Shown in pieces: positions 1-64,000 of a stretch of DNA of 64,000 bases (positions are counted from its first letter, which is position 1; every line of letters starts with the position of its first letter). Made by a program: the position numbers and the translations under genes. Where the stretch lies: contig CP076040.1 in assembly GCA_014529675.2 (NCBI GenBank), forward strand, positions 4,367,501 to 4,431,500, read 5' to 3'. Under the pieces are notes generated by a model. The model made no database searches. It was not told where the DNA came from and saw nothing but the letters and a program-made list of their open reading frames with translations. The stretch is from Opitutia bacterium ISCC 52 (GTDB taxonomy: Bacteria > Verrucomicrobiota > Verrucomicrobiia > Opitutales > UBA2995).

Positions 1-501
1 TCTTACAATTTGCATGCGAGCAACGGTATTCTCTTTAACCATGAGTCTCCTCGTCGCGGTGAAACCTTTGTGACCCGTAAAATTACACGTGCAGCCACAC
101 GAATTAAGATGGGACTACAAGATAAACTCTATCTGGGTAATCTCGATGCAAAACGTGATTGGGGCTACGCAAAAGAATATTGCGAGGGTATGTATTTAAT
201 GCTTCAGCAGGACAACCCTGACGATTACGTGTTGGCGACAAATGAAACTCACTCTGTTAAGGAGTTTTGCCAGGAATCGTTCGCTTGTCTCGACATGGAT
301 TTTGAAGAATTTGTTGACTACGACAAACGCTACGAACGCCCTGCAGAGGTAGATTTACTTATTGGCGATCCTGCTAAAGCCAAGAAACAACTCGATTGGG
401 AACCCAAGACAGATTTCAAGGGGCTGGTAAAACTTATGGTTGAGGCTGACCTTCAGCTGGCTAAAAAGGAACTCGCTGTTAAACAAGCATCAGCAAACTA
501 A
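1..501 (+). CDS. gmd: GDP-mannose 4,6-dehydratase, C-terminal part
   Basis: This is the C-terminal part of GDP-mannose 4,6-dehydratase, which turns GDP-D-mannose into GDP-4-keto-6-deoxymannose in the cytoplasm. The reading frame is open from base 1, so the gene starts before the window. The visible part has the family signatures '[15 protein letters not shown]' (sugar-nucleotide binding) and '[16 protein letters not shown]', then the typical end with '[17 protein letters not shown]' and '[21 protein letters not shown]'. It is followed 14 bases later by fcl, the next enzyme of the pathway. The start is missing; the identification is firm. Confidence 0.95.
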
Positions 502-515
502 TTTTTTTCAACGAT

Positions 516-1463
516 ATGGATCCCTCATGGAAAGTCTACGTATCTGGTCATCGCGGCATGGTCGGATCGGCTATAGTACGCAAACTCGATTCTCTTGGTT
601 ACGAGGAAATCGAAACCTCAACGAGAGCCGAACTTGATCTGACCGATCAAACAGCGGTTAGACGTTTTTATGAGCTGGAAAGACCAGATGCTGTTGTCAT
701 AGCGGCAGCCAAAGTAGGCGGCATCGGAGCCAACAGCACTTATCCGGCTGGTTTCATCTACGAGAATCTGGCCATTGCCACCAACCAGATTCACGCTGCG
801 TACGAGTTTGGAGTGAAGCGCCTTCTCTTTCTGGGGAGCTCTTGTATTTATCCGAAACAGGCTCCGCAACCCATGCCGGAGGATTGTTTACTGACAAGTG
901 AGCTGGAGCCCAGCAACGAGCCCTATGCCATTGCTAAAATTGCAGGTCTTAAAATGTGCCAGTACTACCGCAAGCAATATGGGGTGATGTTTCACTCACT
1001 CATGCCCACAAACTTGTATGGTCCAGGCGACAATTATCATCTTGAAAATTCTCATGTGCTCCCTGCGCTGATTCGAAAATTCCATGAGGCGAAAGAAAAT
1101 GGCGATCCAGAAGTCGTTATGTGGGGAACGGGAACTCCATTACGCGAATTCCTGCATGTGGACGATTTGGCAGATGCCTCGCTCTTCCTCATGGGCTTGA
1201 ATAACCCACCCGATTGGGTAAACGTCGGCAGCGGCGACGAAGTTTCTATAAGACAACTCGCAGAATCTGTAAAAAATGCCGTAGGGTACGAAGGAACTAT
1301 AGTTCAGGACCTGGACAAACCAGACGGGACGCCCCGAAAGTTAATGGACAACTCTTTGCTCAATAGCTTGGGCTGGACAAGGGAGATTGATCTGGATTCA
1401 GGGATCAAACGGACCTACGAGTCATTTCTCGCAGAAATGGCAAATGACTCTTTGAGGTCCTAA
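516..1463 (+). CDS. fcl: GDP-L-fucose synthase
   Basis: This is a 315-residue GDP-4-keto-6-deoxymannose 3,5-epimerase/4-reductase, the last step to GDP-L-fucose, using NADPH. It is an extended SDR. The Rossmann motif GHRGMVG lies at residues 11-17. The catalytic triad is visible as Ser108, Tyr137 and Lys141 ('YAIAK'). Cys110 and His180, the epimerase acid/base pair of the E. coli enzyme, are also in place. The length matches the family (about 315-320). It directly follows gmd, so the two form a GDP-fucose operon that probably supplies exopolysaccharide or glycan fucosylation. Confidence 0.96.
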
Positions 1464-1634
1464 GCGATCTTGATTCATATCATCGGTCGTCTCCCGGAAC
1501 TCTAATTTCCTCAATGAGGGCCATGCGCCCGAAAGAGTTTGAAAAATTAAGAAAGGGTTTTAGTCCTCCTCCGACCAACTTTTGAACCTACCGTTTGCGC
1601 AATATACAAAAACGGTGGTTTCTATTGCTGAATT

Positions 1635-1940
1635 ATGAAAGGCCTGTTCACAAAAATGATGAGTGGACTGACACCGAGTTGTAAGGACATGTCTCGTCTA
1701 TGCTCAGAGTCGCTCGACCGAAAACTCACACTTGGGGAGCGTATTCGCATGTGTATGCACGGCTGGATTTGCAGTTGGTGTATCGACTACTCTGATCAGG
1801 TTCAAAAAGTAAATCATACCGTCAAAGACGAAGGAGAATCCCTGGCCGAGTTAAAAGGCGATCGCCTATCGGAAGATTGCAAAGCCCGGATGCGAGCATT
1901 GCTGGAAGAGACGGCTGAAAAGGACGGAAAAGAAGGCTAA
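1635..1940 (+). CDS. Small zinc-finger anti-sigma-like protein
   Basis: This 101-residue protein has the layout of a ZAS/zf-HC2-type anti-sigma domain. A conserved N-terminal Cys ('SCKDMSRLCSESLDR') is followed by 'HGWICSWC', which gives the H-x3-C-x2-C zinc site. No membrane segment is visible, so it would be a soluble regulator. Its stop codon overlaps by 4 bases the stop of an ECF sigma gene on the other strand, which makes that sigma its natural partner. Such pairs are usually tandem on one strand; here they are convergent. Function is inferred from the motif and neighbour. Confidence 0.72.
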   Translation: MKGLFTKMMSGLTPSCKDMSRLCSESLDRKLTLGERIRMCMHGWICSWCIDYSDQVQKVNHTVKDEGESLAELKGDRLSEDCKARMRALLEETAEKDGKEG

Positions 1941-2542
1941 AGCCGCTTATCAGGAGACGACCAATTATCCTGAAGACATTTCCTCAAAGCCATTCGCGCC
2001 CGATGAAGAATTGTCCAGAGGTTTTGCGGAGTTATCTCGAGCTTCTCCACAATTTCCTTACTATCAATGCCGTCGACCTCGCGCATCAGGTAGACCTGTT
2101 TGATCTTCGGAGGCAATTTCTCGGCGCATTGGAGAAACTGGGTCATAAACTCCTGCCGATCCACATTCTCCCACTGCTCCGCCGACCAGCCCGCAGGAGA
2201 ATAATCACCGCTCAACCAATGTCCATTTTCGCCAAAGTGTTCATGCTCTTCATCTTCGTAAAAGGAGCTCAGCTGGGTAAATGTCTTCTCTCGGCTACTT
2301 TTACGATAGTAGTCCATGATCTTGAATTTGAGGATTCCGGTGAGCCATGTCTTAAGCGTAGATCGACCACCGAAATTCTTCAGTGATTTTATTCCAGCAA
2401 GAAAAGTTTCCTGGACCAAATCTTCAGCCAATGAAGCATTGCTGACCCTCATAAGTGCATAGCGATACAAGTAATCTCCATAGGATTCGATCCAAGTTGA
2501 TGGATCAGGAGGATTTGGAGAATCTACAGGCGAAGCTTCCAC
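1937..2542 (-). CDS. ECF-type sigma-70 factor
   Basis: This is an RNA polymerase sigma factor of the extracytoplasmic-function class, with region 2 ('YLYRYALMRVSNASLAEDLVQETFLAGIKSLKNF', then 'TWLTGILKFKIMDYYRK') and a region 4 helix-turn-helix ('LPPKIKQVYLMREVDGIDSKEIVEKLEITPQNLWTILHRARMALR'). It resembles the ECF factors that pair with soluble zf-HC2 anti-sigmas. The start is uncertain. A TTG at 2581 would overlap the divergent rhomboid gene, while a GTG at 2542 leaves a 56-base divergent gap and is preferred here. It ends head-on with the candidate anti-sigma. Confidence 0.9.
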   Translation of the reverse strand: MEASPVDSPNPPDPSTWIESYGDYLYRYALMRVSNASLAEDLVQETFLAGIKSLKNFGGRSTLKTWLTGILKFKIMDYYRKSSREKTFTQLSSFYEDEEHEHFGENGHWLSGDYSPAGWSAEQWENVDRQEFMTQFLQCAEKLPPKIKQVYLMREVDGIDSKEIVEKLEITPQNLWTILHRARMALRKCLQDNWSSPDKRL

Positions 2543-2598
2543 AATGAAAAGTGGAGTTGATTTGCAGCCGAGAGGCAACAATTGTCAAGAACCAGCCC

Positions 2599-3159
2599 AT
2601 GAACCCTCCTATTAAACTAACCTACAACGCTCCCTTTGTCCTCACCTTTTCTTTAATTTGCCTGGTGGCTTTATTAGCCTCGGGACTTACTGGCGGAAAA
2701 AGCACGATCCACATATTCAGTGTGCACGGTAGCGATAGCTTTGCAAATCCACTCGTCTACCCCCGGTTGATTGGACATGCACTCGGGCATGCCAGTTTTT
2801 CGCATCTGCTCGGCAACCTTACTATCATCTTATTAATCGGACCCATTCTCGAGGAAAAGTATGGCACCCCCGATTTGACTGTTATGGCTGTAATCACAGC
2901 AGCGGTAACCGGGCTGCTACACATGCTCTTTTTTCAAGGCATGCTACTGGGTGCAAGTGGGATCGTATTTATGTTTATAGTGCTGAGCTCTCTGGTGAAC
3001 GTAAAGCGGAGGACAATTCCCCTTACATTTATCCTTGTTTGCATTATCTTTCTCGGGAACGAGTTCGCCCTGTCATTTGAAGAAGACAGTGTCTCGCAGT
3101 TCGCTCACATCTTGGGCGGAATTTGCGGAAGTGTATTTGGCTTTTTTCGCGCTAAGTAG
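2599..3159 (+). CDS. Rhomboid-family intramembrane serine protease
   Basis: This 186-residue polytopic membrane protein has the rhomboid catalytic features: the 'HLLGN' motif (His69, Asn73), the GxSG motif 'GASG' with nucleophile Ser120, and the catalytic His170 in 'FAHILGGICG'. The family cleaves transmembrane helices of substrates within the bilayer. The short length recalls the minimal rhomboids and rhombosortases. A longer frame from a GTG at 2551 exists, but the ATG at 2599 gives a clean N-terminus ending in a hydrophobic helix and is preferred. It is divergent from an ECF sigma gene. The substrate is unknown. Confidence 0.85.
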   Translation: MNPPIKLTYNAPFVLTFSLICLVALLASGLTGGKSTIHIFSVHGSDSFANPLVYPRLIGHALGHASFSHLLGNLTIILLIGPILEEKYGTPDLTVMAVITAAVTGLLHMLFFQGMLLGASGIVFMFIVLSSLVNVKRRTIPLTFILVCIIFLGNEFALSFEEDSVSQFAHILGGICGSVFGFFRAK

Positions 3160-3168
3160 CCGTCAGGA

Positions 3169-4017
3169 TTAGATATGATCACTACCAAGAACTAATTCCC
3201 CCCGAGGTTGCTGCAGCTCGGTTTCAGTGGTTTCCTCTTCGGTGATAAAAAAGGCCACCTGATTAGTGGATAAAGTTGATCCTTCATCCAATTCGAAGAA
3301 ATAAAGCCCTTGGTCTTTGTCTTGCATAGGAATGATACCAGCGCATTCCAACACATTGGACCCCAGGTCCTTCAACCAGAGCGTGTAATTCTTTCCTTCC
3401 TCTTGAACAGGTAGTTTCTGAATAGCAATAAACCCATGTCTTCCCTGGGGATCATATACGGCATAGCCACTACTCTTAGTATTAGCCAAGGACGATTGTA
3501 CTTTTGCAGGAAGCCGCTCTGGATGTTTCCAGAAGGTCTCAGCCATCTCAGCCAATTGGACAAAATTCTCCAGCTCATCAACTGGCATCTGAGATGGTAT
3601 CGCTTCCACAAAAGCAGACTTGGAGTCCATCCCCACGAGTAAAACGACCGGTTGTTTAGGAGCAGCGAAAGGCTCAGATCCTCTATTGGTCAAAAGCAAG
3701 GTAAGGCCGACACCCAACAGGAGCGCAGCGGCCATCCCCCATCCAGCGAAGGTGGACCATGAAATGGTAATGACCGGCTTGGAGGAAGTGCCTTGGGCGA
3801 CCGGTCCGATTTTTTGTTGAATCGACTCAAATACCCTCCCAGGGGCAGCAGATTGAGGAAGATTTCGAATCTGATCCTCCAAAGTCAGTTCCAACTCCCT
3901 CACCAACATCAACAATTCAGTGTCAGTCTCCAATTGTTGCTCAAAGGCTACACGCTCTTGGTAATTCAATTCATCCAGCACATAGAGACTGGCAAGTTCT
4001 TCTAACTTAGTATTCAT
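3169..4017 (-). CDS. RskA-like transmembrane anti-sigma factor
   Basis: This 282-residue single-pass membrane protein is built like anti-sigma-K factors. The N-terminal cytosolic helical domain (about residues 1-52, 'LASLYVLDELNYQERVAFE') should bind the sigma factor. A transmembrane helix spans about residues 89-110. The C-terminal periplasmic RskA domain contains 'YAVYDPQGRHGFIAIQKLPVQEEGKNYTLWLKD'. Its start overlaps the stop of the upstream ECF sigma gene (ATGA, 4014-4017), so the two are translationally coupled. It should hold the sigma inactive until a periplasmic signal causes its proteolysis. Confidence 0.9.
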   Translation of the reverse strand: MNTKLEELASLYVLDELNYQERVAFEQQLETDTELLMLVRELELTLEDQIRNLPQSAAPGRVFESIQQKIGPVAQGTSSKPVITISWSTFAGWGMAAALLLGVGLTLLLTNRGSEPFAAPKQPVVLLVGMDSKSAFVEAIPSQMPVDELENFVQLAEMAETFWKHPERLPAKVQSSLANTKSSGYAVYDPQGRHGFIAIQKLPVQEEGKNYTLWLKDLGSNVLECAGIIPMQDKDQGLYFFELDEGSTLSTNQVAFFITEEETTETELQQPRGELVLGSDHI

Positions 4018-4592
4018 ACCGCCGGTTTTGTTAAGGTAGTTCGCAATTGGAATAGACCTCGCTTCAACCAGGACTTCACAGTTCCAAGAGGTTGTTCGAG
4101 TGCATTTGCAATTTCAGAATGAGTCATGCCGGAGAAAAGGGCCAACTCTAAGGCTCGTTGTTGTTTGTCCGGAATGTTTTGCAAGGCAGTCTGGACCTGC
4201 TCTCGCATTTCATGACGCACAGCGGTTTCCCTAAGCTTCTCAGGTGTAGACCAATCCTGGTCATCCGTTGGTTCGAACGTTACAGACTCAGGAATACGTT
4301 TTAGTTTTCTAATACGGTCAATACAGGTTCGCCGCATGATGGTGACCGCCCAAGTAAATGGCCGTGATTTCCTGGCATCAAACTTAGATGCGTTGTTCCA
4401 AATTTTGAGAAACGTATCCTGCAAGGCTTCTTCTGCCTCACTCGGCTGCCTCAGCATACGCATCCCCAATGAGTACAAAGGAGTCGAGTAACGATCATAG
4501 ATTTTCCTAAACGCCTCGTTGTCACCATTTCCAACCTGAGCCAGCAAAAAGGCTTCTTCAATCGCTGCTTCCTGTTGTTCTGTTGATGACAT
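4014..4592 (-). CDS. ECF sigma factor, SigK-like
   Basis: This 192-residue ECF sigma factor has region 2 at about residues 25-95 ('AFRKIYDRYSTPLYSLGMRML', 'EEALQDTFLKIWNNASKFD') and region 4 at about 140-186, ending with the helix-turn-helix 'MTHSEIANALEQPLGTVKSWLKRGLFQLR'. No zinc-finger tail is present. The RskA-like anti-sigma gene follows with a 4-base overlap, the usual SigK/RskA layout. The target regulon cannot be read from the window; the pair often responds to envelope or redox stress. Confidence 0.94.
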   Translation of the reverse strand: MSSTEQQEAAIEEAFLLAQVGNGDNEAFRKIYDRYSTPLYSLGMRMLRQPSEAEEALQDTFLKIWNNASKFDARKSRPFTWAVTIMRRTCIDRIRKLKRIPESVTFEPTDDQDWSTPEKLRETAVRHEMREQVQTALQNIPDKQQRALELALFSGMTHSEIANALEQPLGTVKSWLKRGLFQLRTTLTKPAV

Positions 4593-4663
4593 GGTGATTG
4601 CGTGGGTAAAATAATCCTCCCGAAGGTGGGGCTGGCTGGTTCCTACACCAGCCCCGGATTCAG

Positions 4664-5170
4664 TCAGGATTTGTCGAACTTGTGTTTGTTGAGCTCCTTG
4701 GCTACCTCCTCTGCAGCCAAGGAAACTATATCATCCATTACATCGTAGGGATTACGACCAGGACGTGGGTATGTTCGAACTTTGATAATTCCAAAATCTT
4801 CAGTTTTCTCTCCATCTTCATAGACATTCACCCAGGCCCGGAACACGAGATCGTTGATAATCTCTGTTTCCAGGCTCTTGAACCAAATTCGTAATTGGAG
4901 TCCACCATCGGGGACACTTGCACTCCAACGTTGGAACTCAAGTTTCACAGGCCAGTCTTCCTTCTCAAAGACTTTGGTGAAATTGGCTTTTATCCGGAGA
5001 TACATATCCAGATCATTATGGTAGGCTCGGTTGCTCACCAAACTGTCGGAGACGACAACCAGCATCGTCGGTTTGTCAGCATCTTCTGAGGAGGAGTCGT
5101 CCTGGGCGGCCAATGGAATCAAAGACCCCATCAGAAGAATCGACATGAAAAATGTTAGGAAAGGACGCAT
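4664..5170 (-). CDS. Secreted protein of unknown function
   Basis: I do not recognise this 168-residue protein. It starts with a clear signal peptide (hydrophobic residues about 5-21, cleavage likely after 'LAA'), followed by a short acidic Ser/Asp/Glu linker. The mature part is mixed alpha/beta with 'LKIKANFTK'-like and 'LQLRIWFKSLETEIINDLVFRAWVNVYEDGE' stretches and a helical, charged C-terminus. It is upstream of, and co-directional with, the ECF sigma/anti-sigma pair (71-base gap), and might belong to the same envelope-stress unit. No catalytic motif is visible. Confidence 0.75.
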   Translation of the reverse strand: MRPFLTFFMSILLMGSLIPLAAQDDSSSEDADKPTMLVVVSDSLVSNRAYHNDLDMYLRIKANFTKVFEKEDWPVKLEFQRWSASVPDGGLQLRIWFKSLETEIINDLVFRAWVNVYEDGEKTEDFGIIKVRTYPRPGRNPYDVMDDIVSLAAEEVAKELNKHKFDKS

Positions 5171-5341
5171 AGGTAAAAATGGTTTTCAGGGTTTGACTAC
5201 TCTTACGCTCTAGTAGTCGATTCGGATTCAATTAAGGGCACTTTTTTAGAAAAGGTCAAAACGAGTCTGGAAGCTGGTTTCGGACACTATTGTGGAGAAG
5301 GTCATTGAAATCACGGACAGGGTCGATTCAGCTCTAATTCC

Positions 5342-6127
5342 ATGAAGGTCAACGGAATTATAGCCCTCCTCACAGATTTTGGAACCAGCGATTGGTATGT
5401 CGCTAGCACGAAAGCAGCTGCCCTAGTCGCAAATCCAACTGCCCAGTTGATCGATATCACCCATGGGATTGAACAAGGGTCTATCTCGGAAGGAGCATTT
5501 GTTCTCAACCGTTGTTTCAACGACTTCCCAGCCGGAACTACCTTTGTCGTTGTGGTTGATCCTGGAGTGGGGACCCAGCGCGACGCCATAGTCGTCCGGG
5601 CTGGAGACTATTATTTTGTCGGGCCCAACAATGGTGTTCTCTACCCGACAATCAGCCAGTCGGATACTTGGGACGCCTATGTGATCGAGAATCCTACTTG
5701 GAAGGGGCGAAAAAGTAGTTCCACTTTTCACGGGAGGGACCTATTCGCACCCTCGGCTGGTCAGATTACTTCCGGAACCCTCCTTGAAGAAGCAGGGCGT
5801 AAGCTTGAGACTTTAGTTCCTTTTCAATTTCCAGAACCGGTCGCTGAAGATGGCTACGTACGAGGAGAAATTATCTACTTCGACCGATTTGGAAATGGCC
5901 TGACAAACTTCAAACCGGAGCACTTCCAGGAAGCAACCTTAGTGGGCTTGAGAGCTGCCGACACTCTCTTCCCAGTTGCGAAAACCTTTGGAGAAGTCGA
6001 CGAAAGGGATCCTGTCAGTTATTGGGGATCGAGTGGATTTCTGGAAGTCGCCGTTAGAAACGGAGATGCAAAAAAAGAATACCAGCTGCAAACCGGTGCT
6101 TCTATCTATCCGATTTTCGAGGACTAA
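5342..6127 (+). CDS. SAM hydroxide adenosyltransferase (DUF62 family)
   Basis: This 261-residue protein belongs to the DUF62/fluorinase-like family. Most members hydrolyse S-adenosylmethionine to adenosine and methionine by using water as nucleophile. Family signatures are present in order: 'LLTDFGTSDWYV' near the N-terminus, 'IDITHGI', 'VDPGVGT', 'FVGPNNGVL', 'FHGRDLFAP' and 'FDRFGNGLTN' in the C-terminal beta domain. The length is typical (about 260-290). It stands alone between opposite-strand neighbours, and the physiological role of this family is still unclear. Confidence 0.92.
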   Translation: MKVNGIIALLTDFGTSDWYVASTKAAALVANPTAQLIDITHGIEQGSISEGAFVLNRCFNDFPAGTTFVVVVDPGVGTQRDAIVVRAGDYYFVGPNNGVLYPTISQSDTWDAYVIENPTWKGRKSSSTFHGRDLFAPSAGQITSGTLLEEAGRKLETLVPFQFPEPVAEDGYVRGEIIYFDRFGNGLTNFKPEHFQEATLVGLRAADTLFPVAKTFGEVDERDPVSYWGSSGFLEVAVRNGDAKKEYQLQTGASIYPIFED

Positions 6128-6137
6128 ATTAAAAGGC

Positions 6138-6764
6138 TTACGAATCCAGCCGAGACACGCGTAGCTTTTCAGCCCTCCATATGCTCTCGACCTTGGAGAA
6201 GTCTTCTTCGCGAGTTCCACTCACCAAACAAAAGTCGTAGGTATTCCACAGCGGCATTTCTTTACTAGCTGTAGCCAACCTTTGATCAATGGCCGCGCGA
6301 TCTTCTTTTCCTCGTTCAACAAGACGACGCTCGATCTCTTCCAAACTTGGAGGCATCAAAAAGACGGTGACCAGTCGCTGTTGGAGCAACGGATCATTTT
6401 CTGCCGCACGCTGGAATGAAGCCACCCCCTGAACATCGATGTTCATGATGAGGTCTTGATCGGCAGCTAGTTTTCCTTGGATCTCCGATTTCAAGGTTCC
6501 GTAACGATGCTGAGCCTGATGGACTTCTGCGTGTTCATAGAATGCGTCTTCCGCAATTTTCTGATCAAACTCTTCCTGGGAAAAGAAGTAATAGTCCTCG
6601 CCATTTATCTCCCCGTCACGAGGAGCTCGAGTAGTGGATGTAATCACTCGCTGAATACCACTATATTTTTGGGTCATCCCATTGCACAATGTGCTTTTAC
6701 CAGTACCAGTCGGACCGGCGAGTATAATCAAAAGTGCCAGGTTTTTTTCAGGAGAGCTCATCAA
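6138..6764 (-). CDS. gmk: Guanylate kinase
   Basis: This cytoplasmic enzyme phosphorylates GMP to GDP with ATP. The P-loop GPTGTGKS is at residues 17-24. The GMP-binding region reads 'TSTTRAPRDGEINGEDYYFFSQEEF', and the lid/ATP region includes 'MPPSLEEIERRLVERGKE'. The length of 208 residues is typical. It ends 10 bases from the convergent DUF62 gene and starts 18 bases after the membrane protein gene at 6782-7327, so it may share a transcript with miaB and that gene. Confidence 0.97.
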   Translation of the reverse strand: MMSSPEKNLALLIILAGPTGTGKSTLCNGMTQKYSGIQRVITSTTRAPRDGEINGEDYYFFSQEEFDQKIAEDAFYEHAEVHQAQHRYGTLKSEIQGKLAADQDLIMNIDVQGVASFQRAAENDPLLQQRLVTVFLMPPSLEEIERRLVERGKEDRAAIDQRLATASKEMPLWNTYDFCLVSGTREEDFSKVESIWRAEKLRVSRLDS

Positions 6765-6781
6765 TTCAAGAGACAGCCACC

Positions 6782-7327
6782 TTAGTAGGTAAACGCCGCG
6801 ATGCTCAACACCAGACCGTAGCCAATCATCACTCCACCAATAAATTTAGGTCGACCGTGTGTTTGGAATAACCATTCAAAGAAATCCCGAGCTCTGTAGG
6901 GAGCCACCGCGAGGTAGATGGATAGCACAATCAACAGGTAGGCAAAGGTCACTAAAAATAAACGGGCCGGAATCTCATAAAAGGCGAAAGCTGAATCCAG
7001 CATTTCTGCAGCTCCAAGCAAAAAGCAGATACACACTCCTCGAATCGCCAGGAAGTCGGGCACAAAGAAATAGGATAAAACAGCGATAGCGCCAAAAAGC
7101 ATCATCAACTGATTGCGCCAATTGCCAAAATCAGCCTCTCCAAGTTGAGACACGCGATAAATAAACCAGAGTGCACCCAGCCCAAACGCCAGGATGGTAA
7201 ACCGCCTCGATCGAGGAAGGCCCTTGGCTACACTCGCAACAGTTTTGTCATTCCAGAATAGAATGCCTCCCAGGAGCAGTAATAGTGCGGCACTTAAAAT
7301 CGTTATAGTAAAAAGGGAAAGCGTCAT
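6782..7327 (-). CDS. Polytopic membrane protein, unknown function
   Basis: I do not recognise this 181-residue protein. It has about five or six hydrophobic helices: residues about 4-26, 44-60, 76-90, 93-112, 118-140 and 160-178. Loops are short and carry few charges. There is no signal peptide cleavage site and no evident catalytic motif. Its start codon overlaps the stop of miaB by one base, and gmk follows 17 bases later, so it sits inside a housekeeping operon. It may be an inner-membrane protein of unknown role. Confidence 0.75.
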   Translation of the reverse strand: MTLSLFTITILSAALLLLLGGILFWNDKTVASVAKGLPRSRRFTILAFGLGALWFIYRVSQLGEADFGNWRNQLMMLFGAIAVLSYFFVPDFLAIRGVCICFLLGAAEMLDSAFAFYEIPARLFLVTFAYLLIVLSIYLAVAPYRARDFFEWLFQTHGRPKFIGGVMIGYGLVLSIAAFTY

Positions 7328-8718
7328 TAATGGCTGTTGGAAAGAGTTACTGTATCTGCTTCTTCAATACCAGATAGGATAAGATCGCCATAGAGGCTAC
7401 TCTGGGTCGCACGGTTAACTTTCATCTGCACGATCTCACCGACCAGACGATCGCTAGCTGGGAGAAGGCAATTTCTATAGCCGCGGGTTTTACCTTGAAA
7501 TAGTTCTCCTCGTTTGGCCTTCCCCTCAATCAATACTTCCTGCGTGGTACCGACCAAAGACTCATTACGAGCAAACGAGGACTTGGCCAAGAGATCCAAC
7601 AAGCGGTGGTTCCGCGCTTCCTTCACTTCCTGGGGGATTTGATCTCCCATACTGGCAGCTGGGGTTCCCGTGCGAATGCTATATTTGAAAATAAAAGCCA
7701 TGTCATAGGCCACCTCTTCGAACAGGCTGCAGGTGTCCTCAAACTCCTCATCTGTCTCTCCAGGAAACCCGACAATGATGTCGGTCGAAAAATACATGTC
7801 GGGCACGGCGTTTCTCAGGCTATCCACGATTTCGAGATAGCGCTCACGGCTGTAGGGCCGATTCATGAGTTTGAGCATGCGGTTGGACCCTGATTGCGCA
7901 GGTAAATGCACATACTCACAGAGTTTGGAAAGGTCGCGATAGGCCTCTACTAAATCCTGCTTAAATCCACGTGGGTGAGGTGAAGTGAAGCGAATTCTCT
8001 CAATGCCCTTCACATCTTGAACCTTTTCGAGGAGTTGAACAAAGGGGGACTTCTTATTCCGAATAGGAATTTCCCGACGACCATAGCTATTTACGATCTG
8101 CCCCAAGAGCGTAACTTCCTTCGTGCCTGTCGCGGCCAGCTCTTCTACCTCGTCGACAATTTCTTCAATCGGGCGGCAACGTTCACTCCCTCGAGTTTTG
8201 GGGACAATGCAAAAGGCACAATTCATGTTGCAACCCTGCATGATGGAGACAAACGCACTTATTTGCCGATCGTCACTCAAGTGCTCGCGAATGGAATTCT
8301 GTGAGCCTTCTTCTTCTTCCAGGTCAACAATCGTGGTTGGATGAGGACCTAACCCTTTTTGAGTCTGGATTATATTATCCAGATGATCCGGGATCGCATG
8401 AAATTTCTGAGTCCCCACCAGGAGATCGAGATCTGGTAATTTGTCAACCAACTCGGTCCCACGGTTCTGAGCCATGCAACCCATGATTCCCAGAACAAAG
8501 TCCGGCTCAGTTTTCTTGCGCTTGGCCAGGTAGCCCGTTTTGCCGATTGCCTTTTGCTCTGCTTGATCACGCACCGAACAGGTGTTTAGCAATACCACAT
8601 CCGCATCGTGCTCATTATCAACCAAGGAGTAACCACGGCCACGCAGCATGGCACCGACTGCTTCGGAGTCGCGCTCATTCATTTGGCACCCGTAGGTTTT
8701 AATATACACCCGATTCAT
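7327..8718 (-). CDS. miaB: tRNA-2-methylthio-N6-dimethylallyladenosine synthase
   Basis: This 463-residue radical SAM methylthiotransferase modifies i6A37 to ms2i6A in tRNAs that read UNN codons. The N-terminal MTTase domain carries the three auxiliary-cluster cysteines Cys11, Cys47 and Cys81. The radical SAM CxxxCxxC motif is Cys163-Cys167-Cys170 ('GCNMNCAFC'). A TRAM domain forms the C-terminal 65 residues or so. The N-terminus 'VYIKTYGCQMNERDSE' and 'NTCSVRDQAEQK' fit MiaB rather than RimO or MtaB. It heads a minus-strand run with a membrane protein gene and gmk. Confidence 0.97.
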   Translation of the reverse strand: MNRVYIKTYGCQMNERDSEAVGAMLRGRGYSLVDNEHDADVVLLNTCSVRDQAEQKAIGKTGYLAKRKKTEPDFVLGIMGCMAQNRGTELVDKLPDLDLLVGTQKFHAIPDHLDNIIQTQKGLGPHPTTIVDLEEEEGSQNSIREHLSDDRQISAFVSIMQGCNMNCAFCIVPKTRGSERCRPIEEIVDEVEELAATGTKEVTLLGQIVNSYGRREIPIRNKKSPFVQLLEKVQDVKGIERIRFTSPHPRGFKQDLVEAYRDLSKLCEYVHLPAQSGSNRMLKLMNRPYSRERYLEIVDSLRNAVPDMYFSTDIIVGFPGETDEEFEDTCSLFEEVAYDMAFIFKYSIRTGTPAASMGDQIPQEVKEARNHRLLDLLAKSSFARNESLVGTTQEVLIEGKAKRGELFQGKTRGYRNCLLPASDRLVGEIVQMKVNRATQSSLYGDLILSGIEEADTVTLSNSH

Positions 8719-8877
8719 AAGAGGTGGGAAAACATAGAAGGGAAGATAGGCAGGTCAATGAGTAAAAAGCCCTTACATAACGGCCTAAGCGAGACTGAAT
8801 CTGTGTGGTGAAATGTGATTCGACTCGCTTTTTCCGGACCATGATTTCACTAGACCCATTAAGCTCGAAAATATTCT

Positions 8878-9300
8878 ATGGAATCTACAGTTCAAACGCT
8901 GGTGTTTGTATACGGAACTCTCAAACCGGGTGGATTCTACCACGAGACGTACTGTGGAGGGTTTCGATTTGATGCTGAGGCGGGTCAAGTGCACGGAAAT
9001 CTATACGACTTCCCCTCTTTAGGCTATCCCGGGGCGACAGAGAGTAAGGCAAACAGCATAAAGGGCGTTCTCCTCACCTTTCATCACAAGGAATCAGAGG
9101 TGCTTGGAAAACTGGATGTACTGGAGGGATACGATCGGAACAGGCCACCTGAACAGAATGAGTATTATCGAAAACAAGTGGCTGTTTTTGACCAAGACAA
9201 GCAGGTGATTTGCAGGAATGCCTGGTGCTACTTCATGGAACAGAAGAAAGTAGCACAATTGAACGGAGTCCTTCTCCGATCTGGCTATTGGTCCCATTAA
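8878..9300 (+). CDS. Gamma-glutamylcyclotransferase-like protein
   Basis: This 140-residue protein has the GGCT/AIG2-like fold signature 'VYGTLKPGG' at residues 11-19, and the downstream 'VLEGYDRNRPPEQNEYYRKQVAVF' that follows the catalytic-loop region in the family. Members cyclise gamma-glutamyl amines or peptides to 5-oxoproline, but many bacterial homologues are uncharacterised. It is a single gene on the plus strand between miaB and the minus-strand SDR gene. Substrate cannot be assigned. Confidence 0.83.
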   Translation: MESTVQTLVFVYGTLKPGGFYHETYCGGFRFDAEAGQVHGNLYDFPSLGYPGATESKANSIKGVLLTFHHKESEVLGKLDVLEGYDRNRPPEQNEYYRKQVAVFDQDKQVICRNAWCYFMEQKKVAQLNGVLLRSGYWSH

Positions 9301-9306
9301 GCTGGA

Positions 9307-10680
9307 TCAATCCTTGGGCTGGACTCGAGGCTGGATTCGTTTTTTAGCCACTTTTTTTGCTGCTTTCTTCGCCGTTTTCTTTGCTACGATTTTTTTAGCC
9401 GGAGCCTTTTTAGTCGTTGGTCGCTTGGCGACTGCCTTTTTGACGGGAGCTTCCTTCTTCGCCTGCTTTTTGGCGGCTACTTTCTTTTTGGAAACTTTCT
9501 TAGCTGGAGCCTTTTTTACTCGCGGCTGCTTTTCTTCAGGCGGCTGCTTCGAGACTTTAGCATCCTTTTGGGAGGATTCAGGCTTTGGAGGAGTGGATTT
9601 AGTCTTAGGCGCTCTCCGCTCGTTGTTTCTCTTCTGAGGCTTCGGCTTTACCTCCTTTTCGTCCTGAGATTTCTTCGCAGGGTCTTCAGACCTTCTATTA
9701 TCCCTCGGTCCTCTTCCACGCCCCCTCCGTCTGCGACGTCGTCGTTTTTCGACCGGAGGACCATCTGTTGCTCCTAACTTTTCATCGGCAGCATCGTCCC
9801 GCCCCTGACTTGGATTTTTGGCTTCTTCTGCCACAATCTCGCGGGCCATATCCATATAGGTAGCTGGTCCTTTATCTTCAGACAGAGGCTCATCCTTTTT
9901 CTTAAGACGCCCTATGACGACCTTCTTGGGCGTACTCTTGGAAGCATAAGGTTTAGGCGCAGCCAACTTTCTGGCACTGGCTAAATCTTTCTGATCGGGT
10001 TCTCTCTTTTGAGGCCGCACCACCAACGTCGAGACCACAGACTCTCTTTTTTGGCTGACGACATAATCTACAGCTTGGGCTATGGCATTTGAGCACACAA
10101 TCAAGTCGTGATTATCACGTTCTGTGAATCCCTCCCTGAACATGTGTTCGGCATTGGCCGAATCGAGTATCAGGGAGCAAACTTTCACTTTGTCCTGTCG
10201 TACTTCCTCGTAGAGACGATTCGAAAATTCTTGAAGCGCTACTTCTGTAGATAAAAAGGCGCTGCCCAAACGATGGCTGCCGGGCAGGTCTGGAAATCCG
10301 ATGTTCAGAACATATCCCCGCAAACGAATTAACGACGGTAACACCAATCGGGTCAGTATTAGCGGAGCCAGGAGATTGGTATGCACCAATGACTCCAAAT
10401 CGTTTAAACCCAGCTTCTCATGAGGATCCAGACTCAAGTGGCGAGCATGGTTTACCAACACGTATATGTCTTTTTCTTTGTCGAGGATCTCCTGTACTAC
10501 CTGGCAAAGATGCTCGGTATTGGTGAGATCACAACTGACCGGTACAAAGTCGGTATGTTCGAGTGGGAAATTTTCAAAATCTGAGCCCAGACCGTAAACC
10601 CGGCAGCCCGTATCAATAAGCTTCTGGGAAATGGCTAGGCCAATACGAGTGTTTGCACCCGTGACAATTGCTATATCCAT
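9307..10680 (-). CDS. SDR-fold protein with histone-H1-like tail, catalytic residues lost
   Basis: This 457-residue protein is a fusion. Residues about 1-235 form a short-chain dehydrogenase fold, with 'IAIVTGANTRIGLAISQKL' as the nucleotide-binding motif. The catalytic YxxxK position reads 'FLSTE' within 'SAFLSTEVALQEFSNRL', so Tyr and Lys are replaced by Phe and Glu. The usual Ser strand reads 'VLNIGFPDLPG', and the NNAG motif is 'NHAR'. Residues about 310-330 hold an Arg/Gly patch ('KRRRRRRRGRGRG'), and the last 110 or so are Lys/Ala/Pro repeats (AKK, KKA) like bacterial H1/Hc1 proteins. It probably binds nucleic acid and is not an active reductase. Its start overlaps the lyase-like gene upstream by 10 bases. 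Confidence 0.85.
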   Translation of the reverse strand: MDIAIVTGANTRIGLAISQKLIDTGCRVYGLGSDFENFPLEHTDFVPVSCDLTNTEHLCQVVQEILDKEKDIYVLVNHARHLSLDPHEKLGLNDLESLVHTNLLAPLILTRLVLPSLIRLRGYVLNIGFPDLPGSHRLGSAFLSTEVALQEFSNRLYEEVRQDKVKVCSLILDSANAEHMFREGFTERDNHDLIVCSNAIAQAVDYVVSQKRESVVSTLVVRPQKREPDQKDLASARKLAAPKPYASKSTPKKVVIGRLKKKDEPLSEDKGPATYMDMAREIVAEEAKNPSQGRDDAADEKLGATDGPPVEKRRRRRRRGRGRGPRDNRRSEDPAKKSQDEKEVKPKPQKRNNERRAPKTKSTPPKPESSQKDAKVSKQPPEEKQPRVKKAPAKKVSKKKVAAKKQAKKEAPVKKAVAKRPTTKKAPAKKIVAKKTAKKAAKKVAKKRIQPRVQPKD

Positions 10681-11681
10681 GTTTCTATGGTTTCTGCAGG
10701 CACATACTTTGAGAGTGCGTCCTTCAACGTTTCGATCATCAGCGATCGTTCTTCCGTTGGGTAAGACACAAAAGATGGGCTGCGTTCAAAAGGATAATAA
10801 AGGATATCGGAATCAGTGCGCTGTTTCTTAATGCGCTTAAAATAGTCGGGATTCATCCGAAAAACGCCGAGACTCACATCACGAATTTTCTCAGCTGGCA
10901 AGTGCTTAAACACCTCCTTGAAAAAAGAGACGTAGATCTTCTCCCAATTGTCGATTCGGAGGACAGGGTCAAAACAGAGGCGAACAGGCCAACCACGATC
11001 CAGGCATTGTTTGATGGCTTGAATACGTTGCTCTGGAGAAGGGGTTAGTTGCTCATAGGCGGAAGCCACTTCAGGAGGCGACAATGTCCACGCAAGAATG
11101 GCCCGATCACAGGGTACTACGTCTTCCAATACACGCCAATTTGCACTCTTGGTTCGAATTTCAATAACCAGGTCTTCGTGCTCTCGAGTGAATTCGATAA
11201 AGCGCGAAGTGTAGGGAACAATCGCTTCGTAGGCTAGGAGGTCTGTGTCGTAAGAAATACAAAGATAGAGCGGCTCCTGCGGAAAAGGTCGATACTCTAT
11301 CGCCTGAGCAGTCGTGCGGTAAAAGTCGTCCTCATTCACAAAGACCACCATGTTACCGCTGGGATACATACCCTGAAGGTAGCAATAGTCACAATTGTAG
11401 ACGCAATTTAGCAGCAGAGAATTGTAGTAGAAATTCCGGTAACCGAAATCCTGACTAGCCATGGAGCCTTCATAGATAAGGTGATCCTTCTTGCGGGCCA
11501 GGATGAGCTTCGGGCTTCGCTTTTGTAGTTGGAAATTTTGGCCTGAGCGAGCAAAGACGTCCTTGTAATTCTTCACTGTCACCAGTTTGGAGTTCGACAA
11601 TCGATCCAGAATAACTCGGGTCATTGGGTATTTTTCTACCCCTTCCTCTAGGTACAGGTGTGAAAATCGTTTATGCCACAT
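10671..11681 (-). CDS. splB: Spore-photoproduct-lyase-like radical SAM protein
   Basis: This 336-residue protein matches spore photoproduct lyase in length and key residues. The radical SAM motif is Cys93-Cys97-Cys100 ('CVYNCDYC'), followed by the SPL-typical 'YLQG'. Cys141 ('LYLCISYDTD') sits where the hydrogen-donor Cys141 lies in the Bacillus subtilis enzyme. SPL reverses 5-thyminyl-5,6-dihydrothymine lesions in UV-irradiated DNA. No sporulation genes are in view, so the natural lesion here is uncertain. The gene overlaps the H1-tailed SDR gene by 10 bases and follows a nucleosidase gene at 103 bases. It could instead act on another substrate. Confidence 0.82.
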   Translation of the reverse strand: MWHKRFSHLYLEEGVEKYPMTRVILDRLSNSKLVTVKNYKDVFARSGQNFQLQKRSPKLILARKKDHLIYEGSMASQDFGYRNFYYNSLLLNCVYNCDYCYLQGMYPSGNMVVFVNEDDFYRTTAQAIEYRPFPQEPLYLCISYDTDLLAYEAIVPYTSRFIEFTREHEDLVIEIRTKSANWRVLEDVVPCDRAILAWTLSPPEVASAYEQLTPSPEQRIQAIKQCLDRGWPVRLCFDPVLRIDNWEKIYVSFFKEVFKHLPAEKIRDVSLGVFRMNPDYFKRIKKQRTDSDILYYPFERSPSFVSYPTEERSLMIETLKDALSKYVPAETIETWI

Positions 11682-11784
11682 GGAATAAAGGACTTAGGGT
11701 GAATGCGTTACTAGAGGTGGTTCAGTTGCCATCTACGAAAGGGAAGCTTGGGAGTGAGGCAGGAAAAGCAACTCGGAACGTCAG

Positions 11785-12612
11785 CTATTTGTTCAATGAT
11801 TGGATCATCGACTCAAACAATTGATTCCTCAGAGTTTTGTGTTTCGGCTGGGTGGCCAAATTCGGCTTTAGAATCTCTAAGTTTGCCCCTCCTCGAACAA
11901 GGAACCGAGTGACCGCATCTCGAAGTTGGTGAGTTTGCGTTTGAGTTAAGCGCATGCTTTCTGCAACTGAGCTCAATAAGGTTTCCTGTTCAGGAGATAG
12001 GATTGGATCAGTGGAGTCCAAATGCTCGCAATTCATCAGTGTTGGCAACCAATCATCCAAGGATTGCTCGTAGTAACGCTGCATCTGAGAATAATCATCA
12101 GAAGAAAATTCCAAGTAGTCAGTTGCTACTTTAAGAAAGAGCATTTGGTGGGGAGCCATAAAAAGATGGGCCGCCTGAAAAATACCTGACGCTTCCATAT
12201 CAACAATATCACAGGCTAAAATCGGTAGGTTGGCTGTTGTAACCGGTTGATCAAAGGTACCTAAGGAGGCTTCCTGCAAAGAGTGGTTGATCAACATATC
12301 TGGGAAAAACTCTCTCCCACTCGAATGATCCCAAATCTTGTTCACGGTAACAGCTTCTCCGAGGGCAATCTGGTCCACTACAGCTCCACACATGCCGACA
12401 TTGATCAAATGTTTGTCCTTACTTTCTCCCGCCAAATGAATGGCGTGAGTCGTAGCAATACCCGCATACAGTTTTCCAATACCGCTTATAACTAGTAAGG
12501 TATCGGCCGAAGTATAAACGGGGATGCGCCGGGAAGACGAATCCTGCTTAAGGCCAAGGGCATCGATAAGGGGACGAGCTTCTTGGCGAAGAGCTGTAAC
12601 AATGATCTTCAA
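11785..12612 (-). CDS. MTA/SAH-type nucleosidase with C-terminal helical extension
   Basis: This 275-residue protein has the purine nucleoside phosphorylase/MTAN fold in residues 1-195: 'NVGMCGAVVDQIALGEAV', the substrate motif 'VDMEASGIFQAAHLF', and the catalytic Asp in 'KVATDYLE'. MTAN-type enzymes cleave adenine from methylthioadenosine, S-adenosylhomocysteine and 5'-deoxyadenosine. Residues about 200-275 form an extra helical, charged region not found in minimal MTAN. It leads the nucleosidase, SPL-like, SDR-H1 run, so removal of the 5'-deoxyadenosine by-product of a radical SAM enzyme is a plausible job (inference). Confidence 0.8.
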   Translation of the reverse strand: MKIIVTALRQEARPLIDALGLKQDSSSRRIPVYTSADTLLVISGIGKLYAGIATTHAIHLAGESKDKHLINVGMCGAVVDQIALGEAVTVNKIWDHSSGREFFPDMLINHSLQEASLGTFDQPVTTANLPILACDIVDMEASGIFQAAHLFMAPHQMLFLKVATDYLEFSSDDYSQMQRYYEQSLDDWLPTLMNCEHLDSTDPILSPEQETLLSSVAESMRLTQTQTHQLRDAVTRFLVRGGANLEILKPNLATQPKHKTLRNQLFESMIQSLNK

Positions 12613-12863
12613 AGTGAGAATAAAACAGGGTCAATAACGTCGTATTACAACACATGCTCAGGCAATGAGGCAAGTTTGATAGGTAAAACAAACCTCAGGA
12701 TCTAATTATTCTATGAATCGAAAAGCTCTCGGAGAATTCAGACTCATGCACATTTCATTTTTACGTGAAACTTTTATGGGGGAAACTGGAGTAGGCGCAT
12801 AGTGCCACCCCCTGATATCAAGTTTAGACCTTACCTGATAGAATACTGGACGAGCTACTTTCT

Positions 12864-13118
12864 ATGCGTACCCTCAAACTATTATTTTTTACGTTCATCC
12901 TAGGAGCGGCATTTGCAAGCGCCGGCGCCGAGAGCTCACAGCTGTTCACAAACTCGCAACTCTCTAGCAGTCTGTCAGGAACGACCGGCTCAGGATTGAA
13001 TTTTGCAGAACTTCCGAAATCCGCAATCTATGGTTTCCTGGGAGCTGGCTTCCTTGTAATCACTGTTTTACGGAGAAGGAAGCATATTCATCGGGTCCAA
13101 AAAACGAGGATACAATAG
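12864..13118 (+). CDS. Small exported protein with PEP-CTERM-like tail lacking the PEP motif
   Basis: This 84-residue protein has an N-terminal signal peptide (residues 1-22, ending 'ASAGA'), a Ser/Gly/Thr-rich middle, and a C-terminal hydrophobic helix followed by 'LRRRKHIHR'. This tail layout is that of PEP-CTERM sorting signals, but the normal P-E-P is 'LPKS'. It may be a decayed or variant anchor, or a plain membrane protein. It stands alone and downstream of a 250-base gap with no other visible feature. Confidence 0.6.
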   Translation: MRTLKLLFFTFILGAAFASAGAESSQLFTNSQLSSSLSGTTGSGLNFAELPKSAIYGFLGAGFLVITVLRRRKHIHRVQKTRIQ

Positions 13119-13242
13119 CACTAGCTATTGAATTGAGGATTCCAAGTTCTGTCACCGAGAGAGGAACTTAGGAAAGGCTGAAGCTGCAATGGCATTTGAT
13201 GGGTTGACCCTTTGCAACCAAGGGCATCAGGATTCTCAACTG

Positions 13243-13752
13243 ATGCATATTTCTTACACCGAAGTCATTGAGAAACTGCAATTAGAGCCACTCGATCAAG
13301 AAGGGGGATTCTTTCGAAGAACTTACCAATCGGTTGAAACCGTAAATTTGAGAGAGGGTTATGAGCAACACCTCGGGACAGCGATCTACTTTCTACTTAC
13401 TCCAGATGCATTCTCCGCATTGCATTGGTTAGAGGACGATGAGCTGTACCACTTCTACATTGGAGACCCGGTTGAGTTATATGAACTAGACTCTAAAACA
13501 GGGCTTAAACAAACCGTGCTGGGACATAACATCATGAATGGACAACAGGTCCAATACCCTGTTCGAGGAAAGCGTTGGCATGGTTCTCGATTGGTCTCCG
13601 GTGGCCAATGGGCACTTCTGGGAACTACCATGGCACCTGGGTTCGCGTGGGATGAATTTAAGCTGGGGAAACGGGATGCGCTCATTCATGGCTTTCCAGA
13701 ACATCGAACCATTATTGAATCCTTAACAAGACCTGAGGATGGACATCAGTAG
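13243..13752 (+). CDS. DUF985-type cupin
   Basis: This cupin_5/DUF985-family protein is a single-domain beta-barrel of about 169 residues. Signatures are 'LEPLDQEGGFFRRTYQS' at the N-terminus, 'TAIYFLLTPDAFSALHWLEDDELYHFYIGDPVELYEL', and 'GQWALLGTTMAPGFAWDEFKLGKRDALIHGFPEHRTIIESLTR'. Its biochemical role is unknown in general. The start at 13243 ('MHISYTEVI') fits family length better than the upstream ATG at 13189. It overlaps pdxH by 14 bases, so the two are co-translated. Confidence 0.88.
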   Translation: MHISYTEVIEKLQLEPLDQEGGFFRRTYQSVETVNLREGYEQHLGTAIYFLLTPDAFSALHWLEDDELYHFYIGDPVELYELDSKTGLKQTVLGHNIMNGQQVQYPVRGKRWHGSRLVSGGQWALLGTTMAPGFAWDEFKLGKRDALIHGFPEHRTIIESLTRPEDGHQ

Positions 13753-14377
13753 CCTAAGACAAGAATACTCAACGACAGGAATCACAAAAGATTCGCTGGA
13801 CCCGAACCCATTCAAACAATTTGAGATTTGGTTCAACCAAGCCTTTGAAGCGAAAATCGTTGAGCCCAATGCAATGAGCCTAACCACGGTGTCCAAAGAA
13901 GGATCCCCTTCATCGAGGACGGTCCTTCTCAAGGGCTATGACGAGGATGGCTTTATATTTTATACCAACTATGGCAGCAGCAAGGCACAGGATATTTCTG
14001 AGAATCCCAAGGTAGCATCTCTCTTTCCCTGGCTCGCACTTGAAAGGCAGGTCATCATTCGGGGTTCTGCACATAAGGTCCCAACGAGCCTGTCACTTAA
14101 GTACTTTGCGTCACGTCCGCGTGGCAGTCAGCTCGGAGCATGGGTTTCTACCCAAAGTGGTCATATTTCGTCGAGAAGTGTATTGGAATCTACTCTCGCA
14201 AAGCTGAAAGAAAAATTCGCAACGGGTGAGATTCCTCTACCTGATTTCTGGGGTGGCTATCGCATTGTGCCAACCTATATAGAATTCTGGCAAGGACGCT
14301 CCAATCGCTTGCACGATCGAATCACCTACGAGCTTAATGAAGACAACACTTGGACACTTGGGCGTAAGTCTCCCTAA
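13739..14377 (+). CDS. pdxH: Pyridoxamine 5'-phosphate oxidase
   Basis: This FMN-dependent enzyme makes pyridoxal 5'-phosphate from pyridoxamine or pyridoxine phosphate. The 212-residue sequence has the family core 'MSLTTVSKEGSPSSRTVLLKGYDEDGFIFYTNYGSSKAQDI', the 'WLALERQVIIRGSAHKV' strand, and the C-terminal signature 'EFWQGRSNRLHDRITYE' with the conserved Arg/His residues. Length is typical (about 210-220). It overlaps the upstream cupin gene by 14 bases. Confidence 0.97.
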   Translation: MDISSLRQEYSTTGITKDSLDPNPFKQFEIWFNQAFEAKIVEPNAMSLTTVSKEGSPSSRTVLLKGYDEDGFIFYTNYGSSKAQDISENPKVASLFPWLALERQVIIRGSAHKVPTSLSLKYFASRPRGSQLGAWVSTQSGHISSRSVLESTLAKLKEKFATGEIPLPDFWGGYRIVPTYIEFWQGRSNRLHDRITYELNEDNTWTLGRKSP

Positions 14378-14421
14378 GAGAAATAGTTTTTGCTAAGCCA
14401 ACCTGATCGTCCGGTCCGAAA

Positions 14422-14994
14422 TCAGGGCAATCGGCGAAGTACCACGGTATCAACTCGTTTCACTTCTTTAGGCTCAATCGTTATGGTTAAAGTATGCGTT
14501 TCGTAACCATCCTTACTGATCGCTACATCATAAGTCCCCGGTTCTATATTGGGTAGCTTGATCGGGCTCAACCCTGGCTCCATATCACCTACCACTACGG
14601 TTGCGCCATTAGGGTTCGTAGGAAGATAAAGCCCTCCAAACGACACCTGCTCTCGTTCCTCTCTTAAATCTTGAATTCCCGAGGCCACAGTAGTTTCTGT
14701 TACATCAACGGGCGAAACGAAGGCAGAACTATTACTCACCTCCACATCCCCTGTATAAGGATCTGGATCTGGCTCATTTGCTTTGAGATGCGGAGGACGA
14801 AATCCGAGGTATTGTTCCGTCGCTCTAGGGAAAAAGACGATCATTACCATGAGAGCGACAAGGATTATACTGAAGCAAAACACAGCCGTTTTTATCCAAA
14901 ATTGAGTCCGGCCTCCCCCATAATCGTCAAAATCTTCAAACTCACCTTCGTAGTCTTCAATATCGTTCAATAAATGCTCAGGAATTGACTTCAC
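14422..14994 (-). CDS. Single-pass membrane protein with PEGA domain
   Basis: This 190-residue protein has an acidic cytosolic N-terminus ('IEDYEGEFEDFDDYGGG'), one transmembrane helix at about residues 33-54, a linker rich in acidic and polar residues, and a C-terminal PEGA domain (about 118-188; 'GGLYLPTNPNGATVVVGDMEPGLSPIKLPNIEPGTYDVAISKDGYETHTLTITI'). PEGA domains are surface-layer or envelope-associated beta domains. It is divergent from the long coiled-coil gene, with a gap of 89 bases, and may share regulation with it. Function is unknown. Confidence 0.8.
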   Translation of the reverse strand: MKSIPEHLLNDIEDYEGEFEDFDDYGGGRTQFWIKTAVFCFSIILVALMVMIVFFPRATEQYLGFRPPHLKANEPDPDPYTGDVEVSNSSAFVSPVDVTETTVASGIQDLREEREQVSFGGLYLPTNPNGATVVVGDMEPGLSPIKLPNIEPGTYDVAISKDGYETHTLTITIEPKEVKRVDTVVLRRLP

Positions 14995-15083
14995 TTCTTG
15001 CGAAGAAATGGGGGACGAGGGAGTTTCGGCCTGGGCTTCCTGTTCATCTAAGGAATAACTTTCCTCTCGTGCAGGAGTTGGAA

Positions 15084-17339
15084 ATGGATCAAGTCATCGA
15101 GGCATTGCGCCTTAAGGTTAAGGATCTATTCATTCCTCCCTTTGAAACGAGCGAGTTTCTGGACGCAGTAATTAAGATGCTCTGCCCAGAAGAGGAAGTG
15201 GAAAAGCCTAAATACTCAGACCAGGACATGTACGACGTGTCATCCCTTCTTATGGGATCTTTCAGTCTTGATGAAAATGGCAACGGCAGACCACCCATAA
15301 ACAAGGGAGGCACCACTACTAAAGTTTCTCCGCCCGACAGGATGAAGGGACCCAAGGTCGACAATGAATCTGAATCCGCAGGATCCGACGACAGTCATCT
15401 GGCGAAGGTAGTAGAAGACCTAAAGCGCCAAATTGAAGATAAAGAAAAAACACTTTCTTCAGAAGAGGCGAAATGGCTGGAAACTAAAAACGCTCTAAAA
15501 GATCGAGTTCTTAAGCTCGAAGAAAACTCAGCCATTCTCCAAGAAAAGCTCGAAGAACAGCGAAATCAACTAGAGTCAGATTCCGAAGAGTTGAAGGTTC
15601 AATTGGCTGAACTCGAAGAGAATCGACAATCTTGGGATACCGAAGCATCCGAGCTAAGAGCATCACTAGAAAGCGACCGAAGCGTGTTCCAAGAGCTTCA
15701 GGAAGAATCTGAGCAGCAACTGTCTGAGCGCGAACGGCTCATCGCAGAAAAAGAATCAGACTTACAAACTCGTAACGCTGAGTTCGATGAACGAGCAATA
15801 GAACTGGCGGGACTTGAAGAACGAGAAGAAGAGCTCCGTACACAGAAAGAAGAGTTGGAATCGAAGCATCGCGAAGCCGACGAGCATGGGAACAAGAAGG
15901 CCGATGAAATGGCCGAGCAGCAGGCAAAGTTGGACCAAGAGCGACTCAGAGCTGCCGAAGTCGAGACGAAGGAGAAAGAGCTTAAAGCACGGGAAGCAGC
16001 ATTTGCAGAGGATATGCAAGAGTTCCGGGAAGAGCTCGAGCAGCTTGAGACGGCACAAAAATCAATAGCTGCTGACCGTGAGTATATCGAAAAGACTCGA
16101 GCCGATCTCGATTTGGAAGTCGAGCAAGTGCACTCACAACTTGAAGAAGCCAGATTCCTGCATTCCCAACAGGTTGAGAAGGAGTCCGAGTCTTTAAAAT
16201 CACTTCAAGCTGAGCTAGAAGCACAGAGAATAATCGCAGAACAAAAAGAAGAAGGACTCAAACAGCTTGAGGCGAAAGAAGAGGAAGTCCAAATAGGCCT
16301 AGCCGAAATTAAGGCACGCCGCGAAGCTTTCGAGTTTGACCGCGGAAAATTTAAAGAAGACCAACAAAGCCTGGAAACAGGCAGAGCAGAACTTGATCAG
16401 GGTTGGACCGACCTTGATGCCGAAGCCAACCGTTTGCATGAAACTCTGGAAGCGGAACGAGCGAAAATTGAGCAGCAGTTGAATAACGATCGACAAAAGA
16501 TCGCTGCTCAAGAAACTGAACTCCAGGGCAGACAAGAAAAATTCATGTCCGAACGCGCAGAAATTGACGCAGCGTGGGCAGAAATGGACGCAGCGACTGC
16601 AGAATTCCACAAAGAGCTCGAAAAGGCAAAAGCCGAACACGAGGCGTTCATCGAGAAAGAAATGCAGGCGCAAAAAGAACGCCAGAATGCGGTAGAGCTT
16701 GAACTACAAGAATCCCTGTCTCAGATCGAAGCGGTTCAGCAAGAAGCCTCATCCCTGCAAGCTACAAAAGAAGAAGTATTTGCCAAGAGCGAATTGATCG
16801 AAGCTAAAGAATTAGAGCTGAATCAATTGAGCGAAGACATCCAGCGTCAGACTGAAGAGTGCGAACGAACAAAAGATTTAATCGAAACCGAGAAGAAACA
16901 GCTGGAGGACATGCGCCAAAGGCAACTCTCATACCTTGAGAAAGTTAAATCTCTGGCTGAAGAAAAAGATGAGTTCTCAGAAGAGCGGCTAAAATTCCGA
17001 CGTGAAGTTGCAGAATCACATTCTCGCCAAGAGGAAGAAAGCCAGAAACTGCTTAAAGAGCGGACTGAGATTGATGCCCAACGCAAGGAAGTAGAACAGC
17101 TCGTGAATATGGCAGGGCAAGCCAAAGACGATGTTGAGAAATTTGAAGCGATCAAACGGGCTGTCGAAATGGACCGAGAACAACTCGAACGGGAACGCAA
17201 GATTCTGCAAGACGATCAAGGACATCTTGAGGAAGAACGTAAGCTCCTCCTAGAAGAAAAGACCCGACTTAAAAAAGAGCGCAAACAGCTACTGGACGAC
17301 ACCCGGAAATTATTCGGAAAACAACAAGGATCCGAGTAA
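15084..17339 (+). CDS. Long coiled-coil protein
   Basis: This 751-residue protein is almost entirely coiled coil from about residue 110 to the end, with Glu, Lys, Gln, Arg and Leu heptads. The N-terminal 100 residues look globular ('MDQVIEALRLKVKDLFIPPFETSEFLDAVIKML') and are followed by a Gly/Pro/Lys-rich linker. No signal or membrane segment is visible. The start is set by a good ribosome site (AGGAG at 15073-15077, 6 bases before the ATG at 15084); a longer frame from 14985 would overlap the divergent PEGA gene. It could be a scaffold, cytoskeletal or crescentin-like filament protein, but that is inference. Confidence 0.85.
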   Translation: MDQVIEALRLKVKDLFIPPFETSEFLDAVIKMLCPEEEVEKPKYSDQDMYDVSSLLMGSFSLDENGNGRPPINKGGTTTKVSPPDRMKGPKVDNESESAGSDDSHLAKVVEDLKRQIEDKEKTLSSEEAKWLETKNALKDRVLKLEENSAILQEKLEEQRNQLESDSEELKVQLAELEENRQSWDTEASELRASLESDRSVFQELQEESEQQLSERERLIAEKESDLQTRNAEFDERAIELAGLEEREEELRTQKEELESKHREADEHGNKKADEMAEQQAKLDQERLRAAEVETKEKELKAREAAFAEDMQEFREELEQLETAQKSIAADREYIEKTRADLDLEVEQVHSQLEEARFLHSQQVEKESESLKSLQAELEAQRIIAEQKEEGLKQLEAKEEEVQIGLAEIKARREAFEFDRGKFKEDQQSLETGRAELDQGWTDLDAEANRLHETLEAERAKIEQQLNNDRQKIAAQETELQGRQEKFMSERAEIDAAWAEMDAATAEFHKELEKAKAEHEAFIEKEMQAQKERQNAVELELQESLSQIEAVQQEASSLQATKEEVFAKSELIEAKELELNQLSEDIQRQTEECERTKDLIETEKKQLEDMRQRQLSYLEKVKSLAEEKDEFSEERLKFRREVAESHSRQEEESQKLLKERTEIDAQRKEVEQLVNMAGQAKDDVEKFEAIKRAVEMDREQLERERKILQDDQGHLEEERKLLLEEKTRLKKERKQLLDDTRKLFGKQQGSE

Positions 17340-17394
17340 TCACGCCATTTTTCTGTCTATTTGTAGACACACCGAAGAAACACACACAGCAAGG

Positions 17395-17419
17395 GGCCGT
17401 CCGCAAGGGCGGCCTTTTT
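17395..17419 (+). terminator. Rho-independent terminator after the coiled-coil gene
   Basis: An 8-bp stem GGCCGTCC/GGGCGGCC (one T-G wobble) with a GCAA loop spans 17395-17414 and is followed by five T residues. It lies 55 bases after the coiled-coil stop codon and just before the convergent end of the symporter gene. Confidence 0.9.
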
Positions 17420-17430
17420 CTGTTGCTCCC

Positions 17431-19146
17431 CTACTCTGCTTTGGGAATTCGAATATCATCCACCATCCTCTGGACTTTGTCAGGAGGAGCTGGGAAGAAC
17501 CGGCACAAAACAACAGACACGGCGAAGTTTATGACCATACCCAAAGTCCCAATCCCTTCAGGAGAAATACCGAACCACCAATTGTCGGGAGTGTTAGATG
17601 AAGGGTTGATAAATTTGAAGTAGATGATGTAAGCCGCGGTGAAGACAATTCCGACAATCATGCCGGCAATCGCACCCTCCTTATTCATCCGTTTTGAGAA
17701 AATTCCCAACACGAGCACAGGAAAGAAAGATGAAGCGGCCAAACCAAAGGCAAATGCAACAACACTCGCGACGTAGTCGGGTGGGTTCACTCCAAAATAG
17801 CCGGCGATTAGCACAGCAGCTCCCGCTGCAAACCGAGCCGCTGTAAGTTCCTGCTTCTCCGTTATTTTGGGCAATAGGATTTGCTTGAGAAGGTCATGAG
17901 ACACCGCCGAAGAAATGACTAACAACAATCCTGCTGCCGTTGAAAGTGCCGCCGCTAATCCACCGGCCGCAACCAGGGCGATTACCCAATTTGGTAACTG
18001 GGCAATTTCGGGATTCGCCAAAACCATGATATCACGGTCAACAATGACCTCATTGCCCTTCCATCCATTGGCCGCGGCTACAGCAGCATAATCTGGATTC
18101 GTGTCATTGTAGTACTGCATGATCCCATCGCCGTTTTTATCGTCAAATTTTATCAACCCTGTTGATTCCCAGTTTTTAAACCAGTCAGGAGCCTGTTCAT
18201 AGGAGGTGTTGGAAACCGTTTGTAGAAAGTTGGTGCGGGCAAAGGCTGCAATTGCCGGAGCAGTCAGGTAGAGTATTGAAATGAACAGGAGTGCCCAGAA
18301 AGCGGATACGCGGGCATCTGATACTTTTGGCACGGTAAAGAAACGAATGATGACATGGGGTAACCCTGCCGTTCCAACCATCAAAGCCGCTGCAATGAAA
18401 AATACATCGATAGTGCTTTTCTGCCCACTGGTATAGGCGGCGAATCCTAACTCTGTATTGAGGCCATTTAGCTTATCCAAGAGAAAGACCCCATCGCTGC
18501 CGGTAACTTCAGATCCAAATCCGATCTGAGGGATCACATGACCGGTCAGTGTCATGGAAATGAAAATGGCCGGAAGCAAGTAAGCAAAAATCAAAACGCA
18601 GTACTGAGCTACTTGAGTATAGGTAATGCCCTTCATTCCACCTAGAACGGCGTAGGTGAAGACGATGACCATTCCAATGAATACACCCCAGAAAATGGGG
18701 ATCTCCAAAAACCGTGAAAAGACAACCCCGACTCCACGCATTTGACCAGTTACATAAGTAAACGATACGAAAATCGCGCAAACCACCGCTACCAGTCGGG
18801 CGACATTGGAGTAGTAACGAGCACCCACAAAGTCAGGCACCGTAAACTGACCAAACTTTCTCAAATAGGGTGCGAGTAACAAAGCCAGCAGAACATAGCC
18901 CCCTGTCCAGCCCATTAAGTAAACTGATCCATCCCGACCCATAAAAGAAATGAGCCCGGCCATAGAGATAAATGAAGCCGCCGACATCCAGTCTGCAGCC
19001 GTCGCAGCCCCATTAGCAATCGGATGAACCGATCCACCAGCTACATAAAACCCTTTCGTACTGACCACGCGTGACCAGATGGCGATTCCGATATAAATAC
19101 TGAAAGTAATAAAAACAAAAAGATAAGTCCAACCGAGTATTCCCAT
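17431..19146 (-). CDS. Sodium:solute symporter large subunit, cation/acetate type
   Basis: This 571-residue SSS-family transporter has about 13 hydrophobic helices. Family features include the N-terminal 'GFYVAGGSVHPIANGAATAADWMSAASFISMAG' and the sodium-site helix 'AALSTAAGLLLVISSAVSHDLL'. It is the VC_2705/ActP-like subgroup that takes up acetate or other short-chain carboxylates. Residues 325-385 contain an unusually long hydrophilic extracytoplasmic insert ('FDDKNGDGIMQYYNDTN', resembling an EF-hand-like DxNGDG motif). A DUF4212 small-subunit gene lies 12 bases upstream, as is standard for this subgroup. Substrate is not certain. Confidence 0.92.
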   Translation of the reverse strand: MGILGWTYLFVFITFSIYIGIAIWSRVVSTKGFYVAGGSVHPIANGAATAADWMSAASFISMAGLISFMGRDGSVYLMGWTGGYVLLALLLAPYLRKFGQFTVPDFVGARYYSNVARLVAVVCAIFVSFTYVTGQMRGVGVVFSRFLEIPIFWGVFIGMVIVFTYAVLGGMKGITYTQVAQYCVLIFAYLLPAIFISMTLTGHVIPQIGFGSEVTGSDGVFLLDKLNGLNTELGFAAYTSGQKSTIDVFFIAAALMVGTAGLPHVIIRFFTVPKVSDARVSAFWALLFISILYLTAPAIAAFARTNFLQTVSNTSYEQAPDWFKNWESTGLIKFDDKNGDGIMQYYNDTNPDYAAVAAANGWKGNEVIVDRDIMVLANPEIAQLPNWVIALVAAGGLAAALSTAAGLLLVISSAVSHDLLKQILLPKITEKQELTAARFAAGAAVLIAGYFGVNPPDYVASVVAFAFGLAASSFFPVLVLGIFSKRMNKEGAIAGMIVGIVFTAAYIIYFKFINPSSNTPDNWWFGISPEGIGTLGMVINFAVSVVLCRFFPAPPDKVQRMVDDIRIPKAE

Positions 19147-19158
19147 AATAACTGACTC

Positions 19159-19464
19159 CTAAATTTCGAAATCCTGACTTTCTACATCCTCTTCTTCCAC
19201 CCCATGCTTTTTATCCATGCGGTTCATAACGATGGCATAGATTGCGATGATGATGAGAAAGACGACAATCGCTCCCTGCTGAGCCATCCAAAACCCAAAC
19301 GGGAAGCCCAAAAAAGTATACTGGTCGAGAAAATCAACCGCGATGATGCCCATGCCAAAAGATGCAAAGAACCATACCCCTACAAGAATAAGGAGTATCT
19401 TTATGTTCGCTCGCCAGTAAGCTGCGTGACTGTTGTCACTGTTTGGATCGGAAGAATCAGCCAT
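19159..19464 (-). CDS. DUF4212 symporter small subunit
   Basis: This 101-residue membrane protein has two hydrophobic helices (about 22-42 and 66-87). It carries the family motifs 'YWRANIKILLILVGVWFFASFGMGIIAVDFLDQ' and 'LGFPFGFWMAQQGAIVVFLIIIAIYAIVMNRMDKKH'. Proteins of this family are encoded just before sodium:solute symporters of the acetate-like subgroup and probably act as an accessory subunit. Here the symporter gene follows after 12 bases. Confidence 0.94.
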   Translation of the reverse strand: MADSSDPNSDNSHAAYWRANIKILLILVGVWFFASFGMGIIAVDFLDQYTFLGFPFGFWMAQQGAIVVFLIIIAIYAIVMNRMDKKHGVEEEDVESQDFEI

Positions 19465-19571
19465 AAAAAGGGTAGTTAGAGATGATAACTTTTCCTTATG
19501 CCGGACCCTGCTACTTTCAACAACGAAAAAAGATTGGCCAACATGCGACCCTTTGTTGCTTTACCCCAACG

Positions 19572-20108
19572 ATGCATCGGCAACCATTTAAACAACTCTT
19601 GGCAGACTATGAAACGACCACCCTCGAAAGATCGGTCACCCAAAAATTCATTGAATTTGTAGATGAATATGCTGACTGCTTCGAGCGTAGCATGGAAATA
19701 GGCCATGTAACAGGCTCAGCTTGGATCATAGATCCGGCTAGTAAGAAGGCACTACTCATTCACCACAAGAAGCTCGGGCTCTGGTTACAGCCCGGGGGTC
19801 ATTGTGACGGAGATGCGGACGTTGCACGAGTCGCAGAGAGGGAAACTAGCGAAGAAACAGGACTTAAAGAATTCAGAATATATAAAGATCGGATCTATGA
19901 CTTGGACATCCACCGCATCCCGGCTTGGAGAGAGGTACCAGAACATCTCCACTACGATGTGCGGTTTCTGATTCACGCAGACAGTGAGCAGAGCCTTCAT
20001 CTAAGCGAGGAATCAAATGACATCGCCTGGGTTGAGCTCCATAATCTCGCCGATGTAGTTCAGGACAAATCCGTGCTACGCCTGGCAGAAAAATCAATCG
20101 GCCACTAA
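19572..20108 (+). CDS. Nudix hydrolase
   Basis: This 178-residue Nudix protein has the box 'GHCDGDADVARVAERETSEETGL'. The core REUxEExGU is intact, but the Glu normally seen six residues after the first Gly is Ala. The 'LWLQPGGHCDGD' strand recalls a bacterial subfamily with unassigned substrate. The preferred start is the ATG at 19572 ('MHRQPFKQLL'), since the upstream frame from 19482 has an unlikely Cys-rich N-terminus. It is divergent from the DUF4212 gene. Confidence 0.85.
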   Translation: MHRQPFKQLLADYETTTLERSVTQKFIEFVDEYADCFERSMEIGHVTGSAWIIDPASKKALLIHHKKLGLWLQPGGHCDGDADVARVAERETSEETGLKEFRIYKDRIYDLDIHRIPAWREVPEHLHYDVRFLIHADSEQSLHLSEESNDIAWVELHNLADVVQDKSVLRLAEKSIGH

Positions 20109-20220
20109 ATTTCCTAATTTCCTAGGCAACCTCAATTGCAACTCGGAGTCAGAAAAAGCTGGCTAAGATCAGGCAGTCCCTTATTCCGGAAGGTTCAATT
20201 TCAATCAACCTAGTAGATTC

Positions 20221-21072
20221 ATGGTTAAAAAACCTACTTTTATTCTTACAAGTCTAATGCTGGCACTCGCTTGCAGCTTATCGCCCTTGGCCTTCGCCCA
20301 GGATGAAGCTGCACCCAAAATTTCAATTTCCTTTGCTGATGATGAGGAAAAGCCAGCCGAAACGGCGCCAGCTACACAGCCGGCCACACAACCTGCGGCC
20401 GCAACCGATCCAGCACAGCCAGCAGCAACAGGCGCAGCCCAATACTCTGAAGAAGAGATCTTATTTGCGATTTACGGTTGGTTTTTGGTCCACCGAAACC
20501 AAGTCGATATGATCGATGTATCAAAAGAAGAACGCCTGGCATTTCTCAGCGGTGTTAATACCGCTTTGGCCCAAAAGGAGATTCCTGGCTGGCAGGAACA
20601 CATGCCTTCCGTCACCGCATTGATGGATCAACGTTGGGCTCCTGTTTATGAGCGACTTCAACGCGAGCGCAAAGCTCAGACGGTTGAACTCTTTGCTGGA
20701 TTGGCAAAACAGGAGAATGTGAAGAAATCGGCAACGGGCCTCTTCTACGAAATCGTAAGTGAAGGAACCGGAAAATTTCCATCTGAAGATTCTGCCGTAT
20801 CCGTTGAATTTGAGGCTAAATTGGTAGATGGCAGTGTATTCGAGACCACCGAAGGACGCGGAGGTCCCATTCCCATCGTATTGGCAAACATGGTTCCAGG
20901 AGTAAGGGAAGGCCTTCAAAATGTCCGCGAAGGTGGAATCATAAAGCTCTGGGTTCCAGCTTCACTCGGATTTGGTAGTGAAGAAAAGCCAGGCATACCT
21001 GCGGATTCCGCCCTCCTCTTCGAATTCACACTCCACGAAATTGGAGAAGCAGAACCTGTAGAGGCGCCATAA
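20221..21072 (+). CDS. FKBP-type peptidyl-prolyl isomerase, periplasmic
   Basis: This 283-residue protein has a signal peptide (1-26, ending 'LAFA'). A low-complexity Ala/Pro/Thr/Gln linker covers about residues 42-75. An N-terminal dimerisation-like helical region ('SEEEILFAIYGWFLVHRNQVDMIDVSKEE') is followed by a C-terminal FKBP domain (about 180-278; 'VSVEFEAKLVDGSVFETTEGRGGPIPIVLANMVPGVREGLQNVREGGIIKLWVPASLGFG'). The layout resembles Mip/FkpA chaperones of the periplasm. It is followed by a strong terminator. Confidence 0.93.
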   Translation: MVKKPTFILTSLMLALACSLSPLAFAQDEAAPKISISFADDEEKPAETAPATQPATQPAAATDPAQPAATGAAQYSEEEILFAIYGWFLVHRNQVDMIDVSKEERLAFLSGVNTALAQKEIPGWQEHMPSVTALMDQRWAPVYERLQRERKAQTVELFAGLAKQENVKKSATGLFYEIVSEGTGKFPSEDSAVSVEFEAKLVDGSVFETTEGRGGPIPIVLANMVPGVREGLQNVREGGIIKLWVPASLGFGSEEKPGIPADSALLFEFTLHEIGEAEPVEAP

Positions 21073-21098
21073 GAGGTAATTTACTTCATAGACTTTCA

Positions 21099-21124
21099 AG
21101 GCCGTCCATCTGGGCGGCCTTTTT
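21099..21124 (+). terminator. Rho-independent terminator after the FKBP gene
   Basis: A 9-bp stem AGGCCGTCC/GGGCGGCCT with an ATCT loop spans 21099-21120 and leads into a five-base T run (the last T of the stem plus TTTT). It begins 27 bases after the stop. Its stem is nearly the same as that of the terminator at 17395. Confidence 0.9.
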
Positions 21125-21165
21125 GTTGTTTGCTACTCGTCGGCAAATCTTGAGCATAGTTGTTT

Positions 21166-21858
21166 ATGTGCGGCCGATTTAGCCTGGTGGTTCCAGAACG
21201 ATTCTTCTCTAAAGTCTATCTACTTAAGACGATGCCTGCAATGCAGCCGGATTATAATATCCCTCCCGGGGTAGATATTTGGGCCGTCAGAAACGGTATC
21301 AAATCCAGTAATCCAGAACTTGCCCGACTAAGATGGGGGCTGGTTCCTTCTTGGGCAAAAGACCCAAAAGTTGGCAACCAAATGATCAACGCACGTTCGG
21401 AGACGGTCGCGGAGAAGCCTTCATTCAAATCAGCATTTAAAAGCCGGCGATGTCTCATCCCTGCTGATGGGTTTTACGAATGGAAACGAGAGGGCAAAAC
21501 CCGCATACCCTATCACATTCATCTGAGAGATCGTGAACCCTTTGCGATGGCAGGTCTCTGGGAAAGCTGGAAAGACTCTGAAGGCGAGGTAGTCGAAACA
21601 TGCACCATTCTTACCACCAGACCCAATACAGTGATGGAACCTCTTCACGATCGAATGCCCGTAATTGTCCCAGAATCAGAGAGAGAGGAGTGGCTGGACA
21701 TATCCACACCGATTGATCGGTTGAAAAAGATGACGGTGCCTTTTCCTGGGGATGACATGGCCGCATACCCCGTGTCTTCAATCGTCAATAGTCCCCGGAA
21801 TAACGGCCCGGAATGCCTGGAAAAGCAGGATATACTCAGTCAAGGCGAACTCTTCTAA
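21166..21858 (+). CDS. SRAP domain protein (YedK/HMCES-like)
   Basis: This 230-residue protein belongs to the SOS response-associated peptidase family, which crosslinks to abasic sites in single-stranded DNA through Cys2 and protects them. The start at 21166 gives 'MCGRFSL' with Cys2 exposed after Met removal, which decides the start over the TTG at 21160. Other active-site residues are visible: Asn in 'INARSET', Glu in 'DGFYEWK', and His in 'PLHDRMPVI'. Length is typical. Confidence 0.95.
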   Translation: MCGRFSLVVPERFFSKVYLLKTMPAMQPDYNIPPGVDIWAVRNGIKSSNPELARLRWGLVPSWAKDPKVGNQMINARSETVAEKPSFKSAFKSRRCLIPADGFYEWKREGKTRIPYHIHLRDREPFAMAGLWESWKDSEGEVVETCTILTTRPNTVMEPLHDRMPVIVPESEREEWLDISTPIDRLKKMTVPFPGDDMAAYPVSSIVNSPRNNGPECLEKQDILSQGELF

Positions 21859-22056
21859 AATCGTAGTACATTCAGCAGATTTTCTGAATTTGTATAAAAT
21901 TTGCGAAATAAATCCCGTATTTGGAAAAGTGCGCTTAAGGCTTGCATCACATATTGTTGCTTTTATAGTAACACTTGTTCTTTAAAATAAGCTCCAGTTA
22001 GAACGCCTTCTTCTTCGATTCGTTACCCGAAAATCCAATTTTCCAAAATACGAATA

Positions 22057-22356
22057 ATGAAAACAAAACTACTGGCATTAGGCTTCAGTGTGGCATTCCT
22101 CATGGGAAACGCCGTTTATGGTGAGCAGGAGAAAGACCCAAAAGGTCCGACTCATACGCTCCAGCCATTTGTGGTCTACCCGGATGAGGTGAAACTACTG
22201 AATGACCAGAAACTGGCCTCGGTCGATTTCGACAAACTAGTCCGCAAAGATGTGGACAAGATCGTCGAACAAAATCGCCGAGACCAACTCGAAATCATGT
22301 TTGCTTCTTATATGGAAGCAATCCTGGACGTCCCACAGGTCGCTGCTACCAAATAA
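22057..22356 (+). CDS. Small exported protein with a TonB-box-like N-terminus
   Basis: I do not recognise this 99-residue protein. It has a signal peptide (residues 1-22, 'ALGFSVAFLMGNAVYG'). The mature N-terminus reads 'THTLQPFVVYPDEVK', which recalls the 'LNPFEV' segment at the N-terminus of TonB-dependent receptors in this lineage (also visible at 45.7 kb). The remainder is helical and charged. It ends with its own strong terminator, so it is a single transcription unit. Its role is unknown. Confidence 0.65.
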   Translation: MKTKLLALGFSVAFLMGNAVYGEQEKDPKGPTHTLQPFVVYPDEVKLLNDQKLASVDFDKLVRKDVDKIVEQNRRDQLEIMFASYMEAILDVPQVAATK

Positions 22357-22403
22357 GCGGATGACCACAGACGTTCTTTTCTACTGAAAAAGACAATGAA
22401 CCT

Positions 22404-22433
22404 GGGCGGGAAGCATAGCTTCCCGCCCTTTTT
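22404..22433 (+). terminator. Rho-independent terminator after the small exported protein
   Basis: A perfect 11-bp stem GGGCGGGAAGC/GCTTCCCGCCC with loop ATA spans 22404-22428 and is followed by five T residues (22429-22433). It lies 47 bases after the stop of the 99-residue protein. Confidence 0.93.
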
Positions 22434-22504
22434 GATGTACAAAACTATCTTTGAAGGAACATTTCCTCTTGGACCGGCTCCATATGCAGATCACAGTGCC
22501 GAAA

Positions 22505-23350
22505 ATGAGAAACACATTCATGAGACTCCTTTGCCCAATCAGCTTGCTACTGCTGCCCCTGATTGCCTTTGGACAATCTAAAACGCTGACTCAGATCGAA
22601 CTCGAAGACATCCAAAGCCGCCAAAAGCGATTATTCGAAGCACACCGGAACGAGACGAATCCTGTGGATCAGGAATCGATTGAATTTCGGATCTTCAGTC
22701 TGAGGAATGAGTACGAGTCTCTTCTCTCAAAAAATGCCGAAAATGTTCCAGTTCTAATAACCTTCGGACTCTTTCTGGCAGAGATCGATCAGCGTGAAGA
22801 TGCTTTGAAGCTTTTGCTGAAAGCAGATTCTCTGGAGCCGGAACACCCTCAAGTCAAAAACCAACTCGGGAATTTCATGACAGAAGAAGCGAGTTATGCG
22901 ATGGCACTACCCTATTACTTGGATGCGATCGCCCTCTCTCCAGATGAATCCCTTTATTATTATCAGCTCGGCAACCTACTCTACTATTTTAAGGACGAGT
23001 TTGTGGCGGATGAATTTTTCACAGAAGCACACTTGTACAAACAGATGTTCGATGCCTTTAAAAAAGCGGCCGATTTCTCACCGGAGAATATGGCCTACAA
23101 ATATCGTTTTGCTGAGAGTTATTACGATATTCCCGACGCTGACATGAGCGAAGCCCTGAAAGAATGGGACCGCATAGAAAAAATGACCTCTGATGACACG
23201 GACAAACAACTTGTGCGCCTTCACCAAGCAAACGTCCACCTGATGCTTGGAAATAAGGACGTGGTTCCGATGATTCTCGAATCGGTCACCAACGAAAATC
23301 TTCAGGAGAATAAAGAGAAGCTACTCAAACAGGTTTCAAAGGAGGACTAA
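22505..23350 (+). CDS. Exported TPR-like repeat protein
   Basis: This 281-residue protein (start at 22505) has a signal peptide ending 'LIAFGQ' and helical repeats of TPR type: 'EHPQVKNQLGNFMTEEASYAMALPYYLDAIALSPDESLYYYQLGNLLYY' and 'FKKAADFSPENMAYKYRFAESYYDIPDADMSEALKEWDRIEKM'. Such proteins scaffold other proteins at the envelope. An ATG 15 bases further downstream is an alternative start. It ends 6 bases from the convergent DoxX-like gene. Confidence 0.82.
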   Translation: MRNTFMRLLCPISLLLLPLIAFGQSKTLTQIELEDIQSRQKRLFEAHRNETNPVDQESIEFRIFSLRNEYESLLSKNAENVPVLITFGLFLAEIDQREDALKLLLKADSLEPEHPQVKNQLGNFMTEEASYAMALPYYLDAIALSPDESLYYYQLGNLLYYFKDEFVADEFFTEAHLYKQMFDAFKKAADFSPENMAYKYRFAESYYDIPDADMSEALKEWDRIEKMTSDDTDKQLVRLHQANVHLMLGNKDVVPMILESVTNENLQENKEKLLKQVSKED

Positions 23351-23356
23351 CAGAGA

Positions 23357-23956
23357 CTAAGAATTCGGTTTCTTATCCTCTGGTTCCTCGTCGCTTTCTT
23401 CTTCATCAATCCCCTCCTCCTTCAGCTCTTCTTCGGGTGTCTCCTTCTCTTCCACAGGCTCGGGTGCCGGTGGCGCTAAAACAGATTCTCCACTTTCTTC
23501 CTCATCAAAGATAGAGGGCCGGGCAGTGCCAGCGAGAATGGATTGTTCGCTGTCCAAAACTGACTGGGCTTGTGGTGAACGCCGGCGAGACACCGCCCAT
23601 TGTCCACCACCCACAAGGAAAAGGTAGAAAAATAGGATCCCATAAAGAGATTCAATTTGAAAATGGATCTGACTTTCCTGTGGCAGCCAACAATAGCCTC
23701 CAATAGCCAAAAGCACCAACAATACGAGAGACACAAAACGGGTCCAAAATCCTATTACCAGCATTCCTCCGAGGAGCATGATAATACATCCCACAAATAC
23801 TTTAACTATATCGGGTGCCCCTATGGCAAAGAACTCCAGGGTTTCGAGGAGAATGGTTGACCGATTCGCCATCTCGCGAGCTGCAAAGAAGAAGACGAGT
23901 GCACCCGTTACGAAACGCAACAAAAGTAAACCTAGATTGTGAAGAAAGCTAATCAC
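23357..23956 (-). CDS. DoxX-like membrane protein with acidic tail
   Basis: This 199-residue protein has four hydrophobic helices in its first 125 residues with DoxX-family patterning ('IVKVFVGCIIMLLGGMLVIGFWTRFVSLVLLVLLAIGGY'). The last 60 residues are hydrophilic and strongly acidic ('EEEELKEEGIDEEESDEEPED'-like composition), predicted to be disordered. DoxX proteins are poorly understood membrane proteins linked to thiol or quinone redox. It is convergent with the TPR gene. Confidence 0.75.
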   Translation of the reverse strand: MISFLHNLGLLLLRFVTGALVFFFAAREMANRSTILLETLEFFAIGAPDIVKVFVGCIIMLLGGMLVIGFWTRFVSLVLLVLLAIGGYCWLPQESQIHFQIESLYGILFFYLFLVGGGQWAVSRRRSPQAQSVLDSEQSILAGTARPSIFDEEESGESVLAPPAPEPVEEKETPEEELKEEGIDEEESDEEPEDKKPNS

Positions 23957-23997
23957 AGAGCTAAAACCGTAGGCGAATCTTGGAAGATTGAAAAGGA

Positions 23998-24750
23998 CTA
24001 AGCTTCGGCTGTTTCAAACAGCGATTCGTCCATATCAAAATTGGCATAAACGTTCTGAACATCCTCAAGCTCTTCTAAAATATCAATCACTCGAAGCACT
24101 TTTTTAGCATCATCGGCATCCGTCACAGGGACCAGGTTTTGCGGAATATATGCTAACTCTGAAGAATCGGGTTCAATCCCTGCATCTTCCAAAGCGCGAC
24201 TCACTTTCTCATATTCGGATACGGGACTACGAACCTCAAAATGGTCGTCCTCGGTAAGAATGTCTTCCGCACCAGCCTCCAAGACGATGTCCATCAGGGT
24301 TTCTTCGTCCGTTTTCTCGGCAGCAATCATGAACTGTCCCATCCGACTAAAATTGTAAGCAACAGCACCTGGACTTCCTAAATTTCCCCCATTCTTAGTC
24401 AGCGTGCTCCTAACTTCTCCCACACTGCGATTGGTGTTATCAGTCGCGACTTCAATGATGAGCGCCACACCTCCTGGAGCATAGCCTTCGTAGACAACCT
24501 CCTCGATAACCATGCCTGGAAGTTCACCAGTACCCTTCTTTATCGCACGCTGAACGTTATCATTGGGCATGTTGGCTGCCTTGGCCTTTTGCAAAACAGT
24601 CCTTAACCGGGGATTCATGTCCGGATCTCCTCCACCTGCCCGGACGGCAATGATTAACTCTTTACTGATAACGCTGAAAATTTTTCCACGCTTTGCGTCG
24701 ACAGCAGCTTTGTGCCTTTTGGTGGTAGCCCACTTACTATGACCTGACAT
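23998..24750 (-). CDS. yebC: YebC/TACO1-family protein
   Basis: This 250-residue protein starts with the family signature 'MSGHSKWATTKRHKAAVDAKRGKIFS' and contains 'NMPNDNVQRAIKKGTGE' and 'YEGYAPGGVALIIEVATDNTNRSVGEVRSTLTKNGGNLG'. YebC proteins act on translation (relief of ribosome stalling at proline-rich stretches) and have also been described as transcription regulators. It follows yidC after 8 bases, which puts it in the same minus-strand operon. Confidence 0.96.
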   Translation of the reverse strand: MSGHSKWATTKRHKAAVDAKRGKIFSVISKELIIAVRAGGGDPDMNPRLRTVLQKAKAANMPNDNVQRAIKKGTGELPGMVIEEVVYEGYAPGGVALIIEVATDNTNRSVGEVRSTLTKNGGNLGSPGAVAYNFSRMGQFMIAAEKTDEETLMDIVLEAGAEDILTEDDHFEVRSPVSEYEKVSRALEDAGIEPDSSELAYIPQNLVPVTDADDAKKVLRVIDILEELEDVQNVYANFDMDESLFETAEA

Positions 24751-24758
24751 GAGAAGGA

Positions 24759-26597
24759 TTACTGATTTTTAGGTTTACGTTTCGGTTTCTTACGGATGAG
24801 AGGATTCTCTACTGGTTGAGTCGGGTTTAGGGCCTCCTCTTCAGCAGCAATTTCCTCTTTGTCCTTCCGTTTATTGGTAATGGTTTGCTGAAGAATGGTC
24901 ATTAAATTTTGAACGGTCCAATATAAACACAGGCCAGATCCAAAGTTATAAAGCATCACCAGCATCATGACCGGCATGAATTTAAAGATCGCTTGCTGTT
25001 CTGGTGAACCAGCAGTCGGCGTCATCTTCATTTGGAAGTACATGGTGGTGGCCATGAGTATCGGCAGCAAATTGAAGTACTGCCCCAGAAACGGAATTGA
25101 AAAGCCCCAAGAGAATAGCTTTTCCGGCTGCGACAGGTCGGCAATCCATAGGAACTCTGCAAATCGCAACTCCGAAGACGTCCGAAGCATATAGAAGAAT
25201 CCGATAAAGATCGGAATCTGTACCAACATCGGCAAGCAGCCGCCCAAAGGATTCACCTTATGGGTACGGTAGAGCTTCATCATCTCCTGGTTCTTGCGCT
25301 GAGGATCATCCTTATATTTCTCCGTGAGCTCCTTCATCGGTCCTTGGATCTTCTGCATCTTTTTGGCAGAACGGGCCGAGATCTGAGTAAGGGGCCAGAA
25401 AACAATTTTAAGGATAATTGTGATGAGCACAATCGCTACACCCCAGTTCGGGATGAAGGAGTAGATCTGTTTCATTCCCAAGAGTAGTATTTTACTCACG
25501 GCACCAAACCAGCCAAACTGCATAACAGCTTCCTGGTTCTTATCCATAGCCTGCATACGAAAGATTTCTTTCGGTCCGACATAAAAATCCATCTCAGAAA
25601 TTACTTTTTCATTCGCTTGCAAGCCTGCCAATTCGAACTTGGCATCTCCACTCAAAGCAATGACCTGATCTCCTTTATCGTTGATTAAAGAAAGCGGTTG
25701 AGGGCGAACAACAACACCGGTTCCCGGAACTTCAGGAGTGAGGAGGTTAACGAAAAACTGGTTCTTGAGGCTTACCCAGTCAAATTGAGAAACCTCTTCT
25801 AAGTAAGGGGGAGGGTTCTTATTCGATCCAATTCCAAGAAAACCATTCGAGGGAATGAACTTATTGGAACCAATGAAATCCTCATCGTCGTCTTCATAAT
25901 AGCCCAAATTCAAATACCCACCCATTAAAGTGCCACCACCTAGCAGAGCAGGTTCCATGGTTCCCAGGTGCAGCGCATAGTCGTTAACCAGGAGGCTGTT
26001 TGAGCCGGTATTTACAAACTCGATACTATGATGGATGGAGTATTCCTCATCTTCCGAATGGCTTGGATTGATCCTAAACTTTTTTCTCACCAAGAGGCCA
26101 TCTGAGCTCTGCCGCTCAAAGTGAATCTCTGTATCAGACTGGAAGGTCTTAGTATAACTTTCGTCATAGGAACCATCATTAATCGAGATCCCCAACATAG
26201 GAGCATACCCATAATGATTAAACAGGAAGGGATCTTCTGAATCTTTGGCGGCCTCATATTCAGTCATCGCCACCTTCTTGATTCCTCCACCCTGATTGGT
26301 AAAGATTACCTCGATCAAATCATTCTTCAGGTAACTCAACTCCTCCAGGACACTCGCTGTTTCTTCAACAGCCTCAATGACTTCCTGGGCAGCGGTGGTT
26401 GCTTGCTCGATTGTTTCTGTGGCAACGGGCGGTTCATCAAGCGGCGCAGCATTATTAATTGCCTGCTCGGCTTGGGCTGGAGGCTGCTCTTGGGCAGCAG
26501 TTGGTGTAGCATCTTCTCGCCGCTTGTTCATCAGCGGAATCATGGCGAAGGCCGCCACCAAGAATAGCATTCCTATAAAAGTGTTTTTTTTATCCAT
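24759..26597 (-). CDS. yidC: Membrane protein insertase YidC
   Basis: This 612-residue insertase has an N-terminal signal-anchor helix (about 7-24), a Pro/Ala/Gln-rich linker, a large periplasmic beta-sandwich domain (about 90-375), and the conserved C-terminal insertase core with five helices, starting 'SKILLLGMKQIYSFIPNWGVAIVLITIILKIVFWPLTQISARSAKKMQ'. It ends with a Lys-rich tail ('IRKKPKRKPKNQ') that may contact ribosomes. It inserts membrane proteins alone or with Sec. It lies in the rpmH-rnpA-yidD-yidC cluster, 8 bases after yidD. Confidence 0.97.
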   Translation of the reverse strand: MDKKNTFIGMLFLVAAFAMIPLMNKRREDATPTAAQEQPPAQAEQAINNAAPLDEPPVATETIEQATTAAQEVIEAVEETASVLEELSYLKNDLIEVIFTNQGGGIKKVAMTEYEAAKDSEDPFLFNHYGYAPMLGISINDGSYDESYTKTFQSDTEIHFERQSSDGLLVRKKFRINPSHSEDEEYSIHHSIEFVNTGSNSLLVNDYALHLGTMEPALLGGGTLMGGYLNLGYYEDDDEDFIGSNKFIPSNGFLGIGSNKNPPPYLEEVSQFDWVSLKNQFFVNLLTPEVPGTGVVVRPQPLSLINDKGDQVIALSGDAKFELAGLQANEKVISEMDFYVGPKEIFRMQAMDKNQEAVMQFGWFGAVSKILLLGMKQIYSFIPNWGVAIVLITIILKIVFWPLTQISARSAKKMQKIQGPMKELTEKYKDDPQRKNQEMMKLYRTHKVNPLGGCLPMLVQIPIFIGFFYMLRTSSELRFAEFLWIADLSQPEKLFSWGFSIPFLGQYFNLLPILMATTMYFQMKMTPTAGSPEQQAIFKFMPVMMLVMLYNFGSGLCLYWTVQNLMTILQQTITNKRKDKEEIAAEEEALNPTQPVENPLIRKKPKRKPKNQ

Positions 26598-26605
26598 TTA
26601 GAAAA

Positions 26606-26935
26606 CTAAGATTTGCCGGACAGATCCAAAAGGGATTCTGGTTTCGGCAGAGTTTGAAATTGAGAAGTAACAGGTCGAACCGGGTCATACCCGCCTCGAT
26701 GAAAGGGCTGACATTTACCCAAGCGTAAAGCAGCCAATAGGATGCCTTTAAAAGCGCCATGTACCTTGATACTCTGAATAGCATACTCAGAACAAGTTGG
26801 GTAGAAGCGACAGCATCCACCAGGACCCAATAAAGCACTCTTCATCGGACTCAAAATCCGTTGGTAAAAAAGTACGAGAGCCACAGCCAAATATCGTGGT
26901 ACCTGTTTGATAGATCTGTAAACCGCGGAGCTCAT
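26606..26935 (-). CDS. yidD: Membrane protein insertion efficiency factor YidD
   Basis: This 109-residue YidD protein has the family signature '[67 protein letters not shown]'. It is an amphipathic, membrane-associated protein that aids YidC-dependent insertion. It sits between rnpA (7 bases) and yidC (8 bases). Confidence 0.96.
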
Positions 26936-26942
26936 CGAAAAT

Positions 26943-27305
26943 TCATTTCGTCCGGGTTACGTACCGGTAGGCTTTGACAAAGGTTTCCTCCAAGTCGGCA
27001 AAGGAAAGTTCGGGGAACTTGCGTCGAACAAGGAGCACACAGTCGCAATGCTCTGGCAACGCATGCTGGTGCCGTCGGAAGAATTCTCTGGACCTGCGTT
27101 TGCAGAGATTCCGAACAACGGCATTTCCCACCCTCCTGGAAGCGATGACGCCAAATCGCCGAACCGGCGTGGCCTCTTCGTCAAGCTCTGGAATATATAA
27201 AGTGAAAACAAAGGGCGCACTTTGAAAAGCCCGCCCGAATTTGCGTACTGCTTCAAATTCTCGGGCACGACGCAGGTGCTGCCGGGCCGTGAATCGAAAA
27301 CGCAT
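26943..27305 (-). CDS. rnpA: Ribonuclease P protein component
   Basis: This 120-residue basic protein is the protein subunit of RNase P, which matures the 5' ends of tRNAs. It has the signature '[29 protein letters not shown]', where the RNR box binds the P RNA, plus the '[14 protein letters not shown]' N-terminal segment. It lies 21 bases after rpmH in the standard rpmH-rnpA-yidD-yidC arrangement. Confidence 0.96.
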
Positions 27306-27326
27306 TCAGCACGGGAAAATTAGCTC

Positions 27327-27461
27327 TTAAGCAGTCAAACGTTGCCGGCCTTTGCGACGACGTGCGGTAATTACCTTGCGGCCACCTTTGGTGGACATGC
27401 GTTTGCGGAACCCGAATTTGCGGGCTCTACGAAGTTTGGATGGTCTATATGTCGGTTGCAT
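27327..27461 (-). CDS. rpmH: Ribosomal protein bL34
   Basis: This 44-residue, very basic protein is bL34 of the large ribosomal subunit. It begins '[39 protein letters not shown]'. The frame is open upstream to 27554, but homology starts at the ATG at 27461, so the upstream part is not coding. It leads the cluster with rnpA, yidD and yidC. The usual neighbour dnaA is absent; the other side carries a tRNA. Confidence 0.97.
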
Positions 27462-27606
27462 TGTGACGTAAAAAAAGGAGTCATAAGCTATGTCCTGTCT
27501 TTCCCTTGTCAAGTATCCATACGCCCTCATTTGGCCCAAGATTACTTTTTTCAAAAAAATGCTTGAAACAGCCTATAAAACCAACAGTTTTCCCATTTCT
27601 TTAGAC

Positions 27607-27684
27607 GTCCCGTTCGTCTAGCCAGGTCTAGGACACAGGGTTTTCATCCCTGCAACAGGGGTTCGAATCCCCTACGGGACGCCA
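27607..27684 (+). tRNA. tRNA-Glu (UUC)
   Basis: The sequence folds as a full cloverleaf. The acceptor stem pairs GTCCCGT with ACGGGAC. The anticodon stem CAGGG/CCCTG holds the loop TTTTCAT with anticodon TTC. The T arm is AGGGG-TTCGAAT-CCCCT. The CCA end is encoded at 27682-27684. Anticodon UUC reads GAA and GAG. A terminator follows within 6 bases. Confidence 0.96.
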
Positions 27685-27689
27685 CTTTT

Positions 27690-27719
27690 AAAAACCATCG
27701 ATGAAAATCGGTGGTTTTT
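27690..27719 (+). terminator. Terminator after tRNA-Glu
   Basis: A 13-bp stem formed by AAAAACCATCGAT and ATCGGTGGTTTTT (one T-G wobble) with a GAAA tetraloop spans 27690-27719. The run of T residues is the 3' arm itself. It begins 6 bases after the tRNA 3' end. Confidence 0.85.
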
Positions 27720-27860
27720 AAATGTACTAGCGCCCCGTAGGGAATGAGAAGCCTAGGGGTTTGACGGAAGGAGCCAGCGACTGGAGATGGGCAGCCAAAG
27801 GCTGGGGCGAAGTCCTAAGCAAAGCGGGTCTCCACCAAAAAGTAAGGGCTTTTTTATGTA
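27720..27860 (+). other. Hairpin-rich non-coding segment between tRNA-Glu and an IS remnant
   Basis: No coding frame is supported here. The segment holds CCAG-CGA-CTGG (27772-27782) and CAGCC-AAA-GGCTG (about 27793-27805) hairpins. The early stretch GCGCCCCGTAGGGA is an imperfect reverse complement of the 3' end of the tRNA gene just upstream (12 of 15 positions). It ends near a T-rich stretch before the transposase remnant. It could be tRNA-linked structured RNA or an integration footprint; both are inference. Confidence 0.4.
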
Positions 27861-27869
27861 CGGTTATTG

Positions 27870-28380
27870 TTATCCACATTGTGCGATGACGCGCAAGCGG
27901 TAGTTGTTAAAGTTTTTGAAGCCGTAAGCGCGGCGTTGAATGAGTTTCATTTTTCGATGGAAGCCTTCCGGTGATACCATTGCTTCTGGCGAATCGCCAC
28001 ATGCACACGATGGGTTCCAGCCACCGCTGTAGCGTCTGGGCGAGTGTGAGCAATGGATCCATACCGCTACCGCTGAGTTGCTCGATGAGCCTGAGCAGTT
28101 TGGGCAACTGCTTACGGCAACTCTTTCGAGTACGGCTCTTGATGTTGAGCAGAGCTCTGAGTTCGAGCTGCTTGTCGTAGAGTGGCTTTAGTGCTGGGTG
28201 TTTTTCGAACAATTCAGACAGCCTTTGCTTTTGATAGGAGCTCAGTTTTTCAGGACGCTTACGAAGCGCTGCTAACAGTCCCCGGTGGTGAGTGATCTGG
28301 GGAGCAATCTTTTTGAACAAGCTCTTCAAGTTAGGGTGAATGTAAAAAATCAACTGCCTCATGGAATCAGGGCCATACAC
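27870..28380 (-). pseudogene. ISL3-family transposase remnant
   Basis: This is the C-terminal 160-170 residues of an ISL3-type DDE transposase: 'LLAALRKRPEKLSSYQKQRLSELFEKHP', then 'WLEPIVCMWRFARSNGIT'. One extra base near 27968-27971 shifts the frame. Dropping it restores 'EGFHRKMKLIQRRAYGFKNFNNYRLRV' and a stop at 27870-27872. The N-terminal half, with the DNA-binding domain and first acidic residues, is missing. No terminal inverted repeats were found. It is a decayed element beside a tRNA gene. Confidence 0.85.
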
Positions 28381-28426
28381 GCAAATTACTCCTAATTAGG
28401 AGGTAACGTAATCTTCGAAAGATCGA

Positions 28427-29809
28427 CTACCAGTCTTCTCCTCGAGTATCAGGATCCAGGAATCCATCATCCCCCAGTTGCCAAGGTTCAGTCTTGATGG
28501 TCATCGGATCATGCTGCGCTAGAAGCCAGTCATCTAGTTCAGCTCGAAGCTGGAGAAGCTTATCGGCCAGTTGCGGCAATGCCGCCAAGTTGTTCATCTC
28601 GAAAGGATCATTCTCCAAATCGTAAAGTTCTTCAGCGGGACGGATGTGGTACTTCGTTACGATGCCTCCGGCTTCAGGATCGTTCTCCGCCGCTCGATCC
28701 CAACTCCACCAATACGCTCCAGCATTATCCTTTCGGAAGCGGTAAGAGTGTGTGGAATGGATCCAGGTGGGCTCGAGGTTTAGAATGTACTTCCACTTTG
28801 AAGTTCGAACGGAGCGGATGGGATATACATTCGCCGAACCGTCGTTGTCATGGATGGTGAAGATACGGTCGCGATGCTCGGCTTCAGGCTTGGTCAGAAT
28901 CTGAGCAAATGAACGCCCGTCGATCTCTTCACCTGCATGGCCTCCCGCGATATCAATTAAGGTAGGCAAAATATCGATCCAGCTTATCATCGCATTGGAT
29001 TGAGAACCTGGCTCAATATGCCCCGGCCAGGATACCAGAAAAGGCACCCTAATGCCTGCATCGTAGAGGTTCCACTTTGCAAAGGGCCACTGAGATCCGT
29101 GATCGGATGACATGATGGTAAGCAGATCCTTATTCATGTATATAGAAGCCAATTCTCGGCAGTAACCATATTCTGTATCCGAAATCGTGATATCCGTGTA
29201 ATAGCGTGCACGGAACTGACGAGTCATCGCCGTATCGATGTGATTCGGGGGTAGCCATAGACTTTCCGGATCATAGCCATCGTTATCCGGCCAGGGAACG
29301 TGTGGAGAATGGGTACCAACGAAAAGGCACAACGGTTTACTTGGGTCACGTTGTTTTAGCCAAGCCTCGATTGTCTCACGGTCCAACTTACGATCCCAAT
29401 GATCAAAGCCATGGGTTTCAATGTCTGAGCCTCTCCCGTGAGATACTTTTCCGAAGGCGGCGATCTCGTAACCCAACTCACTTAACAGAGGCGGGAGTGA
29501 GGCGATCCCCTCGTTCTTGTAGGTATGATTAGCCATGGCCCCATTCCTTGCCGGCATCAATCCGGTCAGCATGGCGGCCCGACTAGGAGCACAAGCAGGA
29601 GACGCAATAAAAGCCCGCTTGAAGCGCATGCCTTCATCGGCCAGCTTCTGGAAATGGGGCGTTTTCACATCAGTCGATCCGTAGGGAGTGATGTCAAACT
29701 GACTTAGGTCATCGTCAGTGAAGATGAAGAAGTCAGGCTGGGACGCGGAGACCGAGATCATCCAGAAACAGAGAAGCAGGAAAATGCGGGGAAATTTCAT
29801 TGAGCTCAC
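28427..29809 (-). CDS. S1-family sulfatase, exported
   Basis: This 460-residue sulfatase has a signal peptide (about residues 8-23) and the core 'DFFIFTDDDLSQFDITPYGSTDVKTPHFQKLADEG'. The Cys-type maturation motif CAPSRAAMLTG has Cys73 as the residue to be converted to formylglycine. Later motifs include 'GHSPHVPWPD'-like and 'SSDHGSQWPFAKWNLYDAGIRVPFLVSWPG', which resemble heparan N-sulfatase/sulfamidase members. It would remove sulfate from a polysaccharide in the periplasm. A second ATG three codons in (29800) is an equally good start. It is divergent from a DUF1552 gene. Confidence 0.92.
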   Translation of the reverse strand: MSSMKFPRIFLLLCFWMISVSASQPDFFIFTDDDLSQFDITPYGSTDVKTPHFQKLADEGMRFKRAFIASPACAPSRAAMLTGLMPARNGAMANHTYKNEGIASLPPLLSELGYEIAAFGKVSHGRGSDIETHGFDHWDRKLDRETIEAWLKQRDPSKPLCLFVGTHSPHVPWPDNDGYDPESLWLPPNHIDTAMTRQFRARYYTDITISDTEYGYCRELASIYMNKDLLTIMSSDHGSQWPFAKWNLYDAGIRVPFLVSWPGHIEPGSQSNAMISWIDILPTLIDIAGGHAGEEIDGRSFAQILTKPEAEHRDRIFTIHDNDGSANVYPIRSVRTSKWKYILNLEPTWIHSTHSYRFRKDNAGAYWWSWDRAAENDPEAGGIVTKYHIRPAEELYDLENDPFEMNNLAALPQLADKLLQLRAELDDWLLAQHDPMTIKTEPWQLGDDGFLDPDTRGEDW

Positions 29810-29914
29810 ACTTTATACACAACAGGAGCCAAATCACGCGAATAATCCTGTTATCACGACCACAGGATGGGACACCTTTTAGCTTTCGTTATAGTCAGAA
29901 ATTCATAGAACTAT

Positions 29915-31210
29915 ATGCCTACCCAAGAATACCCCATGCTAGTAAATTCTATAAATCGTCGACAATTTCTGCATACAGTAGGCGTTTCGCTCGCCCTTCC
30001 TTCCCTAGCATCCCTTTCAAAACTATCGGGTGCAACCGGTCCGGCAAAGGAAGCAGCCAAGGCCAAACGATTGGTCTGCATTGGCGCCAATCTAGGTCTG
30101 CACGCTACTTCGTTATTTCCCAAAGAAACGGGCACCGAGTATTCCCCCACTCCACTATTAAAGGACCTCATCCGTCATAAGGATAAGCTTTCCGTATTTT
30201 CAGGCCTGGATCACCGGGCACCTAATGGACACAAAAACTGGGACAATTATTTGAGTGGGCGAAATGCAGGTGACGTCACACTGGATCAGATTGCCGCCAA
30301 GAAGATTGGGAGCAGCACCCGCTTTGAATCCCTGCAGATTAGCGCGGGAAGAGGTAGTAATCAGCAAAAAATGGTCTTCAATCAGGAAGGTATCCCCTTA
30401 CCCAAGATTGAACGACCCAGTGTGGTTTACCAAACGCTCTTTGGGCTTCCGGCAGATGCCGATCGAACTGAATACCTTTTAAAGAGTGGAAATAGCTCAC
30501 TCGACAAAGTGACCAGCGAAGCAAAGCAACTGCAGAATCGCGTAAGTACCGAGGACAAGCATAAGCTGGAGGAGTACTTCTCTTCTATTCGCGATCTTGA
30601 AAAACGAATGGAGCGTCAGCTTAAGGGATTACACAAACCGAGACCTGAGGTAAATTATCAACTCCCCACTTTCGACCCGATCGCCCCCACCCAGATGCTC
30701 GAGAACCAGGCGCTGATGTATGATCTGATGGCGCTCGCACTTGAGACGGATTCAACACGTGTCATCACCATGATGCTGCCTGGTTTGGGACAGGTCTTTA
30801 CCATCAATGGAGAAATGTTGTCCGCTGGGTACCACGCACTTTCTCATCACAGAAATAACTCCCAAATGATCATCGATCTGATCAAGATTGAAGGTGAGCA
30901 TATGAAACTGCTAGCTGGTTTTATAGAGCAACTGAAGACCAAGACAGATAGGGAAGGGAATCCTCTCATCGATTCCACTTTGGTTATGTGGGGTGCAGGT
31001 ATGGGTGATGCGAGTCGTCACTCAAACGCCAACCTCCCCATCCTCTTGGCTGGCGGTGGCCTCAAGCACGGAAGCCACCATTCCTTTGATAGAGAGGACC
31101 CCAACGCTCCTTTGCTGGGTGACCTTTACATCACCATGTTGCAGCAATTAGGCTTGGAGACCGATACCTTCTCCAATGCGAACCGCAATATGAACCAGTA
31201 CTTGGTTTAG
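29915..31210 (+). CDS. DUF1552 protein, Tat-exported
   Basis: This 431-residue protein has a twin-arginine-like signal ('NRRQFLHTVGVSLALPSLASLS') and the DUF1552 core: 'RLVCIGANLGLHATSLFPKETGTEYSPTPLLKDLIRHKDKLSVFSGLDHRAPNGHKN' and 'LVMWGAGMGDASRHSNANLPILLAGGGLKHGSHHSF'. The family is common in Planctomycetes and Verrucomicrobia and is related to the DUF1501/sulfatase fold, but its activity is unknown. It is followed after 10 bases by a cytochrome c/DUF1592 gene, the standard pairing. Confidence 0.93.
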   Translation: MPTQEYPMLVNSINRRQFLHTVGVSLALPSLASLSKLSGATGPAKEAAKAKRLVCIGANLGLHATSLFPKETGTEYSPTPLLKDLIRHKDKLSVFSGLDHRAPNGHKNWDNYLSGRNAGDVTLDQIAAKKIGSSTRFESLQISAGRGSNQQKMVFNQEGIPLPKIERPSVVYQTLFGLPADADRTEYLLKSGNSSLDKVTSEAKQLQNRVSTEDKHKLEEYFSSIRDLEKRMERQLKGLHKPRPEVNYQLPTFDPIAPTQMLENQALMYDLMALALETDSTRVITMMLPGLGQVFTINGEMLSAGYHALSHHRNNSQMIIDLIKIEGEHMKLLAGFIEQLKTKTDREGNPLIDSTLVMWGAGMGDASRHSNANLPILLAGGGLKHGSHHSFDREDPNAPLLGDLYITMLQQLGLETDTFSNANRNMNQYLV

Positions 31211-31220
31211 GCTACCAGTA

Positions 31221-33815
31221 ATGAGAAACTGGATACTCGATAGCATAGTGGTTTGCTTACTTGCCACAGCATTCTCACTTTCAGCGGAGACACCCATTCC
31301 CGATCAATCGTTTCAAGTATTAGACAACTACTGTCTGAGTTGCCATGACGACGTCGAGTTTAAGGGAGAAATCAATCTGGATACGCTAGCAATTGACTGG
31401 AGGGACTCTGATCAAATCCACCTCTGGGAGCGAGTCATCAAAATGGTCGAGCGCGGTGAGATGCCGCCCAAGAAAAAGAAACAGCCCACTCAAGCTGAGC
31501 GCGATGAGCTAGCCGGCTGGCTGGATAAGATGCTATCCAAACATAGCCCAATCGGCGGGACGACCATTCGCAGACTGAATCGAAGAGAATACCTCCACTC
31601 CCTAAACGACCTGTTCAACATCAACTATGAGCTTCCCAACGGATTCCCCCAGGATAATGAAGCTCATGGATTTGATAATCAGGCGGAAGCACTAACGCTA
31701 TCGGGTGCTTTAATGGAGTCCTACTCCCAAGTAGCGACGGATCTCGCGGAAAAGCTGTTTCCACCTCCACGCCAAGTACTGGAAGCCGAAACGACTGAAA
31801 TCCCGGCAAAGGATTTTACCTACGCTTATTCATCGGGCTTGTTGAGGGAGGGCAAGATGCGATTGGTCAGCAACACGCACCAACTCGCTCACAGCGCTTC
31901 CTGGCCGACACATTTTGTGGCCAAAGCGACCGGGACTTACCAATTAACCATTTATCTTTCAGCTCTAAATCCTCCCGAAGGCACCCAGGCAATTGCCAAC
32001 GTCTATGCCGTGGCTGCTGAAGATGCATCTCAAAGAGACGTACATGAACTGAGACTGCTTGGAAGTTTTACTGTGGAAGCGGTTCAAGGGGAACGATTCC
32101 TGACTGAGGTGTTGCTGGAAAAAGGTGAGACCCTGGCGTTCCACTATGCAAACGGTGTCATCAGTGAAGATCCTAAGCACTTGGCTAATTTTATTTATCC
32201 TATGCTTGAAGGGGATCCCAAGCTGGCATCGGCATTCAAGCAAGCTGGAGGCAAAGTGGCGCGTGGACGTGTGGGTTTGGATCATGTCTACTTGTTAATT
32301 CAAGCGGATGAGTTACCCCCACCTCCGGTTGGTGAAGAGTTGGATGAGCTCGTGACCACTATGAGTAGCGATAAGCGTTCCATCGCGGAAACGCTGTCGT
32401 ATAAACTTTTTGAAGAAGGTCCCGCACTCGAGATTCTGCACGTCGCTGTCAAAGGGCCACTCACCTTGGAAGACAGCGCGGAAGATCAGTATTGGAAAGA
32501 ACGGTCTGAGAAACTGCTGGGAAAACCCAGGGGTACTAACATCACCGTCCGGATAAATGCGTTTCTAAACAACCTGTTAACGCCAGCCTTCCGTCGGCCG
32601 GTTGAGTCCTCTACGCTCAAAGAATACAGAGAAATTATTCTGGCAGAAAAGAAAGCGAGTGGCCGCCTTGAGGATGGCTATCATCTAGCGGTTCGGACCG
32701 CGTTGACCTCGCCTTACTTTCTCTATCGAGGGTTCAATGACGGAACGTTGGAAAGCTTCGATCTCGCTTCGCGCCTGTCCTACTTTCTCACATCACGCCC
32801 ACCGGACAGGCAGTTAAAGAAAGCGGCCGCCAATGGTTCCTTGTTAGGCAGAGAGGAGTTGGAAAAACAAACCCAACGTCTGATTGCATCCAACAAATCA
32901 AATACCTTCGTCGAGAGTTTCCTCGGCCAGTGGTTGGACCTGAACGAATTAGAAAACCTGGTTCCCGACGCCAATCTGTTTGAAAGCCCCAGGGAGTTTA
33001 AATACACCGACGCTGAAAAAGAGGCCTACATTCAAGAAGCTCATATGGTGTTCCGGGAGATCCTGGATAAGAACCGGCCTCTAGAGGATTTTATCGATCC
33101 GGATTTCACTTATACTACGGGAGCAGTGGGTCGCTACATTTATGACCTGCCAGAGTTCAAAAACCGCAAGAAGAACGATAACAAGAAAATGGAACGTGCG
33201 ACACTCGAGCATGGTGGGCGCTTTGGTGGCCTACTTGCAATGGCTGGGGTGATGACTGCAACCGCCAACGGAGTAGACACTCAGCCCGTGCTTCGAGGGG
33301 TATGGGTCTTGGAAAACATCCTGGGCGACCCGCCTCCATCACCTCCTGACGCTGTTCCAGCTCTTACACCAGGCACGGGCAACGAGGTATCTCCACGCGA
33401 AATACTAGCATCCCATATGGCTGATGAGTCATGTGCCGGTTGTCACAAGAAAATCGATCCTGTCGGCTTTGTATTGGAATCATTCGATCCCGTAGGTCGT
33501 TGGAGAACTGAATACCCGGCTCCACGCACATCCAAGAAAAAGCAAGTGGGACTGCCGGTCGAAACAGATGGCCATTTGACCGACGGAACTGAGCTTAAAG
33601 ACATCACTGACCTGAAGACCTACCTGAGGCAGGACATCACTTCCTTTGCTGAATGTATTTCTGAAAAGCTCCTCACCTATGCCACCGGCAGGGAAATGAA
33701 CTACAGCGATCGCAAGCTCATAAAGAATCTGGTAGCTACTAATCAGCAGATCGGTGGTGGGTTCCAGGACCTGCTCATTGCCTTGGTAAATTCGGACAGC
33801 TTCCGGACGAAGTAA
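31221..33815 (+). CDS. Planctomycete-type cytochrome c/DUF1592 protein
   Basis: This 864-residue exported protein (signal peptide about 1-22) has an N-terminal haem c motif ('CLSCHDD', CxxCH). It then carries DUF1587 ('RRLNRREYLHSLNDLFNINYELPNGFPQDNEAHGFDNQAE'), a carbohydrate-binding-like beta segment, and DUF1595, DUF1592, DUF1588 and DUF1585. A second CxxCH ('CAGCHKKIDPVGFVLESFDPVGRWR') lies near residue 738. The family is thought to be periplasmic redox proteins. It is paired with the upstream DUF1552 gene and is a paralogue of the gene at 46022. Confidence 0.93.
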   Translation: MRNWILDSIVVCLLATAFSLSAETPIPDQSFQVLDNYCLSCHDDVEFKGEINLDTLAIDWRDSDQIHLWERVIKMVERGEMPPKKKKQPTQAERDELAGWLDKMLSKHSPIGGTTIRRLNRREYLHSLNDLFNINYELPNGFPQDNEAHGFDNQAEALTLSGALMESYSQVATDLAEKLFPPPRQVLEAETTEIPAKDFTYAYSSGLLREGKMRLVSNTHQLAHSASWPTHFVAKATGTYQLTIYLSALNPPEGTQAIANVYAVAAEDASQRDVHELRLLGSFTVEAVQGERFLTEVLLEKGETLAFHYANGVISEDPKHLANFIYPMLEGDPKLASAFKQAGGKVARGRVGLDHVYLLIQADELPPPPVGEELDELVTTMSSDKRSIAETLSYKLFEEGPALEILHVAVKGPLTLEDSAEDQYWKERSEKLLGKPRGTNITVRINAFLNNLLTPAFRRPVESSTLKEYREIILAEKKASGRLEDGYHLAVRTALTSPYFLYRGFNDGTLESFDLASRLSYFLTSRPPDRQLKKAAANGSLLGREELEKQTQRLIASNKSNTFVESFLGQWLDLNELENLVPDANLFESPREFKYTDAEKEAYIQEAHMVFREILDKNRPLEDFIDPDFTYTTGAVGRYIYDLPEFKNRKKNDNKKMERATLEHGGRFGGLLAMAGVMTATANGVDTQPVLRGVWVLENILGDPPPSPPDAVPALTPGTGNEVSPREILASHMADESCAGCHKKIDPVGFVLESFDPVGRWRTEYPAPRTSKKKQVGLPVETDGHLTDGTELKDITDLKTYLRQDITSFAECISEKLLTYATGREMNYSDRKLIKNLVATNQQIGGGFQDLLIALVNSDSFRTK

Positions 33816-33884
33816 GTTTCAGTCCGATACCGAAATCGGGACGCAATACCCGTTCCCCAAGCCAGGTGATTAGAATCTGGCCTA

Positions 33885-35087
33885 CTACCCGCCGGAAATC
33901 TCCTGCATCAACTGCAGAACCGAAATGCCTTTTTCCGCAGCCAGTCTTTGAAGATCCTCATGTTCAGCTTTCAAGCGGGTCTTTCCCGATGGCGTAGTCA
34001 CCCGTTTAGCCTGAACAGCTCCGTATTGCGTCTCCAGTGACACCGCTTCGCGACTCAGCTCCTTGCGTTCTGCAGCGTAATATCGAACGCCGATCGTCGT
34101 CGTATTCTCCAGAATGTAGTCACAAACGACATCCAGTTTCTCTGCTTTGCATAGCACCGAAAGCTTCAATCCGGGGCGACCTTTCTTCATCGTAACCGGA
34201 GTCATCGTAAAATCTACAGCACCGGCGCCCAATAGACATTCCTGAAAACTCTCACCCAGTAATTCAGGAGAACAGTCGTCGAGGTTGGTTTCTATGACAT
34301 AGAGAGTTTCTTTGGGTGCATCTACTTCCGACACCAGAGATAAGCGAACTACATTGGGGCCAATAAAGTCTTTTTGTCCGGGACCATAAGCTACTTTGCT
34401 CACGGACAAAGCCGGGGTGGTAAACTCAGGCTTCAGAAAGCGAAGAATCGCAGCACCCGTCGGAGTGACTCGCTCACCTTCTTCATCTCCTTTAAAACTG
34501 GGTAGGCCTTTTAACAACAGAGCCGTCGCGGGGGCTGGGACCGGTAGCAGGCCGTGTTGCGTTTTAACCATTCCGAATCCGGTACAAACAGAATCCGAGT
34601 AAGTCTTTTCAATGCCCAATTTGTCCAAGAGAACTGCACAGCCCACAATATCGATGATCGAATCCACACCACTGATCTCGTGGAAGTGAATCTTTTCGAT
34701 GGGAATATCGTGCACACTCGATTCGGCTTCTCCAATTTCCTGAAAGATTCCTTTCGCAATGGCTTTGGCGCCATCAGAAATGTGACCGTGATCAATCAGG
34801 TGGATGATGTCACTCAAGTGGCGACCATGACCGTGATTGTGTGAGTGACCGTGGTCGTGGTCGTGCGAATGGTGGTGCTCTTGATCCGGATTGAGATCAA
34901 TCACTTTGACATGTTTACAAACGATGCCGTTTTTCTCGAGCTCGCTGATTTCAATCTTGCCATCGTGCAGATGCAGTTGATCGGGAAGCGCTTTAATCTC
35001 ATCGTAGCCATCGGTTAGCCCGCACAAGGCACCCAGCAACATATCCCCGGCGAGACCGGAAAAGGGTTCCACATAGAGGATACTCAT
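33885..35087 (-). CDS. larC: LarC nickel-insertion protein
   Basis: This 400-residue enzyme inserts nickel into pyridinium-3,5-bisthiocarboxylic acid mononucleotide in a CTP-dependent step, giving the nickel-pincer (NPN) cofactor. It begins 'ILYVEPFSGLAGDMLLGALCGL', has a His-rich metal-binding stretch at about residues 71-88 ('HHHSHDHDHGHSHNHGHG'), and ends with the conserved C-terminal domain. Here it is one continuous gene, while some Lactobacillus copies are split by a programmed frameshift. It overlaps larB by 4 bases. Confidence 0.95.
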   Translation of the reverse strand: MSILYVEPFSGLAGDMLLGALCGLTDGYDEIKALPDQLHLHDGKIEISELEKNGIVCKHVKVIDLNPDQEHHHSHDHDHGHSHNHGHGRHLSDIIHLIDHGHISDGAKAIAKGIFQEIGEAESSVHDIPIEKIHFHEISGVDSIIDIVGCAVLLDKLGIEKTYSDSVCTGFGMVKTQHGLLPVPAPATALLLKGLPSFKGDEEGERVTPTGAAILRFLKPEFTTPALSVSKVAYGPGQKDFIGPNVVRLSLVSEVDAPKETLYVIETNLDDCSPELLGESFQECLLGAGAVDFTMTPVTMKKGRPGLKLSVLCKAEKLDVVCDYILENTTTIGVRYYAAERKELSREAVSLETQYGAVQAKRVTTPSGKTRLKAEHEDLQRLAAEKGISVLQLMQEISGG

Positions 35088-35743
35088 GACTGACCCTTAA
35101 GAAGCTGAATTATACGATAGGCAGCCATCGCGGCTCCATAACCGTTATCAATGTTGGTAACTGTAAGCCCGTTTGCACAGCTGGAAAGCATCGCATGTAG
35201 AGCTGATTGCCCACCTTCGGCCACTCCGTAACCAATACTGGTAGGCACCGCAATGATCGGTTGTTTGAGTAATCCTCCCACCACACTTGGTAGAGCCCCT
35301 TCAAATCCAGCCACCACGATCAGGACCTTAAATTTTTTAATCTCATCCAAGCGATTTAATAACCGATGGATACCAGCCACACCTACATCGTTGATACAGA
35401 CAGCAGGCTCATTGAGCAGGTTGAGCGTGTAGAGTGCTTCGTTGACTGCAAACAGGTCCGAACTGCCAGCGCAAATGATCCCAATCTGGGCGGCTGATTC
35501 GTCCAACTCATTTTTCTGGAGCAAGAAGGAGCCGGACAACTCATCAAAAAATGCATCCGGAAATACTGCTAGTAGCTCCTTCCCCTTCTCGGGCTGCAAT
35601 CGGGAGGCCAGAGCATTCTTCCCCTGCTCTTGATACTCACCAAGAATAGACTTCAAAAGTCCAGCCGACTTGGTTTCTCCGTAGACCACTTCCGGGAAGC
35701 CAAGGCGATTCTCCCGGTCCATATCTAAATTGTATTCATCCAT
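35084..35743 (-). CDS. larB: LarB pyridinium-biscarboxylate synthase
   Basis: This 219-residue LarB carboxylates and hydrolyses nicotinic acid adenine dinucleotide in NPN cofactor synthesis. The C-terminal half resembles PurE ('AGIHRLLNRLDEIKKFKVLIVVAGFEGALPSVVGGLLKQPIIAVPTSIGYGVAEGGQSALHAMLSSCANGLTVTNIDNGYGAAMAAYRI'). It overlaps larE by 8 bases at its start and larC by 4 bases at its end, so the three genes form a tight operon in the order larE-larB-larC. Confidence 0.95.
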   Translation of the reverse strand: MDEYNLDMDRENRLGFPEVVYGETKSAGLLKSILGEYQEQGKNALASRLQPEKGKELLAVFPDAFFDELSGSFLLQKNELDESAAQIGIICAGSSDLFAVNEALYTLNLLNEPAVCINDVGVAGIHRLLNRLDEIKKFKVLIVVAGFEGALPSVVGGLLKQPIIAVPTSIGYGVAEGGQSALHAMLSSCANGLTVTNIDNGYGAAMAAYRIIQLLKGQS

Positions 35744-36548
35744 GAGGTACGATTGCGCGATTCAATTTTCCACTGACCAATCCCTCAGTATCGATGATGG
35801 CCGTTTCGAATCCGATCTCTAGAAAGCGATTTTTAATTTGTTCTTTTAAGGGCATCAAGGTGTCCAAAGAAGTAGCTGGGACTTCAATGCGTGCCTCCGC
35901 TCCAAAGTGGCGCACTCTTACCTCGTCGAAGCCGAGCTCATTCAAGTAAGTCTCTGCGGCTTCGATTTGCTCAAGCTTGGCTGCACTCACTTCTTGCCCG
36001 TAAGGAATACGAGAGCTCAAACAAGGGCTAGCCGGTTTATCCCATACAGGTAAATTGAAGTGTTTTGCGAGCAAGCGCACTTCGGCTTTGCTGATTCCAC
36101 AATCGGAAAGCGGAGAGTAGATCCCATGATTGCTAGCCGCCTGGAGGCCCGGGCGATAATCCCCGTGATCGTCCTTGTTGGTGCCGTTTAGCAAATAATA
36201 GCCAGGATACTCCTCATGGATCCCATCCATGTTCCGATAAAGCGTGTCTTTACAGAAAAAACAGCGATTATCAGGATTGCTGGCATAATTGGGGTTTTCG
36301 AGTTCACCGGTCTTAGTGATCTTCAGAAAAATCCCATAGGCTTCACAAAACGTTTGAGCCTGGGCCAAATCCCGGCGTTTCAAACTCGGTGAATCGGCAA
36401 TCACCCCGATTCCCTTTTCTCCCAAAAATTTGTGGGAAAGAAATAACACCAATGCCGAGTCCACGCCTCCAGAAAAGGCGGTAATGCTTCCTGCAACTGG
36501 GTTAAACCAGGCTTGAAGCCTGCCCAGTAGTTCCTCGACTTGGGGCAT
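35736..36548 (-). CDS. larE: LarE sulfur transferase
   Basis: This 270-residue PP-loop ATP pyrophosphatase activates the biscarboxylate intermediate and transfers sulfur. The PP-loop SGGVDS is at residues 26-31. Cys176 ('SPCLSSR') matches the sacrificial Cys176 of the Lactobacillus enzyme. Extra cysteines at 96 and 99 ('CFFC') are also present, so a cluster-based sulfur source cannot be excluded. The racemase LarA, which uses the cofactor, is not in the window. It follows a small His-rich membrane protein by 6 bases. Confidence 0.94.
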   Translation of the reverse strand: MPQVEELLGRLQAWFNPVAGSITAFSGGVDSALVLFLSHKFLGEKGIGVIADSPSLKRRDLAQAQTFCEAYGIFLKITKTGELENPNYASNPDNRCFFCKDTLYRNMDGIHEEYPGYYLLNGTNKDDHGDYRPGLQAASNHGIYSPLSDCGISKAEVRLLAKHFNLPVWDKPASPCLSSRIPYGQEVSAAKLEQIEAAETYLNELGFDEVRVRHFGAEARIEVPATSLDTLMPLKEQIKNRFLEIGFETAIIDTEGLVSGKLNRAIVPHG

Positions 36549-36554
36549 ATGGAT

Positions 36555-36746
36555 CTACTTTTGGCGAACTCGCTGAACCAAATAGCGTCCGCCCAACAAT
36601 AGGCCAAAGGATGCCGCGACCAACCAAGTGGTCATAAATGTGTTTTCACCGTGGGGGTGAATATGGATCACTTCAGTAGAATGAGCCATTGCGGACTGGA
36701 CCATTGGAAGAAGAGAGAGAACACAGATGCTGTATGCTTTTTTCAT
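36555..36746 (-). CDS. Small His-rich exported membrane protein beside Lar genes
   Basis: I do not recognise this 63-residue protein. It has a signal peptide (residues 1-21, 'MVQSAMA'), then a His-rich stretch 'HSTEVIHIHPHGE' (four His in ten residues), and a single hydrophobic helix (about 39-56) with a basic C-terminal end. It starts the larE-larB-larC run, 6 bases ahead of larE, so it may help bring nickel to the pathway. This link is inference from position and His content; small nickel/cobalt uptake accessory proteins show a similar build. Confidence 0.6.
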   Translation of the reverse strand: MKKAYSICVLSLLPMVQSAMAHSTEVIHIHPHGENTFMTTWLVAASFGLLLGGRYLVQRVRQK

Positions 36747-36928
36747 GACTAAAAATATATACTATTCAGGGGATTTAGCAAATTTCCAGCCAATTGAAGC
36801 AAGAAATTGATTATGAGGAAATTCAAACATCCCTCCCCAACAAGGCAAATACCGTTTTAAGCATAAGAAAGTTTGTCCCATTGGGAGGCTCGTGTGTAAT
36901 TTCTGGGTATCTTTTCTCCATCTTCCCA

Positions 36929-38365
36929 ATGAAAATCATTCAAAGACTGTATCCTTCCCTTCTGGCATTCATCCTATTCGCCGCATCCATTTCGGAAGCT
37001 GACCGTCCCAATTTCGTCTTTTTCATTACCGACGACATTTCGGCAGATGATCTGGGGGCCTATGGGAGCACAGTGGCCAAAACACCCCATCTGGATCGCA
37101 TTGCTGCGGAAGGTTTGGTTTTCGACAAAGCCTATTTGACGACCAGCAGCTGTAGCCCAAGTCGATGCAGCATCATTACCGGTCGTTATCCGCACAATAC
37201 AGGAGCTCCTGAGCTTCATCTCCCTTTGCCGGAGGACCAGGTAACTTTTGTGCAGAAATTGAAGGATGCCAGTTACTACACTGTGATTTCCGGGAAAAAT
37301 CACATGAACGATCCTGACAAAATTGGTTTTATTACGGGAAGCGACGGCGGAAGGCCTTCAGGCAGTGAAGACTGGGTCCAGCAATTGAAGGATCGACCCA
37401 AGGACAAACCCTTTTTCGCCTGGTTTGGCTCCTTCGATGCCCACCGTGACTGGCAGATGGATGAACACTCGCCTGCCTACGACCCCGATGATATGGTAGT
37501 ACCACCGTTCATGTACGACGGACCCCGTACTCGTCAGGATCTGGCGGAATATTTCAGTGAGGTCAGTCGCACCGACCATTACACCGGAAAACTGATAGCC
37601 GAACTCGAGAGACAGGGCATCGCCGAAAATACTTACTTTGTATACACTGCAGATAACGGACGACCGTTTCCACGCAGCAAATCCAGGCTGTATGACAGCG
37701 GCATCAAAACTCCCCTCATCGTCTGGAGACCTGGCACTATAAATCCGGGTCGGTCTCAATCACTCGTCAGTGTAATTGATTACGCACCCACCTTCCTGGA
37801 ACTGGCGGGCATAGAGAAAGGACCCACCTTTCAAGGAGTGAGCTTGGCACCTGTCCTGAAGAATCCTAAAATCAAGGTTCGGGACTTCACTTTCTCGGAA
37901 CACAATTGGCATGTCTACGCCGCTCACGAGCGCATGGTGCGCCACGGAGATTGGATGTTAATCCGAAACAGCTTTAATCATAAACGCGCCCTCGCTACCG
38001 AAAGTGATGACTGGCATTACCCAGCTGCCATGGAATTGTGGGACATGTACCGAACAGGAAGAACCCATGCCTGGCAGGAAGATATCCCCCAACTCCCTCG
38101 TCCAAGAATTGAACTATTTCACGTAAGCGCTGATCCTCATCAGATGACCAATCTAGCCGGACAACCCGAACATAAAGCCATTCAGCGAAAACTCGAAGCC
38201 GTGCTAGATCAATGGGCTCATGAAACAGGAGACAACATTCCCGACAACCCTACACCGGACCGCCCAAAAGGGCCTAGAAGAGGCCAGGACGTCCGCGGAG
38301 AACTTCCAGGTGAAGCGACCGGCGCAGATAAAATCAACCATTCAGGACCGATCCTGGAGGGTTAA
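36929..38365 (+). CDS. S1-family sulfatase, exported
   Basis: This sulfatase of 478 residues (start at the ATG at 36929, where the signal peptide 'MKIIQRLYPSLLAFILFAASISEA' begins; a longer frame upstream lacks support) has the core 'RPNFVFFITDDISADDLGAYGSTVAKTPHLDRIAAEGLVF'. The Cys-type motif is CSPSRCSIITG with Cys75 as formylglycine precursor. Later motifs include 'FAWFGSFDAHRDWQMDEHSPAYDPDDMVVPPFMYDGPRTRQDLAEYFSEVSRTDHYTGKLI'. It should act in the periplasm on sulfated sugars. Its stop overlaps the end of the arsR-type gene by 4 bases. Confidence 0.92.
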   Translation: MKIIQRLYPSLLAFILFAASISEADRPNFVFFITDDISADDLGAYGSTVAKTPHLDRIAAEGLVFDKAYLTTSSCSPSRCSIITGRYPHNTGAPELHLPLPEDQVTFVQKLKDASYYTVISGKNHMNDPDKIGFITGSDGGRPSGSEDWVQQLKDRPKDKPFFAWFGSFDAHRDWQMDEHSPAYDPDDMVVPPFMYDGPRTRQDLAEYFSEVSRTDHYTGKLIAELERQGIAENTYFVYTADNGRPFPRSKSRLYDSGIKTPLIVWRPGTINPGRSQSLVSVIDYAPTFLELAGIEKGPTFQGVSLAPVLKNPKIKVRDFTFSEHNWHVYAAHERMVRHGDWMLIRNSFNHKRALATESDDWHYPAAMELWDMYRTGRTHAWQEDIPQLPRPRIELFHVSADPHQMTNLAGQPEHKAIQRKLEAVLDQWAHETGDNIPDNPTPDRPKGPRRGQDVRGELPGEATGADKINHSGPILEG

Positions 38366-38694
38366 CTTTCAGTCTTACAATAGAGTTCGTGAAGCAGGTC
38401 TAAAACCCGCAACACATCGTCCTTGCCGATGCGGTAATATACATTGAGTCCCTCTTTCCGGCTTTGCACATATCCCTCGTCTTTCAATTTCTTCAAGTGC
38501 TGAGAAAGGGCGGACTGACTCAGATCCAATTGCTCGTTTAGCTGCCCAACGGTCATCTCCCAATCCTGTGCAAGCAGACACAGGATCTGGAGGCGTTGCT
38601 CATTCGCAAGCGCAGTAAGCGTCTGCAAGGCTTTCCCCATATCCTCGGGATTCGGGATCGAAGCGGTTGATTTAACAGTGGAGGATTTAGGCAT
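38362..38694 (-). CDS. ArsR-family regulator, BigR/SqrR/YgaV-like
   Basis: This 110-residue winged-helix regulator has 'LANEQRLQILCLLAQDWEMTVGQLNEQLDLSQSALSQHLKKLKDEGYVQSRKEGLNVYYRI'. Two cysteines, Cys39 and Cys106 (67 residues apart), sit where the persulfide-sensing pair lies in BigR and SqrR. It lacks the arsenic-binding CVC motif. So it is probably a reactive-sulfur-sensing repressor. It is divergent from a DUF2892 gene, a pairing like that of ygaV and ygaP. The operator may be the inverted repeat at 38723-38737. Confidence 0.85.
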   Translation of the reverse strand: MPKSSTVKSTASIPNPEDMGKALQTLTALANEQRLQILCLLAQDWEMTVGQLNEQLDLSQSALSQHLKKLKDEGYVQSRKEGLNVYYRIGKDDVLRVLDLLHELYCKTES

Positions 38695-38722
38695 ATTGTA
38701 TTAGCTACTACTTATTTAGTGT

Positions 38723-38737
38723 TTACTTAATTAGTAA
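38723..38737. promoter_or_regulatory. Candidate operator between the arsR-type and DUF2892 genes
   Basis: The sequence TTACTTAATTAGTAA is an inverted repeat (TTACT/AGTAA arms, 5-base AT spacer) in the 81-base divergent region. Its arms and spacing fit an ArsR-type dimer site. A looser ACTA..TAGT repeat lies just before it. Binding is inferred, not shown. Confidence 0.5.
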
Positions 38738-38775
38738 TGACTTAAAGAGTCTGAAGAAATCAACAATAAAATATT

Positions 38776-38991
38776 ATGAATATTGATCGCGCAGTTTTAT
38801 TATGGGCCGGGCTTGCAGTCCTTGTGAGTTTAGCCTTGGGTCATTGGGTCCACCCTTACTGGCATTTTCTTACGGCATTTGCCGGATTTAATATGATCCA
38901 GTCTTCATTTACGGGATTCTGTCCTGCCGCAGCTGCATTTCGCGCCATGGGTCTTACCGGCGGGTGCGCCTTTGGGGACAAAGGAGAATAG
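38776..38991 (+). CDS. DUF2892 membrane protein
   Basis: This 71-residue protein has two hydrophobic helices and the DUF2892 signature 'FLTAFAGFNMIQSSFTGFCPAAAAFRAMGL' with the conserved 'GFCP' cysteine. DUF2892 modules accompany rhodanese-like sulfurtransferases (YgaP type) and BigR-type operons of sulfide handling. No rhodanese domain is present here. It is divergent from a BigR-like regulator, so sulfur stress is the likely theme. Confidence 0.85.
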   Translation: MNIDRAVLLWAGLAVLVSLALGHWVHPYWHFLTAFAGFNMIQSSFTGFCPAAAAFRAMGLTGGCAFGDKGE

Positions 38992-39048
38992 CTATGATCT
39001 GGGTTGCTGAAGCGGGACTATATCGTCCGCGCCTAGTAGTAGTAATCA

Positions 39049-39309
39049 GTGCCAGACAAAACTCGTCATTTACTGACTATGCGGCTGACGAAATTAGCAA
39101 TGATGCAAAACCTGAGATTATCTCTTTTTGCCTTTTGGTCACCCAGTGATGAAGACTTCTACCTTCGCCCATCTGTTGACTACCAGATTGATGACCAATG
39201 GTCGGTCAGCGGTGGAGCGAACCTATTTGAGGGTGAAGCGATCTCGACATTTTTCGGTCAGTTCGAAAAGAACTCAAACGTGTACCTGTCCGGCAAATAC
39301 AGCTTTTAG
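39049..39309 (+). pseudogene. C-terminal remnant of an outer-membrane beta-barrel protein
   Basis: The last 60-70 residues of this frame read as an outer-membrane beta-barrel end: 'WSPSDEDFYLRPSVDYQIDDQWSVSGGANLFEGEAISTFFGQFEKNSNVYLSGKYSF', with alternating strands and a terminal Phe. There is no signal peptide or upstream barrel, so it is a truncated remnant of a much larger porin-like gene. The first ATG in frame is at 39049, but the homologous part seems to begin near 39100. It lies just after the DUF2892 gene. Confidence 0.6.
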
Positions 39310-39328
39310 AACGAAGCGACATAAGGGC

Positions 39329-40174
39329 CTAATTCCCAATCACTTCAATCTCACCCAACTCGACCAATGATTTGTCGTCGGCACGTTTGGAGATGAGACC
39401 CTTCATGTTTTTCCCAAAGTAATGCCCTGCAACGAAATTGAGTTCTCTTAACGCTTCACCAAATGGCTGACCAATCGTCCGAATACTATAGCGCGTGCTC
39501 CACAACACTTTCTTCTCTCCCTGGCTACGAAGAAGCGGCAGATCGAAGGCGGTTAAGACAATAAAGTAACGCCCCTCAGCCGCTAACTGGCCCTGAACAT
39601 AAGCTTCATAGTCGGTCACTTTCATACTATAAATGTCGTCCATACCTAAAAGCCGTGAACGAAAATATCGTTCTTCGAAAGATTTTCGATTGCTGGGCAA
39701 TGTAAGACCCCGAACCTTGGGAATAGCATTCTTTGTCAGCGAATATTCATACACTTCTCCATTCGCTTTTCGTTTTTTCGGGAGGTAGTCATTGATATCA
39801 AATATTTCAGCATCCTCATCATCGCCAATGAAGTTCGAAGCTCCATAGTGAACCATAATAAGCAAATCTCCACTGTTGGGGTCGCTTTCGGAGAAATAGT
39901 TCTGTCGCCTCAAGTTATGCCCAAGCTCATCGGCAATCTCGTCAAAGGAGCTTTCGTCAAGGCTTTCATCTGCAACATTACCTCCAAGAAATAATCCTTT
40001 CGCAAGATGGTAGGTCTGGACTTTGGCAGAATTGTCTCTCTCACGTAACAGAGTGTATTCTTTCGTTGCCTCAGCTCTGACCGCAACACGGTTGGACTTG
40101 GCCTGGGCCATGGCAGCGGACAACCCAATGAGCATGAGGATTGATAAGGTACGCGAAAAGTTTGGGTGTTTCAT
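39329..40174 (-). CDS. Exported paralogous family protein, copy 1
   Basis: This 281-residue protein has a signal peptide (residues 1-25, 'SAAMAQA') and the family core shared by three adjacent genes: 'NRVAVRAEAT', 'VQTYHLAKGLFLGGNVADESLDE', 'GDLLIMVHYGAS', 'LGMDDIY', 'RYFIVLTAFDLPLLRSQGEKKVLWSTRYSIRTIGQPFGEALRELNFVAGHYFGKNMKGL' and 'ELGEIEVI' at the end. I do not recognise the family. The conserved end block and the signal peptide point to a periplasmic or cell-surface role. Confidence 0.8.
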   Translation of the reverse strand: MKHPNFSRTLSILMLIGLSAAMAQAKSNRVAVRAEATKEYTLLRERDNSAKVQTYHLAKGLFLGGNVADESLDESSFDEIADELGHNLRRQNYFSESDPNSGDLLIMVHYGASNFIGDDEDAEIFDINDYLPKKRKANGEVYEYSLTKNAIPKVRGLTLPSNRKSFEERYFRSRLLGMDDIYSMKVTDYEAYVQGQLAAEGRYFIVLTAFDLPLLRSQGEKKVLWSTRYSIRTIGQPFGEALRELNFVAGHYFGKNMKGLISKRADDKSLVELGEIEVIGN

Positions 40175-40413
40175 GACGGGACGGGGTTGAACGTTTTAAA
40201 GGGTACTTTCATGAGAACCAATGCAGTCGAGACGATGAACTAGAATCCGAATCGGGTCAAACGGGATTTTTTAGGGCTAAAACCCCAGCTTAGTTCCCAT
40301 CGCCCTTGCCCGCAGCTACTCCGGGTTCGCTTGAGCATTGACGGCTACTCTATTAGATTTCTTCGCCGAGTATAGAGCCGGAACAGATATACCTTCAAAA
40401 GAAAAACAGAACG

Positions 40414-41274
40414 CTAATTAGTTTGCGTATTTTCGCTTTCGATAACCTCGATTTCACCGATCTGGACTTCGAAATTATCGGACGCACGACGGTTTTGCAT
40501 TCCCTTCATGTTGAGTCCGAAGTAGTGGCTTGCGACCGTGTTCAGTTGAGCAATCGCTTCATCAAAGGGTTGGCCAATGGCACGCATACTATAACGGGTG
40601 CTCCACATCACTTTCTTTTCGCCTTGGCGATAGGAAGGTAGATCAAAAGCTACCAGGAAAATGAAGTAACGTTCCTCATTCACCATATCCTCAAATTCGT
40701 AGACGTCTTGAACCGATGCGCTGTCATTAAAGAGCTCCTCTAAACCAAGCAATTTGGCTTTAAAGATCTTGTCCATGTTGCCCGCATCGTTCATAGCCTG
40801 CATGTTGTTAAAATCCGAGATAAAGGCATCCTGCGCTTCAAACTCATCCAGCTCTTCATTCTCTTCGGCACCTGCTCCAAAGCCCAAGTCGTCCAATGAA
40901 TCGATCCCCATTAGCTCTTGGTAATCTGCATCGTAATCAGTGGCTCCATAATTAATTACGATGAGAAGATCTCCTTCGTCATCGCTCTGGGCCGAGTAGA
41001 ATCCTTGCCGCTGCAAGTTGGCAGCGAGGTTGTTAGCGATATCCATAAAGGTGATTCCTTCCATAGATTTATCATCCGTATTTCCGCCAAAATATTTACC
41101 TTCCGCGACATGGTAGGTTTGGATTTTTTTCCCTCCCTCAGCTCGTTGTATCGAGAATTCCGGCGATGCTTTAGATTTTACCGCCACACGGTTTTCCTTG
41201 GCCAAAAGCATCGTTGCTCCAGTTAGCAACAAGCAGATAAAAATAGTGAGTGGTCTCTTAAATCGAGCGTTCAT
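40414..41274 (-). CDS. Exported paralogous family protein, copy 2
   Basis: This 286-residue member of the tandem family has a signal peptide ('ICLLLTGATMLLA') and the shared blocks 'NRVAVKSKA', 'IQTYHVAEGKYFGGNTDDKSMEGITFMDIANNL', 'GDLLIVINYGATD' and 'FLVAFDLPSYRQGEKKVMWSTRYSMRAIGQPFDEAIAQLNTVASHYFGLNMKGM'. It is closest to copy 3. An acidic insert ('GAGAEENEELDEFEAQ') lies in the middle. A 7-3-7 palindrome sits about 55 bases upstream of its start. Function unknown. Confidence 0.8.
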   Translation of the reverse strand: MNARFKRPLTIFICLLLTGATMLLAKENRVAVKSKASPEFSIQRAEGGKKIQTYHVAEGKYFGGNTDDKSMEGITFMDIANNLAANLQRQGFYSAQSDDEGDLLIVINYGATDYDADYQELMGIDSLDDLGFGAGAEENEELDEFEAQDAFISDFNNMQAMNDAGNMDKIFKAKLLGLEELFNDSASVQDVYEFEDMVNEERYFIFLVAFDLPSYRQGEKKVMWSTRYSMRAIGQPFDEAIAQLNTVASHYFGLNMKGMQNRRASDNFEVQIGEIEVIESENTQTN

Positions 41275-41328
41275 AGTATTCTTAAGGAGGTTATTCGTAT
41301 GGGGATAACGAAATTCTAGACAGGGGGG

Positions 41329-41345
41329 TTACCACAAGGTGGTAA
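41329..41345. promoter_or_regulatory. Palindrome upstream of paralogue copy 2
   Basis: The sequence TTACCACAAGGTGGTAA is a perfect 7-3-7 inverted repeat, about 55 bases upstream of the start of copy 2. It lacks a T run on the minus strand, so an operator is more likely than a terminator. No match was seen before the other two copies. Confidence 0.4.
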
Positions 41346-41437
41346 ATTTGATAGGGGTTATGTTGACTGTTTTTTAAAGCGATCGCCCAAAGGCCCTCGA
41401 TGGAAGAGTTAATTAAGGAGCATAAGCTTACTCAATG

Positions 41438-42292
41438 CTAGTTGGTGGGGACATCGATAACTTCAACCTCACCAATCTTCACGTCAGAGTCGTCTGTTGA
41501 GCGCTTCAGGTTGATGCCCTTGCGGTTCTGGCCAAAATATTCACCAGCGACAAAATTCATCTCAGCAATGGATTGCCCAAAGTCCTTACCTTTCGCACTC
41601 ATACTGTAGCGCGTAGACCATACCACCTTCTTTTCTCCTTTTCGGTAGAGAGGCAGGTCAAACGCCTGAAGTACTATAAAAAACCGTTCCTGCTCCAGCA
41701 TTGCGCGCATTTCGTGAACCTGCATATCCGTGGCTCCGGAAGAAAAAATCTCTTCCATACCCAGTAATCGAGCGGTGTGACCGAGCTGCTGCGCATTACT
41801 TTCATTGACCGTTTGCATGTTAAATACATCTGCTTGGAATGCCTCCCGGTAAGAGGCCTCAAAGAGCTCGTCATCATTCTCAGTTTGAAAACCGAAATCA
41901 TCAATCGAATCGATGCTGAACATCTCCATGAAATCTGCCTGATGGTCGGTTACTCCATAATGAACCATAATGAGCAAATCGCCCTTGGCCTGGTTGGTTT
42001 CCGAAAAGAATTTATTCTTTTTCAAGTTATGGGACAAATCTTGGGCAATATCCATAAAACCCACCTCTTCCATACTAGGTCTGTCCGTATTTCCCGGAAA
42101 ATACTTACCCTCCATGATGTGGTAGGTTTGCACTTTTTTGGACTCATCGCGTGCACGTTCGATCGTATATTCGTCTGTAGCAAAGGCTTTGATGGCTACC
42201 CGGTCGCCTGCGGAGACCAGATTGAGTCCAAGACACGTCATGCACATCAACGTGGCAAAAGTAAATTTGTTTGGGCCGATTGATGAGTTCAT
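41438..42292 (-). CDS. Exported paralogous family protein, copy 3
   Basis: This 284-residue member of the tandem family has a signal peptide ('MCMTCLGLNLVSA') and the shared blocks 'DRVAIKAFAT', 'VQTYHIMEGKYFPGNTDRPSMEEVGFMDIAQDLSHNL', 'GDLLIMVHYGVTDHQADFMEMFSIDSIDDFGF', and 'ERFFIVLQAFDLPLYRKGEKKVVWSTRYSMSAKGKDFGQSIAEMNFVAGEYFGQNRKGI'. All three copies are on the minus strand with gaps of 160-240 bases, so each may have its own promoter. Function unknown. Confidence 0.8.
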   Translation of the reverse strand: MNSSIGPNKFTFATLMCMTCLGLNLVSAGDRVAIKAFATDEYTIERARDESKKVQTYHIMEGKYFPGNTDRPSMEEVGFMDIAQDLSHNLKKNKFFSETNQAKGDLLIMVHYGVTDHQADFMEMFSIDSIDDFGFQTENDDELFEASYREAFQADVFNMQTVNESNAQQLGHTARLLGMEEIFSSGATDMQVHEMRAMLEQERFFIVLQAFDLPLYRKGEKKVVWSTRYSMSAKGKDFGQSIAEMNFVAGEYFGQNRKGINLKRSTDDSDVKIGEVEVIDVPTN

Positions 42293-42419
42293 AATGTCTG
42301 ATTTTAGGTATATAACGTAAAAGTAACCTAACTCGGTTACGCCAATTGTGCAAATCGATAATCGTTATCGACTATTTAGAGGCTTACCTAACCAAATTGT
42401 TCCAGAGCTGCATAAACAA

Positions 42420-42447
42420 GCGCACCACCTGGGAAGAGGTGGTGCGC
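42420..42447 (-). terminator. Hairpin terminator after the TonB-dependent receptor gene
   Basis: GCGCACCACCT pairs with AGGTGGTGCGC (perfect 11 bp) around the loop GGGAAG. It lies 42 bases past the receptor stop on the minus strand and is followed by the T-rich stretch CTTGTTTATG. A typical rho-independent terminator with a weak U tract. Confidence 0.75.
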
Positions 42448-42488
42448 TGAATTGGGTAGACTTAAAAACCACTAAGTGGCCTTTAGTC

Positions 42489-45400
42489 CTAAAAGTCGTA
42501 AGTCACGGTGAAACGATACGCACGAGGTGTCGGTAGGTCGAATCGCGCATAAGCGGGACCACGACCACCTGGTACTTGATAATCGATGTTCCCATCAATG
42601 GCGAGACGACTTGGGATGATCGTCCGGTTGTTCAGTGCATTTTGCACGTTCAACTGGAAGGTCCAGCGACCATCACCACCGAAAAATCCTTTTCCACGTG
42701 CTGTGCGATAGCGCAACCCGAGGTCGAGAATCTCAATGGGCACACCGGAAAATTCCACGCCATCTTCTTCACCGATGATGTTGGAATCCTGCCAACGGTA
42801 ACCACTGATAAAGGACCAGCCTTTGAGGAAACCTTCCTTGAAGTCGTAGGTTGAGAAGAGATTCACACGATAGGGACGAAGGCCCCAGCGTTTTTCAGCC
42901 GTTTCGATATTATCGTTCACGTTATCGACCAAGTCATAGATCTCACCGGCGATACTTCCGGAGCCCTCCTGTGGCGTATTACCCACAGTCTGACCTTCCC
43001 CAAGTTGGCTCTCCAAGGCGAGGAATTCGGCAATGACTTTACCTGATTCATAAGCACCCGGATTGGAAATCACGAATGTATCGATAGTATCCCCTTCTTC
43101 GGCATCGGGATCAGGATCAGGGATCTCCACTTCAGTTACACCTTGAACCAAGCGACCATCTTCCCCCCTAGTCAACCCAAGGAAATCAATAGCCTTACTA
43201 AAAGAATTGGATACGATCCGGTCGGTCTTAGAAGCATTTAATTGTAACCGCCAGTTGTTGGTGATATTAGCGGTTATGCGCATTTCATAGCCACTAGAGA
43301 TATTGTCGCGGAAGCGTCCATTTACTTCAGGTCTTAATTCCTGGCGGCGGTTTAAGAGAGACTCCAAATCTGCTCCCCCAAGAGTATCTTCATATGCCTG
43401 GTATATTCTTTCCATTGGGGCGGACGCCTGACTTCCACCAACAACTTCTTGAATGGATTCTGTTTCATAATAGACCAAACGACCACTTACTCGATTATCG
43501 AGTATAGAGAAATCGATACCAAAATCCTGGCCATCACCATTGGGGGGAGGAGAAGTCGCACCACCTGGGAATACAGTACGGCGGAAGTCAGGAACGCCAA
43601 TATTACTACCCGTATTGGCCACCAGAGAAATGTTATCCGTTAAGTGGAAGACGGCACCTGCTGTGCGTACGGTTCCATCAAAATCGGTCTGCGGAGCACC
43701 AGGAATAGTATTCTCATCCGACGGTGTATCTTTAGTGATAGAGAGATCAGGAATCCAACCAATCAATGGATCCCGATAGTGACCTGCACGATCGATGGTT
43801 ACTTCATCTTCGCGATAACCATAAGTGATGACCAATCGATCGTCCCAGAAGTGACTCTGGATAACAGCCATTCTGGAATCCGTCACCTGATTGATTAAAT
43901 AGTTGATGTTTCCTGGTTGTTGTTCAGCCCAGACAACTGGATAAGTAGTCATCACACCAGGTGAAAACTGATCCGGGCCAAAACGATCTGTGGTTACGGT
44001 AGCAGGAACGTTTCTCCAGCTACCCGCTTTCCAGGTAGATCGATCATTCCAATCAAAATAGTTTCGCACCGTGATACGATTATCGGCGTGGAGATAATTG
44101 GAATTTTCGTAACGATTACCCTGCGTATCCAAGAAAGTTCCGCGACGGGCAGGGTTGCCACCCAAAGCCAACCAAGTATTTCCTCGGCGTTGTGTTTCAT
44201 CCACTTTGGATGCAGCTATAGCCATGCGGTGCCGCCCCAACCAGTTACTTCCGGTATCTAAGTTGTAAGAAGTAGAAGCACGAATTTCTTCGTATCGTGA
44301 GATGTTCTTATCCCTGCGATAGTCCCCATCAAAATAGGGCTGGCCTACCCATGGATTGGGTGGAGCATTGGGGTCCACCGTGTCCTGTACGGTATTTGGG
44401 TCAAAACGAAATTCTGGACGCGATCCTTGAATTTGAGGCACATCAATGTCGGCTGCCTGTTTACCAAACTGGACATTGAAAAACCAATTATCTGTGATTT
44501 GGACATCCAGGAAAGCAGAATACATATCAAAGTCTGTTTCACGATAAAAGTCCGGGCCACCAGGATTGTAATGGTAAGGAAGCACGCTTTGGTCGTTGAT
44601 ACGATTAACTCGTGAAGTATCGAAATCGTTATATCCAGGAGATCCATCCGGATGGAATACGCCCCTGTTATTGTAACCGACGGTATTAAAACTACCTGAT
44701 AGGTTGTGAAAGGTGCCATCATTTTCAATGAAAGTAAATCGGTTCTGGGCACCTTGAATACTCCCATTATTTCGAAGTATGTCCACATTTCTTCTGGGAT
44801 TTCCGTCTCTGGCACCTACACCCACCGCTCGGGTTGCATTAGTAACGCGAGCACCTTGGCCATTACCACGGTAAGGGTTGAAAGTTAGACCATCCAATCC
44901 ATTTGCAATTAAGTGGTCATAATAGGGAAGGCCTCTATCTGTAATGGGGCTCTGCTGAATGGAAGTCTTATGGTGCATGCCGTCTTCATAATTGGCACGG
45001 AAGGTAATCTTTTCTGTAGGTCTCCATGTCATTGCAACATAAGCCCGTTCCTTGTCATCACTGATCCAATCGCGCCAGTGCCCATTTTCCTGATTCAAGG
45101 CAGCAACCACAACAGCCAACTTATCTTCAACAATGACCTTGTTGAAACGGAATTCAGCACGATTCCTGCTAGAAGTACCAAAGCTATAACGAACACGACC
45201 TGAGTCCTGGTAAGTATTCGCAACCAAGGACGTTTGGTTAATCAAACCACCTGCGTTGCTCACACCGAAAAGCACCCCATTGGGTCCACGAGAATCGTCG
45301 TAACGACCAATTTTGTAGGAGTCGTCAGGAATGATGCTTTTAAAGTAGTCGATACCGCGACTGGACTCAATACCACGTGTCCGGATCCGTTGGGTAACAG

Positions 45401-45755
45401 CGGTCGCATTGGTGAATACGTTGAAGTTACCTCCGGCTCCATCCTGATCATTGGTATCCAGAACAGTATTTAGAGAGTAATCGATGAGTTCGTCTATGTC
45501 GGTCAAACCGGTGTCATCGATGAATTCTTGAGTCCAGACTGATACGGACGCCGAGGTGTCACGCAAGCTGGAGTTAAAACGAGTACCCGAGAGGGTGTTC
45601 GTGGCGGAGTAACCTAAGTCAGAAGATTCATCTACTTCGAAAGGATTAAGGTCATAAACTTCATTATCCTCATTCGAAGTGTCCTGGGCAAATGCCAAAG
45701 GAGCGATGAGACCGGATAACAATGCGTACAGCAGAATTTGGAGTCGTTTATTCAT
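42489..45755 (-). CDS. TonB-dependent outer-membrane receptor
   Basis: This 1088-residue protein has a signal peptide ('LLSGLIAPLAFA'), the N-terminal segment 'EVYDLNPFEVDESSDLGYSATNTLSGTRFNSSLRDTSASVSVWTQEFIDDTG' characteristic of the plug and TonB-interacting region in Opitutia, a plug domain with 'DYFKSIIPDDSYKIGRYDDSRGPNGVLFGVSNAGGLINQTS', a long beta barrel, and a terminal aromatic strand ('PRAYRFTVTYDF'). It would import a substrate such as an oligosaccharide. It has no SusD neighbour. A LacI-like palindrome lies about 110 bases upstream of the start. Confidence 0.95.
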   Translation of the reverse strand: MNKRLQILLYALLSGLIAPLAFAQDTSNEDNEVYDLNPFEVDESSDLGYSATNTLSGTRFNSSLRDTSASVSVWTQEFIDDTGLTDIDELIDYSLNTVLDTNDQDGAGGNFNVFTNATAVTQRIRTRGIESSRGIDYFKSIIPDDSYKIGRYDDSRGPNGVLFGVSNAGGLINQTSLVANTYQDSGRVRYSFGTSSRNRAEFRFNKVIVEDKLAVVVAALNQENGHWRDWISDDKERAYVAMTWRPTEKITFRANYEDGMHHKTSIQQSPITDRGLPYYDHLIANGLDGLTFNPYRGNGQGARVTNATRAVGVGARDGNPRRNVDILRNNGSIQGAQNRFTFIENDGTFHNLSGSFNTVGYNNRGVFHPDGSPGYNDFDTSRVNRINDQSVLPYHYNPGGPDFYRETDFDMYSAFLDVQITDNWFFNVQFGKQAADIDVPQIQGSRPEFRFDPNTVQDTVDPNAPPNPWVGQPYFDGDYRRDKNISRYEEIRASTSYNLDTGSNWLGRHRMAIAASKVDETQRRGNTWLALGGNPARRGTFLDTQGNRYENSNYLHADNRITVRNYFDWNDRSTWKAGSWRNVPATVTTDRFGPDQFSPGVMTTYPVVWAEQQPGNINYLINQVTDSRMAVIQSHFWDDRLVITYGYREDEVTIDRAGHYRDPLIGWIPDLSITKDTPSDENTIPGAPQTDFDGTVRTAGAVFHLTDNISLVANTGSNIGVPDFRRTVFPGGATSPPPNGDGQDFGIDFSILDNRVSGRLVYYETESIQEVVGGSQASAPMERIYQAYEDTLGGADLESLLNRRQELRPEVNGRFRDNISSGYEMRITANITNNWRLQLNASKTDRIVSNSFSKAIDFLGLTRGEDGRLVQGVTEVEIPDPDPDAEEGDTIDTFVISNPGAYESGKVIAEFLALESQLGEGQTVGNTPQEGSGSIAGEIYDLVDNVNDNIETAEKRWGLRPYRVNLFSTYDFKEGFLKGWSFISGYRWQDSNIIGEEDGVEFSGVPIEILDLGLRYRTARGKGFFGGDGRWTFQLNVQNALNNRTIIPSRLAIDGNIDYQVPGGRGPAYARFDLPTPRAYRFTVTYDF

Positions 45756-45866
45756 TGAGTCTAAGCTATGGGTTTGAAATGCAATTTACCAAGTTGCTGA
45801 TTGAGTAGTTTGTAGTGGGTTTCCCTAAAGATGTAACTGAAAGAGAAATTCTAGCATTTTCAGGTC

Positions 45867-45880
45867 TGAAAACGTTATCA
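45867..45880. promoter_or_regulatory. LacI-type operator candidate upstream of the TonB receptor
   Basis: TGAAAACGTTATCA is a near-perfect palindrome (TGAnAAC/GTTnTCA) centred on CG, the layout of LacI-family operators. It lies 112 bases before the start of the TonB-dependent receptor gene. LacI-family sugar regulators are common partners of such receptors. No lacI-type gene is in the window. Confidence 0.5.
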
Positions 45881-46021
45881 ATTTCATTTCAATCAATATT
45901 CATTCTGCACATACTAAATCCGGTTGGTCAATGCCAACCTGTCGCTAGACGGCATCTTATAATAATATAAGCGCAAAACACCCACCTGTACAGACCAGTT
46001 GCGGTAAAATCCCCCAGTTTC

Positions 46022-48673
46022 TTAGCGAGTTCTAAAAGAGTCGCTTGTGACGATTTCGACGATCAAATCCTGGAATCCTTGGCCATGCCTGGCAAATGTG
46101 CCCCCGAGGCTTTCAGCAAGGCGTTTATCACCGAAATTCGGCTCTCGTCCTGTTGAATAGATGAGCAATTTTTCGGTCAGGCAGCTCGCAAACAATTCGG
46201 GATTGTCCAAAAGGTACTGTTTTAAGTCAGTAACATCTCGTAACGGGGCACCATCGGGAAGTTCGGCCATCGAATCGATTTCCAGACCTTTTCGAGTTCC
46301 TTTCCCTTGATTGGCATAATACTCCGCGTCCAGCTCGACAGAGGCTCCCACGGTGTAGACAGGGTAAAATTCCCGCCACCGTCCTACGGGATCAAAATTT
46401 TCCATGACAAACCCTAGCGGATCGATCTTTTGGTGACAGCGAGCACAAGCCGGATCGGCCAGATGCGCCACCATCTGCTCACGCATGGTCGTTGTTCCAG
46501 TTGTATCGGGAGCCACCGCAGGAACATCAGGCGGTGGCGGCGGAGTTGACTGACCCAGTACATTCTCAAGCAACCAGACGCCGCGATGAACAGGATGCGT
46601 ATCCACCCCGTTGGCGGTAGCCATCATGATGGAAGCCATGCCCAACAGACCGCCCTGAATATATCCTTTGGGAAATGTGACCCGCTCCATGTCCCGATCT
46701 TTAAGATCGCCTCCGTAAATCTTGTTCAGTCTCTCATTTCGATAACTGAATCCCGGATCGATAAAGGTATCTAAACTGTGGTTCTCAAGCAGGATCTCTT
46801 CAAAGAACATCTCAGTCTCTGCGATCATGGCATCCCGGTCCTGGTTTATGAATTTGAGCAAGCGCGGATCGGGCATAATATCCTTGAGAATGCGCGTGCC
46901 CAACCATTGTCCGGTGAAGTGGCGAATAAATTCCTGCCTCTCAGGTTTAGCCAACAAGCGCCGAACTTCTTTTCCCAAGGTTTCAGCGTTCGATAGTTCA
47001 CCTCGCCTTGCCAAGTCTAGCAGCTCTGCGTCGGGTGGCCCACTAGTCAGGAAATAGCTCAAACGACTCGCCAGGTCCCAGTCATCCAAAGCTCCCGGCC
47101 TTAAACCCCGATAAAGAAAATGAGGAGAAACCAAGGCACGCCGGATGGCCAGGTGAAGGGCGTCTTCCACACGTTTTTCGGGAAACTCACGCCGATGGCT
47201 TCGAACCACAGCAAGGTAGTCCTCGAGCTGATCCGCCAACACCGGCCTTCGAAATACCCGGGTTAAGAATTTTTGCAGGAACTGCCTGGCAAATTCCATA
47301 TCGGACAACTCGGATGGTCGCTCCCCCAGGAATCGCTCGGAGCGAGCCAAGCGCATGCGCGTTAACGGATCTGAAACCACCCGTGTAGGGCCCTTGATCG
47401 AAGCGTCTAGAATATCCAAAGCTGGGCCGAAGCGAAGCATTTCCTCGGATGCATATTTGATAGCCCAGTTGGAAAAGCCATTGGAGAAGCCTCCACCGTA
47501 ACGCTCAGGCAGCGAATCCAATCGCGGATCGTCCAAGTCGAGATCGTCACTCTTCATCAGGTCTTGAATCGTTTCGTAAAACTCGGCTCCCGTTGTTCCT
47601 CTTGGACCGCCTTGAAATTTTAAATTGGCTGCGTGGAATTTGCGGCTCCTCAATAATCGCTCATCGATAAACGTGCGATCTAACCCTCCGTGAGCACCCG
47701 CGGGAGACCTCATCGGGCCATCGGCCCATCGAAATCCAACCACCTCTCCCACAAAGAGCTCCGCCTCCATATCGAAAGTACTTCCTTGTTTTTCATGCAC
47801 AGGGACATCGAAAGCCCCTAGATACCTGAAGTTTTCGAAGGGGCCGTATATATCTTCGCCATTCTGTCGGGCATAGACTTCCAGCCGAAAGGGATTATCC
47901 CTCGGCGCGTAAAACATGTCTCCGGTCTGAAAAGGTCGGGCCTCAACCTGCACCTGATAGATGCCACTTACCGATACTTCAAAGGGAGCCGTCCAAGCAG
48001 CATCATTGGCTCTGTTCCTCGACGAAACGATCCGATAGACACCACGGCCTTCCGCAGAGTCACCACCCAAATTCGGGCTCACAGCATGCGGGTATTCGAG
48101 AGGCTCCGCTTCGGGAAGTGCAACTGGCGCCGGTAACACTTCATCGACGACAGCCGCCGCGTTTTCGAAATATTGAGCCAGCAACGGAGGAGACAGAATC
48201 AGTCCTGAAGCGACATTATCAAAGCCATGCGCCGTGTCATCCGTTGGGAATGATGCTGACACTTCAAAGTCGGGTAAATTGAACAGGCTCCGAATGGTGT
48301 TCTCATACTCCACGCGATTGAGCCGGCGCGGTGAAGTGCCCCCAACGGGCGCATGCTTCGTTAAATCGCGCCCAAGCCAGGCTAGAAAATCCTCACGCTC
48401 CTGAGAACTGGGGAATGACTCCGCATCTCGAGGAGGCATGTCACTTGAATGGACAACTTCGTACACCTGGCTCCAAAAATCAGTCGTTCCTTCCGCAGAC
48501 CAATCCACAGAGGTCATTTCAAGATTCACATCGCCTTCGATAAAATCGTCATCACCCGCATGGCATTCAAAACAATGGTTCTTAAAAAATCCTAAGGCTA
48601 GTCTGGGTAACTCCTCACTCGCTAAGGCAAATCCCGAGATCAGAAAACAACAACTGCAGATAAAAGTCCTCAT
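46022..48673 (-). CDS. Planctomycete-type cytochrome c/DUF1592 protein, second copy
   Basis: This 883-residue paralogue of the gene at 31221 has a signal peptide ('CCFLISGFALA'), an N-terminal CxxCH ('CFECHAGDDD'), DUF1587 ('PRRLNRVEYENTIRSLFNLPDFEVSASFPTDDTAHGFDNVASGL'), the DUF1595, DUF1592, DUF1588 and DUF1585 blocks, and a second CxxCH ('CARCHQKIDPLGFVMENFDPVGRWREFYP'). It shares the organisation DUF1552 then DUF1592 with the operon at 29915, but here 276 bases of repeat-like DNA lie between them. Confidence 0.93.
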   Translation of the reverse strand: MRTFICSCCFLISGFALASEELPRLALGFFKNHCFECHAGDDDFIEGDVNLEMTSVDWSAEGTTDFWSQVYEVVHSSDMPPRDAESFPSSQEREDFLAWLGRDLTKHAPVGGTSPRRLNRVEYENTIRSLFNLPDFEVSASFPTDDTAHGFDNVASGLILSPPLLAQYFENAAAVVDEVLPAPVALPEAEPLEYPHAVSPNLGGDSAEGRGVYRIVSSRNRANDAAWTAPFEVSVSGIYQVQVEARPFQTGDMFYAPRDNPFRLEVYARQNGEDIYGPFENFRYLGAFDVPVHEKQGSTFDMEAELFVGEVVGFRWADGPMRSPAGAHGGLDRTFIDERLLRSRKFHAANLKFQGGPRGTTGAEFYETIQDLMKSDDLDLDDPRLDSLPERYGGGFSNGFSNWAIKYASEEMLRFGPALDILDASIKGPTRVVSDPLTRMRLARSERFLGERPSELSDMEFARQFLQKFLTRVFRRPVLADQLEDYLAVVRSHRREFPEKRVEDALHLAIRRALVSPHFLYRGLRPGALDDWDLASRLSYFLTSGPPDAELLDLARRGELSNAETLGKEVRRLLAKPERQEFIRHFTGQWLGTRILKDIMPDPRLLKFINQDRDAMIAETEMFFEEILLENHSLDTFIDPGFSYRNERLNKIYGGDLKDRDMERVTFPKGYIQGGLLGMASIMMATANGVDTHPVHRGVWLLENVLGQSTPPPPPDVPAVAPDTTGTTTMREQMVAHLADPACARCHQKIDPLGFVMENFDPVGRWREFYPVYTVGASVELDAEYYANQGKGTRKGLEIDSMAELPDGAPLRDVTDLKQYLLDNPELFASCLTEKLLIYSTGREPNFGDKRLAESLGGTFARHGQGFQDLIVEIVTSDSFRTR

Positions 48674-48710
48674 TAAAAACTTATGGAATTTCGCCCAAAA
48701 AAGTGACTCG

Positions 48711-48880
48711 AAGCGGCAGAGCGAGACGCTCTGGCCCTACCATCATAGAAAAACCAATATTGGTAGGGCAATTGCGCGTGCCTTGCCACAGTCTTTTGGC
48801 GACGGCTGGTCCCCGCTACCGAGGAACGAAGCTGACGACACCTCAACGAGCGAAGCAGGTTTCGAGTGCAACGACACCAA
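48711..48880. repeat. Intergenic repeat element with GCCCTACC inverted modules, copy A
   Basis: The region between the two minus-strand genes holds CAGAGCG-AGA-CGCTCTG (48717-48733) and the inverted pair GCCCTACC (48734-48741) and GGTAGGGC (48762-48769). It also has a stretch at 48820-48842 beginning CGAGGAACGAAG and ending TGACGACACC that recurs at 51719-51740. These shared blocks mark it as a dispersed element rather than unique spacer. Confidence 0.7.
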
Positions 48881-48949
48881 AATAACATGCCGTTCCCATA
48901 AAGAAAACCATTACTCGTGCAAGTCATGAGATGCATTTTATGATTCGCA

Positions 48950-50239
48950 CTAGGATGAAAAACACTCGTTCAGATTGCGGCTCGCTCCAGCGAACTGGTC
49001 GACATCCATTCCGAGCTGTTGCATCACGGAAATGTACAAATCACCAAGCAGGCGTGGGTTGTTTGAATTGCGATCATGCGCCCAGTGGTTTCCATGGTTC
49101 AACCCGCCGCCAGCCACCAGCGTAGGAAGATTTGTATTATCATGCGTATTCGAATCTCCCATACCACTTCCATATACAATCGCGGTTGAATCGAGAAGCG
49201 ATTTACCCTCCGCATCGCGGTGGGTATCGAGCGTTCTGACAAAGCGGGCAAAGCTTTTCACGTGCTCCTGCCCAATCCTGCTATATTCGGCGATCTTCTG
49301 GGGCTGATTGCCATGATGGGACAAAGCGTGGTAACCGGTACTCAGTCGTTCACCCTCAATCTCAAATACCTGAGTTCTTCCCGGTATCATAAAAGACATT
49401 ACACGGGTAGAATCGGTCGTCAGCGCTAATCCCATAAGATCATACATGATCGTTTCACAATGCAGGGCCTGCTCCGGCGATACGGGATCGAATGGGGGCA
49501 ATGGATAATCGGTCGTTGGGTAAGGGTTTTCCAACCACTTTTCCTGTTTCTGAAGCTTTTTCTCAACGTCTCTTAAAGAAGATAAATACTCATCGAGCTT
49601 TTCTTGATCGCTCTGGGAGACCTGCCTTTGAATCGACTTCGCTTCTTCGAGGACATCGTCGAGGATACTTGAGTTGCCTTTCAGGACATACTCGATCCGC
49701 GACTTGTCACTATCGGACCGGAAAAGCGTTTGGTAGAAAACACTCGGCCTGCCGATCATTGGAAGAGCCACCCCTTCCTTGGTGAAACTCATCTGAGCAC
49801 CGCCTAATTCCGCACCGCAGGTAAGTTGCATGGAGGCGTAGCGAGTCTGGTGTCCCACATGATCGGCTACAAGCTGATCCAGTGAAACGGAGCCAGCTGC
49901 TGAACCTGTCATCCATGCCTTCCATCCTTCGTGCCCATTGCGACCCCGGTGATCCAAACCGCTGAATATCGAGAGTTTGTCCTGAAACGGTTTTAAAGGC
50001 TCAAGCACATGAGGCATTTCGAATGATTTGCCTACTTGCTTTGGGAAGAAATGCTCTCGATGAAAGCCCAGGTAAGTCCCTATACAGACCAATCGTTTTA
50101 CCTGCCCAGATCCTACCGCAGCCTGCAAGACGGGCATTCTAAACGATTCCAACATAGGAAGCGCCAGACTCACACCTACCCCTTTAAGAAACTGTCTTCG
50201 ATGCATCCCTGTTTTCATCGGTGGAGGAGAAAATGGCAA
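48950..50239 (-). CDS. DUF1552 protein, Tat-exported, second copy
   Basis: This 429-residue paralogue of the gene at 29915 has the twin-arginine-like start 'MHRRQFLKGVGVSLALPMLESF' and the DUF1552 blocks 'RLVCIGTYLGFHREHFFPKQVGKSFEMPHVLEPLKPFQDKLSIFSGLDHRGRNGHEGWKAW' and 'IVYGSGMGDSNTHDNTNLPTLVAGGGLNHGNHWAHD'. The start at 50239 is the longest; ATGs at 50218 and 50206 are equally possible. It leads the second DUF1552-DUF1592 pair. Confidence 0.92.
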   Translation of the reverse strand: MPFSPPPMKTGMHRRQFLKGVGVSLALPMLESFRMPVLQAAVGSGQVKRLVCIGTYLGFHREHFFPKQVGKSFEMPHVLEPLKPFQDKLSIFSGLDHRGRNGHEGWKAWMTGSAAGSVSLDQLVADHVGHQTRYASMQLTCGAELGGAQMSFTKEGVALPMIGRPSVFYQTLFRSDSDKSRIEYVLKGNSSILDDVLEEAKSIQRQVSQSDQEKLDEYLSSLRDVEKKLQKQEKWLENPYPTTDYPLPPFDPVSPEQALHCETIMYDLMGLALTTDSTRVMSFMIPGRTQVFEIEGERLSTGYHALSHHGNQPQKIAEYSRIGQEHVKSFARFVRTLDTHRDAEGKSLLDSTAIVYGSGMGDSNTHDNTNLPTLVAGGGLNHGNHWAHDRNSNNPRLLGDLYISVMQQLGMDVDQFAGASRNLNECFSS

Positions 50240-50297
50240 ACGTGACTCGAAATCAACTGATATCGTGAAAATGCAGTGTGAAGCAGGTTTTCATGGG

Positions 50298-50312
50298 GTT
50301 CGATCATCGAAC
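50298..50312. promoter_or_regulatory. Palindrome upstream of the second DUF1552 gene
   Basis: GTTCGATCATCGAAC is a perfect 7-1-7 inverted repeat located about 60 bases upstream of the DUF1552 start on the minus strand. It lacks a T run and so may be a regulator binding site rather than a terminator. No known regulator site was matched. Confidence 0.4.
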
Positions 50313-50319
50313 GAGTTAT

Positions 50320-50359
50320 AAAAAATCCCCCACCGGTAACAACGCGATACCAGTGGAGG
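50320..50359 (-). terminator. Terminator of the DUF4252 gene pair
   Basis: On the minus strand, CCTCCACTGGTA and TACCGGTGGGGG form a 12-bp stem (two G-U wobbles) around a 9-base loop, followed by six T residues at 50325-50320. It lies 69 bases past the stop of the frame-broken DUF4252 gene. Confidence 0.85.
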
Positions 50360-50428
50360 ATAGTGCCAGTAAGCAGGACTTACCGGATTCCGTTTCTCTA
50401 TAGTTCAGTACTTCTACTTTCGCCTATT

Positions 50429-50996
50429 TTATAGGACGATCTCTTCTTTAAATACTTTCTCAAAATTGGGCAGCTCGTGAGCGTGGTTCTTTGCAGCTGT
50501 CAGGATGATGTCCTCGAGTTCTCCGCGCAGTCTAACCAGCACCACTTCCCGCTCTGCCATGACCACAACAAATAACTCATTAGGAAATTTGTCTTCCTTG
50601 GTAGGCGCATAAACGCCAACGGTTTCCTTTTTTCCCGAACAATCACGACAGGTTCAAACCCGTGAGCTTCCATACTAGCTTGTACGCGTTGAGCCGCAGC
50701 GCTTCGTTTGGAATTAAGGGATCCCTGGACTTCATACACGCCCACATCGACGCGGCTAACACGATCAAGATACTGGCGGGTTTCCTGCACTTCTGGTTCA
50801 TCGATGAAAGCCGTTACCGTTTTGGCCATTCTAAGTGGAATAAATCCCAGGCTAAGTTCGATGTTCTTGTTTAGCTTTTCCTGCCCATCGAACACGGCTT
50901 CGCGAACGTCTTGTAAGTGAGCGTTCTCGGCCCACAACCTACAAAGAGAAATGTGAGGGCGACAACCGCCCCCACGGTATAAATACATCGTTTCAT
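50429..50996 (-). pseudogene. DUF4252 lipoprotein gene, broken by two frameshifts
   Basis: The start ATG at 50996 encodes a lipoprotein signal with lipobox 'LFVGC'. The frame then shifts near 50928-50934 (CGGCCCA region) to reach 'AENAHLQDVREAVFDGQEKLNKNIELSLGFIPLRM...ASMEAHGFEPVVIVREK'. A second shift at the T6 run 50628-50633 (A6 on the coding strand) leads into 'TVGVYAPTKEDKFPNELFVVVMAEREVVLVRLRGELEDIIL' and a stop at 50429-50431. Adding one base at each place restores about 189 residues. Both are simple homopolymer indels, so either decay or assembly error is possible. It follows an intact DUF4252 gene. Confidence 0.8.
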
Positions 50997-50997
50997 T

Positions 50998-51552
50998 TTA
51001 GCTTTCCTCCAGCATCTGGCCGATCTTGTCGAGCTGCGGTATGTTGAGCTGTTTTCCAAGGTCAGCGAGGGCTTCGATGGCGACGTTTCCGACAATGTTG
51101 ATGAAGACGGCTTCTTCGCCCGAGGCGACGCTGACTACGATGGCTTCATCAGATGGCATGTTTGCAAATACGGCGACGTTTTCAACACCGTCTTTTACAG
51201 TAACGAGCTGCTCCCAATTCTGATCGATGAGGTTGTCAGCTATGTTGGCAACGCTCTCTGCAAATTGCTCCCGGTTGTCTTCCGTCACTTCATAGACGTG
51301 AACCAGAACGAGCTCGACACTACTGATGAGGTTGGAGACGTCTTCGTTTTGAGCTTCAACGATCGAAGCAGCAAGGCGAAGCAAGGGTCCTTTGAGCTGA
51401 ACTTCTACTTTAGATTCTTCAGCGTGCATTCCGACATACTTTTCAAAGTTGATGTAGCCGGGATTCGTTTCGAAGGAATCAGCTGCCATTAAGGGAACTG
51501 TTACCAAAACGATAGATGTGCCGAGTAAGGCGATTAGTTGTTTCATGTGCAT
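50998..51552 (-). CDS. DUF4252 family exported protein
   Basis: This 184-residue protein has a signal peptide (residues 1-23, 'TVPLMA') and the DUF4252 pattern 'LKGPLLRLAASIVEAQNEDVSNLISSVELVLVHVYEV' with 'DKIGQMLEES' at the end. DUF4252 proteins are small exported or lipid-anchored proteins of unknown role. The broken second copy starts one base after its stop. The two genes share a terminator at 50320-50359. Confidence 0.88.
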   Translation of the reverse strand: MHMKQLIALLGTSIVLVTVPLMAADSFETNPGYINFEKYVGMHAEESKVEVQLKGPLLRLAASIVEAQNEDVSNLISSVELVLVHVYEVTEDNREQFAESVANIADNLIDQNWEQLVTVKDGVENVAVFANMPSDEAIVVSVASGEEAVFINIVGNVAIEALADLGKQLNIPQLDKIGQMLEES

Positions 51553-51639
51553 GTTGGATTAAAGGTTTATGTGCTTGTGATAAACAAGTAACCCGGGAGA
51601 CACCTCGGAAGTCGCAGAAAAATTAATTTCTCTTAACAA

Positions 51640-51830
51640 AATGGCGAAGACTCCGTCTACCCGACCAGATGCCGCCGCCCTACCGCGCCACATTTAAGGT
51701 AGGGACAGATCGCCGTTTCGAGGAACGAAGTGACGACACCAGCACTGTCCGCGTACAACGACGTTCGGCGTCCTCAGGCTTCGCACAAGGCTTCGACCCG
51801 ACACGGTCGGCGAGGTCGCCCTACCAATGA
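51640..51830. repeat. Intergenic repeat element with GCCCTACC modules, copy B
   Basis: This part of the 333-base gap 51553-51885 holds three copies of the GCCCTACC module: 51677-51684, the inverted GGTAGGG at 51698-51704, and 51818-51825. The stretch 51719-51740 (CGAGGAACGAAG then TGACGACACC) matches copy A at 48820-48842 with one base of indel. No coding frame is supported. The remainder of the gap shows nothing else of note. Confidence 0.7.
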
Positions 51831-51885
51831 ATGCCTACCGCTCTAGAAAAAACATCACTGTTTCTCTGATCCCAAGCCTCGCCCC

Positions 51886-52380
51886 CTACCTTGCTTCCTT
51901 TGCTAAAACGAAAAAAGTATAATTGAAGCTCTCGTCTGAGCTTTTCCGGCATTCCAACTCCGCCGAAAAATAATCCTTCCATTCTGGGAAGGACGTATCT
52001 CCTTCAACTTCAGCATGCACAACAGTCAGATATAACTTTTCTGCCAAAGGCAGGCTCTCTTCATAAATGGACTCCCCTCCACAAATCCAGATCGGGCCGT
52101 CTCCTTCTAGCCCTTGGGCTAACTCCAGAGCGAGTGGCAAGGAAACCGCAGCCAGCACTCCCCGTGGGGAAAACAAAGGATCACGGCTCAGCACAATCGT
52201 ATCGGAATCGGGAAAAGCTTCACCGGTTTCCTCAAAGCAGCAACGCCCCTCAATAACAATGCCGCCCTTAACCTTATTTCTGAAGTAATCGGTATCTTCT
52301 GGAATCGACCACGGCAATCCCCCGTCTTTGCCAATAATCCGGTTTTCGGAGCACGCCACGATGATGTAAATAGGTTTCAC
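51886..52380 (-). CDS. folA: Dihydrofolate reductase
   Basis: This 164-residue enzyme reduces dihydrofolate to tetrahydrofolate with NADPH. It begins 'IIVACSENRIIGKDGGLPWSIPEDTDYFRNKVKGG', where the 'LPW' and the acidic residue for substrate protonation are in place. It also has 'IVLSRDPLF' and the 'GPIWICGGESIYEESLPLAEKLYLTVVHAEVEGDTSFPEW' block. It is a stand-alone minus-strand gene. Confidence 0.96.
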   Translation of the reverse strand: MKPIYIIVACSENRIIGKDGGLPWSIPEDTDYFRNKVKGGIVIEGRCCFEETGEAFPDSDTIVLSRDPLFSPRGVLAAVSLPLALELAQGLEGDGPIWICGGESIYEESLPLAEKLYLTVVHAEVEGDTSFPEWKDYFSAELECRKSSDESFNYTFFVLAKEAR

Positions 52381-52465
52381 GCTCCAACTAGATCGATCTG
52401 TTCCAGGGAGATGAAGACCAAAAGTCAGAAATTGCAGATTCCTCCAAAAGTACGATTAATTTTGA

Positions 52466-52696
52466 ATAATAGCCGCCAAACACTATCACCCTGAGGCGGA
52501 AGAATCGTACACCATGGTTTCAGGAACGGCACAGATGCTACTTGGCGAAGAACAGACCACCATCACCGCTGGAGATTGTGTCGTTATAAAAGCGAACACC
52601 CATCACAAGATCTGGAACGAGACCGAGGAGGATGTTGTATTCATCGCCACCTGCGTTCCGGCCTGGGTTGAGGGCAATTCTGTCTACCTCGAATGA
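52466..52696 (+). pseudogene. Truncated cupin protein
   Basis: The frame upstream of the ATG at 52514 encodes 'KHYHPEAEESYTMVSGTAQMLLGEEQTTITAGDCVVIKANTHHKIWN', i.e. both cupin motifs (HxH...E...G and G...H...N). It reaches a stop codon at 52463 with no start codon, so the N-terminus is missing. A start at 52514 would lose the metal-binding HxH. It is probably a decayed gene or one with an upstream frameshift. Its stop overlaps the start of hrpB (ATGA). Confidence 0.6.
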
Positions 52697-55218
52697 GCCT
52701 CCCTATATTCGCGATTGAAGAAGCGTTAGTTGCCAGCGCTCACAGAACAAACCAGATCATTCTACAAGCCCCTACCGGATCGGGTAAGTCCACTCAGGTC
52801 CCCCAGATGCTGCTGGATAGTGGGTTGCTGAAAGATGGTCAGGCAGTTGTATTACAACCCAGGCGGTTGGCCACACGGTTGCTCGCAAAACGAATTGCGG
52901 AAGAACGCGGTGTATCGCTCGGCGAAGAAGTCGGCTACCAAATCCGATTTGAAAACCGGACCAGCCAATCCACTCGTCTGCGACTGGTCACTGAGGGTAT
53001 TCTGATAAGGCAACTGCTGGGTGACAAGCAGCTCAACGGAATATCCGCCATCGTATTCGACGAGTTTCATGAACGCCATATTGAGGGCGACATCGCTTTG
53101 GCTCTGGCCAAGAAATTACAACAGGAGTCCAGGCCCGATCTATTAATCGTGGTGATGTCAGCGACCCTCGAAACAGATGTCCTTCAACATTACCTGCTTG
53201 ATAGCGAGGTCATCACCACTGAAGATCGAACCTTCCCTGTTGAGATTTCTTACCAACCATTAGGAACAGGAAATCAAAGACCTGTCTGGGAAGCTGCTCG
53301 AGATGCGTTCCGTAAATGGAGCCAAGAGCATAGCCAGGGGGACGCATTGATCTTCATGCCCGGAGCCTTTGAAATTCGCAAAACTATCGCGGAGCTGGAA
53401 CACGACCGCAGCACCCAAGGCTGGCAGGTGCTCCCTCTCTATGGCGACCTTCCTCCCGAGCAGCAGGACGCCGCGGTAAAAAAGTACCCTTCCCGAAAAG
53501 TGATCGTGGCTACCAATGTTGCCGAAACGTCCATCACCATCGATGGAATCACAGCCGTCATCGACAGTGGGCTGGTCAGGAGTGCCAACTATGATCCTCA
53601 TCGTGGGATCAACACGCTCTTGATCAATAAAACGAGTAGAGCATCGGCAGATCAGAGAGCCGGTCGTGCCGGGCGCACCGCCCCAGGAGTTTGTCTTCGT
53701 TTATGGTCAAAATCAGACCATGAAGCCAGAACTGATCAGGACATACCCGAAATCCATCGCATTGATTTAGCTGAAACATTGCTCGTTTTAAAGACCGCCG
53801 GGATCGAGAACCTGGAATCGTTTAACTGGGTCGAAGCACCTGAACTAAATAGTTTTGAGAGAGCCATTGGGCTGCTGAAGGAACTTGGTGCCCTGGATAC
53901 CAAGTCGGGAGAACTGACTCAAATGGGCGCGCGCATGGCAGCCTTCCCGTGCCACCCCCGACATGCCCGCATGCTGATTGAGGCAGATCAGTATGGAGCG
54001 GTGCCCTCTGTTTGCTTGGCAGTTGCCATTAGCCAGGAAAAAAGCCTTTTGCTTCCCATTCGAGATAAGCGAGTAGAAAAGGAACGGGAGAACATTTTTG
54101 GCGAGGAAACGAGCTCCGACTTATTCGCTGAAATACAAGCCTACCACTATGCCGAAGGCTACCGATTTCAGGTAGATGCTTGCAGAGCCTTGGCCATTCA
54201 TGCGGGTTCTGCTCGTCAAGCTGGAAGGTCTTACATCCAACTGAGACAACTAGCGAAAAGCCAAGGGCTCCGAATGGAGCAAATCGACGAAGATGGGATC
54301 GGATTTCGAAAATCCATACTCACCGGCTTCAGCGATCAATTGGCTAAACGTCTGGACAAAGGAACGAAGCGGTGCGAACTGGTTCACCAAAGACGGGGTG
54401 AGTTGAACCGCAATTCAGTCGTTACAGACCACTCACTGATTGTCCCTTTGGAAATCAACGAAATCCAAGGCAAAGATGTTTCCGTGATTTTGGGCCAAGT
54501 ATCGGCGGTAGAAGAATCGTGGCTGGAAGAATTGTTTCCTGAGGATCTCTCGGATACGGAGCAGGTTGTATTTAACCCATCGATACGACGTGTAGAGGCA
54601 GTTCGAGAAAGGCGCTTTCGCGATCTTACGCTTTCATCCGGACCCTTGCCGGAGCCATCGGCCGAAAAGGCAGCCCGGCTCTTGGCTGGCAAGGTGGCTG
54701 ATGGAACTTTAAAACTAAAAAAGTGGGATACCTCGGTAGAAAACTGGATCACTCGTTTGAACTTTCTTGCGGATGCAATGCCAGATTTGGAGCTACCTAC
54801 GATTTCGGAGGACGACCGAAGCGACCTTCTAGAACATATCTGCCATGGAGGATATGGCTACAAAGATATCAAGGACCGTGATCCCTGGCCGACGCTCAAG
54901 GCATGGCTCTCCACTGAACAACTTGCTGCTCTCGATTACTTTGCCCCGGAGCGTATCCAGCTGACCGAGTGGCGGCGCTGCAAGGTACGCTATTCTGAAA
55001 ACGATCCTCCAGTAATCGCGGCCAAAATCCAGGATCTCTATGAGGTTAAAGGAACGCCTAGTTTGGCAGATGGAAAAATTCCATTAAGAATGGAAATCCT
55101 AGCACCCAATCAACGTCCCGTTCAAATAACCGACAATTTAGAAACCTTTTGGACCTCAGCCTATCCTTCCATCAAAAAGGAACTGGCAGGACGATACCCG
55201 AAACATGAATGGAGGTAA
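52693..55218 (+). CDS. hrpB: ATP-dependent RNA helicase HrpB
   Basis: This 841-residue DEAH-type helicase has Walker A APTGSGKS (residues 26-33), motif II DEFH (123-126, the usual variant in HrpB), motif III 'SAT', motif V 'VATNVAETSITIDGI' and motif VI 'QRAGRAGRTAPG', followed by an HA2 domain and the HrpB C-terminal domain. It overlaps the truncated cupin by 4 bases. Its physiological RNA substrate is not known in general. Confidence 0.96.
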   Translation: MSLPIFAIEEALVASAHRTNQIILQAPTGSGKSTQVPQMLLDSGLLKDGQAVVLQPRRLATRLLAKRIAEERGVSLGEEVGYQIRFENRTSQSTRLRLVTEGILIRQLLGDKQLNGISAIVFDEFHERHIEGDIALALAKKLQQESRPDLLIVVMSATLETDVLQHYLLDSEVITTEDRTFPVEISYQPLGTGNQRPVWEAARDAFRKWSQEHSQGDALIFMPGAFEIRKTIAELEHDRSTQGWQVLPLYGDLPPEQQDAAVKKYPSRKVIVATNVAETSITIDGITAVIDSGLVRSANYDPHRGINTLLINKTSRASADQRAGRAGRTAPGVCLRLWSKSDHEARTDQDIPEIHRIDLAETLLVLKTAGIENLESFNWVEAPELNSFERAIGLLKELGALDTKSGELTQMGARMAAFPCHPRHARMLIEADQYGAVPSVCLAVAISQEKSLLLPIRDKRVEKERENIFGEETSSDLFAEIQAYHYAEGYRFQVDACRALAIHAGSARQAGRSYIQLRQLAKSQGLRMEQIDEDGIGFRKSILTGFSDQLAKRLDKGTKRCELVHQRRGELNRNSVVTDHSLIVPLEINEIQGKDVSVILGQVSAVEESWLEELFPEDLSDTEQVVFNPSIRRVEAVRERRFRDLTLSSGPLPEPSAEKAARLLAGKVADGTLKLKKWDTSVENWITRLNFLADAMPDLELPTISEDDRSDLLEHICHGGYGYKDIKDRDPWPTLKAWLSTEQLAALDYFAPERIQLTEWRRCKVRYSENDPPVIAAKIQDLYEVKGTPSLADGKIPLRMEILAPNQRPVQITDNLETFWTSAYPSIKKELAGRYPKHEWR

Positions 55219-55250
55219 TGCTTAGGCTCGTATTTTACCGAGCGTAATCC

Positions 55251-55742
55251 TCAGGAATCGTTTTCGATGAGGGAGGCAAATTCAAGCGCTCCGAAGACCA
55301 ACGACTGAAACTCGGCGACTTCATTGGCGAGCTCGGGCGCGGTGGTTGCAGGCTCAATGGCGTCAAAAGCACGTACGGGCTCCTGAAATACCATGTAGGT
55401 CATGAATAAATCCCGATAATATTTAAACTCGTTCGGATTCAGCTCTACGGCGGTTTGGATCAGGTCGGCGGCAAGCCATCGAACATTTTTGCTTTCGGGA
55501 CTGAGATCATCGATGGGGCCTGCAAATTGCAGTAATTGTGAAGCCAAACGATATTTCATTTCCGCCTCTTTAACCTGATCTTCAGAAACTTCTATGATGG
55601 CCTTAGCCATCTCCACAGGTTCACTTGCATCTTCAGGAGTGCTGGTATCTGGCGAATTCGAAGTTACCGAGCTGGAAGACTCGCATCCTACAAAGCCAAT
55701 GAGCAGCGGTAGAAAAAATAAACTGAGGATGAGTTTAGACAA
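55251..55742 (-). CDS. Lipoprotein with helical C-terminal domain
   Basis: I do not recognise this protein. A hydrophobic stretch ends in the lipobox 'LIGFVGC', so it is a lipoprotein with a Ser/Thr/Pro/Glu-rich linker. The C-terminal 110 residues are helical ('KEAEMKYRLASQLLQFAGPIDDLSPESKNVRWLAADLIQTAVELNPNEFKYYRDLFMTYMVFQEPVRAFDAIEP', TPR-like). The start is unclear: a TTG at 55742 gives a clean signal peptide, while longer frames reach 55886 and would overlap the divergent sulfatase. Confidence 0.72.
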   Translation of the reverse strand: MSKLILSLFFLPLLIGFVGCESSSSVTSNSPDTSTPEDASEPVEMAKAIIEVSEDQVKEAEMKYRLASQLLQFAGPIDDLSPESKNVRWLAADLIQTAVELNPNEFKYYRDLFMTYMVFQEPVRAFDAIEPATTAPELANEVAEFQSLVFGALEFASLIENDS

Positions 55743-55856
55743 GCTACACAACTGCGTAACAACCCTGACGGAAAGCGCAACCCTGGAATGATAGAATGCA
55801 AGGGATTGACCCGTTTTATTTGATCGAGATACTAAAGGCTCTTTTTCAAATACCCT

Positions 55857-57266
55857 ATGAAACAATCTCGTCGTCAATTTCTTCAATCCACCGGAGCAGC
55901 GGTCGGCAGTATGTCGCTGCCAAAAATACTATCTGGGGCTTCACACTCCGATGCTAAAAAGAAACCCATGAACATTCTCTACCTTTGCTCAGATCAGCAG
56001 CATTGGGAGGCTCAAGGGTTTGTAGATGCCTTCTTTGATACGCCGCACCAAGATGCACTGGCCGAAGAGTCCACTGTCTTCAAAAACGCCTTTTGCACGA
56101 CTCCACAATGTTCTCCTAGTCGTTCATCGATGTTGACCGGGTTCTACCCGCACAAGACGGAGATGATGAACAACAGCAACGCCTCCGGAGGCACGGAACT
56201 CGCCTTACCGACAATTGGGAGCCTCCTGCAAAATGCGGGGTACAAAACTGCGCTCTTTGGAAAATGGCACCTCGGGGCTGACCCGATTGCCAATAAAGGC
56301 TGGGATGAAGATTATAAACAGGGCCCAGACCCCAAAGTCACCGAAAAGGGAATCGACTTTCTAGAACGCCATACGAATAGCGACCGTCCGTGGGCGATGT
56401 TTCTGATGTATCTGGATCCCCACGACATCTATCACTACAAACCTGGAAAGAGTGAGGTAAAGATTGACGATGTAGAACTTGGTGAATCCTGGAAGAAGAA
56501 GGATTTCGATTCGGTGCCGAAAGTACACCGTGAGTTTATGGAGCACAATCAAGGAGAGTTTATTGTCGATGCAGACGAAGACACTTGGAAAGGCTACCGC
56601 GACTTCTACCGCCAAAAGGTAAAACTCTACGATGACCACATTGGACGCGTGATCCAAAAACTGAAGGATGAAGGACTCTGGGAAAACACCATCGTGGTGA
56701 ACACTTCGGATCACGGTGACATGGACACCTTTCACAGACTCGTTTTCAAAGGCCCGTTCATGTACGAGCACATGATGCGTATTCCCTTAAGCATACGCAT
56801 ACCCGGCGTAAAGGGGCCCAAAGAAACAGACCATCAGTGGGTCAACGTAGACACCGTACCTACCCTATTGGATCTCGCAGGAGCTAAGGCTATTGAAACC
56901 CACGGTCATTCGGCAGTGCCGCTACTCAAGGGCAAAAAAAATCAAAAAGAGAGAGAGTTCGTAATTGGCCAATACTATGGAAAACAAACCTGGGTGAACC
57001 CGATCCGAACAATTCGCACGAATGAGTGGAAATACAACCTCTACACCGATTGGGGAGAGGAGCTTTACCATTTAGAGGAGGACCCCAATGAGGTTTCCAA
57101 TTTGGCTGACAATAACAGCTATTCGGACATCAAATCCGAATTGCGCGAGAAGCTGGACGAGTGGATGGAAGAGCACGATGATCCATTCTATTCCTTCACG
57201 ACCACCAAGTTGGATCACAAGGAAGCGAGCGCCATCCTTCGAGGGAACGCCTCAAAAGGTTCTTAA
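55857..57266 (+). CDS. S1-family sulfatase, Tat-type signal
   Basis: This 469-residue sulfatase begins 'MKQSRRQFLQSTGAAVGSMSLP', a twin-arginine signal. The maturation motif is CSPSRSSMLTG with Cys85. Metal and substrate motifs include 'ILYLCSDQQHWEAQGF', 'GKWHLGADP', 'DPHD' and 'NTSDHGDMDTFHRLVFKGPFMYEHMMRIPLSIRIPG'. It resembles the sulfatases acting on sulfated fucans or glycosaminoglycans but the substrate cannot be told from sequence. It is divergent from the lipoprotein gene. Confidence 0.93.
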   Translation: MKQSRRQFLQSTGAAVGSMSLPKILSGASHSDAKKKPMNILYLCSDQQHWEAQGFVDAFFDTPHQDALAEESTVFKNAFCTTPQCSPSRSSMLTGFYPHKTEMMNNSNASGGTELALPTIGSLLQNAGYKTALFGKWHLGADPIANKGWDEDYKQGPDPKVTEKGIDFLERHTNSDRPWAMFLMYLDPHDIYHYKPGKSEVKIDDVELGESWKKKDFDSVPKVHREFMEHNQGEFIVDADEDTWKGYRDFYRQKVKLYDDHIGRVIQKLKDEGLWENTIVVNTSDHGDMDTFHRLVFKGPFMYEHMMRIPLSIRIPGVKGPKETDHQWVNVDTVPTLLDLAGAKAIETHGHSAVPLLKGKKNQKEREFVIGQYYGKQTWVNPIRTIRTNEWKYNLYTDWGEELYHLEEDPNEVSNLADNNSYSDIKSELREKLDEWMEEHDDPFYSFTTTKLDHKEASAILRGNASKGS

Positions 57267-57455
57267 TCATGGCTTTACAGTCCTTCTAACAGAGAATCGT
57301 TAGGCTCGGACCTAGCTAAAAATTTAGTAAAGATTGACGATAATTACCCTCATTTCTGGGAGATTGATCCCGTAACCGATGAGATTAGAAATCATTGACT
57401 CTCTCAGTAGAAACACCTAATTCTGGCCTTAGCTTTTATACCAACCTACCGGAAA

Positions 57456-58263
57456 ATGAGAAAAATCTTCCTATTCCTTTTGCCACTCATCGTTGCAATG
57501 CCCCCCCCTCTCCGGACAAGTTTCTGTGTTTCAATCCACAAACACCGTAACCGCCACAGGAACCATTGGTGCAGGCGAATGGGATGATGCGAGTGCAGCA
57601 ATCAACATTGCTACACTGGGGAGCGGATTTACTGCTCCTACTGATAGCAGCGATCTATCGGGCACCGTAAGATTGAAATGGGATAGTATAAATCTCTACG
57701 CCCTCTTTCAGATAACGGATGATATTCGAGGAGAAAATTCCGCAGATGGGATTAGTACCAATCTGAACTCATTCAATGACGATTCGGTAGAGCTTAATTT
57801 TGAAGGTACATTTCCAGGTTCGGCGGTACCGAACCACACCTTAGATGGTTTAGATAGATTCCAATATAGGTTTAACCCAAATTCCAATGCATTGCTGCAG
57901 GAGATCGAATTTTCACCGATAGACACACCTAGTACAGGTATCGTTTGGGGAACTCAGGATACAGTGGGTAATAGCTATGTGGTGGAAGTTTCCAATCCTT
58001 GGTCTACTCTAAATGTTACCACTCCTACAATAGGAAATTCTTTCGCCTTTATGGGAGTTATCAATGACGATGATGGTAGTGAACGTGAAACACAATTGTT
58101 CTGGAACACATCTAATTCAAACGCTTGGGACGATGCAACCGAATGGTCAGAAATCCAGTTGGCAGCAGCCATCCCTGAGCCATCTACATACGCGATGATT
58201 TTTGGATTAGTAGGCTTCGTCGCATCTGTTATTGTTGTAAAGCGACGCAAAGCTACTGAATAA
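57456..58263 (+). pseudogene. PEP-CTERM exported protein, frame broken in a poly-C run
   Basis: An ATG at 57456 encodes a good signal peptide ('MRKIFLFLLPLIVAMPP'), but the run of eight C at 57501-57508 puts it out of frame with the rest. With seven C the frame joins 'LSGQVSVFQSTNTVTATGTIGAGEWDD' and continues to a PEP-CTERM tail ('AIPEPSTYAMIFGLVGFVASVIVVKRRKATE'). The body has the CBM9-like 'GTVRLKWDSINLYALFQITDD'. So the gene is off in this read, by phase variation, mutation or sequencing error. The intact remainder, 57493-58263, has no signal peptide. Confidence 0.8.
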
Positions 58264-58294
58264 TTAAGGCTGGCTTTGTCCAACTTAAGGCCGC

Positions 58295-60463
58295 TTAACC
58301 TTCGCGAAGGGCGTCCAGCACAATTCCAGGTGTAAGCACCTCTGGAAGCAATGTATCTTCTCCGCCAGGGCGGTATATGATATTCGTCGGAACACCATTC
58401 CGTTTGAAACGCTGAAGCTCCCGTGTGATTACAGGATCTCTTCGAGTCCAATCTCCTTTTAAAGCGACGATGTCATTCTCTTTAAAGTACTGGATAACTT
58501 CGTCACTTCCGAAGGCTACCTTCTTATTTACCTGGCAGGTGAGACACCAGGTGGCTGTAAAGTCTACATAGACCGTTTTGCCGTCTGCTACCATGGCACT
58601 GACCGTTTCCGGGGAATAAGCCTGCCAGTTTATAGCATCGGTTTTTTCAGAACCCATCGAGATGTGTGGAGGCTCTAAGCCTGAGGCCCAGTATTGGAGA
58701 TAACCGCCTGTGCACAAAAGAGGTAAAGCGACAACAAAAGCAATCGTACGAACTGACTTACGTTTTGCGAGGCTGCCCCAATTCCCCCAGACCCAGGCAG
58801 CAATTCCCATGATGACTAAGCCCATGAGCAATGCTCCCATGCCGTTTACGCCGACTTGATTGCCAAAGACCCAAGCCAACCAAACCACGGTGCCGTATAG
58901 GAGAAAGGCCAAGGCTTTCTTAAAGGTTTCCATCCACGCTCCGGGCCGAGGCATGGCATTTAGAAAAGCCGGAAAAAACGAAAGGATCAGGTAAGGCAAA
59001 GCCACCCCAATCGCTAGGGCCGTAAAAATCGCCATGGACTGAACAGCCGATAAAGTGGCGATCACTCCAACAGCCGTTCCCATAAAGGGAGCTGTGCAAG
59101 GTGTAGCTACCAAGGTCGCTAAAACACCCGAGAAAAAGGATCCGGAATAACCAGACTTCCCTTGAAGTTCACTTCCGGCACCTGTGAGAGATTCTCCAAT
59201 TTCAAAAACTCCAGAGAGGTTCAATCCAAAGAGAAACATGATACTCGCAAGCACCGCGACAAACCCAGGTGCCTGCAAATGGAACCCCCAGCCAATTTCC
59301 TGACCGGCTGACCGTAACGCTAAGAAGACTCCGGCAAGCAACCAAAAGGATACAATGACCCCAAGAGTGAATATCATACCGTGGATTTTGACCTTGGACT
59401 TATCTTCCCCAGCCTGCTGAACAAATCCCAAGACCTTAATAGACAGAACCGGAAAAACGCAGGGCATGAGATTCAAAAGCAACCCTCCGGTTACTGCGAA
59501 CAGGAGAAGTGTGATAAAACCCTTAGACGCCCCCTCTGAACTGGCTACGCTGCCACTGCCCATGGAGATTCCAGCGTCTACTCCTCCCACTGAAGCAAGC
59601 CAGCTTACGACTTCTTCATTCACAGAATAGGTTAAATTGACTGCCAATGCCAGGTAATCTCCAGCAGCATCCCACGGCTTGTCAGAAACAAGTACTCCCC
59701 GAAACTGATCTTTGCCTTCTTCGGGAGCATACTCCGTCTTTGGCATTACGATCGTAAGCACCCTTCCTTCTGCTAAAGAAGTTCGTGGCTTAGAAGGAGC
59801 AATCCAACCATCGAGGGAGAAGTAAGTGACCTCTCTTCCATTAAAATCCTGTCCTTCTGGTGCTAGCACGCTCAAAGCGAAGGACTCACCATTGCCTACC
59901 ACCCTCATTTCCCAATCGGGTAGTTCCGCAGGTAATTGTTTTCTCGTGGTCTGAATTTGAGCATGATGCGAGCCGGGACCAGGATTTGAAGAAACATCCA
60001 AACTCAACGTTAGATCAGCCCCACCAGGGATACAGGCCTCTTTGCAAACGAGAAAATCAACCCTGGCAGCCAAATCAACCTGGCCAGTCGCCTCAAAACC
60101 ATCGGGCACCTCTAAATCAACCAACAAAAGGATCTCACCTTCGTATGCATAGGAAACCATTTCAAAATAGTCGATCCACTGAGGTGCTGGCCATTGAATG
60201 GGACCTGCTGTAATTCCCTCGGGAAGTGTCCATACAATCTCGGTGGGCAATCCAGAATCTCCAGGGTTTGCCCAATATGTATGCCAGTGATCTTCCATTG
60301 TCATACGAACCGCCACCGTGCTCTTCTGTCCGGGAATCAGAGCATTGTTTTCTGCAACCAACTCAAGCGCTACACGCTCAGTGACCACTTCCCGGCCCGA
60401 TAAGCTGGGGCCTAGGCTAAAAAGGGCACATAATGCCAAGATCGAAATGGGTATTCGTTTCAT
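58295..60463 (-). CDS. DsbD-like thiol:disulfide interchange protein
   Basis: This protein of 722 residues (start at 60463, where a signal peptide begins; a longer frame to 60508 exists) has an N-terminal periplasmic domain with a Cys pair ('CKEACIPG'), a CcdA-like core of about eight helices with one Cys in each half ('LMPCVFPVLSIK', 'ATPCTAPFMG'), and a C-terminal thioredoxin domain with CxxC ('TWCLTCQV'). It moves electrons from cytoplasmic thioredoxin to the periplasm. It is similar to the ScsB/DsbD group. Confidence 0.93.
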   Translation of the reverse strand: MKRIPISILALCALFSLGPSLSGREVVTERVALELVAENNALIPGQKSTVAVRMTMEDHWHTYWANPGDSGLPTEIVWTLPEGITAGPIQWPAPQWIDYFEMVSYAYEGEILLLVDLEVPDGFEATGQVDLAARVDFLVCKEACIPGGADLTLSLDVSSNPGPGSHHAQIQTTRKQLPAELPDWEMRVVGNGESFALSVLAPEGQDFNGREVTYFSLDGWIAPSKPRTSLAEGRVLTIVMPKTEYAPEEGKDQFRGVLVSDKPWDAAGDYLALAVNLTYSVNEEVVSWLASVGGVDAGISMGSGSVASSEGASKGFITLLLFAVTGGLLLNLMPCVFPVLSIKVLGFVQQAGEDKSKVKIHGMIFTLGVIVSFWLLAGVFLALRSAGQEIGWGFHLQAPGFVAVLASIMFLFGLNLSGVFEIGESLTGAGSELQGKSGYSGSFFSGVLATLVATPCTAPFMGTAVGVIATLSAVQSMAIFTALAIGVALPYLILSFFPAFLNAMPRPGAWMETFKKALAFLLYGTVVWLAWVFGNQVGVNGMGALLMGLVIMGIAAWVWGNWGSLAKRKSVRTIAFVVALPLLCTGGYLQYWASGLEPPHISMGSEKTDAINWQAYSPETVSAMVADGKTVYVDFTATWCLTCQVNKKVAFGSDEVIQYFKENDIVALKGDWTRRDPVITRELQRFKRNGVPTNIIYRPGGEDTLLPEVLTPGIVLDALREG

Positions 60464-60561
60464 AGTATATGAATGGGACTGACTCCCTATAGCATTTATT
60501 TCCACCAATTATCTTTGAATCATACAAATTTTAAATTTTCCCAGGCAATATCCATAAACAA

Positions 60562-60592
60562 TCAGGCCGAAGCTACATTAGCTTCGGCCTGA
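60562..60592 (-). terminator. Hairpin terminator after the Hsp20 pair
   Basis: TCAGGCCGAAGCTA and TAGCTTCGGCCTGA form a perfect 14-bp stem around CAT. It lies 24 bases past the stop of the downstream Hsp20 gene on the minus strand and is followed there by TTGTTTATGG, a weak U tract. Confidence 0.85.
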
Positions 60593-60615
60593 ATTATATC
60601 TCTTAGCTTGTCTCC

Positions 60616-60996
60616 TTACTTCACTTTAATGGCTCTTGGCTTGGTTTCCTCCGCCTTGGGAAAGGCAAGCTTTAGAACTCCGTCAACAAGATCAGCTGAA
60701 ATGGCTGACTGGTTGACCTCCTTCCCCAGACTCAGGCGCAATTGATAAGATCCGTCATTCGTCTCGCGGTAGAGTGGCTTCCATGAATCCGGCTTTTGCT
60801 CACTGATTGCAGCTTCAAGCCGTAATTCATTGTCTTCTAAAGAAATTTGAAGGTCACCCTTTCCAATTCCAGGTAGTTCAACTCGCACAAAACTCACATC
60901 GTCCGTGTGCGATATTTCATAGTGCGGAGTTACAAACTGAGTGGACTGCTTTTGATCTGTAGATGAGGATGTACAATTAGTTAGTGATGAATTCAT
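60616..60996 (-). CDS. Hsp20/alpha-crystallin small heat-shock protein
   Basis: This 126-residue small heat-shock protein has the alpha-crystallin domain ('YEISHTDDVSFVRVELPGIGKGDLQISLEDNELRLEAAI', 'YQLRLSLGKEVNQSAISADLVDGVLKLAFPKAEETKPRAIKVK'). Such proteins hold unfolded proteins in a refoldable state. It is 21 bases downstream of a second Hsp20 gene and ends the unit before a strong hairpin. Confidence 0.93.
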   Translation of the reverse strand: MNSSLTNCTSSSTDQKQSTQFVTPHYEISHTDDVSFVRVELPGIGKGDLQISLEDNELRLEAAISEQKPDSWKPLYRETNDGSYQLRLSLGKEVNQSAISADLVDGVLKLAFPKAEETKPRAIKVK

Positions 60997-61017
60997 AATG
61001 ATATTGGTAGCAATAGG

Positions 61018-61440
61018 TTAGCTGTTGATTTCAATTTTGCGGGGCTTGGCTGATTCCGCCTTAGGAATGGTCACCGTAAGCATGCCATTCTCGTAATGAG
61101 CCTCGATTCTCTTGGATTCAATCGTGCTGGGTAAATTTACAGACCGATGGAATGAAAGGGTACTTTTTTCACCTTCTCCTTTATTCTTCCGCTCCCCTTT
61201 GAGCATTAATCGATCTCTCTCCAAGTTTACTTCCAACTCCTTTTTCTTGAAGCCGGGAATCTCTGCTCTGACGAAGTAATTGGATTCGTCTTCGAAGAGG
61301 TCAACTGCAGGTCGGAAGGTGCCATTCGATTTATACTGCGGATAGCTTGAATTATAAAAGGGTGTACTGTTGAAGAAATTCTCAAAGTCCCTCCAAAGAT
61401 CGCGATTATTGTTAGAATAACGACGAGTTAAGTATTTCAT
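61018..61440 (-). CDS. Hsp20/alpha-crystallin small heat-shock protein
   Basis: This 140-residue small heat-shock protein has a longer N-terminal arm ('RDLWRDFENFFNSTPFYNSSYPQYKSNGTFRPAVDLFEDE') and the alpha-crystallin domain ('YFVRAEIPGFKKKELEVNLERDRLMLKGERKNK', 'FHRSVNLPSTIESKRIEAHYENGMLTVTIPKAESAKPRKIEI'). The two neighbouring Hsp20 proteins differ in the N-terminal arm, so hetero-oligomers are possible. It is the first gene of the pair. Confidence 0.94.
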   Translation of the reverse strand: MKYLTRRYSNNNRDLWRDFENFFNSTPFYNSSYPQYKSNGTFRPAVDLFEDESNYFVRAEIPGFKKKELEVNLERDRLMLKGERKNKGEGEKSTLSFHRSVNLPSTIESKRIEAHYENGMLTVTIPKAESAKPRKIEINS

Positions 61441-61621
61441 AATGATTTTGGTTAATGGTTATTGTTGCCACCGTTAATGCCTAAATCATGCCAGAGCTAT
61501 ATCTGGCCTCTATCAGTTGTTCTACAAGGACTTACAAAAACCCACTATATTCTATAATGCGCCACAGTGTCACACTATGGCCGCGAAGAATAGTTCAGTG
61601 ATAAATTGAGTCACACTGACT

Positions 61622-64000
61622 CTAGTTGGCCTGCTCAGCGCTTGAGCTTCTAATTCCGGGCAGATCTTGCCGGACTTGTTCCATGGTCAAGTTGAAGCTA
61701 TCCAATGGCAAATTGTAGTACCTCACTACATCTACGGGTGCCTTAACCACACGGGAGTCCACGAATCCTTTGATGTTCAATCTGACTCGCGTATCTTCCG
61801 CGTCCCCACTCGGAGGGAGAATGTCTATATCTAGAGAAGAATCCTGTAAATTGGAGAGCGCATCGTCCACCATACTGTAGCGATCATCTCTATTTAGATT
61901 TTCGGCTTCATCTTCTGGTCTAAAAATCCGCAGATTCATGGAACCGAGTTGCCCTTCTGGCGTATGCAGATGCCCATGCCCCAAGGAAAATATGCTGTTC
62001 TTCATATCCCACTGGAAAGGAATGATTCCATCTATGCTTCCCTCGGCGGCACCTATCACCTTGGGGATCCAATCAAGAATCTCCTCAGTCTGGAGGTTGT
62101 TTACCCCGATTTCGGAATCGATATACATTTCCTCCGGATTCATTGAAACATTGGCCAATTCAATCGAACCCCCAAATGCACTAAGCGATGTGCCTGAGAT
62201 ATTGATCCGGTTTCCAATTTCAAAGCTGGTGGTGAAATCGGAAGCGGTCCAGCCATTGACCTGAACGGTGGAAACCGTGAAAGGCTTTTCCGATGTCATA
62301 TGGAAGGGCTCCAAGCTATGAATCTTTCCAGCATAGGAAACGTTGTCTAAAACAAGATTTCCCCCTGCATAAAGTAGGTTATCCAATTGATAAGAAATAC
62401 TCGGGGCAACCGAGTCCGGAGTAACCTTCAATTCAAAATCAGCTGAAAGCAGCCCAGTAACGTCAAACTCCCCCGTGATCCATCGCTCCAGGTAGGGGTA
62501 CTCCTCAATCGCATAATCCTCCAAGGCGACCAAGGCTTCCAAGCCAGAAGTAGGATCAAAAGTCATGTCGTACTCCAATTCAAAATTCCCAGGGCTCATC
62601 ATAAGCGTTCCCTTTGATTGGCGGAGACTGGATTCTCCTTGAGGCTGAAACGCCAAGGTGGCCGCACCAATTCCATCAAAACCTCCTGAGACCTCGACAG
62701 AAGTTTCGGCTCCCGGGGTCCAATTAACGTTTATCCCTTCTCCAATTAAGTCGGAGTAGCGGAAGAGAGTCACGTCGCTCATATTTGCATAATGAACAAA
62801 ATCACCGGGATTCATGACCAATTCGGCGAATAAATCACTATCGAGAGTCGTTGTCTCCAACTCAAAATTCAAAAGCCCCTCGCCCACCTCAGACTGGAAC
62901 ATAGGAGCCATAAATATCCCATCGCGAAACCACAGATCGACCGAAGCATTCGACAGCAACTGCTCATGCAAATGCCCGTTAAACATGATATCCAGTGTGC
63001 CACTACTCAGCTGATCCTGCATTTCGCTGCTGAGGAGCAGATCCAAACCGAGTACCTGAAAATCGAAACCTTCCTCGGATCCTAATACAGACACCTCTAG
63101 CGGGATCTCGTTACTTAAGGTATGAACCACCTGAACCGCTCCAAAGTCCCAATCGGGTGAGATGGAAGCTTCCATGAGCTCGAAATGGAGATTGGGTCCT
63201 TCTTCGACTGATAAAGTACCGCTCCAATTGAACGGAGCCTCGAGTAATCTGGAAAGCTGACCGTTACCGGTAAACTCGACCGTCATACGCCCAGGCGTCC
63301 AAAGCATAGAAGCAACATGGTCCGATGAAGAAACATCAACTCCTTCAAATCCAACACCGACATTGCTCAAAACCGTATGGACCTGCCCATTTTGGAAATT
63401 AAAATTATCTCCCTCGAAATGAAATGCGGTCTGAAAGCGGCCTTCATTCCAATCAAACATGGGCTCTTCATTGAGGATATCCCATATACCCTGACTAAGG
63501 TCGTGGCTTAGATCCATTTCTCCTGAAAGGTCCATCAGTCCACTATTCCAATCAAAAAATCCACGACCGACGACCGGATGTTCTTCCACATCGATGTCCA
63601 AGCTCCAATCCACTCGCGTTTGAACGACCGATAAATGACCATCCACCAGCCCCTCAATGGCTCGACCACGATTTTCATAGTGAACAATTCCGTCTTTGAA
63701 ATGAATTTCCAACGGCAGCGGGGATTGAAATGGAGTTTTCTCCGGAAGCGCCAGAATAGCGTTGTTTACTGATAACAAGCCCTCAGGTACCTGCGCATTC
63801 ACTCCAGCCCAAAGACCATTCACCGCTATCTTCAAGGGTCGGTCTTCACCATATCCATCAAAAAACGATCCAAACTCAATTGATTCAGCGACAAGATTGA
63901 CCCCGGAAATTCGAAGGCTCAGATCGCGCACCACTGGCCGAGACATGCCCTCAATTCGAAATTCAATGGAATCTGTCTCGATTCCAACCTGCTGCATGCG
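61622..64000 (-). CDS. YdbH/AsmA-like envelope protein, partial
   Basis: This is a long beta-rich protein whose frame runs off the right edge of the window, so its N-terminus is missing; at least 792 residues are visible. The C-terminal part ('FGGSIELANVSMNPEEMYIDSEIGVNNLQTEEILDWIPKVIGAAEGSIDGIIPFQWDMKNSIFSLGHGHLHTPEGQLG') has the pattern of YdbH/AsmA-type intermembrane bridge proteins that move phospholipid to the outer membrane. It ends 'PVDVVRYYNLPLDSFNLTMEQVRQDLPGIRSSSAEQAN'. Assignment to YdbH is moderate. Confidence 0.65.
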   Translation of the reverse strand, partial: RMQQVGIETDSIEFRIEGMSRPVVRDLSLRISGVNLVAESIEFGSFFDGYGEDRPLKIAVNGLWAGVNAQVPEGLLSVNNAILALPEKTPFQSPLPLEIHFKDGIVHYENRGRAIEGLVDGHLSVVQTRVDWSLDIDVEEHPVVGRGFFDWNSGLMDLSGEMDLSHDLSQGIWDILNEEPMFDWNEGRFQTAFHFEGDNFNFQNGQVHTVLSNVGVGFEGVDVSSSDHVASMLWTPGRMTVEFTGNGQLSRLLEAPFNWSGTLSVEEGPNLHFELMEASISPDWDFGAVQVVHTLSNEIPLEVSVLGSEEGFDFQVLGLDLLLSSEMQDQLSSGTLDIMFNGHLHEQLLSNASVDLWFRDGIFMAPMFQSEVGEGLLNFELETTTLDSDLFAELVMNPGDFVHYANMSDVTLFRYSDLIGEGINVNWTPGAETSVEVSGGFDGIGAATLAFQPQGESSLRQSKGTLMMSPGNFELEYDMTFDPTSGLEALVALEDYAIEEYPYLERWITGEFDVTGLLSADFELKVTPDSVAPSISYQLDNLLYAGGNLVLDNVSYAGKIHSLEPFHMTSEKPFTVSTVQVNGWTASDFTTSFEIGNRINISGTSLSAFGGSIELANVSMNPEEMYIDSEIGVNNLQTEEILDWIPKVIGAAEGSIDGIIPFQWDMKNSIFSLGHGHLHTPEGQLGSMNLRIFRPEDEAENLNRDDRYSMVDDALSNLQDSSLDIDILPPSGDAEDTRVRLNIKGFVDSRVVKAPVDVVRYYNLPLDSFNLTMEQVRQDLPGIRSSSAEQAN

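Follow-up and report, generated by a model that had tools for sequence, protein, structure and literature searches.

In the adenosylation logic of HpnH/HpnG (hopanoid biosynthesis) and MqnE/MqnB (the futalosine pathway), an adenine nucleosidase acts after a radical SAM enzyme; these nucleosidases belong to the same superfamily as the one described here. In spore photoproduct lyase (SPL), the Arg304/Tyr305 hairpin of the Gt enzyme reportedly binds the lesion and DNA. SPL has been described as regenerating SAM (PMC5368176) and so would not need 5'-deoxyadenosine to be cleared, a compound that inhibits radical SAM enzymes and requires disposal (PMC8102628). A nucleosidase and a radical SAM enzyme are also paired in the QueK-QueL system of C. 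difficile, which salvages queuine to preQ1 (PMC11477304, PMC11130926).

The locus analyzed here lies in Opitutia bacterium ISCC 52, within a window of 64,000 nucleotides (the whole stretch of DNA studied). An ORF check of the window identified three co-directional ORFs at 9307-10680(-), 10671-11681(-), and 11785-12612(-), with the positions and the 10-base overlap of the SDR and SPL-like genes given in the original prediction, which had read them as a possible spore-photoproduct repair or DNA-protection unit. The features of the locus are:

11785..12612, (-) strand: NUC, an MTA/SAH-nucleosidase-fold hydrolase (275 aa, TTG start; PF01048, profile, AF2/Foldseek, conserved residues)
10671..11681, (-) strand: SPL-like radical SAM protein (336 aa; PF20903, AF2, TM to 4fhc, 65-sequence conservation, control alignment)
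9991..10680, (-) strand: SDR-fold domain of the tailed pseudo-SDR, aa 1-230 (PF00106; alignments, triad table)
9310..9990, (-) strand: basic low-complexity tail of the pseudo-SDR, aa 231-457 (composition; sub-threshold HC2 match)
11250..11252, (-) strand: Tyr144 codon of the SPL-like gene, in the column of the SPL hydrogen-donor Cys (Gt C140 / Bs C141)
11259..11261, (-) strand: Cys141 codon of the SPL-like gene, the residue originally taken for the hydrogen donor (Cys in 46/65)
10974..10976, (-) strand: Cys236 codon of the SPL-like gene, the sole near-invariant non-cluster Cys (64/65), on the R234-x-C236-x-D238 strand

The SPL-like product matched the Pfam SPL family (PF20903; 1e-14) and carries CxxxCxxC as C93/C97/C100 in 65/65 sequences, in agreement with its original assignment. 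Its AF2 model (pLDDT 95.9) superposed on 4fhc with TM 0.85 over 345 columns, the next hit class after SPL in the structure search reaching at most 0.49 TMq, and the SPL fold (N-terminal domain plus radical SAM barrel) is accompanied by the retained radical-relay residues Tyr99/Tyr101. Cys141 had been proposed as the hydrogen donor. In a control alignment including B. velezensis SplB, the donor Cys (Gt Cys140, Bs/Bv Cys141) aligned with Tyr144, a Tyr in 63/65 sequences, and the Cys141 of the window, which is not invariant, fell three residues N-terminal of this column, opposite a Glu of SplB and by sequence alignment outside the SPL active site. The shared number 141 is, as the alignment reads, a coincidence. 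Alignment and secondary structure served to place this Cys. The alternative Cys column of the C. acetobutylicum type (C74) holds Ser/Ala/Pro/Thr in the family, and the SPL hairpin W-G-R304-Y305-G-I-G is a 7-residue pure insertion relative to it. A new conserved set, Arg234/Cys236/Asp238, occupies a different strand, at positions that are small or aliphatic in SPL, and with Tyr144 makes up the family's own conserved residues. The protein scored 67.8 bits on NCBIfam TIGR04070 and failed its equivalog cut-off of 400 bits. Its fold and SAM motif are those of SPL, but both types of SPL hydrogen-donor Cys and the DNA-contact hairpin are missing. Members of this distinct family readily receive the label spore photoproduct lyase or DNA photolyase in annotation.

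The product of 11785-12612 was confirmed as a member of the PNP_UDP_1/MTA-SAH nucleosidase superfamily by its match to PF01048 (5.8e-11; 42.7 bits vs. a cut-off of 25.1), by a profile match of the family to MTANs (5e-11), and by an AF2 model (pLDDT 93.4) whose best Foldseek hits were MTANs. NUC retains all three MTA/SAH-nucleosidase catalytic residues (Glu11, Glu140, and Asp165; 56/56 sequences), scored below the MtnN equivalog cut-offs (TIGR01704, 19.5 of 73.8 bits; PRK05584, 35.0 of 169 bits), and carries a conserved helical C-terminal extension of ~75 aa. At locus L193, the catalytic N-terminal part has been lost and this extension kept beside the SPL-like gene. The clearing of 5'-deoxyadenosine earlier ascribed to NUC is plausible in so far as its fold and catalytic residues would suit that compound or a related product, but it is not needed by an SPL that regenerates SAM. 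A dedicated 5'-deoxyadenosine hydrolase would also look redundant, as the genome has seven other PNP_UDP_1 genes.

The third gene encodes an SDR (PF00106; 7.8e-18) with a basic tail of about 230 aa, consisting of an arginine-rich block and then Lys/Ala H1-like repeats, with a net charge of about +47 and an HC2 match (Hc2, PF07382; E 0.025, 15.1 bits) below the Pfam gathering score of 40. Within the window this is the sole K/A tail. From the Asn-Ser-Tyr-Lys set of active short-chain dehydrogenases only the Asn is kept, Ser/Tyr/Lys being replaced by F/F/E. Both the pseudoenzyme and its H1-like tail were correctly recognized at the outset. Untailed module SDRs all keep N-S-Y-K (21/21), tailed SDRs never keep Y-K (0/30), and the tailed proteins formed a single clade in the tree (support 100/99). 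The tail was restricted to one Opitutales clade and absent from the SDRs of all other phyla examined, and outside Opitutales the catalytic residues were intact. Judged by these residues, the module SDR is an intact enzyme except in this one clade, where the triad was lost and H1-like K/A/R tails were gained; from its composition, the tail probably binds nucleic acid.

The tailed SDR had been cast as the DNA-compacting partner of the lyase, a role that its distribution contradicts. Across 130 genomes, 13 had the tailed SDR and the SPL-like gene, 22 the tailed SDR alone, 19 the SPL-like gene alone, and 76 neither, i.e., the tailed SDR occurred without the SPL-like gene in 22/35 genomes and the SPL-like gene without the tailed SDR in 19/32. 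Their co-occurrence was weak (Fisher p 0.065) and was dropped as evidence of a functional link. Since the tailed clade persists in genomes without the SPL-like gene, the lyase does not require the tail as its partner; in genomes G086 and G105, NUC-SPL is absent and the tailed SDR retains the same neighbors, the genes for gamma-glutamylcyclotransferase and MiaB. The SDR of Opitutales offers a rare and well-bracketed example of a metabolic enzyme losing catalysis, acquiring an H1-like tail, and coming to be separable from its operon, and bears on the origin of bacterial chromatin-like proteins.

Comparison of 81 homologous loci, including those of Clostridia, Fusobacteria, Latescibacterota, Marinimicrobia, and Opitutales, showed that NUC, the SPL-like radical SAM protein, and the SDR constitute a conserved gene module in many phyla, common in Clostridia and Fusobacteria. 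NUC adjoins the SPL-like gene in 77/81 loci, mostly overlapping, and in all 22/22 order-level orthologs (at least 34% identical), the SDR is present in 37-38 of the 81, and a Fusobacterium locus (L049) encodes the nucleosidase and SPL-like protein fused in a single 623-aa polypeptide, which an SDR follows. The association of the three families in related genomes, on which the original prediction depended, is stronger than was then known and beyond chance. Neither NUC nor the SDR is obligatory, as 4/81 loci lack a recognizable NUC and about half lack an SDR. Apart from these two, no gene family recurred near the SPL-like gene across distant loci, and the neighboring genes in the 81 loci name no pathway for the module. 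A literature search found no description of it in the papers available, and the module is apparently a widespread, undescribed bacterial enzyme set built on a radical SAM subfamily with fixed partners. Carriage by phage was rejected: an IMG/VR scan gave no relative, and two records labeled "phage" were unannotated fecal scaffolds that look misassigned, as their adjacent ORFs appear bacterial.

At roughly even odds (about 0.5), the module is best explained as uncharacterized radical-SAM metabolism with an adenine-nucleoside hydrolase and a reductase, the latter converted into a nucleic-acid-binding pseudoenzyme in Opitutales. The SPL-like core would act on a small, probably charged substrate and not on spore-photoproduct DNA; NUC, probably docked to the radical SAM protein by its C-terminal extension, would hydrolyze the adenine N-glycosidic bond of the reaction leftover, either free 5'-deoxyadenosine or a 5'-deoxyadenosyl product; and the ancestral SDR would reduce or oxidize a carbonyl/alcohol product. 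In Opitutales, the SDR would have lost its enzymatic role to become a protein binding nucleic acid (or another polyanion), here still translated from the operon but presumably functionally independent. With a nucleosidase dedicated to the module and in some cases fused, adenine and 5'-deoxyadenosine can be followed as a direct test of the reaction. A more specific and tentative version, which we consider rather unlikely, combines a new three-enzyme pathway around an SPL-fold radical SAM enzyme with a single event that turned the Opitutales reductase into a dead, H1-tailed nucleoid protein outliving the pathway. The pathway steps within this version are possibly adenosylation, adenine removal, and reduction.

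Repair of spore photoproduct, with an H1-like protein compacting DNA, SPL repairing the lesion, and the nucleosidase clearing 5'-deoxyadenosine, would accord with the adjacent genes, the SPL fold and SAM motif, the Tyr pair of the radical relay, and a tail likely to bind DNA. It is nevertheless highly improbable, as the hydrogen-donor Cys is replaced by Tyr, the Ca-type position offers no Cys, the lesion hairpin is missing, the tail is found only in Opitutales and also where SPL is absent, the SDRs of other phyla are intact enzymes, and no DNA repair or SOS genes recurred as neighbors in the 81 loci; the module is probably not such a unit. Queuosine salvage would have NUC release queuine from queuosine and the radical SAM enzyme then cleave it to preQ1, with the SDR reducing the leftover cyclopentenone, a scheme whose enzyme types match QueK-QueL (PMC11477304, PMC11130926) and that suits the frequency of the module in Clostridia and Fusobacteria. 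Against it, the published QueK belongs to another family (IPR023186), PDB matches of the SPL-like protein were to SPL only, Rfam scans gave no preQ1 riboswitch in 20 homologous loci or in the window, and tRNA-guanine transglycosylase (TGT) was not found in two module-bearing genomes of 95% (G024) and 100% (G027) completeness. TGT is present in most other genomes including this one, where QueC lies near it. With no support from TGT/QueC distribution or the Rfam scans, this improbable scheme was rejected.

Adenosylation is one sub-version of the metabolic reading preferred above: the SPL-like protein would add the 5'-deoxyadenosyl radical to an acceptor, from the adduct NUC would remove adenine, and the SDR would reduce the freed ribose aldehyde. 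This would account for the three kinds of enzyme, for an Asp165 of adenine type in NUC, for the loss of the SPL hydrogen donor, and for the tie of nucleosidase to radical enzyme even as a fusion. It is rather unlikely, given the many loci without the SDR, the missing nucleosidase catalytic half at L193, and a likeness to MqnE that in neither sequence nor fold goes beyond the general radical SAM barrel. For the tail, a serious contender, although below even odds, is a generic low-complexity basic decoration with no nucleoid role, which would attach to RNA, ribosomes, or polyphosphate or aid solubility. A second protein encoded in this genome (L192) has a K/A stretch, the Arg-rich block is similar to RNA-binding tails, and the H1-like AlgP of P. 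aeruginosa, working at polyphosphate granules, provides a precedent (PMC9239181). Nearly all clade members have however retained the tail through long divergence, even as their fold became non-catalytic, and in genome G017 an SMC-type chromosome-organization gene follows the tailed SDR gene.

Among known systems, Hc1/Hc2 and AlgP share with the pseudo-SDR a Lys/Ala/Pro-rich disordered C-terminal tail, but the latter has a degenerate SDR N-terminal domain, an Arg-rich block before the Lys/Ala repeats, and an HC2 score under the cut-off. NUC resembles MtnN and aminodeoxyfutalosine nucleosidase in fold and catalytic Glu/Glu/Asp, and differs by its (F/Y)(F/Y)PD...H motif, shortened middle, C-terminal extension, and radical SAM partner gene. 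QueK-QueL is likewise a nucleosidase and radical SAM gene pair, but its nucleosidase family is unrelated, and the module occurs in genomes where TGT was not found and has no riboswitch or recurring transporter alongside. HpnH-HpnG and MqnE-MqnB involve other radical SAM families, and neither hopanoid nor menaquinone genes are recurrent neighbors of the module. The SOS-linked SplB of Alphaproteobacteria and Deinococcus (TIGR03886) is a distant homolog (49.4 bits) that also has no Cys in the hydrogen-donor column, and it differs in a motif (GENGD vs. SYDTD), the C-terminal region, and its DNA-repair context, as at locus L197 where dinB adjoins. SplB itself (TIGR04070; PDB 4fhc-4fhg) is alike over the whole-length fold (TM 0.85), CxxxCxxC, the YCY Tyr pair, the TK motif, and SPL Arg273, matched by the invariant Arg275 of the SPL-like family. 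The family departs from SplB in Tyr144 for Cys140, the deleted Arg304/Tyr305 hairpin, Arg234/Cys236/Asp238 in place of small or aliphatic residues, a score of 67.8 vs. 400 bits, and its tie to NUC and the SDR.

Three minus-strand ORFs matching the nucleosidase, spore photoproduct lyase (SPL) and short-chain dehydrogenase (SDR) families were confirmed in the window, as the original prediction had placed them:

11785-12612, minus strand, PNP_UDP_1 nucleosidase (NUC), 275 aa, TTG start
10671-11681, minus strand, SPL-like radical SAM protein matching Pfam SPL, 336 aa
9307-10680, minus strand, SDR with a basic tail, 457 aa

The NUC N-terminus (LKIIVTAL) fits the family pattern M-x-x-I-x-TAL, in line with the TTG start. 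The SDR gene shares 10 bases with the SPL gene, and in the 103-base gap from NUC to SPL the coding strand shows nothing resembling a promoter or terminator. MiaB, another radical SAM enzyme, is encoded just downstream (7327-8718); together with a gamma-glutamylcyclotransferase gene it marks the ancestral locus position in several Opitutales families.

The module is real and conserved, and the gene-order check asked for with the original prediction comes out in its favor, the order being kept well beyond Opitutia. The SPL-like protein was present in 24 of 53 relatives, with at least 34% identity in 22, and NUC was the next gene in all 22. A GTDB genome scan gave at least 569 relatives; among the best 80 plus one Fusobacterium locus from a plasmid collection, NUC adjoined the SPL-like gene in 77/81 loci and a related SDR in 37/81 (profile search) or 38/81 (BLAST), with no other recurring family found across distant loci of this set. 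Taxa represented among these loci include Caloramator, Clostridium, Anaerocolumna, Paenibacillus, Fusobacterium, Latescibacterota, Marinimicrobia, Balneolales, Bacteroidetes, Leptospiraceae, and Opitutales. Fusobacterium vincentii encodes NUC and the SPL-like protein as a single 623-aa ORF (L049:5122-6993) followed by a canonical SDR; its 2.1 Mb host record is filed as a plasmid and looks like a chromosome. A more distant second SPL-like branch (L043, L044, L045; motif SGYDCDSLA) is also paired with a nucleosidase and has Arg, not Cys, in column 236.

NUC has the MTA/SAH nucleosidase (MTAN) fold, with Glu11, Glu140, and Asp165 invariant (56/56) and aligned to the MTAN catalytic residues. The family also carries a (F/Y)(F/Y)PD...H motif of its own, plus a helical extension of 75 aa. 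In a Clostridia-like scaffold (L193; MT835514, filed as phage with bacterial-looking genes) ordered SDR, truncated nucleosidase, SPL-like (5835-7975), NUC lacks its catalytic front half but has kept, next to SPL, both the extension and the PD motif, suggesting that the extension docks onto the radical SAM protein. Catonella (L124) has a similar, weaker remnant. The ISCC 52 genome holds seven further members of the nucleosidase superfamily.

An AlphaFold2 model of the SPL-like protein (65-sequence alignment; pLDDT 95.9) matched SPL over its whole length in Foldseek (4fhc, TM 0.85, 17% identity) and the next class far lower (TMq at most 0.49), by which modeling it is a true SPL-fold protein. Residues were matched by aligning with HMMER and MAFFT, B. 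velezensis SplB serving as the control. Cys141, proposed as the SPL hydrogen donor, shares its number but no homology with Bs Cys141: it lies three residues upstream of the donor column, is Cys in just 46/65 sequences, and the donor aligns with Tyr144 (Tyr in 63/65). In the SPL of C. acetobutylicum the residue used is Cys74, across the pocket (PMC5368176); the matching column of this family, placed via Gt Ser76, holds Ser, Ala, Pro or Thr. The Gt Arg304 and Tyr305 segment, an insertion in SPL, is absent from the family. Arg234 (65/65), Cys236 (64/65; the sole near-universal Cys outside the cluster), and Asp238 (63/65) occupy one strand, whereas SplB has small or aliphatic residues there; by strand alternation they would share a face, probably the pocket. 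These losses and gains suggest an active site rebuilt for a different substrate.

Module SDRs outside Opitutales and at Opitutales locus L080 are about 235 aa with the cofactor loop and Asn-Ser-Tyr-Lys intact (21/21). The Opitutales tailed SDRs form a single clade (100/99 support) that lost Tyr and Lys in 30/30 sequences read, and K/A/R-rich tails of 160-500 aa end nearly all members readable to full length. One genome (G027) has both forms, the intact one in the module and the tailed one elsewhere. Among 130 Opitutales genomes, 35 had a tailed-SDR profile match, of which at least one (G082) may be untailed, 32 had SPL, and 13 both. G086 and G105 have lost NUC-SPL, yet their tailed SDR still occupies the ancestral site, next to the genes for MiaB and gamma-glutamylcyclotransferase, and the close relatives G003, G006, and G007 keep NUC-SPL without SDR; tail and lyase are thus separable in both directions. 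The tailed pseudo-SDR most likely binds nucleic acid or polyanions; since bacterial H1-like tails can work at polyphosphate granules as well as on DNA (PMC9239181), a nucleoid role is one candidate. In G017 an SMC-type chromosome-organization gene directly follows the tailed gene on the same strand (L140:3-4532), and ISCC 52 encodes a small protein whose N-terminal stretch, H1-like and rich in Lys/Ala, is joined to a short domain (L192:1507-1908).

The DNA repair or protection unit originally envisaged is unlikely, given the missing donor Cys and Arg304/Tyr305 segment and the separable tail. Queuine salvage was weighed as an alternative, since QueK/QueL likewise couple a nucleosidase with a radical SAM enzyme (PMC11477304; PMC11130926); it is disfavored by TGT not being found in two module-bearing genomes (G024 and G027) and by the lack of a preQ1 riboswitch in the window or 20 homologous loci scanned. 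A literature search, with subscription papers mostly outside the searchable set, found no description of the NUC/SPL-like/SDR module, which appears undescribed.

The NUC and SPL-like pair, joined by an intact SDR at roughly half of the loci, instead looks like a metabolic module. In genuine SPL, SAM is regenerated (PMC5368176), and the presence of a bound nucleosidase therefore speaks for a reaction other than that of SPL; 5'-deoxyadenosine is a radical SAM enzyme inhibitor whose removal is required (PMC8102628). The SPL-like protein would run a radical SAM reaction, NUC would hydrolyze the adenine nucleoside yielded, and the SDR may contribute a redox reaction. In HpnH/HpnG and MqnE/MqnB, an adenosylation step is followed by deglycosylation.
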